Translations under genes and position numbers: made by a program
In this document: positions 1-64,000 of the stretch, in pieces
Layout: each line of letters starts with the position of its first letter
Numbering within the stretch: the first letter of the stretch is position 1
The notes under the pieces: model-generated
Told to the model about the DNA's origin: nothing
Database searches by the model: none
What the model saw: the letters and a program-made list of their open reading frames with translations, nothing else
NCBI GenBank assembly: GCA_000403495.2
Contig: KE159810.1
Span: forward strand, 435,001 to 499,000
Source: Lachnospiraceae bacterium 10-1
GTDB taxonomy: Bacteria; Bacillota; Clostridia; Lachnospirales; Lachnospiraceae
DNA: 64,000 nt
Direction: 5' to 3'

Positions 1-178
<178 letters not shown>

Positions 179-413
179 TGTCTCCCGGGGCAGAACTCCT
201 TCCTCCTTCTTCTTAGAGGCTGCTTCCGCTTCCTCTTCCTTTCCGGATTTTTGCCTGCTTCTTTCCTCACAGGCTCCTCTGGCTTCTCTTTCCCGTCTCT
301 TTACTGTTTCTTCTTTGTTTCGTTCTCTGAATTATTCTTTCGAATTTTCAGGGCTGCATTGCTGTTTATTTGTCAAGGTTCTGTTTTGTCAGGCAATCTT
401 AGGAGATTACCAA
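179..413 (-). other. 16S rRNA leader region
   Basis: This is the 235-bp transcribed spacer between tRNA-Ser(GGA) and 16S. It is purine-rich on the minus strand and holds no believable protein gene; open frames here are random. It probably carries the leader half of the RNase III processing stem, but the partner lies outside the window. A TTGACA box occurs near 376-381 without a clear -10, so I do not call a second promoter. Confidence 0.6.
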
Positions 414-502
414 CGGAGAAGGAGGGATTTGAACCCTCGCGCCGCTATTAACGACCTACTCCCTTTCCAGGGGAGCCCCTTCAGCCTCTTGGGTACTTCT
501 CC
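414..502 (-). tRNA. tRNA-Ser (anticodon GGA)
   Basis: This is an 89-nt class II tRNA with a long variable arm. On the minus strand it starts GGAGAAG, pairs with the terminal CTTCTCC plus discriminator G, has the TPsiC loop GGTTCAAATCC, and the anticodon loop reads CTGGAAA, giving anticodon GGA (reads UCC/UCU). CCA is not encoded. It lies between tRNA-Ser(UGA) and the 16S gene and is probably processed from the same precursor. Confidence 0.93.
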
Positions 503-570
503 AAATCAAGCTGACTTATTCTTACTAATGAATCAGACTGTCAATCAGTCCGCGGAGAAGGTATCTCCAG

Positions 571-656
571 CGGAGAGGGTGGGATTCGAACCCACGCGCC
601 CTTGCGGACAAACGGTTTTCAAGACCGCCTCGTTATGACCACTTCGATACCTCTCC
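571..656 (-). tRNA. tRNA-Ser (anticodon UGA)
   Basis: This is an 86-nt class II tRNA. On the minus strand the acceptor stem GGAGAGG pairs with CCTCTCC plus discriminator G, the T arm contains GGTTCGAATCC, and the anticodon loop reads CTTGAAA, giving anticodon TGA (reads UCA/UCG). It is the first gene behind the promoter at 689-717. A TTGACA box with a weak GAATAA at 516-544 between the two tRNAs could be a secondary promoter. Confidence 0.94.
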
Positions 657-688
657 ATGTCGTGCGCCTCTCGCTCAGCGCAATGATT

Positions 689-717
689 ATTCTAGCAAAT
701 CAATTTGGCAGTGTCAA
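689..717 (-). promoter_or_regulatory. Promoter of the tRNA-Ser / rRNA operon
   Basis: On the minus strand there is a perfect -35 TTGACA (717-712), a 17-bp spacer and a -10 TAGAAT (694-689). The start point would be about 30 bases upstream of tRNA-Ser(UGA). The box lies only 18 bp beyond the stop codon of the alarmone synthetase gene. Confidence 0.85.
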
Positions 718-734
718 CACTTTTTTTACATTTT

Positions 735-1376
735 TTACAATTCCTTACAAGCTGCTTCCATTTTTTCTCTAATCACCAGCATTTTTTTATCTATTTTGTA
801 TATAGCCCGTGCACATTCTTTCAAATCTTTTTCAAATTCACACTTTTCATAATCGCCCTTTTTATATACAAAATGATGCTCCACCACCGCCCAGAGATTC
901 ATCGCCTGGGTTCTGATTTGTATCTCTACCCTTTTCTTTCCCACGCCATCCACCGGAACAAGTACAATCATATGAAGACTTTGATAGCCGCTGGATTTGG
1001 GTTTTTTTACATAATCCTTAGTTTTAATAACCTCCAGCTTCTCATCTTCTTTTAAAATCTCAGCAAGCCGGTAAATATCATCCAAAAAGTTACATATCAC
1101 TCTTATTCCCGAAATATCACTTAAATATTCCTGCGCCGTCTGTTGTTTGACAATATATTTTTTCTTAATCATCTTATTCAGGCAGCTTTCCGGTGTTTTA
1201 ATCCGGCAAATTGTTTGCCCTATAAAATTTCTACCCAGCTTTTCCGAGTATTCGATATTTATTTTTTCCAGTTTTTGTTCTATATATCTGCATGCTTCCT
1301 TGTATGGTTCCAAAAAAGCATCTTCTTCCATTTGTCTTAAAAATTCCTGGTATAAATCATCTACCGTATTTGTCAT
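735..1376 (-). CDS. relQ: Small alarmone synthetase (RelQ/YjbM type)
   Basis: The 213-residue protein is a stand-alone RelA/SpoT synthetase domain without the HD hydrolase, TGS or ACT domains of long RSH enzymes. It would transfer pyrophosphate from ATP to GDP or GTP to make (p)ppGpp. Family motifs are visible: SDISGIRVIC, then DYVKKPKSSGYQSLH (the G-loop and substrate-binding KPxxxGYQS), then EIQIRTQAMNLWAVVEHH. The length fits RelQ (about 210 residues). I start at the ATG at 1376; an open extension to 1466 has no family resemblance. Downstream is the rRNA promoter, so an rRNA operon follows a gene for the alarmone that represses rRNA synthesis. Confidence 0.88.
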   Translation of the reverse strand: MTNTVDDLYQEFLRQMEEDAFLEPYKEACRYIEQKLEKINIEYSEKLGRNFIGQTICRIKTPESCLNKMIKKKYIVKQQTAQEYLSDISGIRVICNFLDDIYRLAEILKEDEKLEVIKTKDYVKKPKSSGYQSLHMIVLVPVDGVGKKRVEIQIRTQAMNLWAVVEHHFVYKKGDYEKCEFEKDLKECARAIYKIDKKMLVIREKMEAACKEL

Positions 1377-1454
1377 AATCCTGTTATTCCCTTCCCAACT
1401 ATGGCAGCAATTACAAAACCTGCTTATACAATGCGGTTTGCTCCCATATATAAT

Positions 1455-1473
1455 GAAACGCCGCAAAGCGGCG
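1455..1473 (-). terminator. Intrinsic terminator after ispD
   Basis: A 6-bp GC-only stem CGCCGC/GCGGCG with an AAA loop is followed on the minus strand by TTTCATT. It would end the ispD transcript before the alarmone synthetase gene. The U-tract is short, so read-through is possible. Confidence 0.6.
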
Positions 1474-1548
1474 CGTAAATGTTAAGCTCTGAATACCATT
1501 ATTATGTATTAAATACGTAAAATATACCTAAAAGCTTAAATGCTGCTA

Positions 1549-2286
1549 TTATTTATCTGCTGTTTTGCTCTCCCTGTCTTTGATAAAATTTTCTGCTGTT
1601 ATAATATCTTCGGGAGTTGTTATTTTTATATTTTCATAGGAGCCAAATGCCAATTTTACCGGATGCCCCATAAATTTTTCTACCACCATTGCATCATCTG
1701 TAATAGTGGTACCTTCTTTCATCAAATCTTTTTCTTTCATGATCAGCTTATCGTAAGCTTTTTTGATCAAAGTGTACTCAAAGACCTGAGGAGTCTGTAC
1801 CATCCAAACCAGCTTCCGGTCAGGTGTGGATGAAATATACCCCTCTTTATCTGCAATCTTTATGGTATCCTTTACAGGCATCCCTGCCACGCAGCCCTTA
1901 AATTCCTTCACACAGGATAATGCCCTATTCAGGATTTCCTCTGTCACTAAAGGCCTTGCTCCATCATGAATAAAAACAAAATCACATTCCGAAATGCTGT
2001 TTAATCCGGCAGCGACAGAATGATATCGTTCCTTCCCACCTTCTATAATATGTCTTACCTTACTAAATCCATACCGGCCAACAATTTCTTTTTGGCAGAA
2101 TTCAATGTCCCCTGGCGATACTACCAGCACAATCTCATCAATGAAGCTCTCCTGAAAAACCTTTAATGAATAGTAAATAACCGGTTTTTCCCGTAACAGC
2201 ATATATTGCTTTTTTGTAGAGCTTTCCATCCGTTTACCGCTGCCAGCTGCCAGAACAATCGCTGACGTCCGTTCTTTTTTTACCAT
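1549..2286 (-). CDS. ispD: 2-C-methyl-D-erythritol 4-phosphate cytidylyltransferase
   Basis: Third step of the MEP isoprenoid pathway: CTP plus MEP gives CDP-ME. The 245-residue protein shows the IspD fold signatures: LAAGSGKRM (nucleotide loop with the catalytic Arg), KKQY, the HDGARPLV block, VKDTIK, and the TPQVF segment. I start at ATG 2286 because the product then begins like other IspDs; an in-frame TTG at 2328 has a better ribosome binding site (AGGAAGAG) and would add 14 basic residues. It follows tsaD closely. A second, divergent IspD-like protein sits at 24895-25623 in the glycan cluster; this copy keeps all key residues and is the housekeeping one. Confidence 0.92.
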   Translation of the reverse strand: MVKKERTSAIVLAAGSGKRMESSTKKQYMLLREKPVIYYSLKVFQESFIDEIVLVVSPGDIEFCQKEIVGRYGFSKVRHIIEGGKERYHSVAAGLNSISECDFVFIHDGARPLVTEEILNRALSCVKEFKGCVAGMPVKDTIKIADKEGYISSTPDRKLVWMVQTPQVFEYTLIKKAYDKLIMKEKDLMKEGTTITDDAMVVEKFMGHPVKLAFGSYENIKITTPEDIITAENFIKDRESKTADK

Positions 2287-2352
2287 TTTCCATACCACTT
2301 TCTGCCAAGTCTTTTTCTTTCGTTTCAAGTCTCTTCCTGTCGGCAGATATCC

Positions 2353-3378
2353 TTAAATTCTTTCACCAAGCCTTAGATTAGGTACTGCATTTAGATCAAA
2401 TCCATGCCGGATGCCTTTCTGGTACTCATAATAAGCCGCAGCTCCAATCATAGCTGCATTATCTGTGCAATATACCGGTGAAGGATGATAAAAAGCAATA
2501 TTTTTTTCCTTGCATCTTTCTTCAAACGCCCTTCGGAGTGCACTGTTAGACGCCACACCGCCGGCTATTGCAAATTTGTTGTAATGGTATTTTGAAACCG
2601 CATCCATAGAATGTTCCACAAGTACATCGATAACTGCTTTCTGAAAAGAAGCTGCTACATCTGCTGTGTTTATTTCTTCCCCTTTCATCCGGCAGGAATT
2701 TAAATAGTTCAGCACTGCCGATTTCAGACCGCTAAAGCTGAAATCATACTCCGAATTCCCAACTTTAGCCCGGGGAAAATGTATTGCGTCCGGATTCCCT
2801 TCTTTAGAAACCTTATCAATCTTCGGGCCGCCGGGATAGCCTAATCCTATAGCTCTCGCCACCTTATCAAAAGCTTCCCCTGCAGCATCATCTCTGGTTC
2901 TTCCAATAATCTCATATGTACCATAATCCTTCACCACTACCAAATGGGAATGTCCCCCTGACACCACCAGGCAGATAAAGGGCGGCTCCAAATCTTTATT
3001 TTCAATATAGTTGGCACTGATATGTCCTTCTATATGATGTACTCCTACAAGGGGAATTCCCGATGCAAAACTGATTGCCTTAGCCTCTGATACCCCTACC
3101 AGCAGCGCTCCAACAAGCCCCGGGCCATAGGTTACTGCAATGGCATCCATATCATAAAGCTCTTTGTCTGCATCAGTCAATGCCTGTTCTATCACCTGAT
3201 TAATTTTTTCTATATGCTTGCGGGAAGCAATCTCCGGTACCACGCCTCCATATTCTGTGTGCAAAGCAATCTGAGAATAAATTATGTTGGAAAGAACTTC
3301 CCTTCCGTTTCGTACCACTGCCGCCGCTGTTTCATCGCAGGAGCTTTCTATTGCTAATATACAAATCTCTTTTTCCAT
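2353..3378 (-). CDS. tsaD: tRNA N6-adenosine threonylcarbamoyltransferase TsaD
   Basis: TsaD transfers threonylcarbamoyl from TC-AMP to A37 of ANN-decoding tRNAs (t6A), working with TsaB and TsaE. The 341-residue protein has the ASKHA/Kae1 fold. Visible features are the N-terminal [14 protein letters not shown], the metal-binding H115-x3-H119 in GVHHIEGH, the conserved SGGHSHLV, and [15 protein letters not shown] near the C-terminus. The length is typical. tsaB and tsaE lie about 3-4 kb upstream on the same strand, separated by rimI, a small zinc protein, rnz and an unknown membrane-anchored protein, probably in one transcription unit. Confidence 0.97.
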
Positions 3379-3420
3379 AAAGTCCTCAAACCTTTTTCAC
3401 ATGATCCATAATAATTCCTT

Positions 3421-4002
3421 TTACTGTTCCACCAGCTCCCAGCCATATATTTTCCAGTGATTTTCCTCGTCCTTGCGCAGGAGAAATACCTCCTGTGTAG
3501 AAGAAAGCTGTGTCCCCGTCCGCAAAGTAAAGGTGCAATATAATTTAGCCCAGCTATAGCCATCCTGTTTAAACTCTTCCACATCTGTGGCTGACGACAA
3601 GGTGTAGCTGGATATCACAATTTTTTCCTTTGTGAACTGCTCAATATCCCACTTTAAAGCCTGCAGGTACTGATCCTGCGTTGTGTTTGCAACCAGCTCT
3701 GCGTCATACAATGTCTGAATTTTAAGGGCCAGCTCTTTAAATTCTTCTTCCGTATAGGTTTCATTATACAAACACTGAGCCATCTGACAGTAACATTTTA
3801 ATACTTCTCTCGGCGTAGGCGGATAATTGGTATCCAGATTTCGCAGCAGCGCATTCTGAACTTCAGTTATCTTCACTTCGCTTTCCTGCTTACGGGAAGC
3901 TGCTTTTTGTGACAGATAAAAGTAATATCCCAGCACCAGGCATACCAGTATAACTCCAATGATCAGTATCTTCACTCCGTTTTGATTTTGTTTCTTTCTC
4001 AT
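3421..4002 (-). CDS. Uncharacterised membrane-anchored protein
   Basis: This 193-residue protein has a basic N-terminus (MRKKQNQNG), one transmembrane helix at about residues 11-28 (ILIIGVILVCLVLGYYFYL) and an exported, charged C-terminal domain with scattered aromatics. I do not recognise a catalytic motif; the second half has the look of a small alpha+beta NTF2-like fold, which is only an impression. The start is ATG 4002, chosen because GGAGGAGG sits 8 bases upstream; the open frame to 4068 is excluded. It lies between rnz and tsaD in the same operon, so a role in membrane or envelope upkeep is no more than a guess. Confidence 0.75.
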   Translation of the reverse strand: MRKKQNQNGVKILIIGVILVCLVLGYYFYLSQKAASRKQESEVKITEVQNALLRNLDTNYPPTPREVLKCYCQMAQCLYNETYTEEEFKELALKIQTLYDAELVANTTQDQYLQALKWDIEQFTKEKIVISSYTLSSATDVEEFKQDGYSWAKLYCTFTLRTGTQLSSTQEVFLLRKDEENHWKIYGWELVEQ

Positions 4003-4054
4003 CCGGATACCTCCTCCATACTTCTTTTCGTGAGGCAAAACGCCTTTTAAAGAG

Positions 4055-4966
4055 CTAATCCCCTCCAAAAACTAATTCCAAAGACTTTCCATCTCTGCAG
4101 GTTTCTGCAGCCGGGAAAATTTTTTTAACTGCCGGCAAAAACTCCTCGGGACGATTTAGCGAAGGACTGTAATGTGTCAGCCAAAATCTTTCCACCTGCG
4201 CTCTCTTTGCAAGTTCCGCCGCCTCATAAAAAGTCATATGTTTGTTTTCCCTGGCCTTTGCCTTTTTATCCGGCTCACCATACATTCCCTCACAAATAAA
4301 GAGATCTGCATTCATAGCATTTTTAACAATTCCCTGGGTAGGTCTTGTATCAGTACAGTAAGTAACCTTTAGTCCTTTTCTTGCCGGACCTAAAACCATT
4401 TCCGGCACAAGTGTCATTTCTTTTAATTGAATGATTTCCCCCTTCTGGAGACGATTCCAGTATTTTTTTTCTATTCCCAGTGCTAATGCCTTTTCTAACT
4501 GAAATTTACCAATCCGGTCAATAATCAGACTGTATCCATAACAGGTCACATTATGATTTACTTTAAATGCTTCTATACGAAAACCATCAAATTGTATGGC
4601 CTGCTCAGGTTCCGTTAATTCTAAGCAGTCAATCACAAAAGGAAGCTCCGGCGCAATCACCCGCAAAGAGGCAACTACTTTGGAAAGTCCTTTAGGCCCC
4701 ACCAAAAGAAGCGGCTCCGTCCGTTCTGCATTCCCCATTGTGAGAAGCATTCCGGGCAGTCCGCTGATATGGTCCGCATGAAAGTGGGTAAAGCAGATTA
4801 CGTCAATGGGTTTTGGGCTCCAGCCCTTTTCCTTCATGGCAATCTGCGTTCCCTCTCCACAATCTATTAATATACTTGTTCCATTATATCTGGCCATCAT
4901 GGATGTCAGCCACCTATAGGGCAGAGGCATCATTCCGCCTGTTCCCAATAAGCATATATCCAGCAT
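4055..4966 (-). CDS. rnz: Ribonuclease Z
   Basis: RNase Z is an endonuclease that trims tRNA 3' trailers from precursors lacking encoded CCA, which suits the CCA-less tRNA genes at 414-656. The 303-residue protein has the metallo-beta-lactamase motif THFHADH (H61, H63, D65, H66), the upstream LIDCGEGTQ, and later metal ligands in YCTDTRPT and WLTHYSPS. The substrate-recognition arm lies around residues 150-200. I start at ATG 4966, with GGAGG close upstream. Downstream it abuts the unknown gene ending at 3421. Confidence 0.93.
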   Translation of the reverse strand: MLDICLLGTGGMMPLPYRWLTSMMARYNGTSILIDCGEGTQIAMKEKGWSPKPIDVICFTHFHADHISGLPGMLLTMGNAERTEPLLLVGPKGLSKVVASLRVIAPELPFVIDCLELTEPEQAIQFDGFRIEAFKVNHNVTCYGYSLIIDRIGKFQLEKALALGIEKKYWNRLQKGEIIQLKEMTLVPEMVLGPARKGLKVTYCTDTRPTQGIVKNAMNADLFICEGMYGEPDKKAKARENKHMTFYEAAELAKRAQVERFWLTHYSPSLNRPEEFLPAVKKIFPAAETCRDGKSLELVFGGD

Positions 4967-5017
4967 AGTTCCTCCAAACCTGATACATCCTTGCACATCC
5001 TCTTGTAAAGAAAGTTT

Positions 5018-5260
5018 TTAAATCAATTCTACGATTTCCTCCTCCTCTACCGGAATGGCAAATTCTTTAATCATTTTATCATAACATTCCTCACATAAAT
5101 CAAAGGAATGTTTCTTTCCATCCTTATTGCTAAAATATCCAAACTTGATATTTCCGTTAAAGCATCCTTCTTTTAAAATTCCATTTTCCACATGTAATTC
5201 TTTTTTGCATTTATTACAGATCACGGATACAAGCTCTTTCTTATCTGAATAACCTCGCAT
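5018..5260 (-). CDS. Small zinc-ribbon-like protein
   Basis: The 80-residue soluble protein has two CxxC knuckles, ICNKCKK near residue 14 and DLCEECYDK near residue 55, arranged like a single zinc ribbon, then an acidic C-terminal tail (PVEEEEIVELI). The start ATG 5260 has a textbook AAAGGAGG eight bases upstream; a longer frame to 5398 overlaps rimI and is not believable. No function can be assigned from sequence; the fold suggests nucleic-acid or protein contact. It sits between rimI and rnz. Confidence 0.7.
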   Translation of the reverse strand: MRGYSDKKELVSVICNKCKKELHVENGILKEGCFNGNIKFGYFSNKDGKKHSFDLCEECYDKMIKEFAIPVEEEEIVELI

Positions 5261-5354
5261 GTTCTTATCCTCCTTTGGTATTTCGCATATACTCCCTAAC
5301 ACTATTATACATAAAAGAGAAATAAGGAACAGTGGTAATTCTTCCATGCACTTC

Positions 5355-5789
5355 CTATCTTTTCCACATAATAAGGGCATCTTCCCTTGGCTTTTCATAA
5401 AAGTCCGGCCTTACCCCTTCTCCTTTAAATCCAAGTCTTTCATACAGCCTGATTGCCGGCTGATTGCTAACCCTCACCTCAAGGGTACAATCTCCCATGC
5501 CATTTTCCAAAGCTTTTTCAAGCATATATTCCATCAGCTTCCTGCCGATTCCTTTTTGCCTGTGTTTTTCGGCAACCACAACATTTGTGATCTCGCCTTC
5601 ACCGGCAATATTTCTTATGCCGCAGCAGCCTGCAATTTCTCCGTTCAGCTCCGCAACATAATAATAAGCATAATCAGCCTCCACCATTTCCAAAAAATCC
5701 TTTGCCGACCAGGGCATGGAAAAAGTTTCACTTTCAATTTTGCTGACAGCTTCCACATCATCCGCTTTCATTTCTCTAATTAACAACAT
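5355..5789 (-). CDS. rimI: Ribosomal protein alanine N-acetyltransferase RimI
   Basis: A GNAT acetyltransferase of 144 residues that would acetylate the N-terminal alanine of ribosomal protein S18 using acetyl-CoA. The acetyl-CoA loop is seen as EKHRQKGIGRKLM (Q/RxxGxG/A pattern), with the substrate half EVRVSNQPAIRLYERLGF typical of RimI. The start overlaps the end of tsaB by 14 bp, indicating translational coupling. rimI next to tsaB is a very common arrangement in Firmicutes. Confidence 0.93.
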   Translation of the reverse strand: MLLIREMKADDVEAVSKIESETFSMPWSAKDFLEMVEADYAYYYVAELNGEIAGCCGIRNIAGEGEITNVVVAEKHRQKGIGRKLMEYMLEKALENGMGDCTLEVRVSNQPAIRLYERLGFKGEGVRPDFYEKPREDALIMWKR

Positions 5790-6519
5790 TTTTACCTTTT
5801 CTTTCCCGCTCCGCCTGGGATAATCTCAAGTATTCCGGTGCATGATCCTTTGCATTCACCACTTTTTTCTCTTTTAGATATTGGAAAGCCAGCATGGCAA
5901 AGGATGCTGCCCGCTGCCGGTTCATATGCGCTGGTGCAAAGCTGTAGGGAATTGTCAAAAGATGTGCAAGTTTTTCTTCAAATACAGGCACACCATCCCC
6001 CAAAAAAATCACTTCCCTGCCTGTTTCATTACATTTAGCGGCAATCTCCTCTATGGATACGGCACATTGATCAAGCAGGGTGGAAAGCGCATATCTTTTA
6101 AGATTGTGTGGCAGAGAAGCTTCCTTTTCCTTTACAAATTCATAAATTCCAGTATAAACCTGATCTCTTCTGGCATCCATAATGGGGCATACCAGTTTAT
6201 CTGTTCCATACAAATTACATGCCAGCCCGTCTAATGTGGGAATCTCCACAAGCGGTACATTTAATGTAAATCCAAGCCCTTTGGCCGTAGCTGATCCAAT
6301 CCGCAGTCCGGTAAACGAGCCAGGCCCGGCGGCCAGGGCAATAGCATCCACAGTGGCTAAATCCAGCTCCACCATAGTTTTCAGTTCATTCAACATGGGA
6401 AGAAGAGTTTGGGAGTGTGTTTTCTTATGTTGGATATTGTATTCTCCCACCAGTTTATCATCTTCAACAATTGCCGTTGATGCCACCAGACCGGAACTAT
6501 CTATTGCTATGATCTTCAT
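5776..6519 (-). CDS. tsaB: tRNA threonylcarbamoyladenosine biosynthesis protein TsaB
   Basis: TsaB is the inactive TsaD paralogue that forms the TsaB-TsaD-TsaE complex for t6A synthesis. The 247-residue protein starts MKIIAIDSSG and contains the hallmark AAGPGSFTGLRIG segment and MDARRDQVYTGIY. It lacks the metal-binding HxxxH of TsaD, as expected. The start overlaps the tsaE stop (ATGA type junction) and the end overlaps rimI, so the three are co-translated. Confidence 0.95.
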   Translation of the reverse strand: MKIIAIDSSGLVASTAIVEDDKLVGEYNIQHKKTHSQTLLPMLNELKTMVELDLATVDAIALAAGPGSFTGLRIGSATAKGLGFTLNVPLVEIPTLDGLACNLYGTDKLVCPIMDARRDQVYTGIYEFVKEKEASLPHNLKRYALSTLLDQCAVSIEEIAAKCNETGREVIFLGDGVPVFEEKLAHLLTIPYSFAPAHMNRQRAASFAMLAFQYLKEKKVVNAKDHAPEYLRLSQAERERKGKNVVN

Positions 6520-6959
6520 CCTAAATACCGTTCCTTAATCTGTATTTTTCTATAATCAAATCCTTTTTTCAAATCCTTGGAAATGGTAATTTCAGTAAAA
6601 TGCTCCGGAAGAATCTCTTCAATCAGATCTGCCCATTCTATCAGGCACACCCCATCTCCATAAAAGCAGTCCTCATATCCAATTTCGTCCATTTCAGAAA
6701 TGTCTCCGATCCGGTACACATCAAAATGGTAAAAAGGGCATCTTCCCTCTTCATATACCTGTAAAATCGTAAAGGTAGGGCTGTTAACCGGCTCTGTAAT
6801 TCCAAGCCCTTGCGCTAACCCTTGCGTAAATACCGTCTTTCCGGTGCCCAAATCTCCAATCAGGGTGAACACTGTTCCTGCTGCCGCTTCCTGTCCGATC
6901 TGCCTGCCCAGCTCAAAGGTTTCCTCCGGACTATTGGTTTCAATAAGTTTATCTTCCAT
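6516..6959 (-). CDS. tsaE: tRNA threonylcarbamoyladenosine ATPase TsaE
   Basis: TsaE is the small P-loop ATPase that resets the t6A complex. The 147-residue protein has the Walker A GDLGTGKT (residues 35-42), then the family block VNSPTFTI and HFDVYRI with the acidic EMDEIGYED segment, and LIEWAD near the C-terminus. It is the first of the tsaE-tsaB-rimI run and sits 13 bp after the YcxB-like gene. Confidence 0.95.
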   Translation of the reverse strand: MEDKLIETNSPEETFELGRQIGQEAAAGTVFTLIGDLGTGKTVFTQGLAQGLGITEPVNSPTFTILQVYEEGRCPFYHFDVYRIGDISEMDEIGYEDCFYGDGVCLIEWADLIEEILPEHFTEITISKDLKKGFDYRKIQIKERYLG

Positions 6960-6972
6960 TAAATATTACTTC

Positions 6973-7452
6973 CTAACCGCGAATCTTAACTTTCTTAGGG
7001 GACATATGGGTAGATATGATTTCAATGACCAAGGGTGCCTTTTCCCCTAAATCTTTCCTTGGAAAAATAGAGGCATTTACCGGTGAAGTATAAATAATCA
7101 GGCTCCTGGGCGTAGATACTGCCTTATGCATCTCCTCCCATTTCTGGCTTTGCGCCTCTCCTTTCTGGGATACCTCCATGCCTTCCTCCGTCAGCCTATA
7201 GTGAAGGCTTTCTTTAAATGCAGAATTTGCAAGATACTGCTGTCTGGATTTCACAAACAAAGTCCAGGGCAGATAAGCCAAAATTACAATACCGGCAATC
7301 AGACACAATACACCGCTGCCCATAAAAAACGCCACTACCAAAAGTGCTCCTGTCACTGCTCCAATTAATCCCGAGGCACTTGTATAGGTATGATAAAGCA
7401 TATAGTCATAAAGTACTCCCGGTGTTATTTTCACATCAAATTCAACTTCCAT
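6973..7452 (-). CDS. YcxB-like membrane protein
   Basis: The 159-residue protein has two adjacent transmembrane helices (about residues 30-70), then a basic segment and a beta-rich cytoplasmic domain. The closing pattern, W-E-x-M-H-K followed by a hydrophobic strand and a PRKDL stretch, resembles the YcxB family, whose function is unknown. It begins 13 bp upstream of tsaE and may be the first gene of the t6A operon. A related C-terminal pattern occurs in the protein at 57910-58560. Confidence 0.65.
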   Translation of the reverse strand: MEVEFDVKITPGVLYDYMLYHTYTSASGLIGAVTGALLVVAFFMGSGVLCLIAGIVILAYLPWTLFVKSRQQYLANSAFKESLHYRLTEEGMEVSQKGEAQSQKWEEMHKAVSTPRSLIIYTSPVNASIFPRKDLGEKAPLVIEIISTHMSPKKVKIRG

Positions 7453-7484
7453 AAGTACATTCCTTTAAGTCTTCTCTTACTGAA

Positions 7485-7510
7485 AGAGCACCTACACAGG
7501 CAGGTGCTCT
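7485..7510 (-). terminator. Hairpin after the MacB-type permease gene
   Basis: A perfect 9-bp inverted repeat AGAGCACCT/AGGTGCTCT with an 8-base loop lies 57 bp beyond the permease stop. The U-tract on the minus strand is weak (TTCAG), so termination may be partial. Confidence 0.5.
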
Positions 7511-7567
7511 CCACTCATCTTTCTTCTATTATACTAAAAATACTGCAAAGTGCAATAAAAAACTTTT

Positions 7568-8800
7568 TTACTCATGCCGCAGTGCTTCGATTGGGCTGAG
7601 CCTTGCTGCCTTTCTTGCCGGATAAATTCCAAAAAAGATTCCCACACCGCAGGAAAATACTGAAGCAATAATAATAGTTGCCACATCCACGGAAGCAGTA
7701 ATATCCATAATTGAACAAACGCCCAAGGCTCCCATGATTCCTAATATAATTCCAATAATTCCTCCAAGCAGTGTAATAATGCCTGCCTCTGCTAAAAACT
7801 GCAGCAATACTGAACCGGTTCTTGCTCCCAATGCCTTTCTGATACCAATTTCTCTTGTTCTTTCCGTTACGGACACCAACATAATATTCATAACGCCAAT
7901 TCCGCCTACCAAAAGGGAAATTGCTGCCACAAAGGAAATAAACACTGTGATAAATCCTAAAATCGTATCATACTGAGCTGCCACATCCGTAAAGCTCTGC
8001 ATCATGATCTGATTTTCTCCGCGGACATTATGCCTGCTTTCCAGCAGCGCCAATGTCTTGGCAGCCACCTCGGTACAATAAGCAGAGGACTCTGCAACCA
8101 CATAGAATTGATTAATTTCATCAATGTAATACCCCAGCTTATTTGCCATAAAGGTAAGTGGCACTTCTGCTTCAATGGTGGTCACTCCATAGCTTCCGCT
8201 GATGATGGAGGATGCACTGTCCTGCCTGATGCCGATCACCCGAAGCTCCTGCGTCACCCCCCAGAAGGTTGCATCAAAACTCATACCAATCACATCTGTG
8301 GTTCCAAACAAGGCCACAGCGCTGCTTTCCGTGATTATACATACATTACTGCCGCCATCATAATCATTTTGTGAAAAATATTTTCCCTTGGCAATAGGTT
8401 CCGATGAAATATATTGAAGGCCTGTTGTTCCACCGCTCATTCTGATATCAAAATCGCCTTTAGGCCCTTCTGCTGTTCCCCATGTGCCAAACTGTGGTGT
8501 TACACCTTTTACATGATCGATCTGGGTTACAATTGCTTCAAAATCTGCCTGATCAAAGGTTACCGTAGTATCCTTCCTTGTACTGTCTACATAAAATGCA
8601 ATTTGACCGCCTGCAAGCCCTTCCAGTTCGGAATTCACCTGTCCCCGGACGCCATTGCCAATAGATATGACCATAATAACCGAAGAAATACCGATAATGA
8701 TACCAAGCATTGTAAGGATCGAACGCCCTTTATTACTTTTAATGTTCATAAGGGCAATTTTTATGTATTCCCAAATTTGTGCCATTTTCTTTTTTACCAT
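7568..8800 (-). CDS. MacB-type ABC transporter permease
   Basis: The 410-residue protein has one N-terminal transmembrane helix (ILTMLGIIIGISSVIMV, about 30-46), a large extracytoplasmic MacB core domain, and three C-terminal helices of the FtsX/MacB type (about 285-400), with the conserved ERTREIGIRKALGA before the last pair. Such permeases use a mechanotransmission cycle to push substrates (peptides, antibiotics, lipids) out through an adaptor. It is the last gene of a three-gene operon, after the ATPase at 10451-11149 and the adaptor at 8856-10403. Substrate unknown. Confidence 0.88.
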   Translation of the reverse strand: MVKKKMAQIWEYIKIALMNIKSNKGRSILTMLGIIIGISSVIMVISIGNGVRGQVNSELEGLAGGQIAFYVDSTRKDTTVTFDQADFEAIVTQIDHVKGVTPQFGTWGTAEGPKGDFDIRMSGGTTGLQYISSEPIAKGKYFSQNDYDGGSNVCIITESSAVALFGTTDVIGMSFDATFWGVTQELRVIGIRQDSASSIISGSYGVTTIEAEVPLTFMANKLGYYIDEINQFYVVAESSAYCTEVAAKTLALLESRHNVRGENQIMMQSFTDVAAQYDTILGFITVFISFVAAISLLVGGIGVMNIMLVSVTERTREIGIRKALGARTGSVLLQFLAEAGIITLLGGIIGIILGIMGALGVCSIMDITASVDVATIIIASVFSCGVGIFFGIYPARKAARLSPIEALRHE

Positions 8801-8855
8801 GCCTTTCCCGTCTAAGGCGCTGCTTTCATAAAGCTACGCCCTGTACGTATCTCTC

Positions 8856-10403
8856 CTACTGAGGGATCGCCACTACTGTCATACCTTCCACAAGTCCGGA
8901 TGACACATCTGTCACAACCTGTTCTCCCTGTGTCAGTCCTTCTGTGATCTGTACCATTGTGTCAGAAGAGATACCTGTGGTTACAGGCTTTTTCACTACA
9001 ATACTGTTTTCAATTACATAAACAAACTCGCCATCTACATCCACATTGACAGCCATAACAGGTACCAGTACTGCATCTGAAGCCTGTGCTGTGCTGATTA
9101 CCACCTTTGCCTCCACGCCTAAAACCACATCGCTGTCGGGATTGCTTAATTTTATTTCTGTTTTTACAACTGTTGCACCGCTGTTATTTGTTTCCGCCAT
9201 TTTATTAATCTTGGAAACTTCACCCTGATACTCTTTTCCACCAATAGTAATAGCTGCTTTCTGCCCCACCTGAATCTTATCCAGATCATATTTGGTGACA
9301 GAAATTTCAACCATCACTTCCTCAGTACTTTCAAGCTTAACGATCTGAGAGCCTGTCTGAACCACACCGCCGGGGACAGCACTTAATTCTGTAATTACTC
9401 CGTTAAATTCGGCAGTTAAGCCTCCCTTTACAGCTTCAAGACTTTCTAAAGTATGAGCAGCTTCAATTTCTTTTGTCTGGTTTTCTGCTTCCAATTCTTC
9501 TTTTGCACCGGAAGTCAGCCTGCTGTTTTCCGCTGAGCTTTGCTGGGACTTCATTTCAGAACGATACTCTTTATAATCCGTAAGCATTTTGTTATAAGCA
9601 TCCAGTTCCTCCTGCCAGCTTTTTATTTCCTTATTGTTCTGCTGTTCATAACTGTTAAGCTGAATCAGCTTCTGTAAGTTTAAATACTCATCTGAACCTG
9701 GCTGGTCCTGCCAATCCAGCAAAGAAATCTGGAGAAGCGCTCCCTCATATGCCAGATCACTTTTCTTCTTTTCAATTTTATTTTCAAGATTCGTTATGTA
9801 GGCTTCCGTATCTAAAATCTGCTGTTCCAAAACATCTAAATTTACATTGGCTTCATTCAGATCGCCCAGTTTTTCATTATTTGTCTGAACAGAATTGCTG
9901 TAGCTTCCTTCTGCAGACTGCATTTTAAGCTGTGCCAGTTCAATTTCCTTATTCAAATCATTCTCGTCATATGCAATCAGCACATCTCCTGCCGCTACTG
10001 CATCCCCCACCTGTACGGGAACATCACCAATCTTCACATTCACTTCTGAAAAATAGCTTTTTGTTTTTTCCGTGATAACTGTTCCGCTGGTGCTGATGGT
10101 CTGCTCTATCTCACCATTAACAGCCGCAGTGGTGGCAACCATCATCTGTGCTCCATTCCCTCCAAAAACACTTTTTAAAATGATCAGCAGGAGCAACACG
10201 CCTGCAATACTGAAAATGATTATTTTTTTGCGTTTCTTCTTTGCCTTTTTATCCAAAGGCTTCTTCTCTTTCTTTTCTTTTTTCTTCTTCCCCTCTTTTT
10301 TCCCTGAGGCTTCCTCTCCCTGCACAAGCTCTATTTCTGCCTTACTGCTTTCCTGTAAATTACCTGCTGCCTGTTCCTCGCTTATTACTGTCTTGTCAGC
10401 CAT
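8856..10403 (-). CDS. HlyD/MacA-like membrane fusion (adaptor) protein
   Basis: The 515-residue protein begins with an acidic then strongly lysine-rich cytoplasmic segment (about 20-60), a transmembrane helix (IIIFSIAGVLLLLIILKSVF), a biotinyl-lipoyl-like half (PVQVGDAVAAGDVL), a long coiled-coil hairpin (about 130-300), the returning lipoyl half (FNGVITELSAVPGGVV), and a beta-barrel with membrane-proximal domain at the end. In Gram-positives such adaptors partner MacB-type exporters. I start at ATG 10403 because GGAGG lies 7 bases upstream; the frame-1 GTG at 10418 is within that site. Confidence 0.88.
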   Translation of the reverse strand: MADKTVISEEQAAGNLQESSKAEIELVQGEEASGKKEGKKKKEKKEKKPLDKKAKKKRKKIIIFSIAGVLLLLIILKSVFGGNGAQMMVATTAAVNGEIEQTISTSGTVITEKTKSYFSEVNVKIGDVPVQVGDAVAAGDVLIAYDENDLNKEIELAQLKMQSAEGSYSNSVQTNNEKLGDLNEANVNLDVLEQQILDTEAYITNLENKIEKKKSDLAYEGALLQISLLDWQDQPGSDEYLNLQKLIQLNSYEQQNNKEIKSWQEELDAYNKMLTDYKEYRSEMKSQQSSAENSRLTSGAKEELEAENQTKEIEAAHTLESLEAVKGGLTAEFNGVITELSAVPGGVVQTGSQIVKLESTEEVMVEISVTKYDLDKIQVGQKAAITIGGKEYQGEVSKINKMAETNNSGATVVKTEIKLSNPDSDVVLGVEAKVVISTAQASDAVLVPVMAVNVDVDGEFVYVIENSIVVKKPVTTGISSDTMVQITEGLTQGEQVVTDVSSGLVEGMTVVAIPQ

Positions 10404-10450
10404 TCCTTTTTCCTCCACCTTATAAACTTATAAAATTATTGCATCTATAT

Positions 10451-11149
10451 TTAATCCAGCTCTTCTGAATTTATTTTATCTTCCACAATCTTGCCATCCA
10501 TAATCCTGATGATTCGTTTGGCCCTTGCCGCTATTTCATTATCATGGGTAATTAATATTACCGTTCTTCCCTCTGCGTGAAGCTCTTTTAAAATTCCCAT
10601 AATTTCTTTGGTGGAACCTGAGTCCAGATTTCCCGTAGGCTCATCGGCTAAAATAACCGGAGGCGCCTGTGCAATAGCTCTTGCAATCGCCACTCTCTGC
10701 TGCTGTCCGCCACTCATTTCCGAAGGCTTATGATCAATACGTGCAGACAGTCCTACCTTTTTCAGGGCGGTTTCAGAAAGTTTTTCCCTTTCTTTCTTTC
10801 CCACTCCCCGGTAAATCAATGGCAGCTCCACATTTTCCAAGGCAGTTAAACCTGCAATCAGATTAAATCCCTGAAAGATAAAGCCAATCTCGTGATTTCT
10901 GATATCTGACAGTTCATCATCCGTAAGACCTGAAACATCCTGTCCATTTAATATGTATGTACCGCTGGTAGGTACGTCCAGACACCCCAGCATATTCATT
11001 AGCGTAGACTTACCGGAACCCGACTGGCCGATGATGGCAACAAATTCGTTTTTATCAATCGATAAGTTTACATGGTCCAGTGCACGGACCTCATTCTCGC
11101 CAGGATTGTATATTTTACACATATCCTGAATTTCAATCAATCCACTCAT
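10451..11149 (-). CDS. MacB/LolD-type ABC transporter ATPase
   Basis: The 232-residue ATPase has Walker [10 protein letters not shown], the Q-loop FIFQGFNL, signature [15 protein letters not shown], Walker [13 protein letters not shown] and the H-loop LITHD, all in LolD/MacB-specific wording. It powers the permease and adaptor encoded just downstream. First gene of the operon; the promoter-operator lies about 35-65 bp upstream of its start. Confidence 0.92.
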
Positions 11150-11178
11150 GTATTTATTTGCTCCTTATTGCTTTGTAC

Positions 11179-11212
11179 TATTGTATTATACATCTAATAC
11201 AATAATTGTCAA
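11179..11212 (-). promoter_or_regulatory. Promoter with overlapping palindromic operator for the MacB-type operon
   Basis: On the minus strand: -35 TTGACA (11212-11207), 16-bp spacer, -10 TATAAT (11190-11185). A perfect dyad, TATTGTATTA-6 bp-TAATACAATA (arms 11179-11188 and 11195-11204), covers the -10 and most of the spacer. A repressor dimer bound there would block RNA polymerase. The dyad resembles operators of GntR/YtrA, PadR or MarR-type regulators; no regulator gene is adjacent in the window. Confidence 0.8.
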
Positions 11213-11289
11213 CCTTAAAATATATTTACCAATCCAGATATGCAAAATTACCTGTAAGAATTGCACAGTTAATTCTGCGTGGATGGACT

Positions 11290-11328
11290 AAAACAAATTT
11301 GACACATTCTGCGTGTCAAATTTGTTTT
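11290..11328. repeat. Perfect 16-bp inverted repeat in the intergenic region
   Basis: Arms AAAACAAATTTGACAC (11290-11305) and its exact complement (11313-11328) flank the loop ATTCTGC. The stem ends in A/T runs on both strands, so it could act as a bidirectional terminator, but no gene ends immediately beside it. The 10-mer ATTCTGCGTG occurs in the loop and right arm and again about 35 bp away, near 11272. Confidence 0.75.
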
Positions 11329-11406
11329 CTCACATATTATAACGAATCATACACATAAAAAATTACAAAAATATATAAAAATATATTAATTTTTTCTAAA
11401 GGCAAA

Positions 11407-11442
11407 AAAAATACTACTTTAAAGTAAAAAAGTAGTATTTTT
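11407..11442 (-). terminator. Intrinsic terminator of the vWA lipoprotein gene
   Basis: A perfect 14-bp stem, AAAAATACTACTTT paired across an 8-base loop, ends on the minus strand in a run of eight T. It begins about 25 bp after the stop codon at 11468. The rest of the 318-bp gap 11150-11467 holds only this terminator, the inverted repeat and the MacB operon promoter. Confidence 0.85.
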
Positions 11443-11467
11443 CGTGGTATTCACTCTCAAAAAGTAT

Positions 11468-13138
11468 TTATCTCACTTCTTTTACCAGATCTTCAAATTC
11501 TGCCTTGTACTCATCACTAAGTTCTAAATCTTTTAAAACAGAAAGCACATGATCTATTGATGCTTCTTCCGGATACCTGCTTTTAGATGCTAACAGCCCA
11601 AATTCCGCTACTGCTGCCGCAAACTGAAAGTCCTCCCCCGGTTCTGCCATATAGCTGTCATAACTTACCGGATACTGTAAAAGCTCACTTTCCTCCTCCG
11701 CCGGTTTTTTATAACGGATACTGATAGTAAGCCACTCCTGCTCTAACGCACTGCTGCTGCCGGCCTGTTCCAACTCTTCTTTATAATTGTCTCCATATTT
11801 TAGTTCGTCTATTTCCTTCCCGCTCATTGTACAAAGAGGCTCCTTTAAGATCAGTTCATATAAAACCGTCACACTATGTCCTGCTCCGATCTCACCAGCA
11901 TCTTTCGTATCATCATGAAAATCCTCCTTTGCAAGGGAACGGTTTTCGTATCCAATCAGCCTATAAGCAGAGACAACAGCCGGATTAAATTCCACCTGAA
12001 ACTTTACGTCCTTACAAATAGTCAAAAGCGTAGCTGTCATTTCTTCTACCAGAACCTTCTTTGCCTCCCTAAGACTGTCGATATAGGCATAATTTCCATT
12101 TCCCTTATCAGCCAGGGTTTCCATTTTGTTATCCTTGATATTTCCGATTCCCAGGCCAAGAACTGACAGGAAAATTCCTGATTCTTTCTTTTCCGTAATC
12201 AACTCTTCCAGTTCTTCCTCAGTGGTAAGCCCAATATTTAAATCCCCGTCTGTAGCCAGAATAATTCTGTTATTGCCGCCTTCAATAAAGTTTTCCTCTG
12301 CAATTTCATATGCGGTTTCAATTCCCTGACTTCCATTCGTTCCGCCACCTGCTTTCAGAGAGTTTAATGCTCTTTTGATTTTTGTGGTTTCATTTCCTTT
12401 TGCACCTTCTAAGACCACCTTATCTCCGCTTGCATAGGTGACAATCGAAATTCTGTCCTTCTCCGTAAGGTTCTCAGCCAAAAGGCTAAAAGATTCCTGC
12501 AAAAGAGGAAGCTTATCATAATCCCCCATAGAACCAGACACATCCAAAAGAAAAACAAGGTTTGAAGGCGGTGCATTCTTATAATCAATGTCCTGTGTTT
12601 TCAGCCCTATCATCAAAAGCTGGGTTTCTTCATTCCACGGACAGGTACTAATTTGTGTGGTCACGCCAAAGGGTTCGCTTCCTTCCGGTTCTTTATAGTC
12701 ATAAGTAAAATAATTCAACATTTCCTCTATTCTGACTGCGCCTTCCGGAATATCCTCAAGGGAATAACCATCAGTGATCATTCTTCGCAGGTTGCTGTAA
12801 GAAGCGGTATCCACATCAGCCGAAAAGGTGGAAAGGGGAGCATTCATAACAGACAAAAATCCTGTTTCCTCCCATTTGCCATACTTTTCGCCATTTTCTT
12901 CCGGCCAGTCAAAATCATAGCAGGACTGGACATAGCTTCCTTCTGGCTCCTCTGCTGCTTCCTCATTCGTAAAATAAAATTCTTCTTCCGCAGGTACTGT
13001 ATCATAATACTCCCCTGCATCTGTTTCCCCACCTGCATATTCTGGTGCCTCTGCACTTTTATCACTTCTTCCGCATCCTGCCAGACTCCCCGCTATAAGT
13101 GCCATTACTAATAAAAAACCAATCCCTTTTCTTTTCAT
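11468..13138 (-). CDS. von Willebrand factor A domain lipoprotein (YfbK-like)
   Basis: The 556-residue protein has a lipoprotein signal (GFLLVMALIAGSLAGC, lipid-modified Cys at about residue 22), an acidic linker, a YfbK-type N-terminal domain (LSTFSADVDTASYSNLRR), a vWA domain with an intact MIDAS (DVSGSMG from D199, the GGTNGS Thr, and TDGDLNIG Asp), and a DUF3520-like C-terminal part (VSYDSYM...FAAAVAEFGLL). It is anchored outside the membrane and probably binds a protein ligand through a divalent metal. I start at ATG 13138 (GGAGG 7 bases upstream); the open frame to 13264 is not supported. Confidence 0.85.
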   Translation of the reverse strand: MKRKGIGFLLVMALIAGSLAGCGRSDKSAEAPEYAGGETDAGEYYDTVPAEEEFYFTNEEAAEEPEGSYVQSCYDFDWPEENGEKYGKWEETGFLSVMNAPLSTFSADVDTASYSNLRRMITDGYSLEDIPEGAVRIEEMLNYFTYDYKEPEGSEPFGVTTQISTCPWNEETQLLMIGLKTQDIDYKNAPPSNLVFLLDVSGSMGDYDKLPLLQESFSLLAENLTEKDRISIVTYASGDKVVLEGAKGNETTKIKRALNSLKAGGGTNGSQGIETAYEIAEENFIEGGNNRIILATDGDLNIGLTTEEELEELITEKKESGIFLSVLGLGIGNIKDNKMETLADKGNGNYAYIDSLREAKKVLVEEMTATLLTICKDVKFQVEFNPAVVSAYRLIGYENRSLAKEDFHDDTKDAGEIGAGHSVTVLYELILKEPLCTMSGKEIDELKYGDNYKEELEQAGSSSALEQEWLTISIRYKKPAEEESELLQYPVSYDSYMAEPGEDFQFAAAVAEFGLLASKSRYPEEASIDHVLSVLKDLELSDEYKAEFEDLVKEVR

Positions 13139-13305
13139 AATCCTTCCTCCCGGCAGTCCTTCTTCTCCTAAAAAGCTTCGCACATCTACTCTGCTTATAA
13201 AGCTAAATCTATGTATTATGTGCAAATGATAAATATCTATATAATGGATACGCATAAAAAACATTTTTTTATGGCTCTTTTCAGATAAAAATTAAACCAC
13301 AAAGC

Positions 13306-14127
13306 TTAATTGCCGGCACTTTCATAAATCCGCGTTCCATACTGAAACAATGCATAAGCAGCACACCAAAATATCGCTGCAATCACACATTCAACACCAA
13401 TGATGCCGGGAGAAATGCCGCTTTTTAAAAAGAAACCAGCCGGCAGATACGCCACAAAAGCAAAAGGAATTACCCAGGTAATTAAAAACCTGATTCCCTT
13501 TGCATAAATTTCCGTAGGATATTTTGCAAAGTCAGCCATTTCATATGCCAGCTGCAAAAAAGGCCCGCTGGTCTTAAGCCAAAATGCAAATGAAGCAAAG
13601 AATAGTTTTATAGAAGTATAAATTAACGCTCCTGCCAAAACCGACACAAAAAACAGCACAAAATGCAGTGCATCTACAATGACAATCCCTTTTGCCAAAG
13701 CCCTGCACACAAGGATCGTGCCAATCAAAAGTTCCCCAAGAGCATCCGGCTGCAGCTTTTCCGCAATCACCTGAAAAAAGAGGTTCATTGGCCGCAACAT
13801 ATAACGGTCAAAATCCCCATTAAGAACAAGCCTCCATGCCACCAGCCATATATTATCTGTAAAAAGGTGGTCTATCCCTCTGGGAATCTGGGCAAAGCCA
13901 TAAATAAAAATCAATTGGTCCAGCGTCCAGCCTTTCAGGGACGGAATCTGTTCAAACACCAGATATAAAAAGGCAATCCCTAAAATCTGATTGAAGAAAA
14001 AGCCAAACAATCCCATAAGAAAATCAACTTTCGACTGCATAATCGTTTTTAAAAACTGGGCAATTAAAACCCGGTAAAGCCGCAGATATCGTTTCAGTTT
14101 ACTCATCTTAAACCATGCCTTTCCCAC
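13306..14127 (-). CDS. ABC-2 family permease (COG3694-like)
   Basis: The 273-residue membrane protein has about six hydrophobic segments and the family phrases FIYGFAQIPRGIDHLFTDNIW and FDRYMLRPMNLFFQVI. It is one of two permeases of an uncharacterised ABC-2 exporter; partners are the permease at 14161-14982 and ATPase at 14979-15998. The frame starts at a GTG (14127) with AAAGGG upstream; an ATG at 14106 is an alternative. Substrate unknown. Confidence 0.82.
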   Translation of the reverse strand: MGKAWFKMSKLKRYLRLYRVLIAQFLKTIMQSKVDFLMGLFGFFFNQILGIAFLYLVFEQIPSLKGWTLDQLIFIYGFAQIPRGIDHLFTDNIWLVAWRLVLNGDFDRYMLRPMNLFFQVIAEKLQPDALGELLIGTILVCRALAKGIVIVDALHFVLFFVSVLAGALIYTSIKLFFASFAFWLKTSGPFLQLAYEMADFAKYPTEIYAKGIRFLITWVIPFAFVAYLPAGFFLKSGISPGIIGVECVIAAIFWCAAYALFQYGTRIYESAGN

Positions 14128-14160
14128 ATAAATCTTTCCCTTTCAGGAATTCTACCTTCG

Positions 14161-14982
14161 TTAACCACCAAGCACTACCAGACGTTTCGTCACTTTTTTC
14201 CATATCAGACTTCCCAGCAAATAAAGAAACACCACCCAGACTGCCTGTCTAAGCAGCATAAACATAAGTGTGCTTCCGGTATATTTTCCAAGATAAATCA
14301 TGACAGGAGTATAAATCATTGAAGAAAATGGCAGGAAATCAAACACACGCCTTACTGTTTCCGGGAAAAAACTAATGGGAATCAACTGTCCCGTAAGAAA
14401 TCCAAGTAAGGCTTCCTTTACCATTCTAAGTCCAAAAATATAAGTAGTAAAAAATGCAATCATTCCAAAGCAAAAGTCAAACAGCACATAAATTAAAAAG
14501 CTCATAATACAACTTAGCAAAAATAAACAAATCTCCCCTACCCCTGCCAGCGCAAGCCCAAGCACTGTCACCTTATATATTTCCAACCCAATCCAGATAA
14601 AAATGCATGGTACCAAAAACCGATACATCAAGACTCCAAAAGCCTGGGACATCAGACTCAAACGGTAGTCAATGGGTTTAATCAGATTCATTGCAACTGT
14701 TCCCTGTACCACATCATTACTTACCTGAGTGGAAATAGAAACCATAACTACAGAAGATGTAACATAAACCATGAACACATAAACCACCATCTCACTTCGG
14801 GACAGACCGCCAAGCACTTCCTGTCCGGAGCTTCCATAAATAGCCATCCAAAGATAATACCTGATAAAGGAGCTGAACAGGTCAATTAAAATAAACAAAT
14901 AAAAGGCGCCTTTATACGCCAGCTGCCGCTTCATTTCATTGGTGGCAAATGGCAGGTAGATTTTTAACTGCTTTCCCATCAC
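14161..14982 (-). CDS. ABC-2 family permease (COG4587-like)
   Basis: The 273-residue protein has six predicted membrane helices (first near residues 24-42) and the family motif VVQGTVAMNLIKPIDYRL, the counterpart of the RPMN motif in its partner at 13306-14127. Its start overlaps the stop of the ATPase gene by 4 bp (ATGA), so the two are translationally coupled. Confidence 0.84.
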   Translation of the reverse strand: MMGKQLKIYLPFATNEMKRQLAYKGAFYLFILIDLFSSFIRYYLWMAIYGSSGQEVLGGLSRSEMVVYVFMVYVTSSVVMVSISTQVSNDVVQGTVAMNLIKPIDYRLSLMSQAFGVLMYRFLVPCIFIWIGLEIYKVTVLGLALAGVGEICLFLLSCIMSFLIYVLFDFCFGMIAFFTTYIFGLRMVKEALLGFLTGQLIPISFFPETVRRVFDFLPFSSMIYTPVMIYLGKYTGSTLMFMLLRQAVWVVFLYLLGSLIWKKVTKRLVVLGG

Positions 14983-15998
14983 TCACCCTCCATCATGCCA
15001 TGATTGTAGATTTCTTTTACGATCTGGGCAAGCTCTGTCTCCTGAATCTGCACATCTTTAATTTCCACTCTTTCCATCACTGCTGAAAGAATCTGGGGTA
15101 CCTGTATTTTATGCTTATCAAAAGTCACATTCAAAGTACTGCTTTCTTTATCATAAACGACGGTTAAGCCGCCTTCCTCCACCCCTAAAATTTCAGGCAG
15201 GCAAAGCTCTTTTACCTTTTCCGGCTCCCTGATCTCCACCGCCACTGTTCTTTTGGTTCCGTATATCTCCTTCAAATTTTGAAGCGAACCATCATATATT
15301 TTCTTTCCTTCATCAATAATAATGATCCGGCTGCACAGTTCTTCAATATCGCCAATATCATGTGTAGTTAAAATCACTGTGGTTTCGTATTTCTCATTGA
15401 TTTCTTTGATTGCTTTCCGAATATTATCTTTCACCACAAGATCAAGCCCAATAGTCGGCTCATCTAAATAAAGCACCTTAGGATTATGTAAAAGAGCAGC
15501 TCCCAAATCCGCCCGCATTCTCTGCCCTAAAGACAAGGTACGCACAGGCCTGTCAAAAAACTCGTCAAGGTTCAGCACTTTATTTAGAAATTCCATTTGT
15601 GTATTAAACGCTTCCTCTGACACATTATAAATCTCTTTTAATATGGTAAAGGATTCACTTAAGGGCAGATCCCACCAAAGCTGGGTTCTCTGCCCAAATA
15701 CAACACCAATATTCTGCGCATTTTCCTTTCGGCGGCGGCTGGGATTAATCCCAGCCACCTCACAGCTTCCTTTTGTGGGCGTCAGGATTCCCGTCATCAT
15801 CTTAATGGTGGTGGATTTACCGGCCCCATTGCTGCCGATATATCCAACAATTTCCCCCTTTTTAATCGTAAATGAGATGTCATCCACTGCCCTTTTAATC
15901 ACTTTTTCATTAGAAAACAAGCCCTTAACAGCTCCGCCAAGTCCTGGATATTTCTTAGGCGATACAAAATCCTTATGAATATGATCTACCTTAATCAT
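14979..15998 (-). CDS. ABC transporter ATPase (COG4586-like)
   Basis: The 339-residue ATPase has an extended N-terminus (DHIHKDFVSPKKYPGLGGAVKGLF) typical of the COG4586 group, Walker A GSNGAGKST, signature LSLGQRMRADL, Walker B VLYLDEPTIGLD and H-loop LTTHD, then a C-terminal regulatory extension of about 100 residues. It energises the two permeases that follow. The operon ATPase-permease-permease is complete; the exported substrate is not known for this family. Confidence 0.9.
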   Translation of the reverse strand: MIKVDHIHKDFVSPKKYPGLGGAVKGLFSNEKVIKRAVDDISFTIKKGEIVGYIGSNGAGKSTTIKMMTGILTPTKGSCEVAGINPSRRRKENAQNIGVVFGQRTQLWWDLPLSESFTILKEIYNVSEEAFNTQMEFLNKVLNLDEFFDRPVRTLSLGQRMRADLGAALLHNPKVLYLDEPTIGLDLVVKDNIRKAIKEINEKYETTVILTTHDIGDIEELCSRIIIIDEGKKIYDGSLQNLKEIYGTKRTVAVEIREPEKVKELCLPEILGVEEGGLTVVYDKESSTLNVTFDKHKIQVPQILSAVMERVEIKDVQIQETELAQIVKEIYNHGMMEGE

Positions 15999-16040
15999 AA
16001 AAACTCCTTTACAGTCCGGACGTTTTTTTAATCCAAACTG

Positions 16041-16808
16041 TTATTTTACAACAGACTCCACTTTCTTTACTTTTTTCGGAACCGCCGCCTCCTTAAGAAT
16101 CAGACTAAGCTTCTTATACACCAGCATTGTCACTAAAGACACACTCCCGCCTTTTAACAAATTAAGAGGCGCCACTGCAAAAACCACAAGGGTAGCCACA
16201 CTGGTAATATTGGAATTAATGGCAGTTCCCATTCCTACAATAACATCCAAAGGCATTCCATACAAAGCTGCAAATGCCGGAAGTAAATAAATAGCATTAA
16301 ACATGGTTCCAAATACTGTCATAATCAATGTTCCAAGAGCAGATGCAATAGCAGCATTTTTCTTTGTCTTTTTAAACAGATAAAGAATTGATGCAGGAAG
16401 AATAAAGCTGCACCCGATCACAAAATTGGCCAAATCCCCAACAAATGCCGTGCTGGTTCCTTTCATAAAAAGCTTCAACAATATTTTGCAGAACTCTATC
16501 ATTACGCCTGCCACCGGTCCAAAAGCAAATGCACCGATCAAAGCAGGAATTTCACTGAAATCCAATTCATAAAAAGATGGTGCAAAAGGCACTGGAAATT
16601 CAAACATCATTAATACTGCTGAAATTGCTGCAAACACACCAATCATCACCATTTTTCTGGTACTTAAAATTCTTTCATTACTTCCGTTTTTCTTTTTGCA
16701 TATCTTTTCAGTAAGATAAGCAATTCCAAAAAGTGCCGCCGCAATTCCCACTGAAACCAGCACAAATACCACATTGTCTTTTACACTTGTCCATAATCCA
16801 TTATTCAT
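16041..16808 (-). CDS. ribU: Riboflavin ECF transporter S component RibU
   Basis: The 255-residue membrane protein binds riboflavin or FMN as the S component of an energy-coupling factor transporter; the shared EcfAAT module is not in this window. About six helices are visible, with the RibU-typical segments MMFEFPVPFAP and the ELDFSEIPALIGAFAFGPVAGVMIE block. The assignment is backed by the FMN riboswitch in its leader. The start is ATG 16808, with AGGAGG 7 bases upstream; the longer frame to 16835 is rejected. It lies downstream of a transcriptional attenuator. Confidence 0.93.
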   Translation of the reverse strand: MNNGLWTSVKDNVVFVLVSVGIAAALFGIAYLTEKICKKKNGSNERILSTRKMVMIGVFAAISAVLMMFEFPVPFAPSFYELDFSEIPALIGAFAFGPVAGVMIEFCKILLKLFMKGTSTAFVGDLANFVIGCSFILPASILYLFKKTKKNAAIASALGTLIMTVFGTMFNAIYLLPAFAALYGMPLDVIVGMGTAINSNITSVATLVVFAVAPLNLLKGGSVSLVTMLVYKKLSLILKEAAVPKKVKKVESVVK

Positions 16809-16876
16809 TTCTTTTCCTCCTAAAAACTTCCGCATATTGCAGTATTAAATTTTCAGAAAGGTTCTTCCTCATAAAG

Positions 16877-16946
16877 TAAAAGCCCTGAACGTTTGCTTCC
16901 ACTGTACAGGCAACTATCTTACCTGCCGGAATTAATCATTCAGGGC
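16877..16946 (-). terminator. Riboswitch-controlled terminator upstream of ribU
   Basis: The outer stem GCCCTGAA/TTCAGGGC (16939-16946 with 16882-16889) encloses an inner hairpin GGCAGG...CCTGCC-like, followed on the minus strand by TTTTACTTT. It is placed between the aptamer and ribU as expected for a transcription-attenuation expression platform: FMN bound favours termination. Confidence 0.8.
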
Positions 16947-16999
16947 ATAAATTACTTCACACAAAACTGTTTTACTGCATGCACAGTAAACCGCCAGTT

Positions 17000-17137
17000 T
17001 CTTCTACCATCCAGACTTTACTGTTGGTTTTGGAGTTTCACCAAATCAGCCATTTTGTTTTCATCTGCGCACCTGACAAAAACTCATGGGTCGCGGACTA
17101 TACCGCCAGTAGGGAATTTCACCCTGCCCCGAAGAAC
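17000..17137 (-). promoter_or_regulatory. FMN riboswitch (RFN element)
   Basis: On the minus strand the conserved RFN blocks follow in order: TTCGGGGCAGGGTGAAATTC, CCTACTGGCGGTATAGTCCG, GATTTGGTGAAACTCC, AACCAACAGTAAAGTCTGG, ATGGTAGAAGAA. This is the full six-helix aptamer. It senses FMN and would switch off the RibU gene when flavin is plentiful. The 492-bp gap 16836-17327 is fully explained by this element, its terminator and the divergent promoter at 17259-17287. Confidence 0.96.
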
Positions 17138-17258
17138 TTTTCTTTATTTACGAAAAATATTGTAACACTGTTTCTTTCAGTAGGCAATAGATAAATTTGT
17201 ATTTCCATTTCATTCATTAAACCATACTATTTATTTTTCATTTTCGTCTATATTTAAG

Positions 17259-17287
17259 TAGACTTCATGCTCTGCCCGTGATACAAT
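17259..17287 (+). promoter_or_regulatory. Promoter of the heptad-repeat protein gene
   Basis: -35 TAGACT (17259-17264), 17-bp spacer, -10 TACAAT (17282-17287), about 40 bp before the start codon at 17328. Confidence 0.6.
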
Positions 17288-17327
17288 AGCTGTATAAGGG
17301 GCTTTCAACATGGAGGGTATCATAAAT

Positions 17328-17630
17328 ATGACAAATAGTGAAAAAATAGATCTGCTTTTAGCAGAAATGCAAGGCATGAAGTCCGACATGCAAAGCATGA
17401 AATCTGACATGCGGGGCATGAAGTCTGATATGCAGGACATGAAATTTAATTTGCAAAATATGAATAATAAAATCGACACTTTAGAATCCCAAATTAAGCA
17501 GACAGAACGTGTATTAAGAAATGAAATAAAAAAAGAATTTGGCTTAGTGCTCGATGAAATTGAAAGGGTGCATCGTATTCTTGACAAGCACAAGGCTGAT
17601 GCTTCTATGCATTGTATAACAGCTTTTTAA
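17328..17630 (+). CDS. Small heptad-repeat coiled-coil protein
   Basis: The 100-residue protein is almost entirely coiled coil. From residue 17 it has four 7-residue repeats of the type MKSDMQx (M and M at a/d-like positions), followed by NMNNKIDTLESQIKQTERVLRNEIKKEF and a helical end. No transmembrane segment or catalytic motif is seen. I start at ATG 17328 with GGAGGG 10 bases upstream; an in-frame ATG at 17310 overlaps that site. It resembles the small DUF-type coiled coils common in Clostridia; function unknown. It has its own promoter and a shared convergent terminator with tex. Confidence 0.7.
   Translation: MTNSEKIDLLLAEMQGMKSDMQSMKSDMRGMKSDMQDMKFNLQNMNNKIDTLESQIKQTERVLRNEIKKEFGLVLDEIERVHRILDKHKADASMHCITAF
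17376..17459 (+). repeat. Four 21-bp tandem repeats inside the coiled-coil gene
   Basis: Units start with ATGAA and encode MKSDMQS, MKSDMRG, MKSDMQD and the degenerate MKFNLQN. A partial unit (ATGCAAGGC) precedes them at 17367. The DNA units differ mainly at third codon positions, indicating older repeat growth under protein selection. Confidence 0.85.
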
Positions 17631-17670
17631 AGGAGCAGTCAGAACGCTTCGCCAGTCATCCAAATTATGT

Positions 17671-17708
17671 AAAAAGTGTAAAGTCTGTAAAATGACCTTA
17701 CACTTTTT
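17671..17708. terminator. Bidirectional terminator between the coiled-coil gene and tex
   Basis: A perfect 11-bp stem AAAAAGTGTAA/TTACACTTTTT (17671-17681 and 17698-17708) with A/T tails on both sides lies between two convergent genes and can end both transcripts. Confidence 0.8.
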
Positions 17709-17718
17709 TATTAACACA

Positions 17719-20112
17719 TTAATTCTTCTCCTTGCCAATTCTCATAGTAAGCCCAATCCTCTTTTTAGCAGCGTCTACGGTAAGTACCTGCACCTCCACA
17801 ATATCTCCAACACTTACAGCTTCCAGAGGATGCTTGATAAAACGGTCTGTGATCTGGGAAATATGTACTAATCCATCCTGATGCACGCCGATATCCACAA
17901 ACACGCCGAAGTCAATTACATTACGGACAGTTCCTTTTAAAATCATCCCCGGCTTCAAGTCCTTCATATCCAGCACATCACTTCTTAAAATGGGTGCCGG
18001 CATGTTCTCTCTGGGATCTCTTGATGGCTTTTCCAATTCCTTTAAAATATCGGTAAGGGTAATTTCCCCGATGCCCAATTCCTGTGCCATCAACTTTTTA
18101 TCCTTGATCTTTTTCTCAAGAGTGCTCACTGCTGCGCTTTCATTTGAAATACCGCTTTCTTTTGCAGTATTTTGTCCGCCTTTTTGTCCTTTCCCTTTTG
18201 CATCTTCTTCAAAAGACATGGTCATCCCGCCCATTGCTGCTGCAAGTGCTTTTCCCATAGCTGTATCGGTATTACGGATAACAATTTTTTGCTGTCTGTT
18301 TCCAGGCTCTTTTTTCGGTACAGGCTTTTCCTTTTTCAGCATCCCTTTATTTTGGGCTGCCTGTTTTTGAGCAAAGCGTACATCATCCATTGTAAGTCCC
18401 ATTTTTGCAAGCAGCTTCATTGCCGCCTCATAGGATTCTGGATGCACGCTGGTTGCATCAAGGGGATTTTCGCCATCAAAAATGCGTAAAAACCCTGCAC
18501 ACTGTTCAAATGCCTTAGGTCCTAACTTAGGTACTTTAAGAAGCTGGGCGCGGCTTACAAAACGTCCGTTCTCTTCCCGATAGTCCACAATATTTTTGGC
18601 AATCGCTTTTGAAACACCGGATATATACTCTAAAAGGGAAGCGGATGCAGTATTAAGATCCACGCCTACCTTATTCACACAGTCTTCAACCACGCCTCCA
18701 AGCGCTTCTCCCAATTTTTTCTGATTCATATCATGCTGGTACTGCCCCACACCAATTGACTTTGGATCAATTTTTACTAATTCAGCCAATGGATCCTGCA
18801 GCCTTCTTGCAATAGAAGCCGCACTTCTTTGTCCCACATCAAAATTAGGAAACTCTTCTGTTGCCAGCTTACTTGCCGAATAAACGGATGCTCCGGCTTC
18901 ATTTACGATCACATACTGGACCGGTGTATTTAATTCTTTAATCAAATCTACAATAATCTGTTCGGATTCTCTTGATGCAGTTCCATTTCCAACGCTGATC
19001 AGGGAAATTTCATATTTTTTGATCAGCTTTTTCAATTCTGCCTTGGCTTCCTCCACTTTATTTTGAGGTGCTGTAGGATAAATCACTTTAGTATCTAACA
19101 CTTTTCCTGTAGCATCCACCACTGCCAGCTTACAGCCGGTACGAAAAGCAGGATCCCAGCCTAACACCACCTTACCTACAATAGGAGGCTGCATAAGAAG
19201 CTGTTCTAAATTCTTTCCAAATACAGAAATCGCGCCATCCTCGGCTTTTTCAGTAAGATCGTTTCTGATTTCCCGTTCAATTGCAGGTGCAATCAATCTG
19301 TCATAAGCATCCTGAATCACTTCCATAAGTACAGGCGTGGTATATTCATTCTCCGAAGTAAGCACCTTTTTGGCAAGATACTGCCTTATTCTGTCAACTG
19401 GTGCAGAAATTTTAACCACAAGAAATTTCTCATTTTCTCCCCGGTTAAGAGCAAGTATGCGGTGCCCCACTACCTTCTTTAAGGGCTCTTCATAGGCATA
19501 ATACATCTCATATACACTTTCCGCCTTTTCGTCTTTTGCCGTACTTGTAAGGACTCCTTCCTCCATAGTAATGTTTCTGATATAAATACGATAGTCCGCC
19601 TCATCAGAGATCGTTTCAGCAATAATATCTTTTGCCCCCTGCAGCGCTTCTTTCTCGTCCTTAACTCCTTTTTCTTCGCTGATATATTTAACAGCTTCCT
19701 CTGTAAGAGGCGCTGCTGCATCCTGCTTTAAAATAAACTCCGCAAGACCTTCCAGCCCTTTTTCTCTGGCAACACTTGCTCTGGTTTTTCTCTTTGGCCT
19801 ATAGGGACGATATAGATCCTCAACTACCACAAGCGTTTCTGCTGCCAGAATTTTTTCTTTCAGCTCGTCAGTGAGTTTTCCCTGCTCTTCTATACTTCCG
19901 ATTACCTGTTCCTTCTTTTCCTCTAAGTTACGAAGATAGGTCAGCCTTTCGTAAAGATTTCTCAAAACTTCATCATTTAAAGAACCGGTTGCCTCTTTAC
20001 GGTAACGGGAAATAAACGGAATAGTGTTACCCTCGTCAATCAGTTTGACCGCCGCTTCCACCTGCCATTTTTCTACCTTCAGTTCTTCTTTTAATTTCAG
20101 TATAATATCCAT
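17719..20112 (-). CDS. tex: Tex family RNA-binding transcription accessory protein
   Basis: The 797-residue protein has the complete Tex layout: helical N-terminal domain, YqgF/RNase H-like domain (GWDPAFRTGCKLAVVDATG), helix-hairpin-helix region (LLEYISGVSKAIAKNIV...LKVPKLGPKAFEQCAGFLRI), a linker of about 90 residues rich in Lys/Gly, and a C-terminal S1 domain (GMILKGTVRNVIDFGVFVDIG). Tex proteins act in transcription and rRNA-related stress responses. I start at ATG 20112 with GGGAG close upstream. The linker before S1 is longer than in E. coli Tex. The IS element at 20299 sits 187 bp upstream. Confidence 0.93.
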   Translation of the reverse strand: MDIILKLKEELKVEKWQVEAAVKLIDEGNTIPFISRYRKEATGSLNDEVLRNLYERLTYLRNLEEKKEQVIGSIEEQGKLTDELKEKILAAETLVVVEDLYRPYRPKRKTRASVAREKGLEGLAEFILKQDAAAPLTEEAVKYISEEKGVKDEKEALQGAKDIIAETISDEADYRIYIRNITMEEGVLTSTAKDEKAESVYEMYYAYEEPLKKVVGHRILALNRGENEKFLVVKISAPVDRIRQYLAKKVLTSENEYTTPVLMEVIQDAYDRLIAPAIEREIRNDLTEKAEDGAISVFGKNLEQLLMQPPIVGKVVLGWDPAFRTGCKLAVVDATGKVLDTKVIYPTAPQNKVEEAKAELKKLIKKYEISLISVGNGTASRESEQIIVDLIKELNTPVQYVIVNEAGASVYSASKLATEEFPNFDVGQRSAASIARRLQDPLAELVKIDPKSIGVGQYQHDMNQKKLGEALGGVVEDCVNKVGVDLNTASASLLEYISGVSKAIAKNIVDYREENGRFVSRAQLLKVPKLGPKAFEQCAGFLRIFDGENPLDATSVHPESYEAAMKLLAKMGLTMDDVRFAQKQAAQNKGMLKKEKPVPKKEPGNRQQKIVIRNTDTAMGKALAAAMGGMTMSFEEDAKGKGQKGGQNTAKESGISNESAAVSTLEKKIKDKKLMAQELGIGEITLTDILKELEKPSRDPRENMPAPILRSDVLDMKDLKPGMILKGTVRNVIDFGVFVDIGVHQDGLVHISQITDRFIKHPLEAVSVGDIVEVQVLTVDAAKKRIGLTMRIGKEKN

Positions 20113-20231
20113 ACTTTCTCCCATCTGCACATACACTTTTACTTATCTCTTTTACTAACAACATTTCATCTGTAATGCATTCATAAAAGCGTCTGCTTCA
20201 CATTTATCATTGCTTACACAGCTTATCTTTT

Positions 20232-20298
20232 ATTATAATAGATATCCCCTCTCTTTTTCAAGAAAGATTTGTATTCTACCTGAGAAAGTGATAAGATA
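20232..20298. repeat. Left copy of the 67-bp target-site duplication
   Basis: Bases 20232-20298 are identical to 22280-22346. The two copies bracket the IS element exactly, so the 67 bp are the duplicated target. This left copy contains the same TTGTAT-17-TAAGAT promoter (20269-20297) as the right copy and now points into the IS. Confidence 0.93.
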
Positions 20299-20443
20299 CG
20301 GGAGTTTGACACTTCCTTTTAAACCTCATAACACACAAATCTTGTATTTAAGCCTGCTTTGGGCTTATTTTTTTGTCAAATTTGTAAAAATAATGCGTGC
20401 TAGTTTACACTAGTTGTGTTATAATACTTATGAGGTGATTTTT

Positions 20444-22189
20444 ATGTATGTTTCCATTACTGGTGTAGAGAATAACAAAGACGTTTATATCAACCAATCC
20501 TACCGGAAAGAAAACGGTAAGACTTCTTCCCGGATCTACCGAAAACTCGGAAAACTCAATGAGCTACTCCGACAGTTTGATGATGACTTTGATGCCATGA
20601 TGGCCTGGGCAAAATCTGAAGCCGAAAAAGACACAGCCGAATACAATGCCAGAACCTGCGATGTGTCGGTTTCTCTTTCCAGAAAAGCTTACATACCTAT
20701 GAATGAAGAACGCTGTTTTCAGATCGGATATTTGTTCCTCCAAAAACTGTGCACGGAATTAAAAATCGATGCCATCTGTCGAAAAATCTCTAAACGCCAC
20801 AAATACACTTATGACCTGGGAGCCATCTTAACTGACCTGATCTATGCAAGGATCCTTTCCCCTTCCAGCAGGCTCAGCAGTTTCTCTTACTGTAAAACAC
20901 TGCTTGAACCTCCAAAGTATGAACTGCCAAATGTATACCGTGCACTCTCGGTTATGGCTGAGGAATCTGATCTTATTCAGGAGCAACTCTACAAAAACTC
21001 AAACTTTGTTCATCCCAGAAACAAAAAAGTGCTCTACTACGACTGCACAAACTACTACTTCGAGATTGAACAGGAAGATGAACTAAGGCGCTATGGAAAG
21101 AGTAAGGAACACCGCCCTAATCCCATCGTTACAATGGGATTGTTTATGGATGCTGATGGAATTCCTCTGGCTTTTGACATCTTCCCCGGAAACCAGAATG
21201 AACAGACAACCTTAAAACCTCTTGAATCAAAGGTAATAAAAGATTTTGGCTGCAGTGAATTTATCTTCTGCTCTGATGCGGGGCTTGGAAGCAGAGCAAA
21301 CCGCAGATTTAACAGCCTTGCAGACCGTTCCTATGTTACCACCCAGTCTTTGAAAAAGATGCCCAAAGAAGACCGGGAAACTGCCCTGAAACCTACACAG
21401 TTTAAAAAAACCGGCTTTGATAAATGGATCGACATCTCCACACTGGATGAATCTGACCCGGAAGTTTACGAAACCATTTATTACAAGGAGATCCCTGTTG
21501 TAAATGGAAACATGGATGAAACAGTTATAGTTACCTACTCCCCCAAATACAAGGCATACCAGAAACGGATCCGTGAGCAGCAGATATCACGCGCCATAAA
21601 GATGATCGAACAGCCCGGAAGAAAACGCAAAAGCAAAAATCAAAACGATCCTGCCCGTTTTATTAAAACCACAAATGTGACAAATGATGGAGAGATCGCA
21701 GAAAAGAAAGTATGTGAACTTGATTCAGACAAAATCAGGGATGAGGAAAAATACGACGGCTTTTATGCTGTCATTACAAACCTCGAAGGCGATATAGGCG
21801 GGATTTTAAAAATCAACCGGCAGCGTTGGGAAATAGAAGAAAACTTCCGCATTATGAAAACAGATTTTGAGGCACGTCCTGTCTATGTCAGGCGGGAAGA
21901 CCGCATCAAAGCACATTTCCTCACCTGTTACATCAGCCTGCTTGTGTACCGCCTGCTTGAGAAAAAGGTCGGAAATAATTATACCTGTAATGAGATTCTA
22001 AGTACACTTCGTTCCATGCAGGTAACACTTTTGTCAAAGGAAAGCGGCTATATCCCTTCTTACAGGAGAACAGTTCTGACGGATGATTTACACAAGGCAT
22101 TTGGCTTTCATACGGATTATGAATTTATTTCAAAATCAGCCATGCGGAGCATAATAAAAAGTACCAAAACAGAAGAAGGGAAAAAATAG
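20444..22189 (+). CDS. IS1634-family transposase
   Basis: The 581-residue DDE transposase of the IS4/IS1634 type. Catalytic residues are likely D200 in VLYYDCTNYYFE, D278 in FCSDAGLGS, and E465/E466 in RWEIEENFRIMK, followed by the F-E-x-R-P-V-Y segment characteristic of the family. The start is ATG 20444, preceded by AGGTGA and an extended -10 promoter (TGTTATAAT, 20417-20425). The C-terminal half carries the long beta-rich insertion region before the catalytic Glu. No frameshift or stop interrupts it. Confidence 0.94.
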   Translation: MYVSITGVENNKDVYINQSYRKENGKTSSRIYRKLGKLNELLRQFDDDFDAMMAWAKSEAEKDTAEYNARTCDVSVSLSRKAYIPMNEERCFQIGYLFLQKLCTELKIDAICRKISKRHKYTYDLGAILTDLIYARILSPSSRLSSFSYCKTLLEPPKYELPNVYRALSVMAEESDLIQEQLYKNSNFVHPRNKKVLYYDCTNYYFEIEQEDELRRYGKSKEHRPNPIVTMGLFMDADGIPLAFDIFPGNQNEQTTLKPLESKVIKDFGCSEFIFCSDAGLGSRANRRFNSLADRSYVTTQSLKKMPKEDRETALKPTQFKKTGFDKWIDISTLDESDPEVYETIYYKEIPVVNGNMDETVIVTYSPKYKAYQKRIREQQISRAIKMIEQPGRKRKSKNQNDPARFIKTTNVTNDGEIAEKKVCELDSDKIRDEEKYDGFYAVITNLEGDIGGILKINRQRWEIEENFRIMKTDFEARPVYVRREDRIKAHFLTCYISLLVYRLLEKKVGNNYTCNEILSTLRSMQVTLLSKESGYIPSYRRTVLTDDLHKAFGFHTDYEFISKSAMRSIIKSTKTEEGKK

Positions 22190-22211
22190 CACAAATCGGT
22201 TCCAAAGAGAA

Positions 22212-22256
22212 AGTGGCTACAGCCAGCATAACTACTGGGTTTGTAGCCACTTTTTG
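22212..22256 (+). terminator. Transposase terminator
   Basis: A perfect 10-bp stem AGTGGCTACA/TGTAGCCACT is followed by TTTTTG, 22 bp after the transposase stop and inside the right IS end. Confidence 0.88.
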
Positions 22257-22279
22257 ATTTCACAAGTGTCAAACTCGGG

Positions 22280-22346
22280 ATTATAATAGATATCCCCTCT
22301 CTTTTTCAAGAAAGATTTGTATTCTACCTGAGAAAGTGATAAGATA
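22280..22346. repeat. Right copy of the 67-bp target-site duplication
   Basis: This copy is identical to 20232-20298 and abuts the right IS end. It restores the presumed promoter of the downstream gene at 22393. Confidence 0.93.
22317..22345 (+). promoter_or_regulatory. Promoter inside the right target duplication
   Basis: -35 TTGTAT (22317-22322), 17-bp spacer, -10 TAAGAT (22340-22345), followed 47 bp later by the ATG at 22393 with a GGAG ribosome site. The same promoter is present in the left duplicate. Confidence 0.6.
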
Positions 22347-22392
22347 CTAATAAGCGGGAAATACTGCCCAGTACTTTATTGGAGTAAAATTT

Positions 22393-22812
22393 ATGGATTA
22401 TAATTATCAATCAAATTATTATAAAATGCCTCCCCGTAACCCTGGTCAGACAATGGCTGTGGTATCCATGATTTTAGGGGTGGTCAGCATATTTACTTTA
22501 TTTACGGTATATATTCCTATTATCTGTGGAAGTATTGCAATTGTACTTGCCATTCTTTCAAAAGGATCTTTCAAAAAAATGCTGGTTGCTGCCAAAGTCG
22601 GTATTGGAACTGCAGTAGGTGCAATAACGCTTCTTTTTGTTATGATCGCATCTTTATCTGCCATGCTTTTATCCACCAGCGGAGATGCCCTGATTAAATT
22701 CGGGCAACAGATTGACCAGCAGTTTAAAGAACAGACCGGACAGGAAATTGAAGATATCTTAGGTATGTCTTATGAGGACATTATGCGTGAGTACGCCGGA
22801 GAGTCAGATTAA
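22393..22812 (+). CDS. DUF4190-like small membrane protein
   Basis: The 139-residue protein has an Asn/Tyr-rich N-terminus (MDYNYQSNYYKMPPRNPGQ), two hydrophobic helices (about 20-52 and 66-95) separated by a short basic loop, and an acidic C-terminal tail (EQTGQEIEDILGMSYEDIM). The sequence of a P-rich N-terminus, MAVVSMILGVVS, and a second helix matches the DUF4190 type, of unknown function. It starts a short plus-strand run with the two genes that follow. Confidence 0.72.
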   Translation: MDYNYQSNYYKMPPRNPGQTMAVVSMILGVVSIFTLFTVYIPIICGSIAIVLAILSKGSFKKMLVAAKVGIGTAVGAITLLFVMIASLSAMLLSTSGDALIKFGQQIDQQFKEQTGQEIEDILGMSYEDIMREYAGESD

Positions 22813-22875
22813 CAATATCAAAATTTATAATGCAGAAAATATTGATGGCATAAGGAATTTGGAAAGGAGAACTTT

Positions 22876-23385
22876 ATGAGTAATATCATTACTGGAAATT
22901 TTAATTATGGAAATTATTATGGAAACGGATACGCCGGCAGTTATTCGTCAAATGCTGTTTCAGGTTCCCAAAATCCTGCTGTAAATCCTGGTGAATCCAC
23001 AAAAGTTTCTCCTGGACGAAAGTCCTCCCCGGCAGAATGTGAAACCTGTAAGAACCGTAAATATCAGGACGGTTCCGATGAAATGGTTTCTTTTAAATCT
23101 GCCGCCCATATTTCTCCTGAGGCATCTGCTTCCAGAGTGCGTGCCCATGAACAGGAGCACGTAAACAACGCCTTCTCCAAAGCTGCCCAAAAGGATGGAA
23201 AGGTGATTTCTGCTAATGTTTCTTTAAAAACTGCAGTCTGCCCTGAATGCGGACGTAGCTATGTGGCCGGCGGAACTACTTCCACCCAGATCAAGTATCC
23301 AAACGAAAATAATCCCTACACCAAAAATAAAAAATCTGCCGATGCCGCATCTCTGATTGGAAACAATCTGGATATTGCAGTATAG
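22876..23385 (+). CDS. SprA-like putative metalloprotease-related protein
   Basis: The 169-residue soluble protein has a Gly/Asn/Tyr-rich N-terminus, CETCKNRKYQDGSDE (a CxxC knuckle), then RVRAHEQEHV, an HExxH-like zinc motif in the form HEQEH, and a second knuckle CPECGRSY, ending with a Gly-Thr-rich segment. This combination matches the SprA-related putative metalloprotease family. A ribosome site GGAAAGGAG is close upstream. Substrate and activity are unknown. Confidence 0.75.
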   Translation: MSNIITGNFNYGNYYGNGYAGSYSSNAVSGSQNPAVNPGESTKVSPGRKSSPAECETCKNRKYQDGSDEMVSFKSAAHISPEASASRVRAHEQEHVNNAFSKAAQKDGKVISANVSLKTAVCPECGRSYVAGGTTSTQIKYPNENNPYTKNKKSADAASLIGNNLDIAV

Positions 23386-23451
23386 CAGAATTATTTTAAT
23401 AAAATTCCCCGCCGCTTGCTGTGGGGCGTCAAACAGGAGTTTAATTTATCT

Positions 23452-24216
23452 ATGGATCAATTTATGTCTTCTTCTTCATTAAAATCAGCCGCCAAAGGGC
23501 AGTTACTTGGAAAATATAGCGTAACAACAGCTATTACGCTTCTTATGGGTGTATGTCTGCTTCCGATCTCAATGATTATCAGCCTTATAATAGGAACAAG
23601 CTCTGTGGCAAGTGTTCTTTTATATAGTGCCGCCCAGTTTCTACTTCAAATATTGACCGGTTTTTTCCTTGCCGGTGAGGCTTATGCATATTTAACTATT
23701 GCCAGTGGCGCGGTTCCTTCCGTAAAAGATTTGTTCCGGTGTTTTGGAGAGGATGCCTCTAAAGTTACTTACGTTCAGGCGGTTGCAGGCGGCATATCCG
23801 TGTTGTGCTCTCTGCCCGCTATGATCCTTGGAATTTTTACCCTTAATTCTCTTCCTCAGCTTACGGAAGAAGCACTTGCTTCCAATGAAATATCGGGTGA
23901 TGCGATTCTGTTTTTAGTTTATGCAATTGTTTACCTGGCAGGGACCATTCTTTCCTTATTTGTGGAATTAATGCTGTCACAGAGATTTTACCTGATGATG
24001 GATTTCCCTGATTACTCGGCTTCCCAACTGCTTAAAATGAGCATTTCTCTTATGAAGGAGAATAAGGGCAGACTTTTTTATATTATGATCTCTTTCCTCC
24101 CCCTTTTGTTTCTTTGCTTTTTATCATGTGGAATTTCCCTTATATGGATTCGCCCATATATGCAGGCTGTTTATGCTAATTTTTATCTGGATTTGGTGAG
24201 GAAAAGGAGGGGTTGA
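23452..24216 (+). CDS. DUF975-like multi-spanning membrane protein
   Basis: The 254-residue protein starts MDQFMSSSSLKSAAKGQLLGKY, a DUF975-type opening, and contains about five to six membrane helices. The C-terminal SLMKENKGRLFYIMISFLPLL and IRPYMQAVYANFYLDLVRKRRG match the DUF975 pattern (PY and FY residues near the end). Function unknown. I use ATG 23452; an upstream TTG at 23416 is less likely. It is the last gene of the plus-strand run. Confidence 0.7.
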   Translation: MDQFMSSSSLKSAAKGQLLGKYSVTTAITLLMGVCLLPISMIISLIIGTSSVASVLLYSAAQFLLQILTGFFLAGEAYAYLTIASGAVPSVKDLFRCFGEDASKVTYVQAVAGGISVLCSLPAMILGIFTLNSLPQLTEEALASNEISGDAILFLVYAIVYLAGTILSLFVELMLSQRFYLMMDFPDYSASQLLKMSISLMKENKGRLFYIMISFLPLLFLCFLSCGISLIWIRPYMQAVYANFYLDLVRKRRG

Positions 24217-24238
24217 ATCTGGCACTCTTTCTGTCTTC

Positions 24239-24708
24239 TTAAAATTCTTCTAACATTAGGCGTTCAAGCTTTGAAATATCAGGGAAAACAATCTTTTTTC
24301 CATGAGCATGGAGTTGTAGTATACGTTTCATTTTTGTGCGTATTTCAGTCTGTATGGAATATTTGACGGGTACAGGATTGTTATTACGGGTATGTATATG
24401 GTCAATATATTTCTCTGTAATCGGAAATATATTCTGTAAAAGAAATGCAGCCTGTTTTCCGTCATATTCTCCCATAACATAGTCAGGCAGTTTCCATATT
24501 TTTCTATCTGTTTATCATAAACAGCCTGAAACTTTTCAACATGACTGCTGAAGGGAACCAGCCAAAGCAAAGATATTTTTTCGTCACGCATACAATAGAA
24601 AGTTGGACGGTAATTTCCATTTTCCTTATTTTGCATAAGGTTCGGATCCTTTGCCTTAATAAAATATTCGTCTTTAATGTGATAAACATATCCTTCCTGA
24701 TATCCCAT
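24239..24708 (-). pseudogene. Frameshifted type III toxin-like gene (CptN/ToxN family)
   Basis: Two overlapping frames together give one complete protein. The first (from ATG 24708, GGAG 8 bases upstream) reads MGYQEGYVYHIKDEYF...NGNYRPTFYC...WLVPFSSHVEKFQ...KYGNCLT; the second continues VMGEYDGKQAAFLLQNIFP...KYIDHIHT...DISKLERLMLEEF, ending at 24239. A single missing base near 24480 separates them. The joined protein (about 155 residues) has the order of features I associate with CptN/ToxN endoribonucleases of type III toxin-antitoxin systems. Upstream lie a promoter, a short RNA region and a terminator, as in those systems. A sequencing error cannot be excluded. Confidence 0.62.
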
Positions 24709-24720
24709 GATGTTCTCTCC

Positions 24721-24843
24721 ATAAAAAATAGCCTTATCGCCTAAGCGATAAAGCTGAATTTTCAAGCCGAAAATTTGTTAGACGCGTCCGGTGAGCGAAC
24801 AATATTTTCGTTGGCGGATTACTCCGTCTCTGATAGTATTATA
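24721..24843 (-). ncRNA. Candidate type III antitoxin RNA locus
   Basis: On the minus strand there is a -10 TATAAT (24843-24838), about 80 transcribed bases, then a hairpin TTATCGC-TTAG-GCGATAA (24751-24734) followed by CTATTTTTT, and the toxin ribosome site right after. Promoter, RNA, weak terminator, toxin is the standard type III order. Within the RNA two units of about 36 nt each begin CGGA and each can form a hairpin (the second AATTTTC-GGCTT-GAAAATT), but clear sequence repeats are not evident, so the antitoxin may also be eroded. Confidence 0.45.
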
Positions 24844-24894
24844 TAATTTCAACACTAATTTTTTCCACTATTTTAGATATTGCTGTTTTCCCTT

Positions 24895-25623
24895 TCATGA
24901 CGAAAATTTAAATATAGAAATAAATCTGTCCAAATCCTCCTGTGTTATCACCTCAAAGCTGCTCTTATCTCCCAGAACTACGTCCAAATTCATACCCGCC
25001 ATAATCGCAGGTTCAACAGAGTTCCCGATTTTTTTAAGTTTATCCGGCATTAATTCCATATTTGCCTGGTAATATTTCTTCAAATTAAACAATTCCGGAG
25101 TCTGCCTTTCCGATATCTTCCCATAAATACGTTCTAAAACATTGTTTTCATTATCACCCACGCAAAAGGCATCTTCCATAAAAAGCACAGGAATAACCCC
25201 GTCATATCCATCAGTCATTTTCTCAAAGCAGTCATCAATCTGCCTGGTAGTAACAAGCGGTCTGGATGCATCATGTATCAGCACATTATCATTTTCTTCA
25301 ACATTATCAATGTCTGTCAGTCCATTTTTCTCCCGAAAAATATTCTGCAAACCGTTTAGTATGGAAGCCTGCCTGTTAAATCCCGGTATTGCAAAATCTC
25401 TTATTTTATCTGTATTAATACCATGCTCCTTACAGTCTGCAATAATATACTCTCTCCATTCATGCTCTGCTACGATCTGAATTTCGTCAATGTGAGAAGA
25501 GGCAGTCAGGGTTTCAATGGAATATGTAATCATCATTTTCCCATTAACACGAATATATTGTTTGGGAATATCAGATGTAATTCCAAAGCCGACACCGCCT
25601 GCCAATAGTAAAGCAACATTCAT
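24895..25623 (-). CDS. IspD/TarI-like cytidylyltransferase, atypical nucleotide loop
   Basis: The 242-residue protein has the IspD/TarI fold: LLLAGGVG, PKQYI, LIHDASRPLV, and RQTPELF. It is the last gene of the glycan operon and probably makes a CDP-activated polyol such as CDP-ribitol or CDP-arabinitol rather than CDP-ME, because a canonical ispD is at 1549-2286. The loop reads GVGFGITSD, so the conserved Arg (GxGxR) is Gly, encoded by GGA; the Lys of PKQ is kept. This may lower or alter activity. The HAD gene lies 28 bp upstream. Confidence 0.75.
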   Translation of the reverse strand: MNVALLLAGGVGFGITSDIPKQYIRVNGKMMITYSIETLTASSHIDEIQIVAEHEWREYIIADCKEHGINTDKIRDFAIPGFNRQASILNGLQNIFREKNGLTDIDNVEENDNVLIHDASRPLVTTRQIDDCFEKMTDGYDGVIPVLFMEDAFCVGDNENNVLERIYGKISERQTPELFNLKKYYQANMELMPDKLKKIGNSVEPAIMAGMNLDVVLGDKSSFEVITQEDLDRFISIFKFSS

Positions 25624-25651
25624 AACCTTTAACTCCGTTTATTTCTAAAGT

Positions 25652-26023
25652 CTACTTCTCCCTGATAATACCGGGCAATTCAAATTTATCCCTGTCAATA
25701 TTCACTGCAACTGCCATATCAAGTCCTGACGGCTTCCTGTCATTTACTAAAATCCGCTCACCCATAGGCATATGAAACAGAATTTCATCATATCTGATTC
25801 CCTGCTCTGCAAGGAAATCCAGCGTCATCTGCTTATATTCCTCTGTTCTTGAAGTAAAAATGACAATTTTATCTGTAAGCGGTATTGTGTGCAGATATTC
25901 CTGCACGCCTGCTAATACCGTGTCGCAGCCATCCGTTTTATATCCATTATGCTTCAATAAAGTTCCATCCAAATCAAACACCCATGTTTTAGGGAGTGTT
26001 GATAAAATCAATTTATCCGCCAT
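25652..26023 (-). CDS. HAD-superfamily phosphatase-like protein
   Basis: The 123-residue protein has the HAD motif I VFDLDGTLLKH (nucleophile D17, acid D19), motif II IFTSR and the late VNDRKPSG, a short version without a cap domain. Such small HAD proteins in polysaccharide loci remove phosphate from sugar intermediates or have a still unclear capsular role. The start overlaps the upstream GT9-like gene by 16 bp. Confidence 0.75.
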   Translation of the reverse strand: MADKLILSTLPKTWVFDLDGTLLKHNGYKTDGCDTVLAGVQEYLHTIPLTDKIVIFTSRTEEYKQMTLDFLAEQGIRYDEILFHMPMGERILVNDRKPSGLDMAVAVNIDRDKFELPGIIREK

Positions 26024-27246
26024 ACAAAATCGTCCTTTACCACCCTGTTATCCCAGCCCTCTAACGCATACATGTCAATTGCCTTCCACTGTGTATCACA
26101 ATAATTATAATCTGGGTAAAGAGCTGTTTTTTTTGCTCTAGCAGTTCTCAAAACATCACACAAGCCGCTTCTTATTCCTATAAAGGTGCCAGCCCTCTCA
26201 ACAACAGATTTTATCTCCGCAATTGAAGGATTGATCCCTTCCGTCCCCTCAAGCGGCCTCTCATCTCCTGCCACATTCGTATAGCACTTATAACCCTGCT
26301 TTATGTAAAATTCAACAATCCCTCGCCATATGCTTTCCGGCAATGCAGTTACAGATTTTGCATATGGGGATAAAATTACTGCTTTTCCTTCCGAAATGCT
26401 TCCCAGTGCAGGATAATCTTTAAAAACAGAGGGCTCAACCGGCTTTGTATTTTGAGGAAAGCCAAAAACCCCACAGCAATAAATCTGTTCTAACGGAATC
26501 AGCTTTCCATATAACGCCCTGGACAAATCTACAACATAGGGCCTGTCCTGATGAGGTATGAATGTATCCGCATCCTTCGTAAACAATGCTGCCTGAATCA
26601 TTTCATCCATATCTTTTTGTGAAAAAACTTCAACATTATTTTCACCAAATAAATTTACTACCTGTGCACATGCGCTTCCTATTACACCTATCACACATTG
26701 CCTGCGGTTTCTTTTCTCCAAAAAATACTGTAGATATGACATGCAAAAATAGATATCTCCCAATGCAGCAAAAGGGCACAATATCACAAAACAGCCCGGA
26801 TACTTCTTCTTTAATGCACGAATTTTTTCTTCCCCTTGCACTTCACGTCTCTTCATTCTGCTTCTTGTATCTTCAGATAAGGAGTACTCTGCATAACTGT
26901 TATAATCCACCAGTTTTCTGATTTGTCCTTTATACCCCAGCCCTTTTAATTGAGAAGCCATTGCCGCATAAGCTCGTGCCACGATACATACAAAAGCTTT
27001 TTCCTGATCATCGGAAAGAATTGTCTGTGGTGCTTCTATTGGAATGTTTCGGTAATTCTTCCCATGTTTGGCTGTATTATTGTCCAATATCGCAGTTGGT
27101 TTATATTGTCTTTCAATTAATAAACCCGCCAACTCCTCTGTTGCATTGCAGTGTCCAAATAAATACAGCTTCTTTTCCTTTAATTCTCCTGACTGCTCTA
27201 ACACATTCAACGCTGATACCATTTCGTTATAGTGTTCTTTGTCCAT
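26008..27246 (-). CDS. Rossmann-module + GT9-like glycosyltransferase
   Basis: The 412-residue protein starts with a Rossmann-like module (about 25-120: KKLYLFGHCNATEELAGLL, AILDNNTAKHG, IPIEAP) and continues with a region resembling GT9/heptosyltransferases: PFAALGDIYFCMSYLQYF, the SPYAKSVTALPESIWRGIVEF segment where ADP-heptose enzymes bind donor, and GIRSGLCDVLRTA near the end. It is paralogous to 29673-30965 (shared G-D-I-Y, EGTEGI/IEGTTGI, FIGIRSG(L/F)CD). Donor and acceptor unknown. Confidence 0.65.
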   Translation of the reverse strand: MDKEHYNEMVSALNVLEQSGELKEKKLYLFGHCNATEELAGLLIERQYKPTAILDNNTAKHGKNYRNIPIEAPQTILSDDQEKAFVCIVARAYAAMASQLKGLGYKGQIRKLVDYNSYAEYSLSEDTRSRMKRREVQGEEKIRALKKKYPGCFVILCPFAALGDIYFCMSYLQYFLEKRNRRQCVIGVIGSACAQVVNLFGENNVEVFSQKDMDEMIQAALFTKDADTFIPHQDRPYVVDLSRALYGKLIPLEQIYCCGVFGFPQNTKPVEPSVFKDYPALGSISEGKAVILSPYAKSVTALPESIWRGIVEFYIKQGYKCYTNVAGDERPLEGTEGINPSIAEIKSVVERAGTFIGIRSGLCDVLRTARAKKTALYPDYNYCDTQWKAIDMYALEGWDNRVVKDDFVWRIN

Positions 27247-27260
27247 AATCCCCTGCTTCC

Positions 27261-27620
27261 TTAATGTAACAACGCTTCAAAATATTCTTCCTCTGTGATA
27301 ATTCCCGTAGATAAGTAATTAAGCATGGAGCCAAACTGTAAAAAATAAGATACAATCCTCAGCTTGTCAGTAAATTCGTACATCCTGTATAACCGTAAAA
27401 TAAAATTGTATTCCTGTTCAGTTATTATTTTATATCCCCACTTATCCGCAGTTACATCATCTTTCAACCCCATAACCATGATTTTCTTTTGATCACTTAA
27501 CTCCATCTCCCTTTCAAAAAAGGAAAGTTTATATTTTCTGATTTCTTCATTTCTGTCATCAAATATAATAATTGATGAATACTCCTCCAAATATTTTTCC
27601 AACTTTTTTATTTCCGGCAT
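27261..27620 (-). CDS. Unknown small protein of the glycan operon
   Basis: The 119-residue protein starts at ATG 27620, with GGAGG 6 bases upstream; the frame to 27644 overlaps the neighbour. It opens with charged helix EIKKLEKYLEEY, a strand SIIIFDD, and ends with an aromatic-rich helical part (LYRMYEFTDKLRIVSYFLQFGSMLNYLSTG). No known motif. The first half could be a truncated Rossmann-like fold. It lies between the aldo/keto reductase and a GT9-like gene. Confidence 0.6.
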   Translation of the reverse strand: MPEIKKLEKYLEEYSSIIIFDDRNEEIRKYKLSFFEREMELSDQKKIMVMGLKDDVTADKWGYKIITEQEYNFILRLYRMYEFTDKLRIVSYFLQFGSMLNYLSTGIITEEEYFEALLH

Positions 27621-27636
27621 ATAAAGCCTCCATATA

Positions 27637-28437
27637 CTATACATCTATTAATTCCGGATCAGCCCCCAGACATTTATGTGTGTCAATAGAGTCAATCAAT
27701 CCCATATCTTTCTCGTCCAATTCAAAATTAAAAATATCCATATTAGATTTTAATCTATCCATATTGCCCGATCGTGGAAAGGTGATAATCCCTTTTTGCA
27801 TATGCCATCTTAACGTAATCTGCGCTGCTGTTTTCTGATGCTTAAATGCTATTTGCTGCAGAATATCGTTATTTAACAGCCTTCCGGTTCCGCCAAATGG
27901 AGACCATGCTTCCACTGCCATTCCTTTTTCCTTACAATAATCTGTCAGCTCACGGTTATGAAACCTGGGATGCAGTTCTACCTGATTGACCATAGGTTTA
28001 ATAATGCATGTTTTAAATAATTTATCAAAATGCTTTTTATGAAAATTACTCACGCCAATGGCTTTGATATACCCCTCATTATATAATTTTTCTATCTCAT
28101 GCCATGCTTCACATATTCCTGCTGCCGGCCAATGAATCAAATAAATATCAACATAATCAAGCTTTAATCTTTTCAGACTTTCAAAAAAAGCATTCCTTGT
28201 ATTGTTTGATTTCATATCATCAATCCACAACTTTGTTGAAATGCAAAAATCATTACGTGAAATCCCACTTTTTCTAATTGCTGTACCGACAGCATCTTCA
28301 TTTTCATATTGTGCTGCCGTATCAATCAATCGATAGCCACATTGTATTGCGTTTCCAATCTGCTCTTCACCCAGAGAATAGGTGCCAATCCCCAGCATTG
28401 GTACTTCAAACCCATTGTACAAAACCGCATGAATCAT
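27637..28437 (-). CDS. Aldo/keto reductase
   Basis: The 266-residue NAD(P)H-dependent reductase has the AKR catalytic set: D in GYRLIDTAAQYENE (Asp and Tyr), K in STKLW, H in YLIHWP, and the cofactor-binding ITFPRSGNMDRLKSN. In this operon a likely job is the reduction of a sugar or sugar-phosphate to a polyol, which the cytidylyltransferase at 24895-25623 could then activate; this is an inference. Its start overlaps the radical SAM gene stop by 4 bp. Confidence 0.85.
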   Translation of the reverse strand: MIHAVLYNGFEVPMLGIGTYSLGEEQIGNAIQCGYRLIDTAAQYENEDAVGTAIRKSGISRNDFCISTKLWIDDMKSNNTRNAFFESLKRLKLDYVDIYLIHWPAAGICEAWHEIEKLYNEGYIKAIGVSNFHKKHFDKLFKTCIIKPMVNQVELHPRFHNRELTDYCKEKGMAVEAWSPFGGTGRLLNNDILQQIAFKHQKTAAQITLRWHMQKGIITFPRSGNMDRLKSNMDIFNFELDEKDMGLIDSIDTHKCLGADPELIDV

Positions 28438-29666
28438 ATATATTCCTCTATTCTTTTACTGCTGCATTTCCACTGAGAATGATGATACCAATGTTTTAAA
28501 TCACAGTACCGGCAGAAAGGAACCGGCTTTGCACTAAATTCTGCAATTTGCTCCCAACTCTCAATGCTGTAAATATCCAGCGAATCCATTTCTTTCAACT
28601 GAAGATTCTGTTCAAAAGCCTTATTAAAAATATCACTATGAGCTGCAATAGGACACATATAAACTCTGCCATCTTTAAGAACAGTGAATTTATTGAAATA
28701 TAAACAATTTACACTGTAAAAAGGCGGAATGCTCCCTGTAAGATCCATTGTATGCTTGTCAGAAATCTTGGTAATTTTAGTCAAGTCTTCCACATGAATA
28801 TTAGAGGACATTTCGACCAGAACATTATATTCACGTCCTTTTTTCTCAATAGCTTCATAATCGATTTTAATTGGATACACCGTAATCATGATATGAATGT
28901 CAAAATCGCTGCATGCCTTCCACAAATTTCCAGTCTTGCCATTCTCCAGATTCAAAAGCTCCACACCATTGGTAAGTATAATTAATTCCGCATCCGGAAA
29001 TTCTTCACGTGCAATTTTCAAGTAATCAATCAGATGTTCATTTAATGTAGGCTCCCCTCCAAGGAATGAAATAGCGGCAATCTGATGATCAAATACTGTT
29101 CCTATTCTTCTCAAATCATTACACATTTGTTCATAATCCGGAAACCATTTATCCGAAAGCTGTGAAAAATGATCACACATCTGACATGATAAATTGCAAT
29201 GATCTGCCAGACTGATTTCCAATGTCAGCTCTTCCCTTGTTCTCGGCCTTACCTGACACACAATTCCCTGCCTGTTATATTCTGTCATCTCAAAATAATC
29301 TGAAAAATTGTTTTTGCGCAGAAAGGGTATGATCCTGTGATACAGCTTTTCGGATGAGCCAATCACAATGCCTGCGGATGGACAATCCTTAATTTCTTCA
29401 AATAATTTAACCGGCAGTTTCCTGTAAATATTTGAAAAATCCAAATTGCGGTCATCTTCCTTTGCTACTACAAACCCCTCCACAATGATTCCACAGATGT
29501 CAAAATATTTAAGAAGATACTGCTCAGTCTCGCCATTTCCCCAAATATATAAATGCTCATATTTCCGGCAGAATGACATGGTATCTTCCAATTCATAAAT
29601 ATGAGGTAAATCATTAATTAAGTGTATCTTTTTTCTCTTTCCCATCTCTCTTATCCTTTTCTTCAT
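28434..29666 (-). CDS. Radical SAM protein with N-terminal Rossmann-like module
   Basis: The 410-residue protein has a Rossmann-like module at about residues 36-130 (HLYIWGNGETEQYLLKYF) followed by a radical SAM domain with the cluster motif DHCNLSCQMC (C157, C161, C164), GGEPTL, and a C-terminal auxiliary cysteine region (CLYFN, CPIAAHS, FCRYCDLKHW) typical of twitch/SPASM-like enzymes. It uses SAM and [4Fe-4S] chemistry on an unknown substrate, probably a sugar, lipid or peptide in the glycan pathway. Starts 6 bp after the preceding gene's stop. Confidence 0.82.
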   Translation of the reverse strand: MKKRIREMGKRKKIHLINDLPHIYELEDTMSFCRKYEHLYIWGNGETEQYLLKYFDICGIIVEGFVVAKEDDRNLDFSNIYRKLPVKLFEEIKDCPSAGIVIGSSEKLYHRIIPFLRKNNFSDYFEMTEYNRQGIVCQVRPRTREELTLEISLADHCNLSCQMCDHFSQLSDKWFPDYEQMCNDLRRIGTVFDHQIAAISFLGGEPTLNEHLIDYLKIAREEFPDAELIILTNGVELLNLENGKTGNLWKACSDFDIHIMITVYPIKIDYEAIEKKGREYNVLVEMSSNIHVEDLTKITKISDKHTMDLTGSIPPFYSVNCLYFNKFTVLKDGRVYMCPIAAHSDIFNKAFEQNLQLKEMDSLDIYSIESWEQIAEFSAKPVPFCRYCDLKHWYHHSQWKCSSKRIEEYI

Positions 29667-29672
29667 TCTCTT

Positions 29673-30965
29673 TCATAAATACTCTAAAATCTCTTTTTTT
29701 ATCCTACATAATTCATCCATGCAAAATTCCAATTCCAGTGCATCCTCGCATAATTCCATGTCTTTCAAATTAAAATATTCATAAGCACTGGCATTGTAAA
29801 AACGATTTTTTTTATAATACAAAATTATTTTTCTGGCATTGCAGCCGCTGATAATATCACAAAATCCGCTTCTTATTCCAATAAAATAACCGGCAAAATT
29901 TACAAACTGCGGTGCCTGGTCTAACGGAACACAAATTCCAGTGGTACCTTCTATTGGCTGCTCTGTGTCACATCCACAATTCGTGCATACGCTATAGCCT
30001 TTTTCCAATAAGCTTTTTGAAATATCACTCCAAAAGTTCTGCGGCAAATCAAGCAGTGTATTTGAAAAAGGTGATATCACTACAGTTTTTCCCTTTATCA
30101 ATCCGTTCTTTTGAAATAACTCCTGCAGCGAATCATTCATATCCTTTAATTCAGGATGCTGAGGTTTTGCATCGGAAGGTAATTCAAATACAAAATCACG
30201 AAATAACTGAGTAAAATATAATTTTTTATATCCTCTTAACCATTCTGTACAACTGTATGGCAGTTCTCTCCAGCCATCATTTAAGATAACCATATCCAGA
30301 GATGAATTTTTCAGGAGATAATATGCAATCAAATATTTCGCATATATCATTTTTTCCAACAGAACAACATTTTTTATTTCAAAAAGTGAAGCGACTTTTT
30401 TACAGGCGTTTGATAAAACAATAAAAACATAGTTATTTATTTTTAAATTTTCTATGTACTTCTCCCAAAAGCTTCCAATCAAATAGATATCTCCTGTCCC
30501 GGTATATGGACACAGAAATACTTTCCCTTTTCCATATTGCTCTGTAATGTTTTTGTATATTTTTTCGCCCTTTACTGCATCAGATATTTTCTCACGCAGA
30601 GAATCTTTTTCTTTTTTTAATATAGTAATTTTCTCTTTGGCAGCCCCGGCTAAATTAAGCTGATTCACTATTTCTTTCCAAAAATCTGAACATATGATAA
30701 AGCATATTTCCGAGTCATTCAGGCCATATTGACCGGAAACATCATCTAAAGACAATACCGGAACCCCTGCGCAAAAGGCACCCTGTTTGCTTTTATCATT
30801 ATCAATAATTGCTTCAACCTTTTTACCTTTTTTGAGCAGTTCACTGACAATACACCGGCTGAAATCGCCTGCCCCCCATAAAAATATTTTTTTATGAAAT
30901 AAATTCCCTGACTGAAATATCTGTTCAATTTGATTTCTTAATTTTAGTTTTTCATAATCTCTCAT
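29673..30965 (-). CDS. Rossmann-module + GT9-like glycosyltransferase (paralogue)
   Basis: The 430-residue protein repeats the layout of 26008-27246: N-terminal module (about 24-120: KKIFLWGAGDFSRCIVSELL, AIIDNDKSKQGA, VPVLSLDDV) then a GT9-like part (CPYTGTGDIYLIGSFWEKYI, SPFSNTLLDLPQNFW, FIGIRSGFCD). The start overlaps the 30962 gene's stop (ATGA). The module keeps a full GAGxxxxxxxxxL loop, unlike the other copy where G is replaced by H/C. Confidence 0.65.
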   Translation of the reverse strand: MRDYEKLKLRNQIEQIFQSGNLFHKKIFLWGAGDFSRCIVSELLKKGKKVEAIIDNDKSKQGAFCAGVPVLSLDDVSGQYGLNDSEICFIICSDFWKEIVNQLNLAGAAKEKITILKKEKDSLREKISDAVKGEKIYKNITEQYGKGKVFLCPYTGTGDIYLIGSFWEKYIENLKINNYVFIVLSNACKKVASLFEIKNVVLLEKMIYAKYLIAYYLLKNSSLDMVILNDGWRELPYSCTEWLRGYKKLYFTQLFRDFVFELPSDAKPQHPELKDMNDSLQELFQKNGLIKGKTVVISPFSNTLLDLPQNFWSDISKSLLEKGYSVCTNCGCDTEQPIEGTTGICVPLDQAPQFVNFAGYFIGIRSGFCDIISGCNARKIILYYKKNRFYNASAYEYFNLKDMELCEDALELEFCMDELCRIKKEILEYL

Positions 30966-31435
30966 ACATGTCCCAATCTAAATAATGCCAGACAAACCAA
31001 TTCATTTTCATCCAGTTCCGACTTTTCCAGATATTTTCCCAGTTTATTATCTTTGGGAGTATTAATATATGTAAATGCTATATTGCCCGCAAATGGTTTT
31101 ACACAATGCAATTTGTAAAAATGTTTTAACCTGATTGGCGACAGGCTAATAATCCGAATATGTAATGCTGTGTTTTTCTTTATATGATTTATCATATTCC
31201 GTTCAAAACGATTCACTAAAATTACGCCTTTTGATAAATATTTCTTTTTCAAATATTCACCAAACCTTGCAACACTTATCTCATCAATTTTTGCATTTTC
31301 TCCTGATAATACAAGAATGCCCTCTTCATCAGAAATATGATTTAAAATCCTGAAAACATCCCATTCCATTTTCATAAATAATATTTTTATTATATCCGTA
31401 ACCAAACTGACACCTCTTATATGAAATGAATGCAT
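30962..31435 (-). CDS. Unknown protein of the glycan operon
   Basis: The 157-residue protein has no motif I recognise. It has strands GILVLSG and GVILVNR and ends EKSELDENELVCLALFRLGHV. It may be a small alpha/beta protein. ATG 31435 starts 8 bp after the preceding stop; an internal ATG at 31375 lacks a ribosome site. The end overlaps the next gene by 4 bp, which supports expression. Confidence 0.55.
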   Translation of the reverse strand: MHSFHIRGVSLVTDIIKILFMKMEWDVFRILNHISDEEGILVLSGENAKIDEISVARFGEYLKKKYLSKGVILVNRFERNMINHIKKNTALHIRIISLSPIRLKHFYKLHCVKPFAGNIAFTYINTPKDNKLGKYLEKSELDENELVCLALFRLGHV

Positions 31436-31445
31436 TCCGTTATTA

Positions 31446-32642
31446 CTATCCCCAGTAGATAGGCTTCCAGATCATTTTTCCGTCGGGCACGCCCATTTTC
31501 ACCAAATTGCCTCTGATCGTCTGGGCCAAATTTTCCTCCGTAATAGCAATTAATATCTGATCGTAGTCCATTGTTTTTACTGCTTCCGGTTCTTCAACCC
31601 AGATTCCATATATGTTATCTCTGCAATTCTGGTCAAGCCATCCTGTAACAGATGCATATTGACTATGTAAAATCTGTTTCACAAAAGACCTGCCCGCATT
31701 TCCTGCACCATAGATTACCAATCTGCATCCTTTATCAATGCTCTCATAAGGCGGCACACAAAGAATTCTGCCCATCTCTAAATTGTAAATTCCTCTAATC
31801 GCAATGATTAATAAATCTCTGATATATATATTTACCTGATTATTCTCTTCTTCCGCCAGGCTATCTGTTTTACATGATTTCAGCAGGTACTCCTGAAGAC
31901 ATTTCAACTCCTCAAAATAATTATATTTTGGAGCCTGGCTTATGCTGCCTTCTCTTTGTACATAGTGATAACCCAGACAAGTAACCACCGCAATTAAATT
32001 GCATTTTAAAATATATGGAAACACAGTTGCACCATCTTGACCAAGTTTTATTTTCTCATCAATTCCAAGTGACATTTTATATAGAGTGTCTCTAATAAAA
32101 ATCTTTCCCGGAATAAATGGCAGAACAGTATCTTTCGCCGCTATTTCGTTGTGTACAAAAAAAGGCACTATAACCTTTTCTATCTCCTCTTTTGCATATA
32201 AACCCGGATTTAAATTTGATTCCCAGATCTTATTATTTTTTTCATAATCTAATAGAAAGCTATTCGTAATAACTGCATCTGCTCTAACACTAAGCATTTT
32301 ACCCATTAAAATTTCAAAAAAATCTTTTTCAATCCAATCGTCACTGTCAATAAAAGATATGTAATATCCGCCTGCAAGCTTCATTCCTGCCTTTTGAGCC
32401 GCAGTTTGTCCTTTATTTTGCTGGTGAATCACTTTAATGTAATCATATTTTTCTGAAAATTCATCGCATATTTCACCAGATGAATCTGTGGAGCCATCAT
32501 CCACCAGAATCAGTTCATCCACCTGATAGCTCTGCTCCACTATGCTGGTCAAGCATTTTCTCAAATATTGCCCGGTATTATAAATTGCAATTACTACGGA
32601 TAATGTATCTTCATGCTTTCTATTCATTATTTTTAAGTCCAT
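31446..32642 (-). CDS. GT2 glycosyltransferase with C-terminal Rossmann-like module
   Basis: The 398-residue protein begins with a GT-A fold: LSVVIAIYNTGQYLRKCLTS, ELILVDDGSTDSS, and the metal-binding SFIDSDDW (DxD). After about residue 305 a Rossmann-like module follows (CRLVIYGAGNAGRSFVKQIL, WLDQNCRDNIYG, WVEEPEAV). Here the module is at the C-terminus, whereas in the neighbours it is N-terminal or internal. An internal ATG at 32627 is an alternative start. It overlaps the previous gene by 23 bp. Confidence 0.85.
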   Translation of the reverse strand: MDLKIMNRKHEDTLSVVIAIYNTGQYLRKCLTSIVEQSYQVDELILVDDGSTDSSGEICDEFSEKYDYIKVIHQQNKGQTAAQKAGMKLAGGYYISFIDSDDWIEKDFFEILMGKMLSVRADAVITNSFLLDYEKNNKIWESNLNPGLYAKEEIEKVIVPFFVHNEIAAKDTVLPFIPGKIFIRDTLYKMSLGIDEKIKLGQDGATVFPYILKCNLIAVVTCLGYHYVQREGSISQAPKYNYFEELKCLQEYLLKSCKTDSLAEEENNQVNIYIRDLLIIAIRGIYNLEMGRILCVPPYESIDKGCRLVIYGAGNAGRSFVKQILHSQYASVTGWLDQNCRDNIYGIWVEEPEAVKTMDYDQILIAITEENLAQTIRGNLVKMGVPDGKMIWKPIYWG

Positions 32643-34626
32643 CCAACTTTACATCCAAATATCTGCGCATATCATCTTTAATCCAATTTGTCCCGTCTGC
32701 TTTCTTCCGATCCCGAATTGTATAGTATGTAGGCACATCCTCCATTGGCAGTATTCCAAATGGAGCGTATACGTGACAATTAAAACAGGATTCCATCGGA
32801 CATGAATCTCCAACTTTATCTAATTTAGAGCCACTTATCCCATCCAAATACAAGTTACCTGCATTTTCATAGTAAACACAATGATCAATGCGCCCAGAAT
32901 ATAAATCAACAAAAAAGCTTAACGGCCCCGCATTGCAGTCCCTTCCCTTTGTTAAATAAAGCTTCATCCGCATATCAAACATTATGGAATCAAAGACTTT
33001 CCACGTATCGTTATACTCAGTAAAACTGCCGTTTGTTAAAAGTTTCATCTTATCATTTTCATTTCTCCCTATTGTAAGGTGTGGGAGCGCACCAAAGTTC
33101 TTCATTGAAAAATCCATCACCTCAGAAATAAAGGGAACCAGTTCATCATGAGGCATAATTTCTATGGTATAAGACGCCTGACTTTTTTCTATTACACGTA
33201 CTGCCTCTACAAATTTTTCCAGCAGTCCTTTGTTTTTTAACTGAATATAATGGAATGAAAGCTTAAATATGATATGTTTCGCATATTTTCCAGCTCGATT
33301 AATAATCTCTTCAATTTTTGCAACTGCTGTGCCATTTGTAACTATATGCAAGTAATGTCCTTCTTTTAGCAGTTCGATACAAATATCAACAAATTTATCA
33401 GCAAGCAGCGTCTCTCCGGAAGCGGTTAACCCAATCAGACAGCTTCCCCCTAATGCTTTTCTGCTCAGTTGTTTCCTTACAAATAAAGGGTTATGTGGAT
33501 TTTTTCTTCCAATATCTTCATATCTTCGATTTGGATTTGTCCTCAAATAGCAATATTCACAATCCAAATTACAGGTATTTTCAAGTATTGATATCCCAAT
33601 ATACTTCTTCATATCCTCAACTGCATCTGGATCACAATCTTCCGGAATGTAATTGCTTTTTTTCAGCATTTCATCTTCATACAGTCTCCATACACAATCC
33701 ATAAATTCTTCATAAGTACACCAACTGATATTCTTTTTATTGCAAATATCACCAATCTGGCATTGTGCGTCAAAATTGTTAATGGTAATAACAACTAAAG
33801 AAATATCAGAAGTTATATCGTCTGGTGCAATGCACTGAATACCATCAATCTTACTTCCCTGAATTCGCCTGTCCTTATCTACAAGCGCCTTCAAATTGCA
33901 GTAGGATGAAATAAAATTTTTGTGCTCATTAAAAATTTTTCCTGCCCCCCAGGTAACTAATGGCAGTTTATTTCTAACAACATCTTCAATAACTTTATTA
34001 ATATTAGAAACTCTTAACTGTTCAGCCTGCACTACAGCATCTATTTCATCTTTAAAAGTATTCCTGATAATTCCACATATATGAGCAGCTATTTTTTGAT
34101 TTGCATCATATGTAAAATGGGTGGCATCTCTATAATTTTTCGCTTCTATATTTTGCATGAAAGAATATAAATCATCAAAAAAATCTACCTTATCTTTTAA
34201 TACACATTCTGCTGCCTTGTTGTATTTTTCTATGTCTGAATTTTTTCTGAAAAATTCATCTGTATATCTTTCTTCCACAACAGGAGTCGTTGTGGCAAAA
34301 CATATTTTTGCCTTTGGAAATAATTTTCTTAATCGCAGGCAAACTTTTTCCAAATATTTTTTGTAATCATCTACACTGGTCTGCGCCTCATCTCCAAATA
34401 TACGCACCACGTCCCACAGTCCTGCATTCCAATATACCATGTCTATTTGCCTGTCACAGGTGACATACTTCTTCCATTCATAGAGCATCCGATACAGATC
34501 AGATGCAAATTTCCCCTGTTCCCTGGGGAATAAAACCTCACAACAGCCCCTTAAATTATATTTAACTATATCCCTATAGCCTAAACTGATACTATCACCT
34601 AAAAATAAAATTCCAGCTCTGTTCAT
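32620..34626 (-). CDS. Three-domain fusion: SGNH hydrolase, Rossmann module, radical SAM
   Basis: The 668-residue protein holds, in order: a SGNH/GDSL-like hydrolase (about 1-190; FLGDSIS with S12, WNAGLWD with N67, DATHF with D167 and H170), a Rossmann-like module (about 218-310; LPLVTWGAGKIF, LVDKDRRIQGSKIDG), and a radical SAM domain (about 340-650; NTCNLDCEYC with C352, C356, C359, and a C-terminal CVYYEN, CPMESCFNC). The SGNH part could add or remove acyl groups. No frameshift or internal start separates the parts, so it is a genuine fusion. Confidence 0.8.
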   Translation of the reverse strand: MNRAGILFLGDSISLGYRDIVKYNLRGCCEVLFPREQGKFASDLYRMLYEWKKYVTCDRQIDMVYWNAGLWDVVRIFGDEAQTSVDDYKKYLEKVCLRLRKLFPKAKICFATTTPVVEERYTDEFFRKNSDIEKYNKAAECVLKDKVDFFDDLYSFMQNIEAKNYRDATHFTYDANQKIAAHICGIIRNTFKDEIDAVVQAEQLRVSNINKVIEDVVRNKLPLVTWGAGKIFNEHKNFISSYCNLKALVDKDRRIQGSKIDGIQCIAPDDITSDISLVVITINNFDAQCQIGDICNKKNISWCTYEEFMDCVWRLYEDEMLKKSNYIPEDCDPDAVEDMKKYIGISILENTCNLDCEYCYLRTNPNRRYEDIGRKNPHNPLFVRKQLSRKALGGSCLIGLTASGETLLADKFVDICIELLKEGHYLHIVTNGTAVAKIEEIINRAGKYAKHIIFKLSFHYIQLKNKGLLEKFVEAVRVIEKSQASYTIEIMPHDELVPFISEVMDFSMKNFGALPHLTIGRNENDKMKLLTNGSFTEYNDTWKVFDSIMFDMRMKLYLTKGRDCNAGPLSFFVDLYSGRIDHCVYYENAGNLYLDGISGSKLDKVGDSCPMESCFNCHVYAPFGILPMEDVPTYYTIRDRKKADGTNWIKDDMRRYLDVKLDGLKNNE

Positions 34627-34628
34627 GT

Positions 34629-35996
34629 TTAATCCCTTCCATTTATCCGATCTTTAATATACTCTGCCATCTGAGCATAATAATTATTTAATGGTTCATA
34701 ATCACCTGCGATTCTTTTTTTCTCTATTGCATGATTAATTATATTTACTATATTCTCATCAGAGTAATCATCCAAAAAAACAGCATAATCGTTTATCCAG
34801 TCATATACGCCCTTAACCTTATGTGTCAGATTGTCAAAAGCAACACAGGGTACATCACAAATCACAGCCAGAAGCATCCCATGCAACCTGTCGGTTAACA
34901 GGCATTTTGAACTCTGAACTTTTTCATATAATTGATTTAAATAAATCCTTCCGTATTCCTGAGACATGAACTGTCCTGCATGAATGCTTATCTCTTCGAA
35001 CTCAATTCCTGCCTGCGATAATGTAGGTTTTAGCTTATCCAAATCTTGAAACAGTTTCTCCCTATCACTTCTAAAACACAACATCACCTTATTTTCCGTA
35101 TGTTCCACATTTCTTTTCACATGATTGAACAATGCCATATCGGGCAGGTATTCACATCGGTCACAAAATTTTTTGAATAAATCATAGGAATATTTGTCCC
35201 TGAACATCACATAGGTATTCTTTTGATTATTAAACCATTCTGCTTCATCAAGAAATGGCTGATATTTACTCAAATCAGTCTGTATATAAGACAATGTATT
35301 GGGGAAAAAGAATTTCACATTACAGGGAAAACTCTCAACAATGCTTTTATAGTTCTCTGTATCCTGCCACAAATCTCCGATATACCCGCCGCCATTGATA
35401 AAAATAATATCATCAGGTTTAATAAAGTTTAAAAAGAACTCTCCTGCATTAATCCATTCCGCAGTTGTCACACTATAAACCTTTTTCTCTGGAAAATATT
35501 CTTTAAAAAAGGATTCTTCAGAATAGTTGATTAGATAATCTCCGCCATTGCCATGCTCTGGAACCATAAAAATGAAAAAGCGCTGTTCCTGGGTAAATAT
35601 ATTTCGTTCCAAAAACTTTTCATATTCCTGAAATTGTTTCAAGTCATCTGCACAGATGCTGCTTCCATTCCAAATGATTTTCCTTTTTTCTATACCACTT
35701 TTAATCAAACTGTCTGCAATTGATTCTGTCACCTGAGCATTCTCTACTGCAATCAATATATAATCATATAATAATTCTTGAAGTGCACCAGGCGGCAAAA
35801 TTGGAAATCCATATAATTCATTTTTCTTTGTGTAATTGGAATCTACGATTGCCACCAGTTCACATCTTTTTGTCATCATAATATTCCGAACATACTTTTC
35901 CCCAACTTTGCCAGCAGCATAAATAACTACCTTAGCGCCAGTTGGGATATTGTTATATGGGATAGAATAGATGTTTCTTATCACTTTTTTCATCAT
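34629..35996 (-). CDS. Rossmann module + polysaccharide pyruvyl transferase family protein
   Basis: The 455-residue protein has an N-terminal Rossmann-like module (KVVIYAAGKVGEKYVRNIM, AIVDSNYTKKNELYGF, ILPPGAL; about 18-110) and then a CsaB/WcaK-like pyruvyl transferase domain (GNGGDYLI, IIFINGGGYIGDLW, FRDKYSY, LTDRLHGMLLA, VAFDNLTHKVKGVYDWI). Enzymes of this family usually add a ketal pyruvate to a sugar from phosphoenolpyruvate. I start at ATG 35996 because AGGGTG lies 6 bases upstream. It is the only pyruvyl transferase in the cluster. Confidence 0.8.
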   Translation of the reverse strand: MMKKVIRNIYSIPYNNIPTGAKVVIYAAGKVGEKYVRNIMMTKRCELVAIVDSNYTKKNELYGFPILPPGALQELLYDYILIAVENAQVTESIADSLIKSGIEKRKIIWNGSSICADDLKQFQEYEKFLERNIFTQEQRFFIFMVPEHGNGGDYLINYSEESFFKEYFPEKKVYSVTTAEWINAGEFFLNFIKPDDIIFINGGGYIGDLWQDTENYKSIVESFPCNVKFFFPNTLSYIQTDLSKYQPFLDEAEWFNNQKNTYVMFRDKYSYDLFKKFCDRCEYLPDMALFNHVKRNVEHTENKVMLCFRSDREKLFQDLDKLKPTLSQAGIEFEEISIHAGQFMSQEYGRIYLNQLYEKVQSSKCLLTDRLHGMLLAVICDVPCVAFDNLTHKVKGVYDWINDYAVFLDDYSDENIVNIINHAIEKKRIAGDYEPLNNYYAQMAEYIKDRINGRD

Positions 35997-36006
35997 AATT
36001 GGCACC

Positions 36007-36984
36007 CTATTTTTGAGATTTTAAAATGTTTTGAGCCCATTCGAGGATTTTCATAACACGTATGCACTGTTCTGGTCCTGACATGGATTCCTTTCTTTTG
36101 ACTATGCAGTCGGCAAAATGCTCCAAACTATTCAAAAGAGAATCTTCAAATGATATATGCGGCATAAAAACGTCTCCTACTCTGGTCTTAAACTCATAGT
36201 CGCCATATATTTCTCCCTGGATAACGTCAATACCACTGTCATATATTTTTAACTTATTTATTGCCAAATCATCAAATACCACCATTTTTTTTGTACCCCC
36301 AATAGTAGTAGTACGCACTTTAACTGGTGAAATCCAACTTGAATTAATATTTACAAGTTTTTCCCCTGACTTCATGGTAAGATATGTAATATTCTCCTGC
36401 TTTCCACAGAACTTTGTCCCTACTATATCCAAATATTCCGGCTCAAATCCTCCTAATAAATAATCAATCACTGCAATGTCATGCACTGCCAAATCAAGCA
36501 TTGCATTAATATCTTTTCTAATTGGTCCCAGGTTAATCCGTGAAATATCAATATAAATAACATCTCCCAATTCACCATTATCAATCATCTTTTTTATATA
36601 TCGAACCACCGGATTATATATCATTAAATGATCACAATGTAAAATAACATTTTTTTCCTTAGCCAACTTAACCAATTGCTCTGCTAATGCAACATTTTTT
36701 GCCAAAGGCTTTTCTATAAAAACATCTTTTCCTGCTGTCATTGCATCCATAGCAATTTGAAAGCTGTATTCTGTCTGGGTACATATAGCCACTGCATCTA
36801 CTTCATCCAGTTTTTCCAGATAATCGTTTATTACTGGAACATTTGGCATTGTAGTTCTTGCCATCTCACATTTTTTTAAATCTGTCTCAACAAGATATTC
36901 AAGTTCAAATTTAGATGATAATATAAGTTTCTTTGCTACATTGTTTCCCCAGTAGCCATATCCAATCTGCATAATTCTTATCAT
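36007..36984 (-). CDS. Gfo/Idh/MocA oxidoreductase (WbpB-like)
   Basis: The 325-residue NAD(P)-dependent oxidoreductase opens with MIRIMQIGYGYWGNNVAKK (dinucleotide-binding GxGxxG), and has CTQTEYSFQIAMDAM and EKPLAKNV, typical of sugar 3-dehydrogenases such as WbpB. The start ATG 36984 has GAGGAG 8 bases upstream; the upstream frame overlaps the preceding radical SAM gene. With the DegT aminotransferases and the WbpD-like acetyltransferase downstream-upstream of it, it fits a pathway to a 3-amino or diacetamido sugar. Confidence 0.85.
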   Translation of the reverse strand: MIRIMQIGYGYWGNNVAKKLILSSKFELEYLVETDLKKCEMARTTMPNVPVINDYLEKLDEVDAVAICTQTEYSFQIAMDAMTAGKDVFIEKPLAKNVALAEQLVKLAKEKNVILHCDHLMIYNPVVRYIKKMIDNGELGDVIYIDISRINLGPIRKDINAMLDLAVHDIAVIDYLLGGFEPEYLDIVGTKFCGKQENITYLTMKSGEKLVNINSSWISPVKVRTTTIGGTKKMVVFDDLAINKLKIYDSGIDVIQGEIYGDYEFKTRVGDVFMPHISFEDSLLNSLEHFADCIVKRKESMSGPEQCIRVMKILEWAQNILKSQK

Positions 36985-36985
36985 T

Positions 36986-37903
36986 TTATGCTCTCCTCGT
37001 ATAAAGCTTTCCCAAATATCCATTTTGCATATAATCAATGCGCCAATGCTGACAATTTTGACACATAATATCATCTGCAATTTCACCATTATTGTGTGCT
37101 TCTCTTAACTGTTCGTACAATTTTGAATTCCATGCTTCTTCTATTGTCATTTTGTTAAGATTTAACCCCTGCAATCCACCTCTCCAATCGTAATTGCATA
37201 AAGCAAGTTGTCCATCCCAATATACCAGCAAATCTGTAAATAATTTACGACATGGTTTGCGTTCCGGCACTTCTTCCTCTAACAGTCTCTGAACTTCTAC
37301 GTTGCGGAACTTCCCATTATCATCATGCTCATAATATACACGTACTATATCCACATACTTTTTCCAAAATTCTATAAACTTTCCCTGCTCCGGCATATAT
37401 TCTTCAATTTCAACAGTTGAAACCTGCAGTGTTGGCACCTGCAAGCCTTTTTTTCTTTTTTCATCACATTTTTTACTTAAATAAATTACATTATCACGAC
37501 TTATATCCAGGTTTCCACACAATCTGGATTTTCTATATATTTCCGGGTCCAGTGTGTCCAATGAAAAAGATATAAAATCAATTCCAGTTTCCAACAGCTT
37601 ATCAGCCATATCATTTGTCAATTCAAAAGCATTGGTTGCATATTGAATTGGACCAATTCCTTTATCTTTAGCGTACTTTACACACTCTATAAATTCTGGA
37701 TGCAGCAAAGATTCTCCCCTGAAAAATATGACCAATTTAACAGGCAAATGATCTGATGCTTCATCAATAATTTTTTTATACAATTCCATAGACATAAATC
37801 CTATTTTCATGTTAACTGACTGTCTTGGACAAAATGTGCATGAAACATTACACTGATTTGTCAATTCTACTGTTATTCTATTTGGGAAATCTAATTTCTT
37901 CAT
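36986..37903 (-). CDS. Radical SAM/SPASM protein
   Basis: The 305-residue protein has the motif NQCNVSCTFC (C18, C22, C25) at its very start, IFFRGESLLHPE (a GGE-like segment), and a C-terminal SPASM-type cysteine set (CRKLFTD, LCNYDWRGG, CQNCQHW). Similar small radical SAM/SPASM enzymes in polysaccharide loci are of unknown function. It lies directly upstream of the Gfo/Idh gene (1-bp gap). Confidence 0.85.
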   Translation of the reverse strand: MKKLDFPNRITVELTNQCNVSCTFCPRQSVNMKIGFMSMELYKKIIDEASDHLPVKLVIFFRGESLLHPEFIECVKYAKDKGIGPIQYATNAFELTNDMADKLLETGIDFISFSLDTLDPEIYRKSRLCGNLDISRDNVIYLSKKCDEKRKKGLQVPTLQVSTVEIEEYMPEQGKFIEFWKKYVDIVRVYYEHDDNGKFRNVEVQRLLEEEVPERKPCRKLFTDLLVYWDGQLALCNYDWRGGLQGLNLNKMTIEEAWNSKLYEQLREAHNNGEIADDIMCQNCQHWRIDYMQNGYLGKLYTRRA

Positions 37904-37918
37904 CCTAAACCATGCTCC

Positions 37919-38851
37919 TTACTTTGAATTAACCCTGTCATTCAATGATTTAATGCATTCAGTGATCTTTACAATTCTGTCTTCTATCTCAACTTCTTTT
38001 AATATGATTCCAGTGTTATTTCCACACACTACTACTACTTCCCTTCGAACAGCATCAATCATGCCAACTTGTCCTGCTTCTCCATATATTTCAAATGGAA
38101 ATGGCTCCACATCCCATACTCTTATTTTCACATCTTTATAAAAAAAATAGGCTCCCGGATATGGTTTTGACTGTGCTCTTATGAAATTATATACTTTTAT
38201 TGCATTTTGACTCCAATCTATTAGCCCATCTGTATGATTACGTTTTGCGCCATATGAAATATTCTCATTTTTCTGTTTATATGGAATTATTTTTCCTTCT
38301 AATATATTTAAATACTCTTTTTCAAAAAAGACAAAAATCTGCTCATTTATTTTTTCTAAAACGTCTCCAATATGATCTTTATGCCCTATAATTATTTCTT
38401 TTTGATACCATATATCACCAGTATCTACACCATCACCTAAAGAAAAAACTGAAAAACCCGTCTTCTCTTCTCCATTTATCATAGCCCATACCACTGGTGC
38501 AAACCCTCTATAGCTTGGAAGCAATGAATTGTGTATTCCTATAAATCCCCCTTGCACCATAGAAATGACATCCATTGGAATCAAATAGTACCATCCAGCT
38601 ACAAAACATATATCTGGTTTATATTTTTCTATTGATTTTTTAAGATTGCAGCTTTTTTCTAAAACATCAACTAATATGCCTTCTTTTAGACAATATTTCT
38701 TTATATCACCATATCTGCTTCTTGTATCTGAACTATCATCAAAAGTCACACAGCCAACAAAATTTTGCGGCGCAGCTTTATACATTTGTTGTAATAAATT
38801 AAATCCTATATCCTTACTACCGATCAACAACACTCGATTGTACATCTTCAT
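37919..38851 (-). CDS. Formyltransferase family protein
   Basis: The 310-residue protein is like methionyl-tRNA and sugar N-formyltransferases: the N10-formyl-THF domain has the catalytic IHNSLLPSYRG (Asn and His) and FSLGDGVDTGDI with the catalytic Asp. A C-terminal OB-like part follows (VWDVEPFPFE). In a glycan cluster it most likely formylates a 3- or 4-amino sugar, downstream of the DegT enzymes. The organism's housekeeping Fmt is not here. Confidence 0.85.
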   Translation of the reverse strand: MKMYNRVLLIGSKDIGFNLLQQMYKAAPQNFVGCVTFDDSSDTRSRYGDIKKYCLKEGILVDVLEKSCNLKKSIEKYKPDICFVAGWYYLIPMDVISMVQGGFIGIHNSLLPSYRGFAPVVWAMINGEEKTGFSVFSLGDGVDTGDIWYQKEIIIGHKDHIGDVLEKINEQIFVFFEKEYLNILEGKIIPYKQKNENISYGAKRNHTDGLIDWSQNAIKVYNFIRAQSKPYPGAYFFYKDVKIRVWDVEPFPFEIYGEAGQVGMIDAVRREVVVVCGNNTGIILKEVEIEDRIVKITECIKSLNDRVNSK

Positions 38852-38879
38852 CCCATTCTTTCATCATAATTTGATTACA

Positions 38880-40112
38880 TTAAAATCCATTTCCATTACT
38901 GAGAACTTCCCCAATATTTTCAATCACATATTCCTGTTCTTCTACTGTCAAATCTACATATAAAGGTAATGCAATAGACAATCGATCACATTCATATGCA
39001 TCAGGAAACATATTAGGCATATAGCCAAAACGCTTTCTATAATACCCTAACGTATGTACAGCATGTGTTCCCTGTCTTGTTGCAATTCCTCTGTCTTCCA
39101 ATTCCTGCATAATGTAATTTCTATATATACCGCAATCTTCAATGGACTTTCCCTTTAGCCTGTTCTTATCTAACATACACACATAGGATTGATAAGTATG
39201 AAAAAATCCTTCCGGTTCAACAGGAGTAATTAACTCTGGTATTCTGCTTTGAATCATCTCATTATATAAAGCAACTTTCTTCCTCTTTTCTGCAATAATA
39301 TAATCAAGTTTTTTCATCTGCGCTTGTCCAATTGCCGCCTGAAGATCTGTCATTCGATAATTATATCCTGCCTTTTCGAACTCAGGTAAAAGAAAGCCTT
39401 TTCCTTTATCCCTTTCATCTGCTGAAATAGTACAGCCATGAGACCTTAATTCCCTCAATCCTTTTGCAAGCTCTACATTATCTGTTAGAATCATACCTCC
39501 CTCACCGGTTGTTATCGATTTTCTTGGATGAAAACTGATACAGGACGGATTTCCAAATCCTCCCTGATGAACTTCTCCTATTTTTGAACCTAACGCACAT
39601 GCAGCATCTTCTATAATATGAAGATTATATTCCTGGGCAATGCTGTTTATTTTGTAAATATCACAACACAATCCAAATTCATGTACAGGAACAATCCCCC
39701 ATAAGGCATTACCGGTCTCTTTATTAATCAGTACACGATCTTTCTTATAATACTTCTGTTCAACAACTTCTAATAACTTATTGACATTAACATTAAATGT
39801 ATCTTTACATATATCCACTAATACAGGTATCGCACCAGTAGACAAAACAGCATTCTCAGTAGCAACAAATGTAAATGCCGGAACTATCACATCCATTCCT
39901 GCTCCCATTCCCTGCGCAGACATTGCCAAGTGAAGTGCGGTTGTACATGATGTTGTTGCAACACCTTCTGCAACTCCTTCATGCTCTGCTACATTCTTTT
40001 CAAATGCAGCAGCCCTTGGTCCTTGTGCTACCCACCCTGAATCCAGCACTTCTAAAGTTATCCTTTTCTCTTCCTCTGAAAAATATGGTTTAGTTACTGG
40101 TATTTTCTTCAC
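38880..40112 (-). CDS. DegT/DnrJ/EryC1/StrS aminotransferase
   Basis: The 410-residue PLP-dependent sugar aminotransferase has the usual blocks: GSWVAQGPRAAAFEK-like N-terminus, TTSCTTALHLAM, IVPAFTFVAT, IIEDAACALGS, SFHPRKSITTGEGGM with the PLP lysine in HPRKS, and GYNYRMTDLQAAIG. It shares the family with 40662-41861 but differs strongly from it, so the cluster makes two different amino sugars or two amino positions. The start is 2 bp before the acetyltransferase stop. Confidence 0.9.
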   Translation of the reverse strand: MKKIPVTKPYFSEEEKRITLEVLDSGWVAQGPRAAAFEKNVAEHEGVAEGVATTSCTTALHLAMSAQGMGAGMDVIVPAFTFVATENAVLSTGAIPVLVDICKDTFNVNVNKLLEVVEQKYYKKDRVLINKETGNALWGIVPVHEFGLCCDIYKINSIAQEYNLHIIEDAACALGSKIGEVHQGGFGNPSCISFHPRKSITTGEGGMILTDNVELAKGLRELRSHGCTISADERDKGKGFLLPEFEKAGYNYRMTDLQAAIGQAQMKKLDYIIAEKRKKVALYNEMIQSRIPELITPVEPEGFFHTYQSYVCMLDKNRLKGKSIEDCGIYRNYIMQELEDRGIATRQGTHAVHTLGYYRKRFGYMPNMFPDAYECDRLSIALPLYVDLTVEEQEYVIENIGEVLSNGNGF

Positions 40113-40113
40113 T

Positions 40114-40659
40114 TCAAATAAACTCCTTCAAATCGTATGACTCATTACACGCATGGCATTGTCCGCTCTCATCCAGCTTACATCCACATCTGCATACCCA
40201 GCCTATTTGCCGGGCTGGATTTCCTACCACTAAAGCATGACTTCTAACATTTTTTGTTACAACACTTCCCGCTCCGACCATTGCGTATTCACCAATTGTA
40301 ATACCGCATCTAATAGTTGCATTAGCTCCAATAGAAGCACCTTTTTTTACCAATGTTTTGGAGATTTGCCATTTTTCATTAAAAGCTCTTGGATACATAT
40401 CGTTGGTAAAAGTCATTGATGGGCCTAAAAAAACATCATCTTCCAATGTCACGCCATGATAAATATTGACATTATTTTGTATTTTAACACGATTTCCAAT
40501 AGTAACATTTTCATCTACATATACATTTTTACTTATAATACATTGTTCTCCAATTTTAGCGCCCTCACGCACCTGCGCCTGATTCCATATTTTAGAGCCA
40601 CTGCCAATTTCCGCTTCCTGATCTACCTCTGCAGTTTTGTGTATAAACACATTTCCCAT
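40114..40659 (-). CDS. Left-handed beta-helix N-acetyltransferase (WbpD-like)
   Basis: The 181-residue protein is a hexapeptide-repeat trimeric transferase: [89 protein letters not shown], and [13 protein letters not shown]. The N-D-x-Y-P-R-A-F and PARQIGW phrases are typical of WbpD/WlbB acetyltransferases that acetylate UDP-2-acetamido-3-amino sugars. The C-terminus carries an added Cys-rich tail, [19 protein letters not shown], probably a zinc knuckle. Confidence 0.88.
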
Positions 40660-40661
40660 AA

Positions 40662-41861
40662 TTACTTTTCCTCATAAAATTTGTTTGTCACATCAATTAC
40701 ATAGCGAACCTGTTCATCTGTCATTTCTGGAAAAATAGGAAGACATACAGATTGTAGCGATAATTTCTCAGCTATCGGTAAATGCGCATTGGGGTTTCCA
40801 CAATTTGAAGAGTTAAAAGCCTTCTGCTTATGCAATGGCACTGGATAAAACGTACCATTCCCTACGCCATTTTGCGTTAAGTAACTGCACAATTCCTGCT
40901 TATATTCTGACCGGACAACAAACTGGTGCCAGCATGATTTCATATCTGCTGAGTACACTGGTTTTCGTAATTTATCAGTCAAGCCTTCAAAATACATTGC
41001 TGCAATTTCCGCCCGTCTACTATTATAGTGATCTAAATGCCTTAGCTTCACAGATAAAACAGCTGCCTGCAATGCACCCAGCCTTGAATTATATCCTATA
41101 AGGTAATTGTAATATCTGTATGGATTATACAAACCCGTAACAGCCTCATTAATACTTAACTCCTCATCTCCTAAGCCTAAAAGGGCAAATGCCTCTGCTC
41201 CATTTTGTCCTGCACCATGATCTTTATATGCTCGAATAATCTTTGCCAGCCCATCATCATTAGTTGTTACCATTCCTCCATCTCCCGCACCTCCAAGATT
41301 CTTGGTCGGGTAAAATGAAAAACAGCCAACGTCGCCCAGCGTACCTGCTTTTTTGGCTTTGTATTCGCTTCCAATCGCCTGCGCATCATCTTCAATCACC
41401 TTTAGCCCATGTCTTTTTGCTATGTCCATAATACTGTCCATGTCACACATGGCCCCAAAAATATGAACTGGTAAAATAGCTTTTGTTTTGCTCGTAATTG
41501 CCTGTTCAATCTCTTTTGGATCAATGGTATAATCATCCTCTTTAATATCAACAAAAACAGGAATTGCTCCTGTTGAAGCAATAGCTTCGGCTGTTGCAAA
41601 AAAAGTAAACGGTGTTGTTATGACTTCATCTCCGGGCTGCACATCACATGCTTTTAGTGCAAGCACAAGTGCATCTGTTCCATTTGAACATGTCCCAACA
41701 TGCCTGACAGATAAATATTCCTCCATTTGTTTTTCAAAATTTCGAACATATGTCCCTTCAACATAAGAACAGCTCTCCATCACTTCCAAAATCAGAGGCT
41801 CTACTTCACCTTTAATTTCTTTATATTGCATTTTTAAATCAAGAAATGGAACTTCCATCAT
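40662..41861 (-). CDS. DegT aminotransferase (WbpE-like)
   Basis: The 399-residue PLP enzyme begins [16 protein letters not shown], with [43 protein letters not shown] (PLP lysine in PTKNLG), and a typical C-terminal DegT part. This sequence type (PFLDL, Y/F-P-T-K-N-L-G) is that of sugar 3-aminotransferases like WbpE and QdtB. With the WbpD-like acetyltransferase and Gfo/Idh, it completes a 3-amino-sugar path. An alternative start is the second Met. Confidence 0.9.
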
Positions 41862-41881
41862 ATCCTCCTTTTATTGAAAAT

Positions 41882-43135
41882 TCATAATTGTTTAATAATG
41901 AACTCTCCATCTTCCCAATATGAACCCCCAAATGTACCTGCTTTTATAGCTTCAATTGCCTTAATAATATGCCTGGCTTGTCTAATTGGTGTATGTTTTT
42001 CATATACCATCTTTCTTCCATTATCTGCTATGTACTGCATCTCTTTAGGATTTTTAAACAAGTAATCACAAATTTCCAAAATATTGTCCGGGCTAACCAT
42101 AATCATATTTTCCCAATCCTTAAAACCATAATTCTTAAGAGGTTTAATGTTCTGGCATAGCAATAAAGCTCCTCTAGCTGGTATTTCTGCATACTTTCTT
42201 ACTAACTGATTTGCGCAACCACCGCAAGCATAGCCAATTTTTGACTGCCTTAATGCAATATTATAGCTTTCTCTCCACATAACAACAGATTCCCTCGTCA
42301 ATTTTGAATCTATGTATGGGCATGGAGCTATTAATTTTGTATCAAGCATTTTATCTTCTTCATGTCTATATATTGTCTGGGAAACACAAGATTCAGATGT
42401 ACGATAGGCAAAATTTCTTTCATAATACTGGTCATACACTTTGTAGCCAGATGTTCTCATTATATTTGCAATTTTCCCCCTCTCCGGGTAATAAAAAGCA
42501 TCTAAATTTCCTGGTATAGTTATATCGTACATCCTGTCCTTAAGTGGGTATGCAAAAAATTCTTTGGGACTAACGGTACTATATGACATCGATATTATCC
42601 TGGCTTTATTTTTTTCACAAAAATCAAAATATCGATTTGTGCCCCCCTTTTTCCTCATTTCTTCGTCTACAATCAGCAGAGGAAAATACTCAATTCCATT
42701 TCCCCAAAAGTAAAATCCAGAAAACAATAATTCATCAATGCATTTTTCCCAAACATCTGTAAATGTATATGTATCAAATTGATATAATAATATTTTTACA
42801 GCCTCAACCAGCTTTGCCTCTTTAACAATATTATCTGCCCATCTTATTGCCTGGTATATACTAAAGTCAGACATAAAATATCTGTGCCAATGAAAAGCCA
42901 ATCGTATATCCAAGTATTCCTGCTGCAACATTGCCAGGGAAAAATCTAAGATCAAAACATTATATCCACCATTTTCTTTCCAAAAATCACCTAATCCTCT
43001 TTCCATACTCTCTTTCGAAACATAGCCAGGTCCAAAAAAATCCACCTGAGAAATTTCCAAAAATGCCTGTACATTATTAATATGCATATCATTTGCATGT
43101 TCATGGTTCATAGTAACAAATAATATTTTATTCAT
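41882..43135 (-). CDS. CgeB-like glycosyltransferase
   Basis: The 417-residue protein is probably a GT-B glycosyltransferase. The C-terminal region SPDNILEICDYLFKNPKEMQYIADNGRKMVYEKHTPIRQARHII resembles the Glyco_trans_1_2/CgeB domain, while the N-terminal part contains DFFGPGY and LILDF. There is no membrane segment. Donor and acceptor are unknown. Its start overlaps the MaoC gene by 8 bp. Confidence 0.68.
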   Translation of the reverse strand: MNKILFVTMNHEHANDMHINNVQAFLEISQVDFFGPGYVSKESMERGLGDFWKENGGYNVLILDFSLAMLQQEYLDIRLAFHWHRYFMSDFSIYQAIRWADNIVKEAKLVEAVKILLYQFDTYTFTDVWEKCIDELLFSGFYFWGNGIEYFPLLIVDEEMRKKGGTNRYFDFCEKNKARIISMSYSTVSPKEFFAYPLKDRMYDITIPGNLDAFYYPERGKIANIMRTSGYKVYDQYYERNFAYRTSESCVSQTIYRHEEDKMLDTKLIAPCPYIDSKLTRESVVMWRESYNIALRQSKIGYACGGCANQLVRKYAEIPARGALLLCQNIKPLKNYGFKDWENMIMVSPDNILEICDYLFKNPKEMQYIADNGRKMVYEKHTPIRQARHIIKAIEAIKAGTFGGSYWEDGEFIIKQL

Positions 43136-43526
43136 CTAACATCACCTTTGCATTTCCCAAAATGACTTCTGCATTGTCCTGATTTACAATAACTGTTTCC
43201 AAAAATAAAATCTTTCCTTCAATCTTCATTACTTTCACAGTAGCAGTAACCATATCTCCTATATATACAGGCTTAACAAATTTTAAACTCTGTTCTAAAT
43301 AAATTGCCCCCTGCCCCGGCAACTGCATTCCTATAACAGCTGATATCAAAGATGCAACTAAAATTCCATGACAGATTCTTTTTCCAAATCTTGTATTTTT
43401 CGCTGCTTCTGCATCAATATGTACCGGATTAAAGTCACCTGAAATCTTAGAAAATTCATACACATCTTCTTCTGACATAACCTTTGACAATCGAGCTGAA
43501 TCGCCAATTTTAATATTCTTAATCAT
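43128..43526 (-). CDS. MaoC-like hydratase (hotdog fold)
   Basis: The 132-residue protein has the R-specific enoyl-CoA hydratase signature SGDFNPVHID with the D-x-N-P-x-H dyad, then FGKRICHGILVASLIS. It resembles PhaJ-type hydratases, which convert crotonyl-CoA to (R)-3-hydroxybutyryl-CoA. It overlaps the LpxD-like acyltransferase upstream and the glycosyltransferase downstream, so the likely role is to supply a 3-hydroxyacyl group for a sugar. Confidence 0.82.
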   Translation of the reverse strand: MIKNIKIGDSARLSKVMSEEDVYEFSKISGDFNPVHIDAEAAKNTRFGKRICHGILVASLISAVIGMQLPGQGAIYLEQSLKFVKPVYIGDMVTATVKVMKIEGKILFLETVIVNQDNAEVILGNAKVMLDE

Positions 43527-44436
43527 ATCTGTCCCTCAAAGTTTTTGCCGGAATTCCAGCAACTACTTTTCCCTTAGATACATTTTTTGTTACAACAGCA
43601 CCGATACCTGTAAATGCATTATTTTCAATACAAACACCATCAATCACCAGTGTTCCAGGCGCCAACCATACATTTTCTTCGATAGTAGTGCTCCCAGAAA
43701 TCACTACACCTGCTGCAAGCATTGTTCTTTTTCCTATGTGATCATTATGAGCAATATGGCATAAATTATCTGTTTTTACATAATCCTCAATGACCGTATC
43801 CGCCAAACACCCACGCGAAATTGTATTATTGGCTCCTATTGTTACATGACTTCCAATTACTACCCTACCCAAATGAGGAATTGCAATAGGATTGCCTTCC
43901 TCATCTTTGTAATATCCAAAGCCAACTGCACCTATTACTGTCCCCGATTCTATTTTTGTAAAATCACCTATTACTACCTTGCCTTGTATTGAGACATTAT
44001 GAAGAATCTCAACATTATTTCCTAATATAACTTCAGGTCCCACATAACTATGATGACCTACATATACATTCTGGCCTATCATCTTAGTTTCCACTACCGC
44101 TGTCGCTTCTATAATTTTTTCTCTGTTTTCCTGATCCATATGTCCAAAAAATTTAGATACTATCCTAAAATAAGTCCGGCGCACATTTTCTACATAAACA
44201 ATTGAAAATGCTGCATTATCAATAGCATCCCCCTTCTCTGCTACTAAAACCAGGCCTTCTATCTTGTTCAATTCATCAATATCCACTTTTTCCAAACTGC
44301 CAGCCCATGTTATGGAATTTGCTTTCAAACTATTTAAAGCACAAAATGAATTAAAAACTATTTCCATTTTCCCATAATATTCATACGGTATATTAGCTTC
44401 CTTTAAAAAATGCAGTATATCAATAATTTTTATCAT
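43519..44436 (-). CDS. LpxD-like N-acyltransferase
   Basis: The 305-residue protein has an N-terminal alpha/beta domain and a hexapeptide-repeat domain as in UDP-3-O-acylglucosamine N-acyltransferases: AVVETKMIGQNVYVGHHSYVGPEVILGNNVEI, AVGFGYYKDEEGN, HLGRVVIGSHVTIGANNTISRGCL, CHIAHNDHIGKRTMLAAGVVISGS. The His in AHNDH is the LpxD catalytic base position. A Gram-positive does not make lipid A, so it probably acylates an amino sugar of this cluster with a short hydroxyacyl chain. It overlaps the MaoC gene by 8 bp. Confidence 0.83.
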   Translation of the reverse strand: MIKIIDILHFLKEANIPYEYYGKMEIVFNSFCALNSLKANSITWAGSLEKVDIDELNKIEGLVLVAEKGDAIDNAAFSIVYVENVRRTYFRIVSKFFGHMDQENREKIIEATAVVETKMIGQNVYVGHHSYVGPEVILGNNVEILHNVSIQGKVVIGDFTKIESGTVIGAVGFGYYKDEEGNPIAIPHLGRVVIGSHVTIGANNTISRGCLADTVIEDYVKTDNLCHIAHNDHIGKRTMLAAGVVISGSTTIEENVWLAPGTLVIDGVCIENNAFTGIGAVVTKNVSKGKVVAGIPAKTLRDRYD

Positions 44437-45193
44437 ACATTTTTTCCTTCGTTACATTCACCCTATTGCATTTCTCAAGATCACTTTTATAAATTTCCAG
44501 GCTTTTTTCCATCCGCCCCTTTGCACAGCGCTCTACCCTTTCATATGGAAACATGCTGCACTCCTGCCACCATACCGGATGCGTCAGAACTTGAAATTTG
44601 GATGAATTATCCAAACTCATTAATATATTTTCCAAACGTTGAAATCTCCAATATCCATTAGAATCAGAACAATACATCAGATTGTTTCTCACATTATCGC
44701 CATACACATTATATAGTCCTCCAAGCTCCTCATATGGAAGTAAGTGCCAGCTTCCTCCTACATCTGGATTATGAAAAGACATATGTAATATTTCGACATC
44801 CAATATTGACTCTAGCATATTTTTCTCGAATAATATCTTTTGCTCTAAACCACCAATATCCTCTGTACTTAAATTGTAAAAAGAAGGTTCAAAATGCAAA
44901 CCTATAATTGCACTTTCAGAAATAGTTTTTAACATTTTAACAATCTCTTTTTCTAAAACACTATAAAATGAACTGTGCATATAAACAAAATAATATGCTT
45001 TTATCCCCAATTCCTTCTCTATTTGATACAATGCCAATGCGCGATTTACTGAAATGTCTATATCATGGCGCCATACAACTCCATTTGTTTTTATGCATTC
45101 TTCATATGAAGCAAAATGACTTTTCTCCTGAACAGTTCGCAATAATCTTTTATAATTGTCTTCTGTAAAATCTTCTATATAATAATTCATCAC
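44420..45193 (-). CDS. Polysaccharide deacetylase-like protein
   Basis: The 257-residue protein has the deacetylase-like motif VVWRHDIDISVNRALAL (catalytic/metal Asp pair), IGLHFEPSF, MSFHNPD and a final VLTHPVWW (His). This set is close to the NodB/carbohydrate-esterase 4-type fold but is more like the small PgaB/HD-type branch. It would remove acetyl groups from an amino sugar before other acylation. It overlaps the LpxD-like gene by 17 bp. Confidence 0.7.
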   Translation of the reverse strand: MMNYYIEDFTEDNYKRLLRTVQEKSHFASYEECIKTNGVVWRHDIDISVNRALALYQIEKELGIKAYYFVYMHSSFYSVLEKEIVKMLKTISESAIIGLHFEPSFYNLSTEDIGGLEQKILFEKNMLESILDVEILHMSFHNPDVGGSWHLLPYEELGGLYNVYGDNVRNNLMYCSDSNGYWRFQRLENILMSLDNSSKFQVLTHPVWWQECSMFPYERVERCAKGRMEKSLEIYKSDLEKCNRVNVTKEKMYDKNY

Positions 45194-45283
45194 ATCAATG
45201 CCTCACATCACATATCAGTTTTTATAAAATAATAGTATTCTCAACATCAAAAAGCGGTATTATTAACCATTGATTTTCTGAAA

Positions 45284-45880
45284 TCAATTCTTCCCGAATT
45301 TTTTCAAATCGCCCCTATAGTTTTCGCTGCAAAAAACATATTTGTCAGTTTCTCTTATACCATTTATTTCTTCATTTCCACCTGGCAATACTGTAATATC
45401 CCAATTTAACATTTCAAAAAACTCTTTTATCAATTCGAAGTTTTCATTACTTCCAATAACAATCACTCTTTCAACATTTGTATATTCTTCCTCCCGAAAA
45501 GTCTCCATTAACAGCTCAGTCTTTACCTGTCGAACCGCATTTTTTCTGAATATTTTTCTCTTTATATAATCATCATAAATTAATGAAAGCGGCAGCAATT
45601 TATGATCTTCTGCATTATAAATAAACAATTTAGATTTATTTACATTTTTGTGTAACAACATATCTATAATCAAATCAGGTTGCCTTACAGTAAGTATTAA
45701 TTTTCCATATTCATGTGAATCAATTATATCCGGAGCGCAGACACTATATCCATTCTTCAAAGTATTCCATTTTTGCGGATTACTATCTATAATTCCTATG
45801 ATTTCACCATATTTTATTCCTTCACTGGAAATATATATGTCGCAGTAATTTCCTGCACCATACAAGATAATTTTATCCAC
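45284..45880 (-). CDS. Stand-alone Rossmann-like module protein
   Basis: The 198-residue protein begins DKIILYGAGNYCDIYISSEG, GIIDSNPQKWNTLKNGYSV, CAPDIIDS, the same module found in six other cluster proteins, here without a catalytic partner. After residue 110 comes a second alpha/beta segment (VERVIVIGSNENFELIKEFFEML) of unknown type. It is separated from its neighbours by 41 and 91 bp. No function can be assigned. Confidence 0.7.
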   Translation of the reverse strand: MDKIILYGAGNYCDIYISSEGIKYGEIIGIIDSNPQKWNTLKNGYSVCAPDIIDSHEYGKLILTVRQPDLIIDMLLHKNVNKSKLFIYNAEDHKLLPLSLIYDDYIKRKIFRKNAVRQVKTELLMETFREEEYTNVERVIVIGSNENFELIKEFFEMLNWDITVLPGGNEEINGIRETDKYVFCSENYRGDLKKFGKN

Positions 45881-45920
45881 GATGCCTCATTAGCCTCCTA
45901 CCACTATCTGTTATTATATT

Positions 45921-46511
45921 TCAACTTCTTTTATTTTCTAAAAGAGTTCCAATATGCCCACCTGGATGATTCCTCTTAAAATCTTCTATTTGTAGTCCCA
46001 TCACCGCCGCAATCTTCATGACCAGTCCCTGTAATACAATCAAATTGATTGTAGTTGAGTTATTGGGCATAATATTCCACAGATCGCCTTCATGGATTAA
46101 ATCAATCACAACGCTGTTTGGTATTTCTTTTATGAGGGTGCTCTCTTTTTCAAAGGTCAAAAGCCACATATTTACCTTGCGTTCTTTTAAAAGCCCTGTA
46201 AGGTATACAGATTCTGATGTTTCCCCGCTTTTTGTCAGTATAATCACCATATCCCCGTCTTTCACAACGCCCATATCGCCATGAACTGCCGAGTTGGTAT
46301 TTAGAAAATACGCCTCCAGTCCCAAAGACTGCATAGAGCCTACAAATTTTTCACATACCGGAACATTTTTCCCTAAACCTGAAACAATAATTTTGTGTCC
46401 GGCTCTTAATGTTTCAACGCCCTCTGTCACCCACCGCTCAAACAATTCCATGTCCATAGAGTGAATTGCGTGTTCAAATTCCTTTAGCTGTTTATCAAAA
46501 TATGTAGTCAT
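45921..46511 (-). CDS. SIS-domain sugar-phosphate isomerase (KdsD-like)
   Basis: The 196-residue SIS protein resembles arabinose-5-phosphate isomerases: VSGLGKNVPVCEKFVGSMQSLGLEAYFL, AVHGDMGVVKDGDMVIILTKSGETSE, NSTTINLIVLQG, and the final NHPGGHIG. These phrases match the KdsD/KpsF active-site pattern. It lacks CBS domains. It would interconvert ribulose 5-phosphate and arabinose 5-phosphate or a related pair. It abuts the NTP-transferase/kinase gene (0 bp). Confidence 0.83.
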   Translation of the reverse strand: MTTYFDKQLKEFEHAIHSMDMELFERWVTEGVETLRAGHKIIVSGLGKNVPVCEKFVGSMQSLGLEAYFLNTNSAVHGDMGVVKDGDMVIILTKSGETSESVYLTGLLKERKVNMWLLTFEKESTLIKEIPNSVVIDLIHEGDLWNIMPNNSTTINLIVLQGLVMKIAAVMGLQIEDFKRNHPGGHIGTLLENKRS

Positions 46512-48038
46512 TTACAAAACCTCTTCCAAATAATAAATTCCGTTATAAAAAGCGCCGCAGATAGAATCATAATCCTGCCATGCATAAGTGGTAAGGGATA
46601 ACCAGATCACAGCATGTAAAAGCTTTATTTCCGCTCTATCTGTCTTTGTAAGTTCAAAGAACTTATCTTCCATGTCCTCCCAGTGATTTGAAGCAATTTC
46701 CAGTTTGATTCCTTCCTCTCCATTATTTCCAATATGGAGTCTAAAATCTTTTAAATTAAATCTGTCATAATTTCCAACAATGGAATAATACATCTTAGCC
46801 CAGTCATATCTCACATCCCCAAACAATTCGCAATACCCAAAATAGCCTCTTGGATCAATCAAAACCGGATCTCCGTTTTCCCGCAGCATCATGTTGGAAA
46901 ATGTGCAGTCCCCATGAATAAAATGAAACTGCCCACAAGTCTGATTTAACTTTTCTAAAACTTTTTCCAATTCTCTTTTATAAAAATAAACATTTCTGCA
47001 GGTTCTTCCATTGACCAGGATTTTTTTCTCTCTGGCAAATGGAACCAGATCCTGAATTTGTGACAGTCTGTTAAAAGTCTTATTAAAATAAGCCTCTTTC
47101 AAACTGAAGGTATCCGCAGGCATGCTTTCCGCCCGATGAATTTTTTTCAAGGAATTTACCAGTTTCTCGAGAATATTTGTTTTCAATGTGGTGCTCAGTT
47201 CTGAAGCTTCGTAGATATTTTTCCCTTTGATATATTCCATTTGCAGGGGCTGTGTGCTGTATATTTCAGGGAGTATTTCTATATTTAATTTTCTGGCTTT
47301 TTCATACCATGCACGTTCTCTGACTGCAAGCTTATCCCCCTGTTTATCAACAGGTTCCTTCATCAGGCAGTTGCCGGTTATGGTTATTTTGTTAAAGGGC
47401 CTGCATTTGGATTGTTCCAGCTTTTCATATTCTTCTATCAGCCCGAATTCTCTTGTTCCTGCCAGACTGGTTTCCTGATAACATATCCGGTTTTGCTGCA
47501 TCCACCTTACCAGTTCTCCGCTTTCAGGAATCTGAGCCAGTTTTGCCTTGTCTGTGAACAAAAAGAAACCTGCTACACCATGTTCTTCTGACCGCTTTTC
47601 TTCAAATTCTCCATCCTGATAACTCCACCTGCATGGAAATGTCCGGGATATTCCAGCATAATCATTTACCGGCTGCGCCATGCCGTCTTCATACTCTTTT
47701 GGCAGTTCAAAGTTATCAGGTAAAATAAGGTCAGACCACACCAGCATAAACGATTGATTTTCAGGTATTAAATCAAGCGCCTGCTTCACACCTGCGCATG
47801 TACCTGTCCCTGACGCCTCCACAATCTGATACTTCACATCTGCAAAGGCCTCAAGATAGTTTCTCATAACTTCTTTTTTATAATCAGCGATAATCACAAA
47901 ACGCTTATCCGAATATTTTCGAAAAAGATGAAACAGCATGGGTAAATTATCTACCGGAACCAATGCCTTGGGTTTATTTTCTGTTAAATATTTCAGCCGG
48001 GTGCCTTTTCCGCCTGCCTGCACTACGATATAATCCAT
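46512..48038 (-). CDS. Nucleotidyltransferase-kinase fusion protein
   Basis: The 508-residue protein joins an N-terminal sugar nucleotidyltransferase (VVQAGGKGTRLKYLTENKPKAL, a GGxGTR-PK loop; WSDLILPD) and, from about residue 240, a kinase of the APH/choline kinase type (FIHGDCTFSNMM catalytic loop; VLIDPRGYFGY metal-binding). I start at ATG 48038 (AGGAG upstream); a longer frame overlaps the recombinase-like gene. One protein could phosphorylate and activate the same small sugar or amino alcohol. It is the first biosynthetic gene of the operon and abuts the SIS isomerase. Confidence 0.83.
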   Translation of the reverse strand: MDYIVVQAGGKGTRLKYLTENKPKALVPVDNLPMLFHLFRKYSDKRFVIIADYKKEVMRNYLEAFADVKYQIVEASGTGTCAGVKQALDLIPENQSFMLVWSDLILPDNFELPKEYEDGMAQPVNDYAGISRTFPCRWSYQDGEFEEKRSEEHGVAGFFLFTDKAKLAQIPESGELVRWMQQNRICYQETSLAGTREFGLIEEYEKLEQSKCRPFNKITITGNCLMKEPVDKQGDKLAVRERAWYEKARKLNIEILPEIYSTQPLQMEYIKGKNIYEASELSTTLKTNILEKLVNSLKKIHRAESMPADTFSLKEAYFNKTFNRLSQIQDLVPFAREKKILVNGRTCRNVYFYKRELEKVLEKLNQTCGQFHFIHGDCTFSNMMLRENGDPVLIDPRGYFGYCELFGDVRYDWAKMYYSIVGNYDRFNLKDFRLHIGNNGEEGIKLEIASNHWEDMEDKFFELTKTDRAEIKLLHAVIWLSLTTYAWQDYDSICGAFYNGIYYLEEVL

Positions 48039-48040
48039 TT

Positions 48041-48658
48041 TTAATTGACTCCTGCATAATGAGTGCTTTCTTTCGCTACTTTCGCTCTTCTGTAAAATGT
48101 TGTTCTGCTCAGCCCGCACATATCAGCCGCTTTCTCTACTGAAATTTCTTTATTCAGCCATTGGTTATAAGCCTTTGAAAAGTTTGGCGCCGGGTTCTGC
48201 GGTCTGCCGAATATAATTCCTCTTTCCTTGGCCTCCACAATGCCTTCCCGCTGCCTGCTCCTGCGGACATTACTCTCTGATGCTGCCACATACTCCAGCA
48301 TGTTCAAAACAATATCAGCTATTCCAAATTCATAATCCGAATTCTCCCTTCGTGTATCAATTGAAGGCATGTCCATTACCACAATGTCAGCTTTCTTTTC
48401 CCTAGTCAAAACTCTCCATTGCTCACAGACTTCTTTATACCCATCCCCTAATGAGGAGAGATTACAGATATACAGCAAATCGCCCTCCTGTATTTTTTGA
48501 AGCATCAATTGATATTGTGGAAATTTGCGGTCTTTCTTTGTAGGATAATCCAGAAAAATATTTTCCTCTGATACCTGAATGTTTCGCATGATATTTACTT
48601 TGTCTATACTTTCTTTATCCCCGGCAGGAATCCTTAAATATGCATATGATTTATGCAT
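48041..48658 (-). CDS. Serine recombinase homologue lacking catalytic residues
   Basis: The 205-residue protein aligns without gaps over its first 80 residues to the intact recombinase at 48888-49493, but the catalytic Ser11 is Pro (codon CCT), and D68, R69 and R72 are S68, S69 and D72 (NLSSLGDG instead of SIDRLGRN). Arg9 remains. The C-terminal helix-turn-helix (EISVEKAADMCGLSRTTFYRRAK) is well kept. It should bind DNA without recombining, and as the leader gene of a 24-kb glycan operon it is probably a regulator. RBS GAAGGGG lies 7 bases upstream of ATG 48658. Confidence 0.85.
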   Translation of the reverse strand: MHKSYAYLRIPAGDKESIDKVNIMRNIQVSEENIFLDYPTKKDRKFPQYQLMLQKIQEGDLLYICNLSSLGDGYKEVCEQWRVLTREKKADIVVMDMPSIDTRRENSDYEFGIADIVLNMLEYVAASESNVRRSRQREGIVEAKERGIIFGRPQNPAPNFSKAYNQWLNKEISVEKAADMCGLSRTTFYRRAKVAKESTHYAGVN

Positions 48659-48695
48659 TATTTATCCCCTTCTCTGTTCAATAAGGTATAGATAA

Positions 48696-48722
48696 TTGAA
48701 ATAATAGAATTCTTGAAATTAT
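48696..48722. repeat. Direct repeats TTGAAAT(A/T)AT in the glycan operon promoter
   Basis: TTGAAATAAT at 48696-48705 and TTGAAATTAT at 48713-48722 are in the same orientation, 17 bp apart, overlapping the spacer and -10 of the promoter. They are candidate sites for the recombinase-like protein or another regulator; AT-rich sequence makes chance occurrence possible. Confidence 0.5.
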
Positions 48723-48728
48723 TGTCAA
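48701..48728 (-). promoter_or_regulatory. Promoter of the glycan operon
   Basis: On the minus strand: -35 TTGACA (48728-48723), 16-bp spacer, -10 TATTAT (48706-48701). The start of the recombinase-like gene follows about 40 bp downstream. No other strong promoter or terminator was seen between here and 24895, and most junctions overlap or are very close, which fits a single long operon. Confidence 0.6.
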
Positions 48729-48832
48729 AAATAGATAAAGATTACGGTAAATATTTGTTGATTTTATGTCGATATGATAATATAATAATACTGGTTTTCA
48801 AAAATGAGTGTTGTTCCAAAAATTATGCTTTT

Positions 48833-48884
48833 TAAAAATAATAAAATCCGGATTACCATGCTATCACACATGATAATCCGGATT
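48833..48884 (-). terminator. Terminator of the intact recombinase gene
   Basis: A 16-bp stem AATCCGGATTAcCATG paired with CATGaTAATCCGGATT (48845-48860 and 48869-48884, one mismatch) ends on the minus strand in TTATTATTTTT. It separates the upstream recombinase from the glycan operon promoter. Confidence 0.85.
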
Positions 48885-48887
48885 ATT

Positions 48888-49493
48888 TTATTTGGATATA
48901 TTTGCTTTCCTTTTTCTGGCCCGATAATAAAACGCTCCTGTTTTCAGTCCACACATCCTGGCAGCTTCATCTGCTGTAATCTCCTTTGACATCCATTTAT
49001 TGTAAGTGCTGTTAAAATCCGGTGCTTTCTTTTCCGGCCTTCCGAACTTTACGCCCCGCCTTCTGGCGGCCTCAATGCCCTCCATTTGACGTTCCTTAAG
49101 TGTTTTTCGTTCATTCTCACTAACATAACTAAGTAGTGCCAGAACCAGATCCGCTATCAACGTTCCCAGAAGATCCTTTCCTTTTCTGGTATCAAGCAGA
49201 GACATATCCAGTATCACAATATCCACCTTCTTCTCTTTTGTCAGAATTCTCCACTGTTCCAGAATCTCTTCATAATTTCTTCCAAGCCTGTCAATGCTTT
49301 TCACATACAGAATATCTCCCTCTTCTAAATTCCTCAGCAGCTTCCTGTACATTGGACGATTAAAATCTTTTCCAGATTGCTTATCAATGTAAATATTCTT
49401 TTCTTCAACCCCTGCTTCCAACATTGCAAGCAATTGTCTGTCTTCATTCTGATGCTGTGTACTTACACGCACATATGAGTATGATTTTCCCAT
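48888..49493 (-). CDS. Serine recombinase (resolvase/invertase family)
   Basis: The 201-residue protein has all catalytic residues of the resolvase/invertase family: YVRVSTQHQ with nucleophile Ser11, Arg9, and SIDRLGRN with R69 and R72, the long E-helix and a C-terminal HTH (EITADEAARMCGLKTGAFYYRARK). It would cut and rejoin DNA at short inverted or direct sites. It has its own terminator and is adjacent to the inactive paralogue. I found no clear invertible segment near it. Confidence 0.88.
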   Translation of the reverse strand: MGKSYSYVRVSTQHQNEDRQLLAMLEAGVEEKNIYIDKQSGKDFNRPMYRKLLRNLEEGDILYVKSIDRLGRNYEEILEQWRILTKEKKVDIVILDMSLLDTRKGKDLLGTLIADLVLALLSYVSENERKTLKERQMEGIEAARRRGVKFGRPEKKAPDFNSTYNKWMSKEITADEAARMCGLKTGAFYYRARKRKANISK

Positions 49494-49555
49494 GCCACAC
49501 CATTCCTTCCTTTTTTTGGAATAATAGCATAAAAAAACATTTCGTCCAAAGAAAT

Positions 49556-50161
49556 TTAAACACGCATATCAAAAGGCATATATGGGAGTTTATCTGCATC
49601 CATTCCCTCTGCTGGCATCAAATTCCCCTCCTGCAGTTTCTTAACCGATTGCTCAAGAATCTCTTCCTCTACTTCTTCCATCGCTTCGGAAACCTCTTCC
49701 TCGATTTCCTCCATTTTTTCGGAAACTGCATCTTCTATTTCTTCCAGACTTTCCGTTAACGCTCCCTTAGATTCATCTAATCCAAGCGCTTCTTCCGCCA
49801 TCTCCTTCTTTCTTTCCTCCGGTGTCTTCGGCTCCGTCTTTTCCGCTGCTTCTGCAATCTTCTCGCCCTGTTCCATCGCTTCGTCCAGGACGTGTCCCAT
49901 CTGCTCATTGTTATAGGCCTTTTTCACTTCTGCAATCTGATCTTCATAGGAATGAAACATTTCAAGCTTTCTTGCAATCTCTTCCAGGCTGTCGCATTCC
50001 ATATTTTTTAAGTTTGCTTTCTGATTTTCTAAAAAGTCTATCTGGTTTTGCGCTTTCTGCTGACGCTCCATCTTATCCTGCGCGCTCTTTGATGTTCCAA
50101 ATGCCCCAAACTGCCGGCTCAAAACAGAAAAAATATTTGACTGATTAATTGATAGATTCAT
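49556..50161 (-). CDS. Uncharacterised coiled-coil protein
   Basis: The 201-residue protein has a short N-terminus (MNLSINQSNIFSVLSRQFG), then charged helices with heptad character, and an extremely acidic coiled coil at about 125-180 (EEIEDAVSEKMEEIEEEVSEAMEEVEEEI). It ends with a short hydrophobic tail PYMPFDMRV. No known domain. I start at ATG 50161, with AGGAGG 6 bases upstream. It precedes the recombinase gene; no functional link is visible. Confidence 0.65.
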   Translation of the reverse strand: MNLSINQSNIFSVLSRQFGAFGTSKSAQDKMERQQKAQNQIDFLENQKANLKNMECDSLEEIARKLEMFHSYEDQIAEVKKAYNNEQMGHVLDEAMEQGEKIAEAAEKTEPKTPEERKKEMAEEALGLDESKGALTESLEEIEDAVSEKMEEIEEEVSEAMEEVEEEILEQSVKKLQEGNLMPAEGMDADKLPYMPFDMRV

Positions 50162-50278
50162 AACCATCCTCCTGTAAATAATTCCTCATCAAAAGCTGTT
50201 CCTTTCTTCTGTTATATACATCGGGCTGTTACAAATTTTGTCATAGTTTTTTGCTATGAAACAGTTATTTTCTGCAAT

Positions 50279-50308
50279 GAAAAAAACGGATGCCTTCGTG
50301 AGGCATTC
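50279..50308 (-). terminator. Intrinsic terminator after prfB
   Basis: Stem ATGCCT/AGGCAT (50301-50306 and 50290-50295) with a 5-base loop is followed on the minus strand by CCGTTTTTTT. An additional hairpin overlapping the prfB stop (AAAGAGTCATCA with TGATGGCTCTTT, 50346-50372) may help. Confidence 0.8.
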
Positions 50309-50360
50309 TTACGTGAAACAACAAATACCTTTGCGAGCCATCCTTATGTTGAAAGAGCCA

Positions 50361-51492
50361 TCACATTGATGACTCTTTAGAGGTTTTGTTTACATTTATC
50401 CACTTTAAATATTCATTGATAAAAAGATCAATTGCTCCATCCATCACAGCATCCACATTTCCTGTCTCAGCGTTAGTGCGATGATCTTTAACCATCGTAT
50501 AAGGCTGCATCACATAAGACCTGATCTGATTTCCCCAGCCGATTTCCTTTACCTCCCCCCGGATATCGGAAAGCTTTTCCGCATTGGCTTCCTTTTTCAG
50601 CATATACAGCTTTGCCTTCAGCATCTGCATTGCCTTGTCCTTATTTTGGAACTGGGAACGTTCATTCTGACACTGTACCACAATTCCCGTAGGCAGATGG
50701 GTAATACGGATTGCCGAGGAAGTTTTATTAATGTGCTGTCCTCCTGCACCGCTGCTTCGGTATGTGTCAATCCGCAGTTCATCCTCATTGACCTCCACAT
50801 CCACATCCTCTTCAATATCCGGCATAACATCCAGGGAAACAAAGGAAGTCTGGCGCTTTCCCTGGGCATTAAATGGTGAAATGCGTACCAGCCTGTGAAC
50901 GCCTTTTTCCGACTTTAAATAGCCATAAGCATTGGTTCCGTTTACCTGAAAAGTAACAGATTTAATTCCTGCCTCATCTCCATCCAGATAATCCAGAACT
51001 TCCACAGAAAAACCTTTTCTCTCTGCCCATCTGGTATACATCCGGTAAAGCATGGAACACCAGTCACAGCTTTCTGTCCCTCCGGCTCCTGCATTCAGCT
51101 TCAAAATGGCATTCAGCCCGTCGTATTCATCCGAAAGCAGCGTACCAATACGAATATTCTCAAACACGGAAATAAACTCATCAAGTTCTTTCCGAATGTC
51201 GGAAACAAGCTGCTCATCATCTTCCTCGTATCCCATTTCGATCAGCGTCTCAATATCCTCATACTGGCTAAATAATCCTTCTATAGTTTCCACCGTATCT
51301 TTTAAATTTTTCAGTTCCTTCATTTTCCGGTTAGAGCTGTCCGGATCATCCCAAAAACCGGGAGCTTCCATTTCTCTTTCCAGTTCTTCAATCTTTTTTG
51401 ACTTATTTGCTAAGTCAAAGTGAATCCCTCACTTCCGCTAAAGGGCTTTTGTAAGTCTGCAATTCAGACTTCATCTGGTCTAATTCTACCAC
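50361..51492 (-). CDS. prfB: Peptide chain release factor 2, programmed frameshift
   Basis: RF2 releases peptides at UGA/UAA. The SPF anticodon-like tripeptide (VRISPFNAQ) and GGQ (SSGAGGQHINK) are present. The gene has two frames: a 25-codon first frame starting at GTG 51492 (AGAGGTG 8 bases upstream; VVELDQMKSELQ...AEVRDSL) ends at CTT-TGA (51420-51415), and a +1 shift at that site continues DLANKSKKIEE into the main frame. An AGGGA-like internal Shine-Dalgarno lies just before the shift site. Total about 376 residues. This is the standard autoregulatory RF2 frameshift, not a mutation. Confidence 0.95.
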
Positions 51493-51601
51493 TTAACGTT
51501 CACCTCTTTCTTATTTTATTATTCTAAAAACAAATTTATCCGGCTTCTTCCAAGTAGCTTAAATACCTTTCTGCCGGTATCAACCTTAAACCATCCGTAT
51601 C

Positions 51602-54166
51602 TTACTTTCTGCCGCAGCACTGTTTATATTTCCTTCCACTGCCGCAGGGACAGGGATCATTTGGATAAATCTTTGCATTTTCACGTTTTACCGGAGTCTT
51701 TGCCGCCGTATCATCCTTATTTGTGCCTGTCACTTTGGCAACCTGTTCTCTTTCAACCTTCTGCTCTACCCTGACTCTGAACAGGACTCTTACCGTTTCT
51801 TCCCTGATATTTTGTGTCATATCATCAAACATTTCATAGCCGCTGAGCTTATATTCCACTAAGGGATCTCTCTGCCCATATGCCTGCAGGCCTACCCCCT
51901 GGCGTAACTGCTCCATATCATCAATATGATCCATCCATTTTCTGTCGATCACTTTAAGCAATATTACTCTCTCTAACTCACGAATCGCTTCTGTTTCAGG
52001 AAATTCCGCTTCCTTGGCCTCATAAAGCTTTACGGCCTCTTCCTTAAGCTGCTGCTTTAATGAATTCTTTTTCGGTGTATTGATACGTCCCCTGTTGACA
52101 GGTCTTAAAGGAATTGTGGGCAAAAGCAATGTATTAAGCTCTTCAAGATTCCAGTCGTCATAATCCGTATCGTCGCCAATCACAATATCTACCGTATTTT
52201 CTGCAATATCAGTGATCATTTTATAGATTACGTCTCTCATGCTTTCGCCATTTAACACGCGGCGCCTCTCCTCGTAAATGATCTCCCTTTGCTCGTTCAT
52301 AACCTGATCATATTCTAAAAGATTCTTTCTGATACCATAGTTATTGGTTTCTATCTTCTTTTGTGCAGATTCAATTGCATTACTTAAGGTCTTATGTTCA
52401 ATTTCCTGATTCTCAGGAATACCAAGAGCATTAAACATACTGATCAATCGTTCGGAGCCAAACAAACGCATCAAATCATCTTCCAGAGAAATATAAAACT
52501 TTGATTCTCCGGGATCACCCTGACGTCCGGAACGTCCTCTTAGCTGATTGTCAATACGTCTGGATTCATGTCTTTCCGTACCGATGATCTTAAGGCCTCC
52601 CGCACTTCTTGCAGTATCATCCAGCTTAATGTCGGTACCACGTCCCGCCATGTTGGTAGCAATGGTGACAGCTCCGCTGACACCTGCTTCCGCAACAATT
52701 TCCGCTTCCATCTCATGAAATTTCGCATTCAAAACCTTATGGGGAATTCCCTGTTTACTAAGAAGCTTACTGAGTTCCTCGGAAGCCTCAATGGTAATGG
52801 TACCCACCAGCACAGGCTGTCCTTTTTCGTAAGACGCCCTTACCGCCTCTACAATTGCATGAAGTTTTTCTTTTCTGGTCTTGTATACCGCATCCTGCAA
52901 ATCTATTCTGGCAACCGGCTTATTTGTGGGAATTTCAACCACATCCATACCATAAATATCACGGAATTCTCTTTCTTCCGTAAGTGCGGTACCTGTCATA
53001 CCCGCCTTCTTCTCAAACTTATTAAAGAAGTTCTGGAATGTGATAGTAGCCAGTGTTTTACTTTCCCTTTTGACTTTCACGTGCTCCTTGGCTTCAATCG
53101 CCTGATGGAGTCCATCTGAATAACGTCTTCCCGGCATAATACGTCCGGTAAATTCATCTACGATTAATACCTGATCATCTTTAACCACATAATCCTGATC
53201 CTTAAACATCAGGTTGTTTGCCCGAAGGGCAAGATTAATGTTATGCTGTATTTCAATATTTTCCGGATCTGCAAGGTTTTCAATCTGGAAAAACTTTTCA
53301 ACCTTTTCAACGCCCTGCGCAGTAAGATTAACTACCTTGTCCTTTTCATTGACAATGAAGTCGCCGGTCTCTTCTCTTTCCACGCCCATAATGGCATCCA
53401 TTTTGGTCAGTTCCTGCATGTCCTCACCGCGTTTCATCTGCTTGGCCAGGATATCGCACACCTCATACAGCTTTGTAGACTTGCCGCTTTGTCCTGATAT
53501 GATAAGGGGTGTTCTTGCTTCATCAATAAGCACAGAGTCCACCTCATCAATAATAGCATAATGCAGATCACGCAAAACCAGCTGTTCCTTATAAATCACC
53601 ATGTTATCACGCAGGTAGTCAAAACCTAATTCATTATTTGTAACATAGGTAATATCACAGTTGTATGCTTCCCTTCTTTCCTCCGGCTTCATGCTGTTTA
53701 AAACAACACCAACTTTAAGTCCCAAAAATTCATGTACCTGTCCCATCCATTCAGCATCACGCTTTGCCAGGTAATCATTGACAGTAACAACATGTACCCC
53801 TTTTCCTTCCAACGCATTTAAATAAGCAGGAAGCAGACATGTTTGTGTCTTTCCTTCACCAGTCTTCATCTCGGCAATACGTCCCTGATGAAGAACAATT
53901 CCGCCAACAAGCTGTACACGATAATGTTCCGTATGCAGCACTCTCCTGGCCGCCTCTCTTACCACTGCATAAGCTTCCGGAAGCAGATCATCCAATGATT
54001 CTCCCTCCGAGTATCTTTTCTTAAACTCTTCCGTTTTTCCACGAAGCTCCTCATCGGAAAGCTCCATCATCCGGGAACGCAGATCTTCAATTGCCTGTAC
54101 AGTTCCTTCTATGCGCTTTAACTCTCTCTCACTATGTGTACCAAATAACTTTTGGATTAAGTTCAT
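51602..54166 (-). CDS. secA: Preprotein translocase ATPase SecA
   Basis: The 854-residue motor drives secretion through SecYEG. It has Walker A ([10 protein letters not shown]), the DEAD-like region [20 protein letters not shown], the preprotein cross-linking domain, the [26 protein letters not shown] helicase motif, and the C-terminal zinc motif [13 protein letters not shown] (SEC-C) which binds SecB or ribosome. Start ATG 54166 with GGAGG 5 bases upstream. Full length, single copy in the window. Confidence 0.97.
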
Positions 54167-54182
54167 GCCAACCTCCATTTAT

Positions 54183-54221
54183 AAAAACTGCAAATCTAAT
54201 TGTATCAGATTCGCAGTTTTT
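54183..54221 (-). terminator. Terminator between the c-di-GMP gene and secA
   Basis: A 15-bp imperfect stem AAAAACTGCaAATCT/AGATTcGCAGTTTTT (one mismatch) is placed 17 bp before the secA start and 53 bp after the stop at 54274. It ends on the minus strand in TTTTTAT. Confidence 0.75.
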
Positions 54222-54273
54222 ATTCAACCATTTATGAATGGGCCTCTCAATTTTTACGCAGGCTTTTCCATCA

Positions 54274-56313
54274 TTAACCGGTCTTTGCATTGACCTGTTC
54301 AATATTATACACCAGATCCATATTATAATTGTCATACATACGCGAGTAATTTGCAATGATACGTTCTGCAATCATGTGCCCGTTTTCCTGATTGCTGTCG
54401 ATCATGATCACTACCTGCTGGGAACTGCTGTAACGGGCAGTGACATCTCCCTTGCGCAGCGAGCCTATAATACAATTTTCCAGAATATTCATTGCCTCGT
54501 TTAAGTCACTGATATCCATAGTTCCATGAATATTTTCTGTCAGGGAGAACAAAATGATCTGGGCATCTTTTTTGTTCCGGCTTATGCTGCGTGCAACCAG
54601 CCGGTAAATTTTTTCAAAATCCCCATACTCTACGGAATATGCCCCCATAGGAGGCGTCTCTTCCGTAAGCCGGTTCTTCAGTTCTGCAATATCAATCTGG
54701 AATCCCTTGTCCTGACTTTCCGTATACTCATCTGTATCACGCGTCAGAATCTGATAGGAATTCTTTCCATTTCTTTTAACATAGTAAAGCGCCTTGTCAC
54801 ACTTTTGCAAAAGATCCCTGCATCTCTCTAACGGATTCCTGGTATATGTAATTCCTATGGAAAGAGAAAGTTTATGGCTGATATCAATATCCCTTACTGC
54901 CTCTTTAAAGGTTTTAATCAGTCCTTCCGCCATTTCCTCCATCCATTCTTCTGAAGAATCTCCCGGATAAAAAATTGCAAACTCATCGCCGCTGATGCGG
55001 CATAAATAGGCGTCAGGAATTGTATGTTCCCGAATCACATCTGCCAGGCGCTTTATAATCCGGTCTCCTGCAATATGTCCATAATTTGTATTTACATATA
55101 AGAAGTTATCCACATCCATTAAAAGCATGGTTCCGTCGTGCAGCGGATCATTCAGATAGGTATTTACACTGATCTCAAAAGCTTTTCGAATGGGGAATCC
55201 TGTAAGTGTATCTGTGTCGTCAGCCCTTTGTGCACCTGCTTCCGTCTTTTTACATACTTCCATAATAAAAGCATCTGCTTCTTCCTCTGACGCGGTATTT
55301 TCAAACTCAAACTGAGGTGTATCCGAAAACAAAAAGCCTTCTTCTATGATGGAAAGCATCACATCTGTAAGATAAGGATCAAACTGCTTTCCCCTGCCCT
55401 TTTTCAGTTCATTAACCGCATATTCCTCTCCCCTGCCCTTTTCATAAATCCGATTAGAAGTGATGGCGTCATATGCATCTGCAATCCCAATGATTCTTGC
55501 CACATAAGGAATGTCATCTCCTGCAAGTCCATAAGGATAACCTTTTCCGTCATAGCGTTCATGATGGTATTGTGCTCCGTCGCACACCCCCGGCACCATT
55601 GTAATGGGACGCAGAATATTAGCCCCCATAATGGTATGATTCCGTATCAAACTATATTCTTCATCTGTCAGCTTAACCGGCTTGTTTAGAATTGTGTCCG
55701 GAATACCTATCTTTCCTATGTCATGCAAGAGTGCTGTATAATAAATATTCAGACAGTCCTGTTTGGACCAGTTTAATTTTTTCGCAATAGCAAGACAATA
55801 TTGTGCGACTCTGACCGAATGACCTTTTGTATATCGGTCTTTTGCATCGACTGCGTACGTAATTGTGGTAATTGCCTGAATGAACGTCTTTTCAATTTCG
55901 TCGGTCTTCTCTTCCACCAGTTTTTCCAAGTGCTTTCGCAGATCATCCAGCTCCAGAATACGTGCAATACGGCTCTGAATAACCAGCGGTTCAAAGGGTT
56001 TGGTAATGTAATCCATTGCCCCCATTTCAAGCCCCATGACTTCGCTTTCCTGTTTCGTATCAGCCGTAAGAAAAATAACCGGTATTTTACACAGCTCAGT
56101 GCTGTCCTTCATGCGCCGGAACACTGTATATCCATCCATCTGCGGCATATTAATATCCAGAAGAACTAAATCTGGGCAGTCATTATGCATCTGTTCTAAC
56201 GCATCTCTCCCTGATTGGAAAAGAGAAATTCTGTAAGCACCAATCAAAGCCCCTTCCGCAAATTTCAAAATAGTTCTGGAATCATCAATAATATAAAGAT
56301 GCTTTTTCCCCAT
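54274..56313 (-). CDS. Response regulator with HD-GYP and GGDEF domains
   Basis: The 679-residue protein has an N-terminal receiver domain (phospho-acceptor D53 in LLDINMPQMDG), a coiled linker, an HD-GYP phosphodiesterase domain (LLHDIGKIGIP with H197-D198, and HHERYDGKGYP at about 250-260) and a C-terminal GGDEF domain in the form SGDEF (residues 441-445). It could make or break cyclic di-GMP. The first G of GGDEF is S, which is tolerated in some active enzymes. Start ATG 56313 has GGAGG 4 bases upstream. The cognate kinase is not in the window. Confidence 0.92.
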   Translation of the reverse strand: MGKKHLYIIDDSRTILKFAEGALIGAYRISLFQSGRDALEQMHNDCPDLVLLDINMPQMDGYTVFRRMKDSTELCKIPVIFLTADTKQESEVMGLEMGAMDYITKPFEPLVIQSRIARILELDDLRKHLEKLVEEKTDEIEKTFIQAITTITYAVDAKDRYTKGHSVRVAQYCLAIAKKLNWSKQDCLNIYYTALLHDIGKIGIPDTILNKPVKLTDEEYSLIRNHTIMGANILRPITMVPGVCDGAQYHHERYDGKGYPYGLAGDDIPYVARIIGIADAYDAITSNRIYEKGRGEEYAVNELKKGRGKQFDPYLTDVMLSIIEEGFLFSDTPQFEFENTASEEEADAFIMEVCKKTEAGAQRADDTDTLTGFPIRKAFEISVNTYLNDPLHDGTMLLMDVDNFLYVNTNYGHIAGDRIIKRLADVIREHTIPDAYLCRISGDEFAIFYPGDSSEEWMEEMAEGLIKTFKEAVRDIDISHKLSLSIGITYTRNPLERCRDLLQKCDKALYYVKRNGKNSYQILTRDTDEYTESQDKGFQIDIAELKNRLTEETPPMGAYSVEYGDFEKIYRLVARSISRNKKDAQIILFSLTENIHGTMDISDLNEAMNILENCIIGSLRKGDVTARYSSSQQVVIMIDSNQENGHMIAERIIANYSRMYDNYNMDLVYNIEQVNAKTG

Positions 56314-56357
56314 AAGCCCTCCAATCTGTCCCCACAAAAGGCACTATTTATCTCTAT

Positions 56358-57746
56358 TTAATTTTCGTTACCAGGAAACTTGGGAATTCCTGCAAGCCCT
56401 TTCGCCAATTCCTCATCTGTAGGGACATAATCAGACATTTCTCCGTTATTGTACCTTTCATAAGCCACCATATCAAAGTAACCAGTACCGGTAAGGCCAA
56501 ATAAAATTGTCTTTTCTTCTCCTGTCTCTTTGCATTTCAAAGCCTCATCAATGGCTGCTTTGATTGCATGTGAGCTTTCCGGCGCAGGCAATATACCTTC
56601 CACCCGGGCAAACTCTTCCGCTGCTTTAAATACAGAAGTCTGTTCTACGCTGACTGCTTTCATATATCCATCATGATATAACTGGGAAAGTACGGAGCTC
56701 ATACCATGATAACGAAGCCCTCCCGCATGATTTGCTGCCGGAATAAATCCACTGCCCAGAGTATACATTTTTGCAAGTGGACATACCTTACCGGTATCGC
56801 AGAAATCATATACATATTTTCCTCTGGTAAGACTGGGACATGATGCCGGTTCCACTGCAATGAACTGATAGTCAGCCTCTCCTCTTAATTTTTCTCCCAT
56901 AAAGGGTGAAATCAAACCGCCTAAATTAGAACCGCCGCCGGCACAGCCAATGATCACATCCGGCTTAATCCCATATTTATCCATAGCGGCCTTGGCCTCT
57001 AACCCGATCACTGACTGATGGAGCAATACCTGCGTCAGCACGGAGCCAAGAACATAACGGTAGCCTTCCTGGGCGGCAGCAGCCTCCACAGCTTCAGATA
57101 TGGCACATCCTAAGCTGCCGGTAGTGCCGGGAAATTCCTCTAATATTTTACGTCCGATATTTGTAGTCTCGGACGGAGAAGGCGTCACCCTGGCTCCATA
57201 AGTTCTCATAACTTCTCTTCTGAAAGGCTTTTGCTCATACGAACACTTCACCATATATACCTGACAGTCAAGCTCTAAATAAGCACATGCCATAGAAAGC
57301 GCTGTTCCCCACTGTCCTGCTCCGGTTTCCGTAGTAACACCCTTAAGTCCCTGCTTTTTCGCATAATAGGCCTGTGCAATTGCAGAATTCAGCTTATGGC
57401 TTCCGCTGGTATTGTTCCCCTCAAATTTATAATAAATTTTTGCAGGAGTCTTAAGCTTTTCTTCCAGACAATATGCCCGTACTAAAGGTGACGGACGGTA
57501 CATTTTATAAAATTTTCGGATTTCTTCCGGTATTTCAATATAAGGCGTCTTGTCATCCAGCTCTTGTTTACATAACTCATCACAAAAGACGCCCCGCATT
57601 TCCTCAAAAGTTAAAGGCTGCAAAGTAGCAGGATTTAAAAGCGGGGCCGGTTTATTTTTCATGTCAGCACGTACATTGTACCAACTGACTGGCATCTCAT
57701 TTTCTTCCAGATAAATTTTGTAAGGAATTTTCTTTTCTTCGCTCAT
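56358..57746 (-). CDS. trpB: Tryptophan synthase beta-like protein (TrpB2 type)
   Basis: The 462-residue PLP enzyme belongs to the long TrpB2 subfamily (COG1350), with an extended N-terminus (MSEEKKIPYKIYLEENEMPVSWY), the PLP lysine in GNNTSGSHKLNSAIAQ, TTETGAGQWGTALSMA, and GCAGGGSNLGGL binding the phosphate. It makes tryptophan from serine and indole. No trpA or other trp gene is nearby, which is usual for TrpB2. ATG 57746 is preceded by GGAGGAG. Confidence 0.92.
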   Translation of the reverse strand: MSEEKKIPYKIYLEENEMPVSWYNVRADMKNKPAPLLNPATLQPLTFEEMRGVFCDELCKQELDDKTPYIEIPEEIRKFYKMYRPSPLVRAYCLEEKLKTPAKIYYKFEGNNTSGSHKLNSAIAQAYYAKKQGLKGVTTETGAGQWGTALSMACAYLELDCQVYMVKCSYEQKPFRREVMRTYGARVTPSPSETTNIGRKILEEFPGTTGSLGCAISEAVEAAAAQEGYRYVLGSVLTQVLLHQSVIGLEAKAAMDKYGIKPDVIIGCAGGGSNLGGLISPFMGEKLRGEADYQFIAVEPASCPSLTRGKYVYDFCDTGKVCPLAKMYTLGSGFIPAANHAGGLRYHGMSSVLSQLYHDGYMKAVSVEQTSVFKAAEEFARVEGILPAPESSHAIKAAIDEALKCKETGEEKTILFGLTGTGYFDMVAYERYNNGEMSDYVPTDEELAKGLAGIPKFPGNEN

Positions 57747-57909
57747 TATCGCTCCTCCGTTTATATACTTCCAATATACTCATTCATTATTTTATCACAA
57801 ATTTTACCAAACGCATAGTCTGTCATAAATATATTTAAAAGAATCAATCTTGTCAGCCGACTTGATTTGATTTATACTTTAAGTCAAAATAGCAGGGAAA
57901 GGTGCTCTT

Positions 57910-58560
57910 ATGGATAAAAAATCATCAATTATGTCAAATAAATACTCCTTTTTTACTAATGAATATCTGTTAACGGAAGAAATTTGTGCGGAGGCAGAAA
58001 TCTCAAGAATTGATGTGGGGCTGGTGATTGCATGGCTTTTGCTTACCTTCATGTTTTTTATGATGATGCCCTCCATCCCTTCTATGATCTATGATTATTT
58101 TTCCTCTCCTTCCCCTGGCACGATCCTTTCCCTTTCCGGCGGTGTTGGAATCACGATTCTTCCATCCTTTGTTATCATTCTGTTAATCGCAAAGACCTTT
58201 CCCCGGAAAGCAGGGGCAAAGCGCTTTCAGGAACAGCTCCAGCTTGTACCAGGCGAAAAACGAAATCTGTCCTTTTATGATGCCTATGTGGAAATCACTG
58301 GAAAGTTCAAGAAAAAGCTCCCTTACACAGAGTTAAAACGTATGGGAGAAACCAGAAATTTATATATATTATATTTTACAGAAAAAAGAATCTTATTAAT
58401 ACCAAAAGCCGGTTTTCATAAAGGGACATTGACAGAACTGAAATCCTTCATCAGAAAACGCAGGACCATCAGGTCAAAGCTCTATGGCTTTATCCGCTGG
58501 CTTCCTGCCCTTTGTTTTTTACTTCTTTGCTGTTATGCAATATGGGAACAATATGCATGA
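57910..58560 (+). CDS. YcxB-like membrane protein
   Basis: The 216-residue protein has an N-terminal cytoplasmic part, two helices (about 38-60 and 78-98), a beta-rich domain with KKLPYTELKRMGETRNLYILYFTEKRILLIPKAGF (a YcxB-like pattern), and a final helix (PALCFLLLCCYAIWEQYA). Function unknown. It is divergent from trpB and ends 95 bp before ptb. Confidence 0.65.
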   Translation: MDKKSSIMSNKYSFFTNEYLLTEEICAEAEISRIDVGLVIAWLLLTFMFFMMMPSIPSMIYDYFSSPSPGTILSLSGGVGITILPSFVIILLIAKTFPRKAGAKRFQEQLQLVPGEKRNLSFYDAYVEITGKFKKKLPYTELKRMGETRNLYILYFTEKRILLIPKAGFHKGTLTELKSFIRKRRTIRSKLYGFIRWLPALCFLLLCCYAIWEQYA

Positions 58561-58578
58561 AATCCCTCTCTCCAATTA

Positions 58579-58607
58579 TTGATTTTTCTGCCGAACAGTG
58601 TTACTAT
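58579..58607 (+). promoter_or_regulatory. Promoter of ptb-buk
   Basis: -35 TTGATT (58579-58584), 17-bp spacer, -10 TACTAT (58602-58607), about 48 bp upstream of ptb with a GAGGTGG ribosome site. Confidence 0.6.
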
Positions 58608-58654
58608 TTTAACGAAGTAGTTTTTAATTTATAACAATATCGAGGTGGAGACAA

Positions 58655-59575
58655 ATGAGTAAAACATTCGCAGATTTAATTGCCAAAGTTAATGAATGCG
58701 GCACCAAAAAGGTAGCGGTAGCCGTAGCACAGGATTCTGCCGTATTAGAAGCAGTATCCGCTGCAAAAGAAAGAAAGATTGCTGATGCAATCTTAGTAGG
58801 CGACGAAAAGAAAATCAGGGAAATTGCTTCTTCCATGAACATTGATTTAAGCGGCTTTGAAATTATTAACGTAGAAGACACCACACAGGCTGCTCTTACT
58901 GCCGTAAAACTTGTTCATGACGGAAAAGCTGATATGTACATGAAAGGTCTAATCGACACCAAGGGCTTTTTAAAAAGCGTTCTGGATAAAGAAGCAGGCC
59001 TTCGGACCGGCAAGCCTTTATCCCACGTCTGCGTATTTGAGATCGAAGGAATTGATCATCTTCTTTTCCTTACCGACGTAGCATTTATTCCTTATCCTAC
59101 TCTGGAAGATAAAGTAAATATTATTCATAATACTCTGGAAATTACCGAAGCATGCGGCATTACAAATCCCAAAGTAGCACCTCTTGCAGCAGTTGAGGTA
59201 ATCAATCCTAAAATGCCTGCTACCGTTGAAGCAGGAGAACTTACACAGATGAATAAGGATGGAAAAATCACAGGATGTATTGTTGACGGCCCTTTGTCCT
59301 TAGATCTGGCCATTGATCCGGAAGCTGCAAAACATAAAGGCGCTACCGACAGAGCCATTCAGGGTGATGCGGATGTTCTGCTTTTCCCTGATATTCACGC
59401 AGGTAATCTTGTGTACAAGTGCCTGGTACATACCGCAAAAGTCATTAACGGAAATATTCTTACAGGAACCAAGGCTCCCGTAATCTTAACCTCCCGTTCT
59501 GATGATTTTGAAACCAAGGTAAATTCCATTGCTTTAGGTGCTGTTGTTGCCGAAGCTATGGCAAAAAATAATTAA
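58655..59575 (+). CDS. ptb: Phosphate butyryltransferase
   Basis: The 306-residue enzyme converts butyryl-CoA and phosphate to butyryl phosphate, the first step of butyrate formation by the kinase route. It has the phosphotransacetylase/Ptb fold: [55 protein letters not shown], and [21 protein letters not shown] near the C-terminus. The next gene, butyrate kinase, follows after 17 bp with GGAGG, a typical ptb-buk operon. Confidence 0.95.
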
Positions 59576-59592
59576 TAATTGGAGGAAAGCAA

Positions 59593-60660
59593 ATGGCTAT
59601 TAAAAGTTTAATCATCAACCCTGGTTCCACTTCCACCAAAATTGGCGTGTTTGAAGATGAAACCCTTTTATTTGAAGAAACCCTTCGCCACTCTACTGAG
59701 GAAATTGCCCAATATGCTTCTATTGTAGATCAGAAGGATTTTCGTAAGCAGATCATTTTAGACCTTTTAAAAAGTAAAGATTTCGACATTAACTCTTTGC
59801 AGGTGGTTGTAGGACGCGGCGGCATGTTAAAACCTATTCCCGGCGGCACCTACGCAGTAAGTGATGATCTTCTTGAAGACTTAAAAGTTGGTAAGCAGGG
59901 ACAGCACGCTTCCAACTTAGGCGGTATTCTGGCAAGAGAAATAGCCGACTCCATTAGTGTTCCTTCCTATATAGTAGATCCGGTTGTTGTTGATGAATTA
60001 ATGCCAATTTCCAGATATTCAGGCGTTCCCGAGCTTCCACGTACCAGTGTGTTCCATGCGCTGAATCAAAAGGCAGTTGCAAAACGCTTTGCGAAAGAGC
60101 AGGGCAGGGCATATAATACCTTAAACCTTGTAGTCGTACACATGGGCGGTGGTGTTTCCGTAGGCGCTCATGAGCAGGGACGTGTAATTGATGTATTTAA
60201 TGCCTTAGACGGCGATGGTGCCTTTTCTCCAGAAAGAGCCGGTGCAGTTCCTTCCGGTGCATTGATCAAAATGTGCTTCTCCGGTGAATATACAGAAAAA
60301 GAAGTCTACAAAAAAATTGTGGGTAATGGCGGTTTCAATGCCTACGTCGGCACAAACGATATGCGTGATGTAGAAAAAATGGTAAATGAAGGCGACAAGA
60401 ACGCAGAAGAAGTGCGTGAAGCATTTATCATGCAGGTTGCTAAAAATATTGGTTCCATGTCATGTGTTTTAAAAGGAAAAGTGGATCAGATCATTATTAC
60501 CGGCGGCATCGCTTATGATAAAGTTGTTGTAAGCGGCTTAAAAGACAGAGTTGGATTTATTGCCCCCATTACTGTTTATCCCGGAGAAGACGAACTGCTT
60601 GCATTAGCACAGGGTGCACTTCGTGTTATGAATGGTGAAGAAGAGGCAATGACTTATTAA
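59593..60660 (+). CDS. buk: Butyrate kinase
   Basis: The 355-residue ASKHA-type kinase makes butyrate and ATP from butyryl phosphate. Motifs: [18 protein letters not shown] at the N-terminus, [28 protein letters not shown], and [11 protein letters not shown]. The spacing fits a transcript with ptb. It gives energy from butyrate fermentation and supports assignment to a butyrate-producing Clostridium. Confidence 0.95.
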
Positions 60661-60712
60661 TATCAATCGTTATTTAATTATGCTAATATCTTTTATTTGA
60701 ATCCCATTTTTT

Positions 60713-60743
60713 AACCCCTGCGGCATATATGGCTGCAGGGGTT
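60713..60743 (+). terminator. Hairpin after buk
   Basis: Stem AACCCCTGC/GCAGGGGTT (60713-60721 and 60735-60743) with a 13-base loop lies about 50 bp after the buk stop. The following sequence is CCTCAA, so the U-tract is poor. Confidence 0.55.
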
Positions 60744-60782
60744 CCTCAATATCCCAAATTCAAATATTAAATTATAATTTAA

Positions 60783-61238
60783 TTATATTACATCTTCATT
60801 ACTTCCATCAGGCTGTTTGTTCTTTTCTGCCAGCTTTTCCTTTTGCTTTTCTCCGGATACTCTTAAATACCTTCTGACCACACATAGAAGTGCTACACTT
60901 ATGACTGACACAAAATCCTGATATGGCGTGGTATCTCCCACGATCATATGACGGGCAACCAGAAAGATCAGTACCTCAATTACATTTTCAGAGCTGGGCC
61001 TGCATAGCATTCCCAAAAACTCAATTCCTATGACAAGCATAAAAATCTGCTCCAGGTACCGTTTAAATTCAGAGGTATCCGTTAATAGTCTTTGAAAAAC
61101 GGAAACATCCCTGACTATACTTGCTATGGAAAGAAGAATTGCCACCAGTACCAGCACTGCCGCCACCAAATCCAGCAATACGCAGATCTTCTGTATAATT
61201 CTTCTCATTTTTTCAAGCTGCTTCATGGAATCACGCAT
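60783..61238 (-). CDS. PsiE-like small membrane protein
   Basis: The 151-residue protein has about four hydrophobic helices (21-44, 64-80, 85-98, 105-122) and a lysine-rich hydrophilic tail. The segment EVLIFLVARHMIVGDTTPYQDFVSVISVALLCVVRRYL recalls PsiE-family phosphate-starvation membrane proteins; the match is only tentative. It is next to the Trk potassium genes, but no link is visible. Confidence 0.55.
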   Translation of the reverse strand: MRDSMKQLEKMRRIIQKICVLLDLVAAVLVLVAILLSIASIVRDVSVFQRLLTDTSEFKRYLEQIFMLVIGIEFLGMLCRPSSENVIEVLIFLVARHMIVGDTTPYQDFVSVISVALLCVVRRYLRVSGEKQKEKLAEKNKQPDGSNEDVI

Positions 61239-61346
61239 ATGAAATAACCACGCTTTCTTCTAACTATTTTTCTTTGTGACTCCTTTATTGTATCTGGTAA
61301 TTCTCATAAAGTAAAGATATTTTATGCTGTCTGCCTCATCTGACTA

Positions 61347-62786
61347 TTACCTGTCATGAGCTGATCTTGCAAACAAAAGAAGCATTGGGAATATTTCCAG
61401 CCTTCCTGTCAGCATCGCCGCCGACAATACCACCTGCGCCCAGTCAGAATAGACGCTGAAATTCGCCATTGGCCCAACCCCTGCAAGTCCCGGACCAATA
61501 TTGTTAAAGCAGGATATAACCGCTGTAAAATTAGTGGTAAAATCCAGTCCGTCAAGAGAAATAACCAGTGTAAACAAACAGAGAAGTATCATATAAGCCG
61601 CCACATAAATTCTGGTAGAATCCAGTGTCTTTTTGTCTACCACCGCATCATTTAAGCGTACCGTAATAATCTCTTTGGGATTAATAATCTGCCTGATCTC
61701 TGCCACAAAAGATTTTGCCAAAATAATCACCCTGGAGATTTTCATTCCTCCTCCGGTAGATCCTGCACAAGCACCAATGATCATCAAAAGTACTAATATA
61801 TGTTTTGAAAACTCCGGCCACAATTCAAAGTCAACGGTTGCAAACCCTGTAGTTGTAATGATACTTGCCACCTGGAAAAAGGACTGCCGAAGTGCATGTC
61901 CAAATCCCCCTGCCATTTTTGCAATATTAAACATAATTGCCAGTGTTGAAAGAAAGACAATTGATAAATAAACCTTTACTTCTTCCATACAAAAGGCTTC
62001 CTTAAACTTACGCAGCATGATCAAATGATATACGCTGAAATTAATACCAAAAAGAAGCATAAAAATTCCCAGTACAACTTCAATTGCGAGGCTGCCATAA
62101 CCGGCCACTCCTGCACTGGAAACAGCAAATCCTCCTGTACCTGCAGTTCCAAATGCCAGGCAAAAGCTGTCAAATAGCGGCATTCCAAAACACACCAAAA
62201 GAAAAATCAAAAGCAGTGTCATTGTCGTATAAATTCCGTATAAAATCATGGATGTAGTGCGCATTCTCGGCACCAGTTTTCCTGCTGTAGGCCCTGGCAC
62301 CTCTGCCCGTACCAAATGCATGGAATTATCATTTTCCATGGGCATGACCATAAGCACAAACACTAAAACACCCATGCCGCCGATCCAGTGAGTAAAGCTC
62401 CTCCAAAACAAAACACCATGTCCCAGTTCCTCTGGTTTCACCAAAATGGAAGCTCCGGTAGTGGTAAACCCTGAAACAATCTCAAATAAGGCATTCCAAT
62501 AAGTAGGAAAGCCGCCATTTATATAAAGAGGCATTGCGCCAATCAGCGAAATTATGATCCATGCAGCTGCCACAATAAAATACCCATCCCGGCTACTCAT
62601 TCTCCCCTGCTTCTGCTTTACCTTCATAAGCGCAAAGCCTATGATTCCTGCCGGAATCATAGTATATAAAAAGCCTCTTGTATCTCCGTCACCATAAATC
62701 AGCGACACCAAAAGAGGCAATATCATAAGCATTACCTCAATTAAGATAATTTTTCCTATGAAGTTAATAATTATCCTTTTATTCAT
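61347..62786 (-). CDS. trkH: Trk-type potassium uptake protein TrkH
   Basis: The 479-residue membrane protein has about ten helices and four TrkH selectivity-filter-like P-loops: FTTTGASIL, GTAGTGGFAVS, ITTTGFATVDF and FNNIGPGL. It is the channel subunit of the potassium uptake system and is controlled by the TrkA protein encoded just upstream. Starts 19 bp after trkA. Confidence 0.93.
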   Translation of the reverse strand: MNKRIIINFIGKIILIEVMLMILPLLVSLIYGDGDTRGFLYTMIPAGIIGFALMKVKQKQGRMSSRDGYFIVAAAWIIISLIGAMPLYINGGFPTYWNALFEIVSGFTTTGASILVKPEELGHGVLFWRSFTHWIGGMGVLVFVLMVMPMENDNSMHLVRAEVPGPTAGKLVPRMRTTSMILYGIYTTMTLLLIFLLVCFGMPLFDSFCLAFGTAGTGGFAVSSAGVAGYGSLAIEVVLGIFMLLFGINFSVYHLIMLRKFKEAFCMEEVKVYLSIVFLSTLAIMFNIAKMAGGFGHALRQSFFQVASIITTTGFATVDFELWPEFSKHILVLLMIIGACAGSTGGGMKISRVIILAKSFVAEIRQIINPKEIITVRLNDAVVDKKTLDSTRIYVAAYMILLCLFTLVISLDGLDFTTNFTAVISCFNNIGPGLAGVGPMANFSVYSDWAQVVLSAAMLTGRLEIFPMLLLFARSAHDR

Positions 62787-62804
62787 TACAGTTACGCCTT
62801 TCTG

Positions 62805-64000
62805 CTACTTTGCAAAAATGTCTTCCAGACGCGCAATTTGTCTTTTAATGGTTGCCACTAATGCCGTATCTCCTGCAAGAAGTACATCATCACCTCGGGG
62901 AATAATGGTTTTGCCTTCCCTGATAATACATCCAAGCAGCGTGTTTCTCCGCATATTTAAATTCTTAAGGGGGATATTTAAATTTTTGGCATTTTCATCA
63001 ATTTTAAATTCTATAAATTCAATTTTTCCATCCATCAACCGATACAAGGATTCCACCGCATCATTATCCTCTGCATTTAGCAGCGAACGACTGTATCCTA
63101 AAATTCTGTCTGCTGCAACATCCTCTCTGGAAATGGTACAAATCCGGCTTCCTTCCGGCAATACCTTCAATCTGGACTTTGCATTGATACGTGATACCAC
63201 CTTATTGATTCCCTGCGACTCCGCATACATAGCCGCTACCAGATTGTATTCATCATTATCCGTCATGGCGATAAATGCATCCGTATTAGAAATATCCGCA
63301 TTGGACATGGAATCAAAATAAGCAAGGGTATCGTCACACATGACAGCCGCTTTAGGTACTAAGGCAGAAAGATTTTCTGCCATTTCTTTGTTCTTTTCTA
63401 CGATAGTAACCTTCGCCCCCTGCCGCAAAAGAACCTCCGAAAGATAATGGGAAATACGACTTCCTCCTGCAATCATAACAGACTGTAATGGTTTTATGGG
63501 AAGTTTCAATTGTTTAAATGATTTTCGGAATTCTTCCGCTGCTCCTGTCAGATATAGAATATCTCCCACCTGAAGTATTGTATCTCCTTTTGGAACAAAT
63601 GCCTCTCCTTTTCTTACAATTGCACAGATCAGCAGATTAATTCCCATATTCTTATTGATCTCAATGAGGGATTTTCCGGCAAGGGGAGAATTCTCTCCCA
63701 CTGACATTTCCACCAATTCGGCTCTTCCGCCTGCAAATACCTCAACCCGGGTTGCCAAAGGAAACCGAAGAAGTCTGTATATTTCCATAGCAGTTGCAAG
63801 CTCAGGATTAATAATCATGGAAAGACCAAGCTTGTTCCTGTAAAAACGGTTCTGTGTTGCATAATCCACATCCCTGATACGGGCTATTGTATGCTTGGCC
63901 CCCAGCATGTGTGCTGTAAAACAGCTTAAAATGTTCAATTCATCTGAATTTGTCACTGCAATAAAAATATCCGCCTCACTGGCATTTAAATTTTTAAGAA
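62805..64000 (-). CDS. trkA: Trk potassium transport regulator TrkA (5' end outside the window)
   Basis: The visible part has about 398 codons. The frame is open to the window edge (LKNLNASEADIFIAVTNSDELN precedes the first internal start), so the gene is truncated on its N-terminal side by the window. It contains the second half of one RCK-N NAD-binding domain, a TrkA-C domain (FAGGRAELVEMSVGENSPLAGKSLIEI), a second RCK-N (SVMIAGGSRISHYLSEVLLRQGAKVTIVE) and a second TrkA-C (KLKNLNMRRNTLLGCIIREG). Two RCK-N/C pairs match TrkA. It gates TrkH by NAD(H) or ATP binding. Confidence 0.9.
   Translation of the reverse strand, partial: LKNLNASEADIFIAVTNSDELNILSCFTAHMLGAKHTIARIRDVDYATQNRFYRNKLGLSMIINPELATAMEIYRLLRFPLATRVEVFAGGRAELVEMSVGENSPLAGKSLIEINKNMGINLLICAIVRKGEAFVPKGDTILQVGDILYLTGAAEEFRKSFKQLKLPIKPLQSVMIAGGSRISHYLSEVLLRQGAKVTIVEKNKEMAENLSALVPKAAVMCDDTLAYFDSMSNADISNTDAFIAMTDNDEYNLVAAMYAESQGINKVVSRINAKSRLKVLPEGSRICTISREDVAADRILGYSRSLLNAEDNDAVESLYRLMDGKIEFIEFKIDENAKNLNIPLKNLNMRRNTLLGCIIREGKTIIPRGDDVLLAGDTALVATIKRQIARLEDIFAK

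Follow-up and report, generated by a model that had tools for sequence, protein, structure and literature searches.

The analysed window, a stretch of 64,000 nucleotides from Lachnospiraceae bacterium 10-1, contains a run of sugar genes, all in one direction, that spans about 24.9 to 48.1 kb and has a G+C content of 35.7% compared to 41.5% in the rest of the window. Within this run a MaoC gene (43128-43526, minus strand), an LpxD-like gene (43519-44436, minus strand) and their neighbours form one tight block. MaoC overlaps both flanking genes by 8 bp, namely the LpxD-like gene and the gene for a glycosyltransferase-like protein (41882..43135, minus strand; PF13524), and the LpxD-like gene in turn overlaps its upstream neighbour (44420-45193, minus strand) by 17 bp. 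The 8-bp overlap of MaoC and the acyltransferase gene had been reported in a sequence-only reading of this DNA, and both reading frames were confirmed on the minus strand at the coordinates given there. Also on the minus strand are genes for a DegT-type sugar aminotransferase (40662..41861; PF01041, 2e-114; PDB relatives QdtB and WbpE), a hexapeptide sugar acetyltransferase (40114..40659; closest solved relative 3mqg, 7.3e-53) and, from domain searches, a second DegT-type aminotransferase (38880..40112) and a Gfo/Idh sugar oxidoreductase (36007..37089) whose homologues recur in LpxD-like loci. The same searches identified formyltransferase-like, pyruvyl-transferase-like, SIS and three radical-SAM proteins in the run and, across nearly all genes of the operon, gave no match to KAS III, SDR or ACP families.

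Several other features of the run were recorded. One of the three radical-SAM proteins (32620-34626, 668 aa) combines a GDSL-like N-terminal half with the radical-SAM domain, and next to the SIS protein a nucleotidyltransferase domain is fused to an APH-type kinase domain (46512-48119). A tandem pair of similar resolvase-like genes (48041-48658 and 48888-49493) at the upstream end of the run is a possible switch or mobility element, and an IS1634-family transposase (20414-22189) lies near the downstream end of this lower-G+C region. Flagellin glycosylation was considered as the destination of the glycan; of the window genes that were searched, none was recognised as flagellar.

The MaoC protein (132 aa), the only one in the source genome, is a predicted PhaJ-like hydratase. 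It matched PF01575 in a domain search (E 1.9e-22) and aligned over its full length with A. caviae PhaJ (1iq6; E 2.5e-28). The D-x-N-P-x-H motif aligned between the two proteins, its catalytic residues here being D31 and H36, in agreement with the PhaJ-like dyad noted earlier, and PhaJ L65 and V130, which we take to be chain-length residues, correspond to I65 and V128. The sequence GAGGG lies six bases ahead of the start codon. We propose that MaoC converts crotonyl-CoA to (R)-3-hydroxybutyryl-CoA.

The 305-residue product of the LpxD-like gene, also single in the source genome, is a predicted N-acyltransferase on the basis of its subfamily match, its catalytic histidine and its phylogenetic placement. 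It just missed the cut-off of the NCBIfam LpxD subfamily PRK00892 (206.6 bits; cut-off 207) and scored 177.4 bits against the LpxD equivalog TIGR01853, under the cut-off of 242.5. The earlier observation that the AHNDH histidine of LpxD is kept was borne out by alignment: H230 of HIAHNDH, the catalytic histidine of the AHN motif, corresponds to E. coli LpxD H239 and is invariant among 16 homologues. The LpxD helix and the GFGY segment are also present. The single window protein gave no direct Pfam match for the N-terminal domain, and a profile of its homologues matched the LpxD N-terminal uridine-binding domain over residues 13-136 (i-E 4.6e-14). The C-terminal helices that follow the beta-helix are absent, the protein end aligning to E. 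coli residue 308 of 341; true LpxD controls were 348-354 aa with charged tails. These helices are presumably the ACP-binding part of LpxD, and their absence therefore suggests that the LpxD-like enzyme uses a CoA donor. A fold model built from three sequences (pLDDT 61) matched LpxD at TM-scores of about 0.3 and adds little. Lipid A was rejected for the source genome because no LpxC was found there, as the sequence-only reading had anticipated in stating that lipid A was not expected.

The gene overlapping the LpxD-like gene on its upstream side had been overlooked. Its 257-residue product is a CE4-like protein, proposed to be a sugar de-N-acetylase from its RHDID motif and its recurrence beside LpxD-like genes, and would supply the free amine for acyl transfer. 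The window protein itself gave no Pfam match; the RHDID motif is conserved in its family, and 5/10 family members weakly matched Polysacc_deac_1 (PF01522; best 0.0022). In a PDB profile search with the family the top matches were deacetylases, at values below significance (0.038-0.26), and the fold model was poor (pLDDT 45). The deacetylase identity is thus weak by sequence.

A de-N-acetylase gene, either PIG-L or CE4-like, was found no more than four genes from the LpxD-like gene at 25 of the 26 loci collected, L024 being the sole locus with neither type within that distance. Many of the loci carry homologues of the window protein and others carry PIG-L instead. Of the loci collected, 21, among them the window, came from the first searches and five were added by a later search across the phylum; these five were examined after the pattern had been noticed, and all of them fit it. 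Three authentic LpxD loci (348-354 aa) from the phylum-wide search, which lie in lipid A-type settings as judged from gene sizes and order, showed no such neighbouring de-N-acetylase. PIG-L was a single gene in all seven genomes tested, where 0.6 to 1.8 kb separate it from the LpxD-like gene; none was found in the source genome. Uniform placement would give this proximity a probability near 1e-20, a null that is overly generous, since glycan clusters are where both genes reside, and an alternative null that assumes about 100 kb of glycan clusters per genome gave roughly 1e-10. The deacetylase type switches several times across the LpxD-like tree, and this repeated exchange argues that the activity, rather than a particular gene, has been kept. 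At L041 the LpxD-like gene is interrupted by a stop codon and lies beside PIG-L and a NeuB-like gene.

A complete thl-crt-hbd-bcd-etfBA set lies in one cluster elsewhere in the source genome, and phosphate butyryltransferase (ptb; 58655-59575, plus strand) scored 439 bits against TIGR02706 (cut-off 410.5), confirming the ptb assignment of the sequence-only reading. This gene lies outside the cassette, at a distance of 15 kb, as does the following plus-strand ORF, which ends at 60660 and had been named butyrate kinase. With the butyrate operon in the genome and ptb 15 kb away, crotonyl-CoA should be made. The operon has its own crotonase, the single one in the genome, and MaoC is thus not needed for butyrate; we consider it unlikely to be the butyrate hydratase of this genome. 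Crt and Hbd are, we presume, of the (S)-specific type, so that a dedicated enzyme would be required for the (R) form.

Gene order, overlaps, protein families, catalytic residues and the recurrent association are direct observations. In the explanation that we think probable, the cassette would be a deacetylate/re-acylate module for an amino sugar in glycan assembly, resembling LpxC-LpxD and fed by (R)-3-hydroxybutyryl-CoA. The CE4-like protein would take the N-acetyl group off a nucleotide-linked amino sugar, and the PhaJ-like MaoC would make (R)-3-hydroxybutyryl-CoA by hydrating crotonyl-CoA, an enantiomer not expected from the Crt/Hbd butyrate pathway. Next, the LpxD-like enzyme would put the (R)-3-hydroxyacyl group on the free amine, and the re-acylated sugar would be taken up by a glycosyltransferase. 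The logic would be that of LpxC-LpxD with a short CoA donor replacing the long acyl-ACP. The donor, the sugar, the glycan, every substrate and the reaction order are what we infer from the genes. The Gfo/Idh, DegT and 3mqg-type acetyltransferase genes of the operon, which recur at LpxD-like loci, suggest that a 2,3-diamino sugar linked to UDP may be the one that is acylated. A point against the module is that the operon also encodes another acetyltransferase and a formyltransferase-like protein.

The genes accompanying LpxD-like genes elsewhere bear on the donor. In the LpxD-like tree the window, L016, L017 and L019 form one clade (support 100/99), and all four loci have a dedicated source of 3-hydroxyacyl-CoA, which is MaoC at two and a thiolase with a FabG/PhaB-like reductase at two. 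At L019 MaoC lies two genes downstream of the LpxD-like gene, with one sugar phosphotransferase gene between them, and at L016 and L017 the thiolase and reductase genes lie at the LpxD-like gene without a hydratase. Going by predicted function, these are two different routes to (R)-3-hydroxybutyryl-CoA, and the donor supply is exchangeable. MaoC also directly adjoins the LpxD-like gene at L026 and L038, in a second, distant LpxD-like clade, and a reductase gene stands directly beside it at L039 and L040. Within a partial genome sample, in which a scan of genome contigs gave only two relatives, MaoC adjoined the LpxD-like gene in 4 of the 10 genomes holding both (directly, except in G049, where it is one gene away), which is more than chance by a rough binomial that assumes uniform placement (8e-9). 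The earlier proposal that MaoC-made (R)-3-hydroxybutyryl-CoA feeds the acyltransferase is supported by the replacement of MaoC by thiolase and reductase in L016 and L017, by MaoC-acyltransferase fusions and by a butyrate pathway with its own crotonase. Two further observations were made at these loci: at L044 and L046 the hexapeptide or LpxD-like genes number two to four per locus, and a ThsB/TIR-like protein (L017:6907-7329) is encoded immediately upstream of PIG-L and thiolase in its LpxD-like cluster.

The same machinery might install a different acyl group, with MaoC taking a longer or branched substrate or acting as a dehydratase, and the resulting amide carrying either some other 3-hydroxyacyl group or an enoyl group (crotonyl), which might be drawn from acyl-ACP. 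MaoC enzymes can work in both directions and differ in the chain lengths they accept, the clusters of L020 and L039 contain an ACP-like gene, and related ACP-linked MaoC clusters form a clade of their own (100/99). We regard this as unlikely for the window, where none of the operon genes was recognised as ACP and I65 and V128 resemble short-chain PhaJ if those positions have the role we assume; moreover, the thiolase and reductase of L016 and L017, lacking a hydratase, would yield 3-hydroxybutyryl-CoA and not crotonyl-CoA. No obvious adjacent 3-hydroxyacyl supply was seen at 18 of the 26 LpxD-like loci and, together with the ACP-like genes of L020 and L039, this suggests that the donor or acyl group may differ between clades. 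Those 18 loci would also suit an LpxD-like enzyme that is an ordinary N-acetyltransferase, as would the second hexapeptide transferase of the operon and the frequent use of acetyl-CoA by related hexapeptide enzymes; the MaoC product would then go to another acyltransferase of the cluster or become an O-linked group or free metabolite. However, removing an N-acetyl group only to restore it would be senseless at 25 of 26 loci, and in the close clade the LpxD-like gene itself is accompanied by genes for MaoC, thiolase or reductase, and we give this explanation only a slim chance.

A search with the window MaoC found relatives in 40 of 299 genomes of the family. Among the neighbourhoods read, 11 glycan clusters, that of the window included, contain MaoC with an acyltransferase, and in four of these the partner is an LpxD-like enzyme. 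MaoC overlaps a PglD-like transferase gene at L089 and L095, neighbours a GNAT gene at L097 and, at L098, lies beside a hexapeptide gene that comes after FdtA. It is fused to a hexapeptide transferase in a single protein beside NeuB (L096:6062-7087), an unfused homologue of that transferase lying two genes from MaoC at L090, and to a GNAT domain in another single protein (L092:6174-7139). A genome holds about ten to fifteen hexapeptide genes, so that roughly one random neighbour in a hundred would be of this kind. In the MaoC tree a clade (96/96) unites ten of the 11 glycan-cluster genes with one hbd-linked MaoC, and the window MaoC lies outside it on an unresolved backbone; its pairing with the LpxD-like gene may thus be a separate recruitment. 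The remaining MaoC genes are ACP-linked or lie beside fermentation genes (bcd-etf, hbd, CoA-transferase) or unrelated genes. That MaoC belongs to fermentation and is placed here incidentally would fit those fermentation neighbours, the ptb gene only 15 kb off and a best NCBIfam match to a MaoC-phosphotransacylase fusion (PRK08190, 131 bits, below cut-off), but is very improbable given the crotonase already in the butyrate operon, the overlap of MaoC with both neighbours and the 11 glycan-cluster MaoC genes near, adjoining or fused to acyltransferases.

A second, separate arrangement was seen among MaoC matches at 30-37% identity (L110, L111, L114, L116, L123, L125 and others). It consists of a protein of about 600 aa, FkbH-like where searched (L114, L125), an ACP-like gene and MaoC, often with an SDR and a GNAT or PglD-like acyltransferase. 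Judged by its gene content, this arrangement resembles a route in which a carrier protein serves to provide glycans with another hydroxyacyl group.

The closest parallel to the proposed module is LpxC-LpxD of lipid A synthesis, in which de-N-acetylation is likewise followed by (R)-3-hydroxyacyl transfer by an LpxD-fold enzyme. The catalytic histidine and N-terminal domain of LpxD are common to both; here, in contrast, the deacetylase is CE4-like or PIG-L rather than LpxC, there is no lipid A pathway, and the acyltransferase has no C-terminal helices and probably uses a short acyl-CoA. The anthrose operon antABCD of Bacillus anthracis likewise serves a surface sugar of a Gram-positive bacterium, one whose amide is a branched 3-hydroxyacyl group. 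One of its genes encodes a crotonase-type enoyl-CoA hydratase, compared to the MaoC type here, and we know of no LpxD-like enzyme in it. Anthrose differs in being a 4-amino sugar made via transamination. Its acyl group is 3-hydroxy-3-methylbutyryl (PMC10050317, PMC9614988). In the viosamine island of Pseudomonas syringae (vioS, vioR, acp, vioB), acyl-supply genes are coupled to a sugar N-acyltransferase for a surface glycan (PMC3927599). That system differs from the cassette in its KAS III, reductase and ACP supply, its 4-amino sugar and its lack of a deacetylase or hydratase, and its supply set of KAS III, reductase and ACP with acyltransferase was not found in searches of nearly all genes of the window operon. 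The Acinetobacter acyltransferases QhbA/WeeI are predicted to acylate a UDP-amino sugar with acetyl or 3-hydroxybutyryl, and a D-3-hydroxybutyryl amino sugar form is cited for that genus; the target is a 4-amino group from transamination, unlike in the cassette, and the passage on these enzymes describes no dedicated hydratase (PMC3628348). A Burkholderia flagellin sugar with 3-hydroxybutyryl is also listed (PMC12355684). PhaJ of PHA synthesis resembles the window MaoC over its whole length and in its catalytic dyad but partners a PHA synthase rather than a glycan acyltransferase.

Sugars with 3-hydroxyacyl amides are therefore already known, from the 3-hydroxybutyryl forms of Gram-negative bacteria and, as a close analogue, Bacillus anthrose. 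The combination, in Gram-positive clusters, of an LpxD-like enzyme with a deacetylase and a supply of the PhaJ type was not found in the literature searched; neither MaoC nor LpxD-like genes had a prior description in Gram-positive glycan clusters in that search, which took in few subscription papers. We put at about even the chance that Bacillota hold a widespread, unrecognised counterpart of LpxC-LpxD, in which a PIG-L or CE4-like deacetylase, exchanged several times, and an LpxD-like transferase would replace the N-acetyl group on a nucleotide sugar with a different acyl group, and plug-in donor modules (PhaJ, or thiolase with reductase) would divert fermentation intermediates into surface glycans. 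If so, the logic of LpxC and LpxD would extend to Gram-positive surface glycans and butyrate fermentation would be tied to the chemistry of the cell surface. The signature of a deacetylase, an LpxD-like gene and MaoC or thiolase/reductase would then predict which bacteria make N-hydroxyacyl sugars.
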